23,594 nt of DNA, from positions 1 through 23,594 of the forward strand of contig JBAWVS010000043.1 of assembly GCA_037147175.1 (NCBI GenBank), read 5' to 3'. Below, piece by piece: positions 1 to 23,594 of this stretch. The notes under the pieces were generated by a model, which saw nothing but the letters and a program-made list of their open reading frames with translations, had not been told where the DNA came from and did no database searches. Positions within the stretch are counted from its first letter, which is position 1. Each line of letters opens with the position of its first letter. The position numbers and the translations under genes were made by a program. The stretch comes from a bacterium (GTDB lineage: Bacteria; Cyanobacteriota; Vampirovibrionia; Gastranaerophilales; UBA9971).

Positions 1-1
1 T

Positions 2-205
2 ATTGCAAATTACTCCAAATTCTTAAAAATTAGCTGCTTGTGCATTGGTCTTATAATAGAAGAAGCTCTAAAAATATTAGGTGTGAATGGAAAAAAAGTA
101 GGACGATTAACACCTTTTGATAAAGTTATTGTAGATTCAGAAGGACTTAAGATTGAAAGATTCGGAAAAATAATTGAGGATCAAACTATTGCTAGACCAG
201 TTTAA
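2..205 (+). CDS. C-terminal part of unidentified protein, cut by window edge
   Basis: The frame is open from base 2 to a TAA at 203-205 and gives 67 residues with no stop, ending in IEDQTIARPV. No convincing start (ATG with a ribosome binding site) is visible, so the gene most likely begins before the window. The visible part has a short hydrophobic stretch (CLCIGLIIEEALKIL) followed by a hydrophilic tail with alternating Val/Ile that could form beta strands. I do not recognise a family. Its stop lies 9 bp from the stop of the convergent mtnA, and no hairpin terminator is visible between them. Confidence 0.5.
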   Translation: MANYSKFLKISCLCIGLIIEEALKILGVNGKKVGRLTPFDKVIVDSEGLKIERFGKIIEDQTIARPV

Positions 206-214
206 TCAATCCAT

Positions 215-1264
215 TTAAAGTTCTAATTTGTATAAACTTTTTAACTCTGAAGGCTTGTGAATACCTGTTTCTGTAATTATTCCCGCTATAAATTCAGCAG
301 GGGTAACATCAAAACCCGGATTAATTATATTTACACCTTCCGCGCAAACAGTTTTTCCGTTTATGTGTGTTACTTCTTCTCTATCACGCTCTTCTATGGT
401 GATTTCATCACCTGATTTGATTGACATATCGATTGTAGAATGAGGTGCAGCTATATAAAAAGGTATATTATGAGCTTTTGCGGCAAGAGCAACGGTGTAA
501 GTGCCTATTTTGTTTGCCGTATCGCCATTGGAAGCAATTCTGTCGGCACCGACTATTACAAGATCAATCATTCCTTTTTTCATGAAATATCCGCACATAC
601 CGTCTGTTATAAGAGTTGTAGGGATTTTATCCTCTACGAGTTCCCATGTGGTGAGCCTTGCGCCTTGTTGACGCGGGCGGGTTTCATCAGCAAAAACTTG
701 AATCGTGTTGTCTTTTGCAAAAGCTGAACGAACAACCCCAAGAGCTGTTCCGTATCCTGCTGTTGCCAAAGCCCCTGCATTGCAGTGTGTAAGTATTGTC
801 GCGCTTTTGGGAACGATTTTTGAGCCGTGTTCACCGATTTTTTTGTTGATTTCTATATCGTCATGAAGAAGTTTTACAGCATTTTCTTCAAGAAGTTTAA
901 TGATTTTTTCTGTAGCTTCAAAAGAATTTTTTGCCAAGTCAAGTTGAATATCCACCGCCCATGCTAAATTTACTGCTGTGGGACGGGTTGATTTTAAAAA
1001 TTCTCCAATTTCCTGAAGTTTTTCGAGAAAATCCTGTTTGTTTTGGAATCCTGATAATGTTTGTGCGCCTAATGCAACACCAAAAGCCCCGGAAACTCCA
1101 ATGGCGGGTGCGCCTCTAACTATCATGTTTTTAATTGCAGATGCCATTTCCTGATATGTTTTTATATTGACCGTTTTGTATTCGTAAGGAAGCAATGTTT
1201 GGTCTACAAGTTTTACGTGGTTTTCTGCCCATTCTATGGGTCTTATTTTTGATTCAAAGGTCAT
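215..1264 (-). CDS. mtnA: S-methyl-5-thioribose-1-phosphate isomerase
   Basis: This cytosolic enzyme of the methionine salvage pathway converts 5-methylthioribose-1-phosphate to 5-methylthioribulose-1-phosphate. The 349-aa product has the usual family length and the eIF2B-related fold. Visible signatures are VRGAPAIGVSGA (49-60), THCNAGALATAGYGT (159-173) with the presumed catalytic Cys161, FADETRPRQQGARLT (191-205), and VGADRIASNGDTANKIGT (238-255) with the presumed catalytic Asp241. A GGA-containing purine stretch precedes the ATG. It is the last gene of a minus-strand block and starts 26 bp after the der stop, so co-transcription with der is likely. No other methionine-salvage gene is nearby, so the linkage to der looks like operon convenience rather than pathway clustering. 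Confidence 0.97.
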   Translation of the reverse strand: MTFESKIRPIEWAENHVKLVDQTLLPYEYKTVNIKTYQEMASAIKNMIVRGAPAIGVSGAFGVALGAQTLSGFQNKQDFLEKLQEIGEFLKSTRPTAVNLAWAVDIQLDLAKNSFEATEKIIKLLEENAVKLLHDDIEINKKIGEHGSKIVPKSATILTHCNAGALATAGYGTALGVVRSAFAKDNTIQVFADETRPRQQGARLTTWELVEDKIPTTLITDGMCGYFMKKGMIDLVIVGADRIASNGDTANKIGTYTVALAAKAHNIPFYIAAPHSTIDMSIKSGDEITIEERDREEVTHINGKTVCAEGVNIINPGFDVTPAEFIAGIITETGIHKPSELKSLYKLEL

Positions 1265-1290
1265 TTTTGTTTTTCCAATTTTTATATTTC

Positions 1291-2622
1291 TTATTTCTTT
1301 TCTTCTTTTTCGCGGATTACAATTCTGATAGGGGTTCCGAAAAACCCGAAAGATTCGCGGAGCTTGTTTTCAATATATTTTTCATAACTTTGAGTCAAAA
1401 TATCCTTGTTATTGACAAAAAGAATAAAAGTAGGAGGAGCAACAGAAGCCTGTGTTGAATAATAGATTCTTAAACGCTTTCCTTTTTGTGATGGCGGAGG
1501 ATTTAGGGATAAAGCTTCTAAAATAACTTTATTTAAAAGGTTTGTTGCGATTCTTTTATTTGTAAATTCATAAGCTTCTTGAACAGCAGGGAAAATTTTC
1601 CCTAAACGCTGTTTTGTTTTTGCGCTTATGAACAATAAAGGGACATAGTTTAGAAAAGGAGCTTCTTTTTGGATTTTTTTAGTAAAGTCGCTTACTGAAT
1701 TGGTTTGTTTATTTTCAACGGCATCCCATTTGTTCACCACAATGATAAAGGCTTTTCCGTCCTCAACGATTATCTGGCTTATTTTTTTGTCCTGATCTGT
1801 CAAACCTTCAAGAGCATCTATCATCAAAAGAGCCACATCAGCGTTTCTTATTGCTTTTAAGCTTCTTGCTACGGAAAATTTTTCAATACCGTACTCAACT
1901 TTGGCTTTTTTTCTTATGCCTGCCGTATCGACCAGAGTATAATTTACCCCGTCTACACAAAGTTCGGTATCAATGGTATCTCTTGTCGTGCCGGAAACAT
2001 CACTGACTATGACCCTGTCTTCTCCCAAAAGGGAATTTACGAGAGAGGATTTGCCTACGTTTGGTTTTCCAACAACGGCTATTTTGATTTTTTCGATTTT
2101 TTCTTCTTCGCGATATTCCGGCAAAACCTTTACAATCTCATCCAGAAGATCGCCTACATCTCCAGTTCCGTGCATAGCGGAAATCGGATAAGGCTCTCCT
2201 ATCCCGAGAGCATAAAATTCGTTTATAAGACTGTTTTTTTCCGGTGTATCAATTTTGTTTACCACTAAAAATACGGGTTTTTTAAAACCTTTTCTTAGTA
2301 AATTTGCAATATCTTCATCTGTTGCCGTAAGACCGTCTTTTCCGTCAACGAGGAAAAGAATGACATCAGCTTGTTCTGCCGCAATTTCCACCTGAGTGTA
2401 GATAGACAGCATAATTTCATCTTCCATCCCTGGAATAATACCGCCAGTGTCTATTATGGTAAATTGTCTGTTTGCCCAGTCGATGTCAAAATAAAGTCTG
2501 TCTCTTGTAACACCCGGCATATCATCAACTATGGATTCTCTTGAGCCTATAAGACGGTTTACAAAAGTCGATTTCCCGACATTTGGTCTGCCTACTATTG
2601 CAACTATCGGTTTTTTATTCAT
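1291..2622 (-). CDS. der: Ribosome biogenesis GTPase Der (EngA), double G domain
   Basis: Der is an essential GTPase needed for 50S subunit assembly. The 443-aa protein has the diagnostic tandem G domains. Domain 1 has the P-loop GRPNVGKS (11-18), DTGG (58-61) and NKID (122-125). Domain 2 has GKPNVGKS (185-192), DTAG (232-235) and NKWD (297-300). A C-terminal KH-like RNA-binding domain (about 355-443) contains the characteristic LNPPPSQKGKRLRIYY stretch, and the protein ends in a charged Lys/Glu tail. All GTPase motifs are intact and the length is normal. It is followed 26 bp later by mtnA and preceded by a 63-bp gap after the membrane-protein gene. That gap contains an inverted repeat and a TATACT-like -10 sequence, so der may have its own promoter as well as read-through from folP. 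Confidence 0.98.
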   Translation of the reverse strand: MNKKPIVAIVGRPNVGKSTFVNRLIGSRESIVDDMPGVTRDRLYFDIDWANRQFTIIDTGGIIPGMEDEIMLSIYTQVEIAAEQADVILFLVDGKDGLTATDEDIANLLRKGFKKPVFLVVNKIDTPEKNSLINEFYALGIGEPYPISAMHGTGDVGDLLDEIVKVLPEYREEEKIEKIKIAVVGKPNVGKSSLVNSLLGEDRVIVSDVSGTTRDTIDTELCVDGVNYTLVDTAGIRKKAKVEYGIEKFSVARSLKAIRNADVALLMIDALEGLTDQDKKISQIIVEDGKAFIIVVNKWDAVENKQTNSVSDFTKKIQKEAPFLNYVPLLFISAKTKQRLGKIFPAVQEAYEFTNKRIATNLLNKVILEALSLNPPPSQKGKRLRIYYSTQASVAPPTFILFVNNKDILTQSYEKYIENKLRESFGFFGTPIRIVIREKEEKK

Positions 2623-2655
2623 TACTTAACCTGTTTTCAGTTAAAAATAACTCTC

Positions 2656-2679
2656 TTTGATTCTATAGTATAAATCAAA
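2656..2679. promoter_or_regulatory. Inverted repeat upstream of der, possible promoter or operator
   Basis: The arms TTTGATT (2656-2662) and AATCAAA (2673-2679) flank a 10-bp spacer that contains TATACT when read on the minus strand, a reasonable -10 element for der about 40 bp further on. It could be an operator straddling the -10, or a weak hairpin after the upstream gene. No U-tract follows directly on the minus strand, so a terminator role is less likely. The arms are short and AT-rich, so chance is possible. Confidence 0.3.
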
Positions 2680-2685
2680 TAAAGT

Positions 2686-4263
2686 TTAAAAATTAATATT
2701 ATTTTCATACTTTGTTTTTATGTAATAATTTTCATCCTGATTGGGTTGAAGCCATTTTTTTTCAGGTGTTGAAGACGGGACAAAAACAACAGCTTTTTTA
2801 TCTTCGTAAATAGGCTTCCATTCTTTTAATTCCCTAAAGTTTTTTTGAATAGGAGTATCTTTATTTATTAAAATAACATCGTGATGATATTTATTAAAAA
2901 TTTCTTTCCATTTTTTGCGGTTTTGCATTTTATTGTATAAAGTTATAGCGCTTACATCCATATAAGCTTCATTTTTATAGGTTTCTTCATATCTTCCGTC
3001 AATGGAAATAAGATTTTGCGGGTATAATTTCCACATTGTATAACTGCCCCAATTAAAAGGAACTAACAAATTACCTTTCAGTTTGTTAATTTTAATAAAT
3101 TCAACAGCTTTAGTCGGGTAAAACGAAAGGTTGATTTCAAGAGGTGTACTGGTAATCATAATCAGGCAAGCGTTAATTATAAAACTGTATATAAAGGCAA
3201 ATTTTGTAAAACTAACAAGGGTATGTTTGTTTTCCGGAATTAAACCGTAAATTTTGTCTCTAATTTTCTTAAAGACAGCATCTGTAAAAACAGCAAAGTA
3301 TTTATATCCAAAAACAGCGACTATAATTGAGAAAAATACAATATGCCTTAAATGTTGTATTCCGAGATATAAAGTTGCCCCGAAGGCTATTATTTCTACC
3401 CAATCAAATTTAATTTTTTGCGAAACAGTGTTTTTTGAAAATATTTTATAACTCAAAGCCGTGATTAATAATACAACCTGGATTTTTGTTCCTATAATTT
3501 TATAAAAACTTTCAAAAGGATTAAGCCGGCACCACTCGGTGATGTAAGGTCTGGGCATTGTTACGGCTTCTATTAAGTAATGCCAGTAATTTATTCCGTA
3601 AGGGTTTATAAGCGTCATAGAGAGGCATAAAGCCAGAATTCCAAGATATTTCAATGGATTCTTTTTGTTTAAAAATTCGCCTGCCGCATAAAAAACCAGC
3701 AAGCCAAATCCGGAAAAAAAACCCGCATGCATGTTTGCCCACAGCAGTGTTGTTACAGGCAAAATCCATATTAATCTGTTTTCACCCCTTCTTATTCTTT
3801 CAAGAACGTAAATCCAGAGAGTAAAAAACAAATATGTAAAAGCCTGACATCTTAATGTTGCTGCTATACCCAGTAATACTGAAATAAGTGTAATAAAATA
3901 CCATCCGATTCGCAGTTTTTCAGGTTCAGGATAAATCAGTTGATTTGTTTTGAAAATTAATACCAGAATACTGAAAAGTATAGCTATTTTGAAAAATATA
4001 ATACCGTAATCTCCAAAATAGCTACTCACGTTATAAAAAACAACTCCTGATAGCCATTCGTGATCTACCCATAGAGGTTTTGACGGAAAATAAGTAAAAA
4101 TATCATGATAAAGAACATTTCCCAGTTGTGAAAATATTTTTCCGACAGCCAATCTGTGCCATAAATCGAGGTCAGCAGTGTTTTTTGTTAAGGAGAACAT
4201 AAAGCTCATAAGAAAAAGCGATATGTAAAAAATTATTTTTTTAATTTTATCTATAGTTTCCAT
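2686..4263 (-). CDS. Multi-pass membrane protein, GT-C-like fold (function unknown)
   Basis: The 525-aa integral inner-membrane protein has about ten hydrophobic segments over its first ~370 residues and a soluble C-terminal domain. Near the N-terminus is DLDLW (31-35), then HEWLSG (68-73), in the first extracytoplasmic loop. This arrangement of acidic and aromatic motifs recalls GT-C glycosyltransferases that use polyprenyl-phosphate sugars. The C-terminal part has NWGSYTMWKLYP (404-415) and SIDGRYEETY (420-429), a pattern I associate with a widespread uncharacterised bacterial membrane family. A sugar- or lipid-transfer role is an inference from topology only. The start is supported by AAAGG six bases before the ATG. 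It lies 29 bp after folP and 63 bp before der. Confidence 0.7.
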   Translation of the reverse strand: METIDKIKKIIFYISLFLMSFMFSLTKNTADLDLWHRLAVGKIFSQLGNVLYHDIFTYFPSKPLWVDHEWLSGVVFYNVSSYFGDYGIIFFKIAILFSILVLIFKTNQLIYPEPEKLRIGWYFITLISVLLGIAATLRCQAFTYLFFTLWIYVLERIRRGENRLIWILPVTTLLWANMHAGFFSGFGLLVFYAAGEFLNKKNPLKYLGILALCLSMTLINPYGINYWHYLIEAVTMPRPYITEWCRLNPFESFYKIIGTKIQVVLLITALSYKIFSKNTVSQKIKFDWVEIIAFGATLYLGIQHLRHIVFFSIIVAVFGYKYFAVFTDAVFKKIRDKIYGLIPENKHTLVSFTKFAFIYSFIINACLIMITSTPLEINLSFYPTKAVEFIKINKLKGNLLVPFNWGSYTMWKLYPQNLISIDGRYEETYKNEAYMDVSAITLYNKMQNRKKWKEIFNKYHHDVILINKDTPIQKNFRELKEWKPIYEDKKAVVFVPSSTPEKKWLQPNQDENYYIKTKYENNINF

Positions 4264-4292
4264 AAAAAACCTTTTTAATGCTGTAATTTATC

Positions 4293-5489
4293 TCAGTATA
4301 GGATTCTGTCCAGAACTTTAAAAGCCTTAAAATGCTTTCCTGTATCATGAACACGGATAATATTTGCTCCCTGTGAAGCCATATAGGCATTAAGAGAAAT
4401 ATTTGCTTCCTCTGTTTCTTCGGATGAAGAAGACTTTAATATATTTGTAATCATTGATTTTCTTGAAACACCAACTAATAAGGCACAGCCTAAAGACTTA
4501 AATTCTTTTACTCTTTTTATTATCTCGATATTATGCTCTAAAGTCTTTCCAAAACCGATACCCGGATCAATTATTATGTTTTCGGGCTTTATTCCTGAAG
4601 AAACAGCTTTCATCACTTTGTTGGAAAGGCTTTCATAGATAGCGTCTATAATGTTTTTTTCGTAAGTCGGATTTATTTGCATTGTTTCGGGGTTTGGCTT
4701 GGAATGCATAATTACCACGGGAACCTGAAGTTCGGAAGCAACATCAATCATGTTTAAGTCCCAATCAAAACCGGAGACATCATTTATAATGTCAGCCCCT
4801 GCTTTTATGGCTTCTTTTGCAACAATAGAGTGTCTGGTATCTATACTAATCGCAATATTTTCATCAAATTCCCTTATCTTTTCAAGAACAGGGAGGATTC
4901 TGTTTAATTCCTCATCCTGATGAACTTCTCCGGAAAAAGGTTTTGTGGATTCTCCGCCTATATCTATAATATCAGCGCCTGATTGAATCAAATATTTTGC
5001 TTGTTCAAAAGCTTTTTCAGGTGTGTTAAATTTTCCTCCATCCGAAAAAGAATCGGGAGTGACGTTTAAAATCCCCATTATATAAGTTTTTTGAGTCCAA
5101 TCAAAAGTTTTTCCTCTTATTTTAATCGGATGAGGAATTTTATTTAGTAGTTCAGAGAGATTTCCCGCTAATTTCGCAAGTCCGAAAGGTTGTTTTTTAA
5201 GTTTTTCGAATAAAAGTTTTAGTTGAGAATCAGTACAACTGATTAAAATATCCGTTTTATCAATTTTGCATGTAAGAACTTCCCTGTGAATAGCGGCATC
5301 AGCACCTATAGAAAGTGCAAGCTGCTTTATTATAGAGGCTTGAGGGCATGTTAAATCCTGTATTTTATAAAGATTAAATTTATACTTTGAAAGAGCCTGT
5401 TTTAAATATGATTTGTCAAAGCCAATCTCCTGAATGACTTTTTCCGCGCTTTCAGGCGTTATTTTTCTTATATAATAATTTTTTTCCAT
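4293..5489 (-). CDS. folP: Dihydropteroate synthase with N-terminal extension
   Basis: FolP condenses 6-hydroxymethyl-7,8-dihydropterin diphosphate with p-aminobenzoate in folate synthesis and is the sulfonamide target. The catalytic TIM barrel (about 130-398) shows ILNVTPDSFSDGG (140-152), DIGGESTKP (176-184), IDTRHS (216-221), INDVSG (235-240), DPGIGFGKT (308-316) and SRKS (342-345), so all pterin- and sulfate-binding positions are present. The protein is about 120 residues longer than E. coli FolP. The extra N-terminal domain, with SIIKQLALSIGADAAIHREV (52-71), matches an extension I know from several clostridial and other FolP proteins, so it is not a fusion unique to this genome. AAGGA sits just before the ATG. 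It is the first gene of the folP, membrane protein, der, mtnA block. A TATAAT on the minus strand (5536-5531) could be its -10. Confidence 0.96.
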   Translation of the reverse strand: MEKNYYIRKITPESAEKVIQEIGFDKSYLKQALSKYKFNLYKIQDLTCPQASIIKQLALSIGADAAIHREVLTCKIDKTDILISCTDSQLKLLFEKLKKQPFGLAKLAGNLSELLNKIPHPIKIRGKTFDWTQKTYIMGILNVTPDSFSDGGKFNTPEKAFEQAKYLIQSGADIIDIGGESTKPFSGEVHQDEELNRILPVLEKIREFDENIAISIDTRHSIVAKEAIKAGADIINDVSGFDWDLNMIDVASELQVPVVIMHSKPNPETMQINPTYEKNIIDAIYESLSNKVMKAVSSGIKPENIIIDPGIGFGKTLEHNIEIIKRVKEFKSLGCALLVGVSRKSMITNILKSSSSEETEEANISLNAYMASQGANIIRVHDTGKHFKAFKVLDRILY

Positions 5490-5643
5490 TATTTCCTTTT
5501 ATATTTTTTACAAATGCAAATTATTAATTAATTATATACTAATATTAAAACAATTTTAAATTCCTGATTTTATGCCGAATAAGCGGTCAGCAAAAGAATT
5601 TTAGTGCCGATTAATATTGCCTGAAAAGTTTTAAAACCCTGCT

Positions 5644-6942
5644 TTATAAGCTGATTTTTTTATGTGTATAATTTTTAGCATTTTTACCTGAAAATTCAGC
5701 GACTGTTTGTCCGTTGCCGTAAAGTTTGTATTTGTATATTGTAAGCCCTTCCAGTCCGACAGGACCGCGGGCATGTGTTTTGTTTGTACTTATTCCGACT
5801 TCAGCGCCCAGACCGTACCTGAAGCCGTCAGCAAACCTCGTGGAAACATTGCAGTATGCTCCTGCTGAATCTACCAGATTCATAAATAAATCCCTATTTT
5901 CGGTATTTTCGGTTATTATGCAGTCAGTGTGCCCTGAACCGTATAGATTTATGTGGTTTATGGCATCATGAATATCTTCAACTATTTTTATTGAAATGAT
6001 TTTATCGCTGTATTCTGTTCTCCAGTCTTCTTCAAAGGCTTCTTCTACGTTGTGAACTATTGTTCGGGTTAGTTCATCTCCTTTTACAATAACGTTTTCT
6101 TTTTTGAATTCAGAAATTAAAACAGGTAAAAGTTTTTCAGCGATGTTTTTATGGATAAGCAAAGTTTCAACAGCATTACATGCCGCAGGGTACTGAATTT
6201 TTGAGTCTATAGAAACTTTGACGGCTTTATCCAAAAGAGCTGTTTCGTCTGCAAAAATATGACAAATTCCTTCTGTATGACCGAGTACAGGAATTTTTGT
6301 GTTTTCTTGAATATATTTAACAAGGTTATTGCTTCCTCGAGGGATTAAAAGATCGATATATTTGTCTAACTGAAGCAATTCTTTAACATCTTCCCTTGTT
6401 TTTATAAGACTTATAGAATTTTCGGGAAATTCGGGAATGGTTTTAAGGGCTTCCGTTATTAATTTAACAAAAATTTTGTTTGAGTTTAAAGCCTCAATGC
6501 CGCCTTTTAGAATGACAGAATTTGCCGATTTTATTGCAAGAGAAGCTATTTGTGGAACAACGTCAGGTCTTGATTCAAAGATAACTCCTATTACTCCGAT
6601 AGGACAACTTATACGGTAAAGCTCAAGGTCTTTATCAAGTTCCATATCCCATAAAACTTTATTTACAGGGTCTTCAAGTTTTACAACGTCTTCTATTCCT
6701 TTTATGATTACATTAATTTTTTCTTCATCAAGCTTTAGTCTGTCATATAAAGGTTTTGTTAAAGAACCGTCTTTAAAAAGCGTTTCTGCTTCTGCTAAAT
6801 CCTTTTTATTTTCTTGAAGAATTAAGTCAATATTGTTTTTTATATGTTCAGCAACTTTTAAAAGAGCTTTATTTTTAGTATCTTCTTTTAAAGAAGCCAG
6901 TTTATATGAAGCCTGTTTAGCACTTTGTGCTATTTTTTCCAT
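5644..6942 (-). CDS. proA: Glutamate-5-semialdehyde dehydrogenase (gamma-glutamyl phosphate reductase)
   Basis: ProA performs the second step of proline biosynthesis, NADPH-dependent reduction of gamma-glutamyl phosphate. The 432-aa protein has the normal ALDH-superfamily layout. Visible motifs are PIGVIGVIFESRPDV (114-128), ILKGG (144-148), PRGSNNLV (201-208), GHTEGICHIF (221-230), the catalytic-Cys motif YPAACNAVETLL (251-262, Cys255) and ARGPVGLEGLTIYKY near the C-terminus. An AGGAG lies 11 bp before the ATG. It starts 26 bp after proB on the same strand and is clearly an operon partner. The 154-bp gap downstream contains no clear terminator hairpin. Confidence 0.97.
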   Translation of the reverse strand: MEKIAQSAKQASYKLASLKEDTKNKALLKVAEHIKNNIDLILQENKKDLAEAETLFKDGSLTKPLYDRLKLDEEKINVIIKGIEDVVKLEDPVNKVLWDMELDKDLELYRISCPIGVIGVIFESRPDVVPQIASLAIKSANSVILKGGIEALNSNKIFVKLITEALKTIPEFPENSISLIKTREDVKELLQLDKYIDLLIPRGSNNLVKYIQENTKIPVLGHTEGICHIFADETALLDKAVKVSIDSKIQYPAACNAVETLLIHKNIAEKLLPVLISEFKKENVIVKGDELTRTIVHNVEEAFEEDWRTEYSDKIISIKIVEDIHDAINHINLYGSGHTDCIITENTENRDLFMNLVDSAGAYCNVSTRFADGFRYGLGAEVGISTNKTHARGPVGLEGLTIYKYKLYGNGQTVAEFSGKNAKNYTHKKISL

Positions 6943-6968
6943 TTTAAAGAAACTCCTGTTTGTAAAAG

Positions 6969-8117
6969 CTAGAGAATAACTATGTTATCTCTTGTAATGA
7001 CTGTATCATAGTTTTTAAAACCCAGTATTTTTTCTATTTCCTCCGAATGCTTGCCTATAACCTGTTTACATTCGTGGCTTGCATAGTTTGTCATTCCTTT
7101 TGCAAATTCTTTTCCGTTTTTATCAAGCAAAGAAATAACATCCCCTTTTTTAAAAGAATTTATTATTTCAATGATACCTACCGGCATTAAGCTTGCTTTT
7201 TTTTCAATTAAAGCCTTTTTAGCGCCGTCATTTATTTTTATATAACTGTTTATGTTGGTAGCGTAGGCGATCCATTTTTTTCTTCCCGACAGGTGTTCTA
7301 CCGGTAAAAACAGTGTACCGATAGGTTCTCCGTTAAAAATTTTGCTTATAATGCCGGCTTCTTTTCCGTTTGCAATTAACAGCATTCCGCCTGAATGCAT
7401 AACAACTTTTGCAGCTTCAATTTTTGTTTTCATGCCGCCTCTGCCGCCTTTTGAAGCTTCAAAACCGAGGGATTCTATTTCGGAAGTTATTTCTTCAACC
7501 ACGGAAATAATTTTTGCTTCTTTGTTAACACGCGGATCATCATCGTAAAGCCCGTCTATATCAGATAAAATTACAAGCAAATCAGCATCAAGCTTGCTTG
7601 TAACAAGTGCAGAAAGTTTATCGTTGTCGCCAAAACAAACTTCTATTTCATTTTCTTTGTAGCATTCCAGCTCTCCGGTAGAAATAGTATCATTTTCGTT
7701 AATTACAGGAATTACACCAAGTTCAAGAAGGGTGTTCAAGGTGTTTCTCAGGCTCAAATATCTTTTTCTGTAAGCAAAATCATCGGAAGTAAGAAGAATT
7801 TGAGCTGTCGTTATATTAAATTTTTCTAAAGCTTCTTCATAAAAATGCATTAATTTTCCCTGACCGACAGCGGCGCAAGCTTGTTTTATGCTTATGGGAT
7901 CAAATTTTTCCGTAGGCTTTAAGATTTTTGCGCCCATTCCAACAGCACCGGAAGTAACAATAATGATTTCTTTGCCTTCTTTTTTTAAGTCAGAAATCGA
8001 TTCTATAAAAGAGTAAATTCTTGAAAGAGCAATATTTCCGTCTTTGTTTGTAATAGTGTTTGTTCCAAGCTTAAAAACTATTCTTTTTGCATCTGTTATA
8101 TTTTTTCTATGGTTCAT
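6969..8117 (-). CDS. proB: Glutamate 5-kinase with C-terminal PUA domain
   Basis: ProB phosphorylates glutamate at the gamma carboxylate, the committed and normally proline-inhibited step of proline synthesis. The amino-acid-kinase domain (about 8-260) shows FKLGTNTIT (15-23), TSGAVGMG (55-62), INENDTIST (139-147), FGDNDKLSALV (162-172), SDIDGLYDDDPR (185-196) and GGRGGMKTK (224-232). The C-terminal ~90 residues form a PUA domain, giving the long ProB form (382 aa). The Shine-Dalgarno sequence is weak (TGAGAT). Upstream lie a consensus -35 TTGACA and a perfect 18-bp palindrome, which suggests control at this promoter. It is followed by proA after 26 bp. Confidence 0.97.
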   Translation of the reverse strand: MNHRKNITDAKRIVFKLGTNTITNKDGNIALSRIYSFIESISDLKKEGKEIIIVTSGAVGMGAKILKPTEKFDPISIKQACAAVGQGKLMHFYEEALEKFNITTAQILLTSDDFAYRKRYLSLRNTLNTLLELGVIPVINENDTISTGELECYKENEIEVCFGDNDKLSALVTSKLDADLLVILSDIDGLYDDDPRVNKEAKIISVVEEITSEIESLGFEASKGGRGGMKTKIEAAKVVMHSGGMLLIANGKEAGIISKIFNGEPIGTLFLPVEHLSGRKKWIAYATNINSYIKINDGAKKALIEKKASLMPVGIIEIINSFKKGDVISLLDKNGKEFAKGMTNYASHECKQVIGKHSEEIEKILGFKNYDTVITRDNIVIL

Positions 8118-8152
8118 TATGAAAATCTCATTAATTTTATTTTTTATTTAAT

Positions 8153-8182
8153 ATGTAAAAATTTTTACATTAATCCTGTCAA
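8153..8182 (-). promoter_or_regulatory. proB promoter region with an 18-bp perfect palindrome
   Basis: On the minus strand an exact TTGACA (8182-8177) is followed six bases later by ATGTAAAAATTTTTACAT (8170-8153), identical to its own reverse complement. At 17-bp spacing the -10 would be TTTACA, which is poor, so the palindrome covers the spacer and the -10. This is the classic place for a repressor or activator site. The palindrome ends 35 bp before the proB ATG. The sequence is AT-rich but the length and perfection are notable. Confidence 0.5.
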
Positions 8183-8327
8183 AATATAGTTGAAATGTTA
8201 CAAAACGTTGCAACTATTCGAACAATAAATTAAAGAATATTATTTAAAATATAAATACATTATATGTTTTTTTATAATAATTTCAAAGAAATATTTTAAA
8301 AAGCTGAATAGTATTAATATTTTAGGG

Positions 8328-8355
8328 TTGTAAAATTTTCATAATAGGTTATATT
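8328..8355 (+). promoter_or_regulatory. Predicted promoter of the 52-aa small ORF
   Basis: TTGTAA (8328-8333), a 16-bp spacer and TATATT (8350-8355) match a sigma-70-type promoter at four and five of six positions. The predicted transcript would begin near 8362 and carry the GGAGGT and TTG start of the small ORF about 50 bases later. The surrounding region is AT-rich, so false matches are possible. Confidence 0.4.
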
Positions 8356-8412
8356 GTTATTAATCTAGCTATTTATGTTTATAAATCCTTTTTAAACTCG
8401 GAGGTCGGCTTC

Positions 8413-8571
8413 TTGAATACTTCTTCAATCAAGAGAATAAAAGAAAAAAATTTAAACGATTTTGAAAAACAGGTAGAAATATTGTTTGAATCTTCCGGAA
8501 ATGGAGTAAAAAGACAGGAGACAATTACTCTTTCAGGAAAAGGTTCTGTAAAAGTTTTATTAACGGTTTAA
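8413..8571 (+). CDS. Small 52-aa hypothetical protein, TTG start
   Basis: An exact GGAGGT Shine-Dalgarno (8400-8405) lies seven bases before a TTG codon that opens a 52-codon frame ending in TAA (8569-8571). The peptide begins MNTSSIKRIKEKNLNDFEKQ and ends TITLSGKGSVKVLLTV. It has a basic, probably helical first half and a second half rich in Thr/Val/Leu that could form a beta hairpin. There is no signal peptide or membrane segment. It sits alone between divergent proB and a convergent unknown gene, with a candidate promoter upstream and a hairpin after it. I do not recognise a family. The near-ideal ribosome binding site is the main support. Confidence 0.55.
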   Translation: MNTSSIKRIKEKNLNDFEKQVEILFESSGNGVKRQETITLSGKGSVKVLLTV

Positions 8572-8599
8572 AAAATTAAAATCTGTCCTGTTAAAATCA

Positions 8600-8625
8600 A
8601 AACAGCACTATCAAACAAGCTGTTT
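8600..8625. terminator. Weak hairpin terminator between convergent genes
   Basis: AAACAGC (8600-8606) and GCTGTTT (8619-8625) form a 7-bp stem with a 12-nt loop. On the plus strand it is followed by ATATTTTT, and on the minus strand by TGATTTT. It lies between the stop of the small ORF (8571) and the stop of the convergent gene (8648), the expected place for a shared terminator. The stem is short. Confidence 0.4.
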
Positions 8626-8647
8626 ATATTTTTAACAAGAGTTTCTC

Positions 8648-9196
8648 TTACTTTTCAAATTTTAAAATAGAATCAAGGTACTTTGCTACCCTGCTTTTTG
8701 GTATTATATATTTTTCTTTGGCATAAATTTTTCTAAAAATATCAATAGGTTCTTCGTTTCCGTGAATAAGAGCGTGACGTATTTCTATAAATTCTTCTAT
8801 TAAGGATTCCTGTACAGAAATATCTTTTGTTTCAGGCATTTTATGCAGTTTATCTTCGTCAACATAAAAGTGAAATTCTGTTATAAAAACTTCATGTCCT
8901 TCAGCGTTAATACTTTTTAATGCAGGTTTTGGATTTACCCATAATTCCCCGTCTCCCTGAACTATCCATGACGGAATTCTGTAAGCCATGTCTATAGGAA
9001 GAGTTATGGCAACATTATAAACACTTTTTGTTTTAGCCACAGCGCAATCAAAATTATTTAAAAGCATTTTATAATCGATAGTGTTTGCTCGTTTTATATC
9101 AAGACGATTTGAACTTATTTCTCCTCTGGGGATATTTTTTCTTAATTCAGAAAGAAATGCTCTATTTATAGGTCTTTCAGAAAAATAAAGTGTCAT
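8648..9196 (-). CDS. Conserved-looking hypothetical protein, 182 aa
   Basis: I do not recognise a family. The frame extends upstream to an ATG at 9226, but AAAGGAG lies about seven bases before the ATG at 9196, so the shorter 182-aa product starting MTLYFSERPINR is preferred. The protein is soluble, with no signal peptide or membrane segment. The middle, IDMAYRIPSWIVQGDGELWV, has spaced aromatic residues and a turn. The C-terminal third is helical and charged, with a HALIHGNEEPID stretch. It lies downstream of the UPF0104 membrane protein on the same strand (70-bp gap), so the two may be co-transcribed, but nothing in the sequence links their functions. Confidence 0.75.
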   Translation of the reverse strand: MTLYFSERPINRAFLSELRKNIPRGEISSNRLDIKRANTIDYKMLLNNFDCAVAKTKSVYNVAITLPIDMAYRIPSWIVQGDGELWVNPKPALKSINAEGHEVFITEFHFYVDEDKLHKMPETKDISVQESLIEEFIEIRHALIHGNEEPIDIFRKIYAKEKYIIPKSRVAKYLDSILKFEK

Positions 9197-9266
9197 AAAT
9201 TTTCTCCTTTTAAAGAAGAATAACAAATTAAAACAATATTTTTAGCTGACAAAAGTATAATTTTTT

Positions 9267-10280
9267 TTAGTTTTCTAAACTTGTATAATCTTTTTCTTTT
9301 AAGTCAAAATGCTCTGTTGCCATAAAAAATAAACTGCCTAAAGAAACAGTAATAACTGAAAAAAGTTGACTTATTACTGAAACGGCAAAAGCTGTTTCTC
9401 GAGAAATATTAAAAAAGCCTAAAGCAATTATAAATCCCCACTGCAAAGTCCCTAAAGAGCCGGGTCCCGCAGGTATTAAAGAAATAAAAGCTATTATAGA
9501 TAAAACAAATAAAGAACCTAAAATTCCTATAGAATAGCCAAATCCTTTAATTAACACAAACAAAGACAATCCTTCACAAAGCCACACGAGAAGTGTAATA
9601 AAAAACGTTTTTAAAATTAAAACAGGCGAGTTGAAAATTTCAAGACCGTTTATAAAAGAATTAACCGTTCCTGTTATTTTATTTAAAATTTTGCTTAAAA
9701 AGTTTTTAATTCGGGTATTTGGGGTTGGTGCAAAAAACCGTTTAAATTTTTCTTTAATAAAAGCATTTTTATAAAATTTTGAAATTAATAATAAACTCAA
9801 AAAAGTCCCTACAAAAATAATTCCTGCTGCAACAGCAATTCCGAAAAACTTTTTGCTTGAATAAACAAACGAAGCCAACAAAAATAAAATTAAAAACAAG
9901 ATTAAACCGTCAAAAATCCTTTCCAGCACAATTGATGCCAGAATAGTTACCCTGCTTAAGTCTTCTTTTTTTCCAAAAAAATGAGCCCTATAAAGCTCGC
10001 CGCCTCTTGCAGGAACAACACAGTTAACAAGCCAACCTCTCAAAAGAGAATTTAAAAAAGAAGTCAGTTTGATTTCTTTTTTTTCCGAAAGAATTGTTTT
10101 CCATCTTAAAGCCCTGAACAAGAATGCACAGTAATGGGCAGGAATCATTAAAAGCACATAAAAAAAGTTTAAATGCTTAACAGCTTCTAAGGACTTGTTT
10201 ATATCAATATTTTTTAATATAAGTGCAATAAATACTGCACCTGTAATTAAACTTATTATTTTTTTGTCGAATATTTTCAT
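9267..10280 (-). CDS. Lysylphosphatidylglycerol synthase TM-region / UPF0104 family membrane protein
   Basis: This polytopic inner-membrane protein has about eight hydrophobic segments. Family landmarks are visible, numbered from this start: RALRW (56-60), VPARGGELYRA (89-99), and LERIFDGL (119-126). A late Gly/Pro-rich motif, IPAGPGSLGTLQWG, follows. Members include the flippase/transferase membrane half of MprF and stand-alone proteins of unknown function. No soluble aminoacyl-transferase domain is present, so lysyl-PG synthesis should not be assumed. The frame could start 14 codons earlier at 10322, but neither ATG has a Shine-Dalgarno, and a good divergent promoter for the next gene lies inside those 42 bp. 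The 10280 start is therefore preferred and gives 337 aa. Confidence 0.85.
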   Translation of the reverse strand: MKIFDKKIISLITGAVFIALILKNIDINKSLEAVKHLNFFYVLLMIPAHYCAFLFRALRWKTILSEKKEIKLTSFLNSLLRGWLVNCVVPARGGELYRAHFFGKKEDLSRVTILASIVLERIFDGLILFLILFLLASFVYSSKKFFGIAVAAGIIFVGTFLSLLLISKFYKNAFIKEKFKRFFAPTPNTRIKNFLSKILNKITGTVNSFINGLEIFNSPVLILKTFFITLLVWLCEGLSLFVLIKGFGYSIGILGSLFVLSIIAFISLIPAGPGSLGTLQWGFIIALGFFNISRETAFAVSVISQLFSVITVSLGSLFFMATEHFDLKEKDYTSLEN

Positions 10281-10286
10281 AAAAAT

Positions 10287-10315
10287 TTGAGTTTTTTTAG
10301 TGTGAATATTATTAT
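10287..10315 (+). promoter_or_regulatory. Predicted promoter of the solitary leuC
   Basis: TTGAGT (10287-10292), a 17-bp spacer and TATTAT (10310-10315) match a sigma-70-type promoter at four and five of six positions with ideal spacing. Transcription would start near 10322, about 30 bases before the leuC ATG at 10353. Its location argues for the shorter start of the divergent membrane-protein gene. Confidence 0.5.
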
Positions 10316-10352
10316 TATACATGTTTAAGAAAATAAATATGGGTGAGAAAAG

Positions 10353-11618
10353 ATGACCAGAGCAATGACAATAACAGAAAAGATTTTAGCGGCGCACGCA
10401 GGTCTTGATGAAGTCAAACCAGGTGATTTGATAACGGCAAAAGTTGATATTACTCTTGCTAACGATATTACAGGTCCCGTTGCGATAAACGAATTCAGAA
10501 AAATAGGTGTTGATAAAGTCTTTGATAAAGAAAGAGTTGTCTTTGTTCCCGATCACTTTACACCGAACAAAGATATTAAATCAGCTCAAAATGCGAAACT
10601 TATAAGAGAATTTGCAAAAGAACAGGGGTTAAAACATTATTTTGAAGTCGGAAGACTTGGCATTGAACATACGCTTCTTCCCGATCAGGGTATTGTAGGC
10701 CCGGGGGATCTTGTTATAGGTGCTGATTCGCACACATGTACCTACGGTGCTTTAGGGGCTTTCTCTACGGGAGTGGGTTCTACGGATTTGGCATGTGCTA
10801 TGGCTTCAGGCGAAACATGGTTTAAGGTTCCCGAAACAATAAAAGTTATTTTTAACGGGAAATTAAACAAATGGGTTTCGGGAAAAGACCTTGTTCTTCA
10901 TCTTATCGGGGATATCGGGGTTGATGGAGCGCTTTATCAATCATTGGAAATTACTGGTTCGGCAATTGACGAGCTTTCTATAGACGGAAGATTTACGATT
11001 TGTAACATGGCAATTGAAGCAGGCGCGAAAAACGGAATTATTCCGGCTGATAAAATTACTGAAGAATACGTTAAAAACAGAACTTTAAGACCTTATAAAT
11101 TCTATCAAAGTGATGAAAATGCCGAGTATTTAAGAGTAATTGAGTATGATACAAGCAAGATAGAGCCAACAGTGTCATTTCCTCATCTTCCCGAGAATAC
11201 AAAACCTATTTCGCAGGTTGGAAATATAAAAATAGATCAGGCTGTAATAGGAAGCTGTACAAACGGAAGATTGCCGGATCTTAAGGAAGCCGCGGAAATT
11301 TTGGATGGCCGTAAGGTTCATCCCGATGTAAGGCTTATAGTTCTTCCGGGAACGCAGGAAATTTATCTTGAGTGTATAAGATTAGGCTATGCCGAAAAAA
11401 TTGTCAAAGCTGGCGGAGCTTTCTCTACTCCTACATGCGGACCATGCCTTGGTGGTCATATGGGTATATTGGCAGAAGGAGAAAGAGCAATTTCAACTAC
11501 AAACAGGAATTTTGTAGGAAGAATGGGTCATCCAAAAAGCGAAGTATATCTTTCAAACCCTGCAATCGCAGCAGCAAGCGCAATTTTAGGAAGAATCGCT
11601 TCTCCTGACGAATTATAG
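10353..11618 (+). CDS. leuC: LeuC/HacA-type 3-isopropylmalate dehydratase large subunit, solitary copy
   Basis: This [4Fe-4S] hydro-lyase large subunit of the aconitase superfamily is the short 421-aa archaeal/HacA-type form. Motifs are [11 protein letters not shown] (103-113), [18 protein letters not shown] (123-140), GSCTNGR (300-306, Cys302) and [11 protein letters not shown] (359-369, Cys362 and Cys365), so the three cluster-ligand cysteines are present. GIEH before the PDQG stretch resembles isopropylmalate isomerases, unlike the paralogue at 21619, which has GVCHQR. GGTGAG precedes the ATG by five bases. No leuD, leuA or leuB adjoins it. It must pair with a small subunit elsewhere, perhaps the one at 22936. 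It stands alone between a divergent membrane-protein gene and a strong terminator. Leucine biosynthesis is the most likely role, but specificity cannot be settled from the large subunit alone. Confidence 0.88.
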
Positions 11619-11630
11619 AAAAAATTATGT

Positions 11631-11668
11631 AAAAAACAAAGCCTACCAAGAGGTAGGCTTTGTTTTTT
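11631..11668. terminator. Strong bidirectional rho-independent terminator
   Basis: A perfect 17-bp stem is formed by AAAAAACAAAGCCTACC (11631-11647) and its complement (11652-11668) around an AAGA tetraloop. The GC core with A- and T-tracts on both sides makes it effective in both directions. It sits between the ends of the convergent leuC (11618) and the GH77-like gene (11674). Confidence 0.93.
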
Positions 11669-11673
11669 GATTT

Positions 11674-13347
11674 TTACTTTAATTTAGAATCAATATAATC
11701 TGACCCAAATAAAGTATCTGCTTCTTGCTGTGTTTTCACACCTTTTTTTCTAAGAATTTGACCGAATTCATATAATTTGCGTTTCAACTTATCATCTGTA
11801 ACGCCTTTTTGTTCTAAAACTTTGTCGAATGTTTCAGGAGCATTAAAGCCGAGTCCTTTTTGAAGATGGTCATGATATTCTGTTTCCCAGTTTTCAGGCA
11901 GTCTGAATTTCCAGTTATTCTTATTATTGGTATTTTTTACGTTATATGCATCGCTATATCCCAGAATATCAGTGAACATTAACTGATATTTTTTTGCAGG
12001 TCTTCCCAGTAACCAGGCAAAAGTGTTTTTTATTTCATCAGTGTTCGGGCTTTTTTGTTGATGAATATTTTGTTCATCATGGTTAGCAAAACAATCCCAT
12101 TTTTCTGAATCGGTATCTCCCCATTGAGCGCAACTGAATTTGGGAATTTTATTTAAAATTCCGTTATTCTTTAAATAACCGTCAACGAGTTTTTCATCAT
12201 AAGCAGGATTAAATGGCAAATGTTCGGCAACACACAGGTCTTTTTCAGCACCGCCGTCTTTTATGCCCGATAAAAAAGCATCTCCAATGATTTTTGGGTT
12301 TTTGCTGTAAACATCAGGAATAATTACTTTATCGTCAAGACCGTTATTGATAGAAGGATACATAAGATATTGCGCTGCATCAATTCGGACTCCGTTTCCG
12401 TGTTTGGCCTGATATAAGGCTTTATGGTATACAAGTGATTTGGCCGATTCTTTTTCAGGGTGCAATACAGGTAAACCCCATCGTACTGCTTTGCCTCCAT
12501 TATCGCATGCCAGACTGTCTTTGGAACTAAAAAACGGATTTTCGCCATTATATTTATCTTTTGCTATTTGACCGTCTAAAGCTTCATTCATTCCAATAGG
12601 ACAGTCAACAATTATTTTTATGCCGTTTTTGTTTACATCTTTCAAATCTGTTTGCATTTTTTTATATTGTTCTTCAGCTATAAATTGTTTGAATTTATAA
12701 CGCTCAGGGTTATTGCCGTCATATTTTTTTGCGTATGAATCAAGCCAGAATTTAATTTCTTCTTTTTCTTTAAAGGCTTTAAACTTATCAGCTAACTGTT
12801 TAATCGAAGAATCATTGTTTGATTTAGTATAATTTTCATAAGCTTTATTAAGCAATTTTTCAATATTGTTTTTATTCTCATAATTAGTTCTGTAATGATT
12901 TTTTATATCAAAACTTATTAAATCAGGGCCGGACTCTTTTAACAGGTTTCCGAAAGAATCTTTTGTCAGTTCAAAAGGATTAACATAATTGAGAGATAAT
13001 CCAAAGCCCGGAGTGTTAAAAGGCGAAAAGTCTTTATTAGCAGAAATTTCCCCTGTCGGTAATAATTGGCTTGCATTAATACCGGTTAACGGCGCTATTT
13101 TTTCAAATAATTTTGAAATGCCGGAAAAATTTCCTATGCCTGTATTTTCTCTGCTTTTTGCAGGAGTTGCAGCGATAGGCATAATCATTGCAAGATAATT
13201 TATTCCTGATTTTTCTTTTGCCGTTTCAAGACTTTGGCTTAACATTTGTGTTTCCGCAGTTGTCAATGCTCTTCCAAAAGCAGGTTTTGGCTGATTATTG
13301 TTTTGAAAATTTGATTTTTGTCGATAATTAATTGATGGAATATTCAT
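11674..13347 (-). CDS. GH77-like 4-alpha-glucanotransferase (amylomaltase family), divergent
   Basis: The protein probably disproportionates maltodextrins by transferring alpha-1,4-glucan chains. The 557-aa sequence is divergent but retains GH77 order: TGIGNFSGISKLFE (69-82), SQLLPTG (93-99), SPFNTPGFGLSLNYVNPFEL (108-127), VDCPIGMNEALD (247-258), WGLPVLHPE (290-298), NGVRIDAA (318-325, putative nucleophile Asp323), LCVAEHL (371-377, putative acid/base Glu375), ANHDEQN (421-427, putative stabiliser Asp424) and NWKFRLP (478-484). The N-terminus, to about residue 25, is Asn/Gln-rich and ends PAFG, a leader shared in style with the aminopeptidase at 16598. No clear Shine-Dalgarno is seen. Two 10-bp palindromes lie just upstream of the ATG. 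It is divergent from the GH13-like gene, which suggests coordinated alpha-glucan metabolism. Exact specificity is uncertain. Confidence 0.75.
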   Translation of the reverse strand: MNIPSINYRQKSNFQNNNQPKPAFGRALTTAETQMLSQSLETAKEKSGINYLAMIMPIAATPAKSRENTGIGNFSGISKLFEKIAPLTGINASQLLPTGEISANKDFSPFNTPGFGLSLNYVNPFELTKDSFGNLLKESGPDLISFDIKNHYRTNYENKNNIEKLLNKAYENYTKSNNDSSIKQLADKFKAFKEKEEIKFWLDSYAKKYDGNNPERYKFKQFIAEEQYKKMQTDLKDVNKNGIKIIVDCPIGMNEALDGQIAKDKYNGENPFFSSKDSLACDNGGKAVRWGLPVLHPEKESAKSLVYHKALYQAKHGNGVRIDAAQYLMYPSINNGLDDKVIIPDVYSKNPKIIGDAFLSGIKDGGAEKDLCVAEHLPFNPAYDEKLVDGYLKNNGILNKIPKFSCAQWGDTDSEKWDCFANHDEQNIHQQKSPNTDEIKNTFAWLLGRPAKKYQLMFTDILGYSDAYNVKNTNNKNNWKFRLPENWETEYHDHLQKGLGFNAPETFDKVLEQKGVTDDKLKRKLYEFGQILRKKGVKTQQEADTLFGSDYIDSKLK

Positions 13348-13348
13348 C

Positions 13349-13373
13349 TTTGATCAAAACGCTCACTTAAGTG
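13349..13373. promoter_or_regulatory. Two adjacent palindromes upstream of the GH77-like gene
   Basis: TTTGATCAAA (13349-13358) and CACTTAAGTG (13364-13373) are perfect 10-bp palindromes with centres 15 bp apart. They lie immediately before the ATG of the GH77-like gene (13347). Position and pairing suggest protein-binding sites controlling the divergent alpha-glucan genes, but two short AT-rich palindromes could arise by chance. Confidence 0.35.
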
Positions 13374-13493
13374 CTTTAAACTTATTAACGAAACAGCTAA
13401 TGATAGAAAGCACGTGAATAAAAAAAATTGACATGATTTATTTAAAAAATTGATAAATTTTATAAAAAAGATAAAAAATCCTTGTAAAAACTA

Positions 13494-13537
13494 GGTTTTT
13501 AGGCAAAAAACCAATTTAATATTTTGTAATATATAAT
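13494..13537 (+). promoter_or_regulatory. Hairpin and -10 element upstream of the GH13-like gene
   Basis: GGTTTTT (13494-13500) and AAAAACC (13506-13512) form a 7-bp inverted repeat around a short loop, and an exact TATAAT follows at 13532-13537. No good -35 lies at 16-18 bp from that -10. The hairpin occupies about the -35 region, so an activator may be required. The GAGGA ribosome binding site and ATG of the GH13-like gene follow about 70 bp later. Confidence 0.35.
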
Positions 13538-13613
13538 ATTCAATAAAACGACTTTTCGGCAAAAAATTTTTGATGTAAAAATGTAAACAGAGAAGTAATT
13601 TGAGGAAAAATAA

Positions 13614-16064
13614 ATGAGTCTTGTCACAAAGCCCTTATTAACGATTAACTCAGAAAATTTAACCCGAATTTTAAATCAATTAAAATCCTTATATAATTTT
13701 GAAAATATTGATGAAAACAGAAAAAACTATATTATAAGTAAAGTTCAAAAATACGGTTATCTTCCATACCCGCATATAAAAGCGCTGGAAGAGTTAACAG
13801 AAGCAGAAACATTGCTTGCACTTGAAGAAAAATTTAAGCTCAATAATATATATAAAGCTGAAAAATTTGATTTTCACCCGGAAAATATCAGTCCCGTCAG
13901 TCGTGCAGGGTATAAAAGTTCTGCATGGATAAACAAAGAAGGGCATAATATAAAACTTGTAAATCTGGCAGGGCTTGGAAACGGAAATAAAACAAAAGAA
14001 CCCGGAAAATTTATTGACTGGCTCAAACAGCTTGTAACGTTGCCTTCCGGCAATATTAAAGAAGGCGTTTTAGGCACGACAATGTATTTAATTCCTTTTC
14101 ATCCGAGAGAATTCGGATGCGCATATCTTCCCAAAAGCTCGGAAGTCAGCGAAAAGCTGGAGGATGCATTTTTAAAAGAAAAAACGAAACTTGATGCAAA
14201 AAACCAGGTAAGGCTTTTTCTTGCTTTAACGCAGCTGGCAGGGCATCCGACCATGTATGATGTCCTTCCGCAGACAGGAAGGTTTTCAAAAACAATTCTT
14301 GCTGCGCCTTATGTTGCAAGATGGTTTGATATTAAGGATTTAACCGTTAAATTAACGGAAGAAGCCGAAAAAATCGCTTTAAATTTATCACAAACTCATA
14401 ATTTTATTTTTGTTAAAAAAGTTAAAAATATTTTACAGGAAGAATTATTAGGAATTTATTTACCTGTTGGAGATGATTTAAAAGAAATTTTTGATATTTT
14501 TGGTAATGAAATGCTTTTAAGGAAAAAAGAATTTTCAAAGAGAATGCTTTCAAAAGAAAATCAGGAAAAAATTTCTCAAAAAGTAAAAGAAAAAATTTGT
14601 GAAATACTCGAAAAGCCTGAAAAAGTTGAATTAATAGAAGATGATATAACAAAACAAGATGAAATTGTAGGAGAGCTTATAAAAAGCGGACTTTGGTCGG
14701 CTCCGGGCGGGGCATGGTGTTCATCAGGGGTGCCGGTATTTGATAAAATGAGTGAAGGTGAGGGTTATCCGATGTTTAGGCATTTTGATAACAAGGATAA
14801 AGATGTAACCCATTTTGCAAATCTTGATTGCCAGACACCTTATTATTTCGTTTATTTTGCGGATTGCGAGCAGAGGCTGAAGGGAGGAGGCGATGAGCCT
14901 TCGACCGAAACGCCGTTTAAGGCGAGCAACCAAGCAGCGGATTGCGAGCAGAGGATGAAAGGAAGAGGCGATGAGCCTTCGACTGAAACGCCTTTTAAGG
15001 CGGGTAATCAGGTAACAGAATATAATTGGAAAGTAATAGATTTTTATGTGAATTTTTTGAAAAAAATACAAAAAGACTATAATTTTGACGGATTCAGGGT
15101 TGATCATATTGACCATATTGTTGATGAAGTCTCTGAACAAGACGGTTTTCCTATAAGTTACAGGGCTCCCCGAAAAGTTTTAGGCTTGGCGAATAATGAG
15201 CTGAAAAAAGAAGTTTCTTATTTTGCGGCGCTCGCTGAATACATGCTCTGGGATAATTTTTTTAAAGAATATCATAAGGACATGGCTTTTGATATTCTCT
15301 GGGGAAGCGATATAATCTCTCAAAGCTCGAAAACTGTTTTGCGAATTGTGGAAGATAACGAACAGCTTGAAGAATACAATAAATCAGCCGATATTAAACA
15401 GGAAAAACTCTCTATTTTGAAAATTTATAATAATCAGGACGGAGAATTTAGAGAAATTAACCAGTATCCGGGTCAACTGGGAGAAGCCGGAGCTTTGTTT
15501 AAATGGTTTAAATACAAGTTCCTGTGCGGGGGAGAGCATTCTTCAAGACCCGTTATGTTTATAGACGGTGATGAATCTTTTACAAAAACAGGCATAGAAT
15601 CTGTAATAGGCGCAGAAGAGGCCATGAAAAGAAATAATAATTATGAATTTTTTGAAAAATTTGATGCCATAAACAGATTTGCTTTAATTAATAATGTTTT
15701 GCTGGAAGGAAAGGCTCAAATTGTTTATAGTAACAGTGAAACAGGTTTTATAAGCTGGTTGGTGCTTTCGGAGAATTTAAAAGAAAATATTTTTGTTGTT
15801 GCAAATGAAAAACCGCCGACAGAAGTTGTCAGAAATTCTCATGGTGAATTTATTACCGTCGAAAACCAAATTATTTATAATATTGAAACAGTTGTTCCTG
15901 AAGGGTTTTCGGTTGTTTCAGAATATGTCTTAAATAACGAAGATTTAAATTTTTCTGAAACAACTAAATTAAATAACCTGTCAGAGAACAAATTTTATTT
16001 TGAAAAACTTGAACCATCAGAATTTCATTTTTATAAAGTTATAAATATACCGCTTCAAAAATAA
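13614..16064 (+). CDS. GH13-like alpha-amylase-superfamily protein with tandem insert
   Basis: This large (816 aa) putative alpha-glucan hydrolase or transferase is distant from common amylases. The best catalytic signature is DGFRVDH (492-498), the GH13 region-II pattern with nucleophile Asp497. Possible partners are Glu580 in RIVEDNEQ and Asp651/Asp653 in FIDGDES. Earlier barrel-like stretches are YLIPFHPREFGCAYLP and AGHPTMYDVLPQTGRF. The last ~150 residues look like a beta-sandwich domain. No signal peptide is present, so it is probably cytosolic. Residues 416-467 are two tandem 26-residue repeats encoded by GC-rich DNA unlike the rest of the gene. They lie in the stretch leading to the catalytic Asp and look like an insertion. 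GAGGA lies seven bases before the ATG. It is divergent from the GH77-like gene. The family call is tentative; the coding call is firm. Confidence 0.65.
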   Translation: MSLVTKPLLTINSENLTRILNQLKSLYNFENIDENRKNYIISKVQKYGYLPYPHIKALEELTEAETLLALEEKFKLNNIYKAEKFDFHPENISPVSRAGYKSSAWINKEGHNIKLVNLAGLGNGNKTKEPGKFIDWLKQLVTLPSGNIKEGVLGTTMYLIPFHPREFGCAYLPKSSEVSEKLEDAFLKEKTKLDAKNQVRLFLALTQLAGHPTMYDVLPQTGRFSKTILAAPYVARWFDIKDLTVKLTEEAEKIALNLSQTHNFIFVKKVKNILQEELLGIYLPVGDDLKEIFDIFGNEMLLRKKEFSKRMLSKENQEKISQKVKEKICEILEKPEKVELIEDDITKQDEIVGELIKSGLWSAPGGAWCSSGVPVFDKMSEGEGYPMFRHFDNKDKDVTHFANLDCQTPYYFVYFADCEQRLKGGGDEPSTETPFKASNQAADCEQRMKGRGDEPSTETPFKAGNQVTEYNWKVIDFYVNFLKKIQKDYNFDGFRVDHIDHIVDEVSEQDGFPISYRAPRKVLGLANNELKKEVSYFAALAEYMLWDNFFKEYHKDMAFDILWGSDIISQSSKTVLRIVEDNEQLEEYNKSADIKQEKLSILKIYNNQDGEFREINQYPGQLGEAGALFKWFKYKFLCGGEHSSRPVMFIDGDESFTKTGIESVIGAEEAMKRNNNYEFFEKFDAINRFALINNVLLEGKAQIVYSNSETGFISWLVLSENLKENIFVVANEKPPTEVVRNSHGEFITVENQIIYNIETVVPEGFSVVSEYVLNNEDLNFSETTKLNNLSENKFYFEKLEPSEFHFYKVINIPLQK
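14859..15014 (+). repeat. Two tandem 78-bp GC-rich in-frame repeats inside a coding region
   Basis: Copy 1 is 14859-14936 and copy 2 is 14937-15014. They abut exactly and differ at 10 of 78 positions (about 87% identity by manual alignment). Copy 1 counts 47 G+C of 78 (about 60%), against roughly one third in the surrounding gene. Each encodes 26 residues starting ADCEQR and containing GDEPSTETPFKA, and 78 is a multiple of three, so the frame is kept. Copy 2 contains the inverted repeat CGCCTTTTAAGGCG (14989-15002), degraded in copy 1. The antisense strand is also open across both copies. This looks like an inserted, protein-permissive repeat element. Confidence 0.9.
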
Positions 16065-16215
16065 ATTTGGGATTTTAACTACCGATTAGTATAAGTATAA
16101 AGAATAGTATTAAAGATTAGAGGTTTTGCGAATAAAATTTTGTTTTTAATATGTTATAACACTAAAAGTGTTTCGTTATAAGGAAACAAACAATAAAAAT
16201 AAAGGAGTTATACCT

Positions 16216-16539
16216 ATGAAAAAATCTCTGGCAATATTGGGTTTGCTTATGGCATTTTCTCAACCTGTTTTTGCACAGTGCAGTAGTTGTGGTCAGCAAT
16301 ATATTGGTGCAGCGGTTCCTGTAACTACAATTAATCCTTGTAATACCTATATAAGAGTAGTTCCTATTGCTAAAACATACGTAAAATCTTATGCTTTAGT
16401 TCCGGGTAATCCTTGTAACCCATGCGCAACAGGGGCAGCAGTTCCTATCAATGTACCTACAATTGCTGTTGATCCTGATTATAAGGACTATGCATGTTGT
16501 TCAAAACATGGTTTTTGGAAAAATTTCTTTAGTTTTTAA
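16216..16539 (+). CDS. Small exported cysteine-rich protein
   Basis: The 107-aa protein has a textbook Sec signal peptide, MKKSLAILGLLMAFSQPVFA, with cleavage expected after Ala20. The frame opens earlier, at 16168, but AAAGGAG (16201-16207) eight bases before the ATG at 16216 fixes the start. The mature ~87 residues contain seven cysteines, including CSSC (22-25), PCNPC and a CC pair, and are rich in Pro, Val, Ala and Asn. The stretch GAAVP occurs twice, which hints at internal duplication. There is no lipobox, so it is a periplasmic or secreted protein rather than a lipoprotein. Metal binding or disulfide cross-linking is possible but not demonstrated. I do not recognise a family. A weak promoter, TTGCGA (16126-16131) with 18-bp spacing to TATGTT (16150-16155), may drive it. 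Confidence 0.85.
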   Translation: MKKSLAILGLLMAFSQPVFAQCSSCGQQYIGAAVPVTTINPCNTYIRVVPIAKTYVKSYALVPGNPCNPCATGAAVPINVPTIAVDPDYKDYACCSKHGFWKNFFSF

Positions 16540-16562
16540 ATTTAACAAAGAGGTTTTAGTAT

Positions 16563-16593
16563 AAAAAAAGAGGGATTAAATCCCTCTTTTTTT
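16563..16593. terminator. Strong bidirectional rho-independent terminator
   Basis: AAAAAAAGAGGGAT (16563-16576) pairs perfectly with ATCCCTCTTTTTTT (16580-16593) around a 3-nt loop. The GAGGGAT core has A- and T-tracts on either side. It separates the convergent ends of the Cys-rich protein gene (16539) and the M29 peptidase gene (16598). Confidence 0.93.
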
Positions 16594-16597
16594 ATGT

Positions 16598-18436
16598 TTA
16601 AATTTGGAATTTATCGTCTTTAATAAGAGTTACCCTGTCACCGTTTTTCTTAATGCCTTCAACGATTACATTAGGACCGCCAATCATAAAATCAGTGTGT
16701 ATAGCTGATTTGTTCATTTTACTTTCTTCAAGGAGGGCTTCTTTTGCCTTATCGTCTGTAAGTTCTTTGAATCCGTCTATACAAGCGGAGAATCCTTTTC
16801 CTACTGCAATATGGCAAACAGCGTTTTCGTCAAGAAGAGTGTTGTTAAAGACTCCGCCTTTTTTCTCGCTTATTTTATATATAGGTGAACCTGCAACTAA
16901 AGCAACTTCTCCTAACATAGAAGCACCTTCGTCTGTGTTCATGTGTTTTTGTATGATTTCAGCATTTTTTTCAGCGGTTATGTTTACGGCTTTTCCGTCT
17001 TTAAATTCCATTTTAATTCCATCAACCAAATTGCCGTTTAAAGATAAAGGCAGGGTAGATGAAACGACACCATGTGTTCTTGTTTTGTCGGGAGAATTAA
17101 AAACTTCTTCTGTCGGAACATTAGCAACAAATTTTTGTCCGTCGGTGGTTTCTTCATAAGCTGACATAAATTTAATTTTAGGTGATAGACCTACATAAAG
17201 ATCAGTTTTTCCGTCAGGTTTTTTAGTTAAAGGATCAACACTTACAAAATGTACTTCATCAAGATCCAAAGCGTTTACTGCGTTCGCTCTTCTTTCAAGT
17301 TCTTTTGCATGTTGTGCAAATTTACCTTTTCTGAGAATTTCAGGTGCATCTTCAGCTGCAGCTTCAAGGGCTTTAATCGGGTCTTTTGTTTTAGGATAAG
17401 CAGAGATTGATGACATTGTTGTAGGAGCATAAAGTATAGTCCACGGGTACGTGTTTTCAAATTTTTCCCTGATAGGTTTGAAAGCTAAACCACGAGCTTG
17501 TGTATTTTTTGATACTTTTTCAGCATCAATTCCTTCAAGAGCATTCGGGTCATCTCCATCCAAATGCAATTGTGCGGTATTCATTTCATAGCGTTTTTGT
17601 ACTCTAGCCAGTTGGTATTCAGGAACTTGTGTTAATAGCTCTTCTTTCGCATATTGAAGGAAATTTCTGGTTAATGTTTCTTTTGGTTCTGTAAAAAGTA
17701 CTTCCACAGGACCTGAGCCGTTTTTAAGAGCATGTTCCGCTATTTTGTACACGTTGGCTTCATGTTCTCTCTGGGCGGTTATTAGAAGAGGCTGACCTTT
17801 TCTAAGGCTCAACATTCCCTCAAGAATATCTTTCGGGTCAAGCTCTAATTTTTTGGCAACATCAGGAGGAATAATTACTTTGTTGCTGTTAATAACGGCA
17901 TTTTGTTCGGATGCTGTTAAACTTGCCGATTTATAAGGAGAATTTTCTGTATTGAAGTCTATAGAAGCAGCGTTTTTTTCTTCTAAATTTTTATCTCTTA
18001 ATTGTTTCCATTCAGTATTCGGCTTTTGACCGTATTTTTCGTTTAAATCGTCTATTATCGGGTCTTTTAAATCAATAATTACATTGCCTGAGCCCATTTT
18101 ATAGGCCTGTTCCTGCACTATTTCAACAATAGGCAAAAATTCTTTATCGGCGGTAATTTTTAAAGGCTGATCAGGTTTTAATTGAAGTTTGTTTTTTAGC
18201 AGATCATCTGCATAAGTATATAATTTCGTTTTTGCACTTAAAAGTTCTTTTTCATTTCCATCAACAGCACCGGTTTCCGTGACAGGATTTTGATTATTAT
18301 TTCCAAAGGAAACAGTATCTTTTTTCAATGTGTTAAGTGTTGGAGCTTCATTATCTTTACGTGTTGTTTGCGAATTATTAACATTATTATTCCGGTTTAA
18401 TTTGTTTAAAAACGATAATCTGAGTGAATTTAGCAT
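16598..18436 (-). CDS. M29-family metallo-aminopeptidase with extended, duplicated N-terminal region
   Basis: The C-terminal ~300 residues match the dinuclear-metal aminopeptidases of family M29 (AmpS/AmpT type). Motifs are NVPTEEVF (439-446, Glu444), GASMLGEVAL (504-513, Glu510), NTLLDENAVCHIAVG (532-546, His542) and SAIHTDFMIGG (577-587, His580 and Asp582). All five expected metal ligands are present. At the position of the family's catalytic Tyr, seven residues after the His, this protein has Phe549. At 612 aa it is about 200 residues longer than typical M29 enzymes. The extra part appears to repeat the M29 N-terminal domain: LKPDQPLKIT...MGSGNVII (86-121) resembles LRKGQPLLIT...NGSGPVEV (211-246). 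The first ~45 residues are Asn-rich and end VSFG. AAGGA precedes the ATG. It lies 94 bp downstream of hydF on the same strand. Confidence 0.85.
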   Translation of the reverse strand: MLNSLRLSFLNKLNRNNNVNNSQTTRKDNEAPTLNTLKKDTVSFGNNNQNPVTETGAVDGNEKELLSAKTKLYTYADDLLKNKLQLKPDQPLKITADKEFLPIVEIVQEQAYKMGSGNVIIDLKDPIIDDLNEKYGQKPNTEWKQLRDKNLEEKNAASIDFNTENSPYKSASLTASEQNAVINSNKVIIPPDVAKKLELDPKDILEGMLSLRKGQPLLITAQREHEANVYKIAEHALKNGSGPVEVLFTEPKETLTRNFLQYAKEELLTQVPEYQLARVQKRYEMNTAQLHLDGDDPNALEGIDAEKVSKNTQARGLAFKPIREKFENTYPWTILYAPTTMSSISAYPKTKDPIKALEAAAEDAPEILRKGKFAQHAKELERRANAVNALDLDEVHFVSVDPLTKKPDGKTDLYVGLSPKIKFMSAYEETTDGQKFVANVPTEEVFNSPDKTRTHGVVSSTLPLSLNGNLVDGIKMEFKDGKAVNITAEKNAEIIQKHMNTDEGASMLGEVALVAGSPIYKISEKKGGVFNNTLLDENAVCHIAVGKGFSACIDGFKELTDDKAKEALLEESKMNKSAIHTDFMIGGPNVIVEGIKKNGDRVTLIKDDKFQI

Positions 18437-18530
18437 TATTGTTTTTCCTTTTTATATTATTAATACAACATTTATATAAAACCCGTAAAACAAAAAGTTG
18501 ATAGTTTTCAAAAGAAACATTAAGAAATAT

Positions 18531-19796
18531 TTAGTTGTTTTTAATTTCTTCGTAGATTAATTTTGCCATCGGGAAAGGCTCTAAAGCTCTTTCAAAAATT
18601 CCCAGCGAATAAGCTATAGTTAGTCCGTAATTTGTAATAGGCACACCTGCTTCATCGGCTTTGATTATACGGGATAAAATCTCTCTTCTGTTTGTCATAC
18701 AAGCCCCGCAATGAATTATAAGTTTATAATCCTTTATGTTTTCAGGAAAATCATGTCCCGCATAATGTTCAAATTCAAGTTTTCCGCCGACATACTGGGT
18801 TAACCAGCGTGGAATTTTTACCCTGCCTATATCATCGCCTATGGCATGGTGTGTGCATGATTCACAAATTAAAACTTTATCGCCGGTTTTTAGTTTATCT
18901 ATGGCAAGAGTTCCTTTTACAAATTCGTTTAATTCTCCTTTGAACCTTGCAAAAAGTATGGAAAAAGAAGTCAGCTTTATTTCTTTGGGGACATCGGCAG
19001 AAACCTTTAAAAATGCCTGAGAATCTGTAATTACAAGGGCAGGAGGTTTTTTTAGCCTGTCAAGAGCCTCTTTTAGTTCTCTTTCTTTTACAACCATCAC
19101 CATGGCATCACTATCAAGCAAATCTCTTATAGTTTGAACCTGCGGAAGAATAAGTCTTCCTTTTGGCGCTTCAAGGTCTATAGGAATAACAAGAACAGCA
19201 AGTTCTCCGGCAGGAACAAGATCTGAGGCTATGGAAGGAGAATTTAGAAATTCTTCGGGTGCTGAATTTATTATTTTTTCTTTTAGTTCTTTTATTCCGA
19301 GATTTTCTTTTGCGGAAACAAGAACAGGTTCGATACTAAGGTTTTTTAAGGAGTTAATAAGCTTTGATTGATCCTGTTGTATGTAATTGTCAGATGTTGA
19401 AAAACCGTCATAAAGGTCAATTTTATTAAAAACAGCAATTATTGGAATGTTTCTTGATTTAAACTCCTCATGAAGACCGTATTCAAAATTTTCCCATTCA
19501 GGGCTGTCACAGACAATTATTGCAATATCAACTCTGTCAAAAATTTTTCTTGTTTTCTGAATGCGCATTTCTCCAAGGCTTCCTTCATCATCGATACCTG
19601 CTGTATCAACAAAAAGTACCGGACCAAGAGGTAAAAGCTCCATGGCTTTTTCGACAGGATCAGTTGTTGTTCCTGCAATTTCGGAAACTATAGAAACATC
19701 CTGTTTTGTTAATTTGTTTAAAATACTGGATTTTCCGGCATTTCTTCTCCCAAATATCCCTATATGAAGGCGCATGCCGCGTGGAGTGTTTTGCAT
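18531..19796 (-). CDS. hydF: [FeFe]-hydrogenase H-cluster maturation GTPase HydF
   Basis: HydF is the scaffold and GTPase on which HydE and HydG assemble the 2Fe subcluster before transfer to [FeFe] hydrogenase. The 421-aa protein is full length. The N-terminal G domain has GRRNAGKSS (16-24), DTAG (64-67) and NKID (124-127). A middle dimerisation domain follows. The C-terminal cluster-binding domain has CTHH (314-317) and HCGACMTNRRE (362-372), fitting the CxH...HCxxC ligand set with Cys314, His316, Cys363 and Cys366. AAAGGAAAC precedes the ATG. No hydE, hydG or hydrogenase structural gene lies within the window. The gene implies anaerobic hydrogen metabolism in this organism. Confidence 0.97.
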   Translation of the reverse strand: MQNTPRGMRLHIGIFGRRNAGKSSILNKLTKQDVSIVSEIAGTTTDPVEKAMELLPLGPVLFVDTAGIDDEGSLGEMRIQKTRKIFDRVDIAIIVCDSPEWENFEYGLHEEFKSRNIPIIAVFNKIDLYDGFSTSDNYIQQDQSKLINSLKNLSIEPVLVSAKENLGIKELKEKIINSAPEEFLNSPSIASDLVPAGELAVLVIPIDLEAPKGRLILPQVQTIRDLLDSDAMVMVVKERELKEALDRLKKPPALVITDSQAFLKVSADVPKEIKLTSFSILFARFKGELNEFVKGTLAIDKLKTGDKVLICESCTHHAIGDDIGRVKIPRWLTQYVGGKLEFEHYAGHDFPENIKDYKLIIHCGACMTNRREILSRIIKADEAGVPITNYGLTIAYSLGIFERALEPFPMAKLIYEEIKNN

Positions 19797-19868
19797 TTTT
19801 GTTTCCTTTGTTAAAAAACTTAATATTTCAGGTTTTGTCGTTAATTTCTTTTTTTTAGGGGTTTTATT

Positions 19869-19874
19869 TATAAT
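19869..19874 (+). promoter_or_regulatory. -10 element for the 52-aa membrane miniprotein
   Basis: An exact TATAAT lies 35 bp before the miniprotein ATG at 19910, so the transcript would start near 19881. The -35 region is only T-rich (TTCTTT at 17-bp spacing), so the promoter call is moderate at best. Confidence 0.35.
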
Positions 19875-19909
19875 ACACCGTTAAATTAATTGTAACAAAG
19901 AGAAGTCGA

Positions 19910-20068
19910 ATGTCTTTATTTATAGGCGCTACTTTTGCAGGAGCAATCGTTACGCCTTTGTTAAATAATGTGGTCTTAAACAAGTTTATGGATAAAATTA
20001 TTAAGAAAAAAGATCAAAAAAACAAAGCTCCGGAAGCTGTTTCTGTAAATTCAACAAAAATTAAATAA
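19910..20068 (+). CDS. 52-aa single-span membrane miniprotein
   Basis: An ATG at 19910 opens a 52-codon frame ending in TAA (20066-20068). Residues 2-23 are hydrophobic with small residues (SLFIGATFAGAIVTPLL), then NKFMDKIIKKKDQKNK is strongly basic, followed by a polar tail. This suits one N-terminal membrane helix with a positively charged cytoplasmic tail, or an amphipathic membrane anchor. A purine-rich AGAGAAG lies just before the start, and TATAAT is 35 bp upstream. The gene is divergent from hydF and precedes the synthase operon by about 200 bp. I do not recognise a family. Codon use and composition look coding, but the support is modest. Confidence 0.5.
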   Translation: MSLFIGATFAGAIVTPLLNNVVLNKFMDKIIKKKDQKNKAPEAVSVNSTKIK

Positions 20069-20131
20069 GAGCCAAACTTGTTAAAAACATATATTGAAAA
20101 TTTACTTTATATTTTTGTGATGTAATAAATA

Positions 20132-20193
20132 CAAAGCGATTGTTTGTAAAATGGCTTTGGCTGCAAGCATTTTATCTTTAATAAAAAAATGCT
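20132..20193 (+). promoter_or_regulatory. Possible structured leader of the synthase operon
   Basis: Two inverted repeats follow each other in the 202-bp gap: CAAAGC (20132-20137) with GCTTTG (20154-20159), and AGCATTTT (20166-20173) with AAAATGCT (20186-20193). Neither is followed by a T-tract. They may be leader hairpins upstream of the operon or a weak terminator for the miniprotein. I see no known riboswitch or T-box signature, and no convincing promoter was found. Confidence 0.25.
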
Positions 20194-20270
20194 ATGATAA
20201 GTCTATAAAATCATTTTGGGTTAAAAAATTAACGTAAAACAAATTAATAAATATAAAATGAGGAGTTAAT

Positions 20271-21587
20271 ATGACCGAAGGTAAAAATAAAATTTACTTT
20301 GTGGATGTTACAAATAGGGACGGGGTACAGACTTCCCGCTTAGGACTTGCAAAACTTCAAAAAACCATGATCAATTTATATCTTGATAAAATGGGTATAA
20401 CTCAATCAGAATTTGGATTTCCGAATACAAAACACGAAATTAATTATCTTAATGCCAATCTGGAACTTGTCGACAGAGGTGCTATCTCTAAAACAAAACT
20501 TAGCGGATGGATGAGAGCTTTACCGAGCGATGTTTACCAGTCTTTTCAAAATGTTCCGCGCCTTAAATACGTAAATCTTTCTGTTTCAACTTCTGATCAG
20601 ATGATTACAGGTAAATTTGGAGGAAGAAAAGACAGAAAAGACATTATAAAACAGACTTTAGATGCAATAGATGCGGCACAAACATGCGGAGCTCAAAGAA
20701 TAGGTGTTAATGCAGAAGATGCTTCAAGAACAGAAGAAAGTTTTTTAATTGAATTTGCGAAAGCAGCAAAGGAAAAAGGCGCTCATAGAGTTAGATATTG
20801 CGATACACTTGGTTATGATGACCCGCACACAACCTATGAAAGAATTTATAAACTTGCCGCAGAAACAGGTATAGACGTTGAAATGCATTTTCATAATGAT
20901 CTGGGCATGGCTGTTGCAAATTCCGTAATGGGTGCAAAAGCTGCAATTGACGCAGGAGTCAATGTTTATATAAATACTGCTGTCAATGGCATGGGAGAAA
21001 GAGCCGGAAATGCAGATCTTGTTTCCTGTATTCTTTCAATATTAAAAGCCAGCGGCTTTAAGGATAAATATCAGCTTGATCCGAATATTGACCTTAGCAA
21101 AGCATGGCAACTTGCAAAATATACTTCTTACGCTTTTGGCGTTCCTCTTCCGATAAATCAGCCGGCTGTGGGAGATAATGCATTTGCGCATGAATCTGGT
21201 ATTCATGCGGATGGCGCTCTTAAAGACAGAAGAAACTATGAATTATATGACTTTGAAGAGCTTGGAAGAGGCGAACCTGAAATAGTTGAAACAGGAAGAA
21301 TGATTACAGTAGGAGAATATGGCGGTATTAAAGGGTTTAGAAATGTTTATGAAAAACTGGAACTCGAATTTCGTGATGAAGACGAGGCCAGAAACATTCT
21401 TGAGCTTGCCAGATATGCCAACGTACATACTCAAAAACCTCTTATGAACACCGAGTTAAAGTTTATATATGATTATCCTGATATTGCAGCAAAAATAATG
21501 ACAGTTACACCTTATTATGTGCCTACAGGAGAACTGAAAAAGCGTATTGAAAGTGCTATTGCGAAAACAGAGGGTGTCGTTAAGTAA
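20271..21587 (+). CDS. LeuA/NifV-family Claisen synthase, homocitrate- or Re-citrate-synthase-like
   Basis: This DRE-TIM metallolyase condenses acetyl-CoA with a 2-oxoacid. Visible motifs are VTNRDGVQT (13-21) with catalytic Arg16/Asp17, GVNAEDASR (145-153), HFHNDLGMAVANS (206-218) with metal-ligand His206/His208, NGMGERAGNADL (239-250) and GDNAFAHESGIHADG (301-315). At 438 aa it is longer than NifV but too short for the full LeuA allosteric domain, so leucine feedback is unlikely. TNRDGVQ replaces the common TLRDGEQ and marks a subgroup usually annotated homocitrate synthase. Characterised Re-citrate synthases of anaerobes also come from this superfamily. It is followed 31 bp later by the large and then the small aconitase-type subunits. 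AGGAG lies five bases before the ATG. The product could be homocitrate, citrate or isopropylmalate. The family is certain, the substrate is not. Confidence 0.85.
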   Translation: MTEGKNKIYFVDVTNRDGVQTSRLGLAKLQKTMINLYLDKMGITQSEFGFPNTKHEINYLNANLELVDRGAISKTKLSGWMRALPSDVYQSFQNVPRLKYVNLSVSTSDQMITGKFGGRKDRKDIIKQTLDAIDAAQTCGAQRIGVNAEDASRTEESFLIEFAKAAKEKGAHRVRYCDTLGYDDPHTTYERIYKLAAETGIDVEMHFHNDLGMAVANSVMGAKAAIDAGVNVYINTAVNGMGERAGNADLVSCILSILKASGFKDKYQLDPNIDLSKAWQLAKYTSYAFGVPLPINQPAVGDNAFAHESGIHADGALKDRRNYELYDFEELGRGEPEIVETGRMITVGEYGGIKGFRNVYEKLELEFRDEDEARNILELARYANVHTQKPLMNTELKFIYDYPDIAAKIMTVTPYYVPTGELKKRIESAIAKTEGVVK

Positions 21588-21618
21588 GTTTTTTGATTTT
21601 TACAAAGGAAGTAAAAAA

Positions 21619-22917
21619 ATGGGAAAAACTATTGCAGAAAAAATAATAAGCGAGCATTCAAATAAAAAAGTTAAAGCAGGCGATTTTGTTGTTGCTAAGG
21701 TTGATGTTGCCGCCGTTCAGGATGGAACAGGGCCTCTGACCATTCAGGAAATTCAAAAAATCGGTCTTGAAAAATGTGCAAACCCTGAAAGAACAATTTT
21801 ATTTATAGACCATGCTGCTCCAAGCCCCAGAAAAGAGCTTTCAAACGCCCATAAAATCTTAAGAGAATTTGCTAAAAAAACAGGAGCGGTTCTTTCAGAA
21901 GTTGGAGAAGGTGTTTGCCATCAAAGACTTGTTGAAGATTATGTAAACCCCGGAGAAATTCTTGTCGGAGCTGATTCTCATACTTGTACATCAGGAGCTT
22001 TAGGTGCTTTTGCTACAGGCATGGGGTCTACTGATGTAGGAATAGCTATTGCTCTTGGTAAAACATGGCTTAAAGTGCCTGAAACTTATAAAATAGAAGT
22101 AACAGGAGATTTTAATGAAGGTGTTTATCCAAAAGATTTAATTTTGCATTTAATAGGTCTTATTGGAGCAGACGGCGCAACTTATAAAGCACTGGAGTTT
22201 ACCGGTGAAACCATCAGAAAAATGTCTATGTCCGACAGGTTTACCCTTTCAAATATGGCTGTAGAAGCGGGAGCAAAAGCAGGTCTTATAGCTTCTGACG
22301 AAATCACAAAGGAATATTTGATTTCCAGAGGACGCGGGGAGCAGTTTAAAGTTGTTGATTCAGACCCCGATGCTGTTTATGAAAGAGTTATTGAAATAGA
22401 TGTAACAAGGCTTGAACCTGTCGTTTCATGTCCGCATACAGTTGATAATACACAACTGGCAGTTAAACTCGACAATATAAAAGTTGATCAGGTTTTTATA
22501 GGAAGCTGTACCAACGGAAGAATCGAAGATTTAAGGGTAGCAGCAGATATTTTAAAAGATAAAAAAGTTCATCCTGATGTAAGATTGCTTGTAATTCCTG
22601 CTTCAAGAGATGTTTTTCTGCAGGCAACAAGAGAAGGATTGATAGAAGTTTTTGTAAAAGCAGGAGCTTCAATCATGACACCAGGATGTGGTCCTTGTGT
22701 AGGGGTTCATGCCGGAATTCTTGGAGATGATGAAGTATGTATTTCCACCCAGAATAGAAATTTTCAGGGAAGAATGGGCAATATAAAAGGAAATATTTAT
22801 TTAAGCTCTCCTGCTACAGCAGCAAGCAGTGCTTTAACAGGATATATAACTGATCCGAGAAAATTCCTCTGCTCTGTTGTTGAGCAAAGAACATATCCTT
22901 TTGAAAAATATATTTAA
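21619..22917 (+). CDS. Homoaconitase/isopropylmalate dehydratase-family large subunit, second LeuC paralogue
   Basis: This [4Fe-4S] aconitase-superfamily large subunit has 432 aa. The frame opens earlier at 21547 and overlaps the synthase gene, but AAAGGAAG just before the ATG at 21619 and alignment with the other copy fix the start here. Motifs are GEGVCHQRLVEDYVNPG (96-112), [18 protein letters not shown] (117-134), GSCTNGR (295-301, Cys297) and TPGCGPCVGVHAG (354-366, Cys357 and Cys360). The GVCHQ stretch resembles the GICHQ of aconitases and differs from GIEH in the 10353 copy, suggesting a tricarboxylate substrate. It lies between the synthase and the small subunit, which begins 18 bp later, forming one operon. 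Homoaconitase or aconitase activity is inferred. Isopropylmalate isomerase remains possible. Confidence 0.88.
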   Translation: MGKTIAEKIISEHSNKKVKAGDFVVAKVDVAAVQDGTGPLTIQEIQKIGLEKCANPERTILFIDHAAPSPRKELSNAHKILREFAKKTGAVLSEVGEGVCHQRLVEDYVNPGEILVGADSHTCTSGALGAFATGMGSTDVGIAIALGKTWLKVPETYKIEVTGDFNEGVYPKDLILHLIGLIGADGATYKALEFTGETIRKMSMSDRFTLSNMAVEAGAKAGLIASDEITKEYLISRGRGEQFKVVDSDPDAVYERVIEIDVTRLEPVVSCPHTVDNTQLAVKLDNIKVDQVFIGSCTNGRIEDLRVAADILKDKKVHPDVRLLVIPASRDVFLQATREGLIEVFVKAGASIMTPGCGPCVGVHAGILGDDEVCISTQNRNFQGRMGNIKGNIYLSSPATAASSALTGYITDPRKFLCSVVEQRTYPFEKYI

Positions 22918-22935
22918 AAAATCAGGAGAAAAATA

Positions 22936-23436
22936 ATGATAAAAAAAGGCAAAGCATGGAAGTTCGGGGATGACATAAGCACCGATCATATTGCGCCGGG
23001 GAGATTGTTTCATTTAAGAACAAACCTTCCCGAGCTTGCAAAACATGTTCTCGAGGATGCTGATCCCGAGTTTGCTTCAAAAATGAGTATCGGTGATTTT
23101 GTTGTGGGGGGAAACAATTTTGGGTTGGGGTCTTCAAGAGAGCATGCTCCGCAGGTTTTAAAAATTGCAGGAGTTAATGCGGTTTTAGCAAAGTCTTTTG
23201 CCCGTATTTTTTTCAGAAACGCCATAAACATAGGGCTTTTGGCAATAATCTGTGATACGGATAAAATTAATCAGGGTGACGAGCTTGAATTAGACCTTTC
23301 AAAAGGTTTAATCCGGAACAAAACTCAGGAAATTCAAATTGAAATGACGGCTCTTCCTGATGTCATGATAAAAATTCTTAATGACGGGGGGCTTGCCAAG
23401 CATATTGAAAAATATGGCGATTTCCAGCTAGTTTAA
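22936..23436 (+). CDS. leuD: LeuD-type small (swivel) subunit of the dehydratase
   Basis: The 166-aa swivel domain completes the active site of the LeuC-type large subunit. Motifs are KFGDDISTDHIAPGR (9-23), GGNNFGLGSSREHAPQVLK (58-76) and SFARIFFRNAINIGL (87-101). The flexible specificity loop reads LFHLRTNL (24-31). In studied archaeal paralogues a YLRT-type loop marks homoaconitase, with the Arg contacting the extra carboxylate, while isopropylmalate enzymes carry more hydrophobic loops. Arg28 therefore favours a tricarboxylate, although HLRT is not the exact motif. AGGAG precedes the ATG. It is the only small subunit visible and may serve both large-subunit paralogues. No terminator is evident after the stop. 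Confidence 0.92.
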   Translation: MIKKGKAWKFGDDISTDHIAPGRLFHLRTNLPELAKHVLEDADPEFASKMSIGDFVVGGNNFGLGSSREHAPQVLKIAGVNAVLAKSFARIFFRNAINIGLLAIICDTDKINQGDELELDLSKGLIRNKTQEIQIEMTALPDVMIKILNDGGLAKHIEKYGDFQLV

Positions 23437-23573
23437 ATTTCGATGTTTAATTTTCCTATTTTTGTATAATTGCCTAATTCTGTAGATGGAATAATTTTGT
23501 TTCGCAAGTCAGGCTTAGTAGTCGATATATTATATACTTCTAAGAGGTCATCTGAAAAGTATTGAAAAATAGG
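23433..23573 (-). pseudogene. Possible C-terminal remnant of a convergent gene
   Basis: On the minus strand a frame of 46 codons runs from just after a TGA (complement 23574-23576) to a TAA (complement 23433-23435), ending STELGNYTKIGKLNIEI. Its stop overlaps the leuD stop, an arrangement common for convergent genes, and the residue composition looks protein-like. There is no ATG in frame, and only a TTG lacking a ribosome binding site. Either the gene is interrupted by the TGA or the frame is open by chance. The window ends too soon to tell. Confidence 0.25.
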
Positions 23574-23594
23574 TCACAATATTGTTAGGTATGT

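Follow-up and report, generated by a model that had tools for sequence, protein, structure and literature searches.

A tandem insert in an order-wide gene

The window, the 23,594-nucleotide stretch of DNA analysed here, comes from a draft genome of the order Gastranaerophilales and carries on its forward strand a gene with a tandem repeat in its reading frame. The features discussed are as follows.

13614..16064, + strand: host gene, encoding an 816-residue divergent GH13-like protein found across the order (~766 residues minus the insert), with orthologues in 37 other genomes, all of them lacking the insert
14859..14936, + strand: copy 1 of the element, 78-bp class, unit GCGG...AAGCA, in-frame peptide ADCEQRLKGGGDEPSTETPFKASNQA; match to the R1 covariance model at E 7e-16; a net insertion relative to congeners
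14937..15014, + strand: copy 2, in tandem and more diverged, in-frame peptide ADCEQRMKGRGDEPSTETPFKAGNQV; R1 match at E 5e-8
14853..14859, + strand: 5' junction TATTTTG, equal to the empty site TATTTTG|ACAAAAAAG of congeners, target-site duplication absent
15015..15024, + strand: 3' junction ACAGAATATA, where the A-run seen in the empty site is shorter by ~6 nt
1291..2622, - strand: der (engA) of the window genome, intact, used as the empty-site counterpart of the Der insertion in a relative (L039)

A search of 40 genomes recovered orthologues of the host gene from 37 others, and they define an order-wide protein of ~770 residues. Its GH13 signal is weak, consisting of a DGFRVDH motif and matches at E = 0.005-0.017 only, and comparison with Pfam, NCBIfam, and PDB placed it in no family at threshold. 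The earlier note had located the repeat near the active site of a GH13-like enzyme; the DGFRVDH motif is there, but the family assignment on which that position depends is weak. From its sequence, the protein apparently represents a divergent glycoside-hydrolase-like family that has so far gone undescribed.

The two abutting 78-nt copies (14859-14936 and 14937-15014) are identical at 68 positions (87%), as the earlier note had described, and a chance origin of the pair is excluded at ~1e-27 per position pair. Five of their codon differences are synonymous and four non-synonymous. The open reading frame continues across the insert with both copies in frame, and one antisense frame is open over all 156 nt, in agreement with the claim that the repeat reads through in both directions. 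The GC content of the insert is 56%, somewhat below the ~60% first proposed, while the remainder of the host gene, at 33%, matches the one third given for the surroundings.

In the orthologues that match on both sides of the insert, the flanks align to residues 415-418 and resume at residues 468-471, and the insert is present in none of them; an alignment of 19 orthologues has the same gap at this position. At the nucleotide level, the sequence in two congeners is TATTTTG|ACAAAAAAGAATA, and in the window it is TATTTTG, the insert, and ACAGAATA. The net gain is 150 nt rather than 156 because ~6 nt of the adjoining target are also missing. The comparison proposed in the earlier note, whether orthologues lack the inserted residues, consequently has a uniform answer, and its description of a gene invaded without being broken fits a frame that stays open in the window. 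Separately, the orthologue of one congener (L212, genome G001) carries at about residues 258-276 a 19-residue insertion, LAQNDNNTFKEEIEKIDLN, that is unrelated to the element and looks like a local duplication in sequence.

Structure and distribution of the repeat unit

Alignment of occupied and empty sites defined the mobile unit as GCGGATTGCGAGCWGAGGCTG, a variable hairpin, and AAYGCCGTTWNNNGCGAGCAACCAAGCA. The unit begins with GCGG, ends with CAACCAAGCA (AAGCA), and occurs in size classes of 72, 78, and 81 bp. The whole of it folds as a single long hairpin with conserved bulges. Its three stems are an outer one containing a tandem G.A mismatch, a middle one, and an apical one that is hypervariable. 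Over 39 distinct copies, 94.0% of cells were paired compared to 85.6% in shuffles, and 66 cells had changed on both sides compared to 18.7 in shuffles, with none of 500 shuffles reaching the observed values. Pairing fell to 30-45% when the partner was slid by 1-3 columns, and one pair of the middle stem has changed from A-U to U-A in 11 of the 39 copies. The outer stem is perfect in some of the copies, TTGCCGGC/GCCGGCAA, and a GAAAGC/GCTTTC stem marks another subfamily. An Rfam scan of the element gave no match at the gathering score.

The small palindrome that the earlier note had singled out, CGCCTTTTAAGGCG, does exist, but it is the whole-unit hairpin that is conserved instead. As a conserved structure, the small palindrome was rejected: its outer pairs do not form in 7 and 14 of the 39 copies, and its covariation does not exceed that of shuffles.

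A BLAST search with one unit found further copies in the window genome and ~18 in each of two congeners, so the search that the earlier note had called for returned a dispersed family. The covariance model R1, built on the 39 distinct copies, detected ~10 copies in the window genome; the congeners G001 and G002 have 17 and 21, and G003, which belongs to the next genus, has 13. Of 117 genomes of the order, 95 had at least one copy. All 73 genomes that scored positive in a phylum-wide sample belonged to Gastranaerophilales, and genomes outside the order gave no R1 match. Among the matches listed in a pattern scan of named genomes, most were titled Candidatus Gastranaerophilales or Melainabacteria, and a few were titled uncultured bacterium, Heliobacteriaceae, or Clostridiaceae. 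The element was not found in the viral contigs, phages, and plasmids searched. All of the genomes compared are drafts or MAGs.

Two local arrangements were seen in the course of this survey. Two contigs of the window genome, C63 and C82, end and begin within a shared 55-bp stretch of an element copy (L061 3953-4006 and L060 1-72) and are probably joined there; the gene ending at this junction, ThiL-like by sequence reading, would gain the C-terminal tail ADCEQRQKDGLCPTEKPFKASNQAADCEQQRGSNFK. In genome G038, contig 4 has three tandem copies with a 93-bp period at 964-1240, and several copies in this genome have an identical score, suggesting recent amplification of the element.

A further group of copies is composite, with the element nested inside a longer palindromic repeat.

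Composite copies, sense: L009, L017, L021, L181; element within a TGTCATTGCGAGG.. or TGTCATNCTGAACTTG.. repeat
Composite copies, antisense: L179, L180, L182, L183, L185, L187, L189, L025

The composites occupy long open frames as a whole, and their in-frame insertion was confirmed wherever the empty site was readable. In sequence, the flanking repeats resemble the CGTC/TGTC-tagged REP superfamily (PMC3733652), and the TGTC motif is confined to the flanking repeat of these composite copies.

Insertion sites, reading frame, and orientation

For 23 insertions, the one in the window included, a sister species was found to have the orthologous site empty. Their net length is always a multiple of three, and all 23 keep both frame and openness. 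The exception to the multiple-of-three rule, L049, is located ahead of the likely start of its gene. At the clean sites AAAG|TCAG (L028) and AAAAG|ACGG (L030), the occupied allele is longer by exactly 72 nt in each case, and no target-site duplication was seen at clean sites. None of the insertions queried against congeners was shared at the same site where the junction could be aligned. These empty sites strongly indicate that the element is mobile.

The hosts confirmed by Pfam include the Der GTPase, glutaminyl-tRNA synthetase (GlnRS), a MurE-type ligase, CoaBC, PrmC, phosphoglucomutase, a class III aminotransferase, an IlvB-type enzyme, a SIS-domain (GlmS-like) protein, DNA polymerase III delta', ComEC, branching enzyme, GH65, and L-asparaginase, among others. 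PdxA was entered at different sites in two species and TsaB at two sites in two species, while one heptosyltransferase gene carries two insertions. Placed on solved homologues, the GlnRS insert maps between residues 451 and 453 of 5bnz, and that of Der falls between 128 and 130 of 4dcs, positions that we take to be loops. AlphaFold2, run from the single sequence without an alignment, returned a pLDDT of 32 for the window protein and for GlnRS with its insert, too low for a usable model.

Across the window genus and its nearest relative genus, 39 of 57 classified copies lie in long ORFs. Since calls of copies within genes required an open frame, they form a biased set, and removal of the element from 57 non-genic copies served as the control: no validated gene proved to be interrupted out of frame. 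Removal created four long ORFs, of which L020 has its copy just behind a stop codon, L012 is the neighbour of a tandem copy, and L068 and L173 are unvalidated.

In the same two genera, divisibility of the length by three holds for 54 of 59 full-length copies, compared to 26 of 78 copies from other families (p = 1e-12), as counted by covariance-model coordinates and with the qualification that copies of one size class share ancestry and are non-independent. The rule covers all three size classes and extends to intergenic copies. When length modulo three was compared between genic and other copies of these genera, the difference was not significant (Fisher, p = 0.10), because nearly all copies there, including the intergenic ones, are multiples of three. 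The unit length of a multiple of three claimed in the earlier note was correct for the 78-bp window copies, and it holds for the 72- and 81-bp classes as well; the frame preference that it had proposed to look for is likewise present, in that copies occur both within and between genes and keep the frame within them.

Solitary copies are inserted in the sense direction far more often than antisense (24 to 2; p = 1e-6 relative to the open-frame frequency). This bias could follow from peptide tolerance, since the sense-frame peptides are hydrophilic (GRAVY ~-0.6) and the antisense ones are much less so. It could also follow from the A-rich 5' flank of the insertions (52% A compared to 36%, p = 3e-4), since coding strands here are A-rich.

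Possible modes of movement and relation to known elements

The inserted sequence is real, dispersed, structurally conserved, and in frame. We consider it very likely that the window insert is a tandem pair of copies of a palindromic mobile element that is non-autonomous and behaves like the Rickettsia palindromic elements, and the suggestion in the earlier note of a protein-permissive mobile repeat of that kind is supported by the dispersed copies, the frame preference, the empty orthologues, and the palindromic fold. The element would be moved in trans by a protein and transferred into A-rich DNA ahead of a G. Transfer as a folded single strand seems the most likely route, because the hairpin is kept by covariation and the clean sites have no target duplication. 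Copies that break genes would be purged by selection, and the family of the window lineage may have become frame-compatible, through a length divisible by three and two open sense frames, and so spread within genes. The sense peptides predicted from it are hydrophilic (for example, ADCEQRLKGG..PFKASNQA), and the inserted peptide probably forms a surface loop that is tolerated and adds no new function.

The best-surviving alternative specifies the mobiliser: the element could be of REP type and be moved by a RAYT/IS200-IS605-like Y1 tyrosine transposase, which acts on a single-strand hairpin and targets a short motif. The bulged hairpin and the clean sites without target duplication are compatible with such a system, some copies sit within TGTC-tagged REP-like repeats, and copy number is higher in genomes with Y1_Tnp (median 5 compared to 2, p = 0.007, with genomes treated as independent of phylogeny). 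However, Y1_Tnp was found in only 37 of the 117 genomes and is lacking in 12 of the 22 copy-rich ones. It was not found in G001-G003, the drafts with the most copies inside genes, which are 80-88% complete and hold 17, 21, and 13 copies, and the window genome has only a broken Y1 fragment. No element copy lies near the Y1 loci examined, no cognate Y1 transposase flanked by the repeat was found in the drafts examined, and the unit has no GTAG tag. On these observations, we regard this mobiliser as rather unlikely.

It is less likely still that the element is a MITE-like passenger of the Mu/Tn7-type transposase and ATPase modules of the order. Copies do occur at several different places in or beside Mu-type operons in at least 8 genomes, as well as in ORFs of other records. 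DDE-type transposition would be expected to leave target duplications and terminal inverted repeats, though, and neither a target duplication nor the terminal inverted repeats of an insertion sequence were seen at the clean sites. The Mu-type module was not found in the 80-88% complete drafts of G001-G003, copy number was not significantly higher in genomes with the module (p = 0.10), and the variable operon positions are those expected from repeated insertion into a tolerant multi-copy gene.

Within these operons, copies are in frame at the C-terminus, in internal linkers, or at the N-terminus of the encoded proteins, or lie between the two genes (L271, L272, L273, L274, L275, L151, L067, and L098), and in L276-L279 they lie beside the Mu/Tn7-type genes. 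Either the genes are tolerant and multi-copy or there is a functional link. The Mu-type transposases of L278 (1250-3058) and L279 (1200-3008), both on the minus strand, carry another in-frame repeat-like peptide, CHSEFISESATPETLKQVQGD, which is absent from their close relatives L276 and L277.

That the structured insert escapes translation, being spliced out or hopped over by a translational bypass like that at mitochondrial byp elements, is very improbable: a compact conserved hairpin within genes such as der and glnS might invite this reading, but splicing or bypass would not need the frame and openness that the insertions with an empty sister site preserve without exception, the orientation and frame of the inserts vary, and neither an Rfam intron nor any other Rfam family was matched. 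An ordinary protein repeat, arisen by tandem duplication within one amylase-like gene, would account for the two copies in the window but is refuted by the insert-free host orthologues and the same sequence in dozens of unrelated genes and intergenic sites. Both conditions under which the earlier note would have given up its own reading, a genome with no other copies and the inserted residues in distant orthologues, are false.

Returning to a mobile palindromic element, we compared it with described families. Rickettsia palindromic elements (Ogata et al. 2000, 2002) are described as ~100-150 bp palindromes with a long stem-loop, dispersed and inserted in frame in unrelated conserved genes (PMC10969869, PMC2229807, PMC3767692); the last of these sources also has the inserts modelled in solvent-exposed parts of proteins and all Rickettsia orthologues carrying the insert at the same place (PMC3767692). 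The element here shares with them dispersal in and between genes, in-frame insertion, and a whole-unit stem-loop. It differs in being shorter (72-81 bp) and in residing in another phylum. The likeness proposed is one of kind. It differs also in that the insertions compared here are absent from congeners with a readable site, and in that even the intergenic copies of the window lineage mostly have lengths divisible by three. Wolbachia palindromic elements are likewise protein-coding palindromes (PMC3767692, PMC3733652), a likeness judged by description and found in a different host.

GTAG/CGTC-tagged REPs are 20-40 bp long, have 5-13 bp stems, and lie mostly between genes, sometimes within them (Di Nocera et al. 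2013, PMC3733652). Several bacteria are known to have intragenic REPs, and CGTC REPs, whose motif is often TGTC, have no dedicated transposase (PMC3733652). The element resembles these in being a small palindrome sometimes found in genes, and the CGTC REPs in particular in the matter of the dedicated transposase; in contrast, it measures 72-81 bp, has no GTAG or CGTC/TGTC tag of its own, and has about two thirds of its copies in genes in the window genus and its nearest relative. In the 107-bp form of the NEMIS/Correia elements of Neisseria, an ORF-containing class enters genes and a stop-bearing class stays intergenic (PMC2229807), but NEMIS have terminal inverted repeats and target duplications, and their host is unrelated. 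We found no description of the present element in the papers searched, with subscription journals mostly outside the search, and we read it as a new sequence family, in a new phylum, of the RPE-like kind.

A further-reaching proposal is that the palindromic mobile lineage itself evolved compatibility with proteins. Multiples of three and two open hydrophilic sense frames, together with an A-rich, G-ended target on the coding strand that sets the sense direction, would make genes its habitat, into which it would still be inserting by way of an undescribed transposition system. We put this forward tentatively, as a possibility somewhat more doubtful than not.

In-frame insertion of palindromic elements into genes has been discussed mainly as an oddity of Rickettsia and Wolbachia, where the insertions have aged enough to obscure the original event. 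The element described here is apparently an independent case in a large uncultured order, with exact empty sites and several congeners to compare, and it is of interest chiefly because its insertions are young enough for study. Unit boundaries, the absence of target duplication, target preference, and the frame rule can be read directly. Two old questions thereby become open to testing: by what route these elements move, and whether they are suited to genes in advance or simply persist in them. Recently gained stretches of 24-26 residues would be present in proteins of this order, some of them likely essential, and these bear on annotation and on ideas of how proteins gain new segments.
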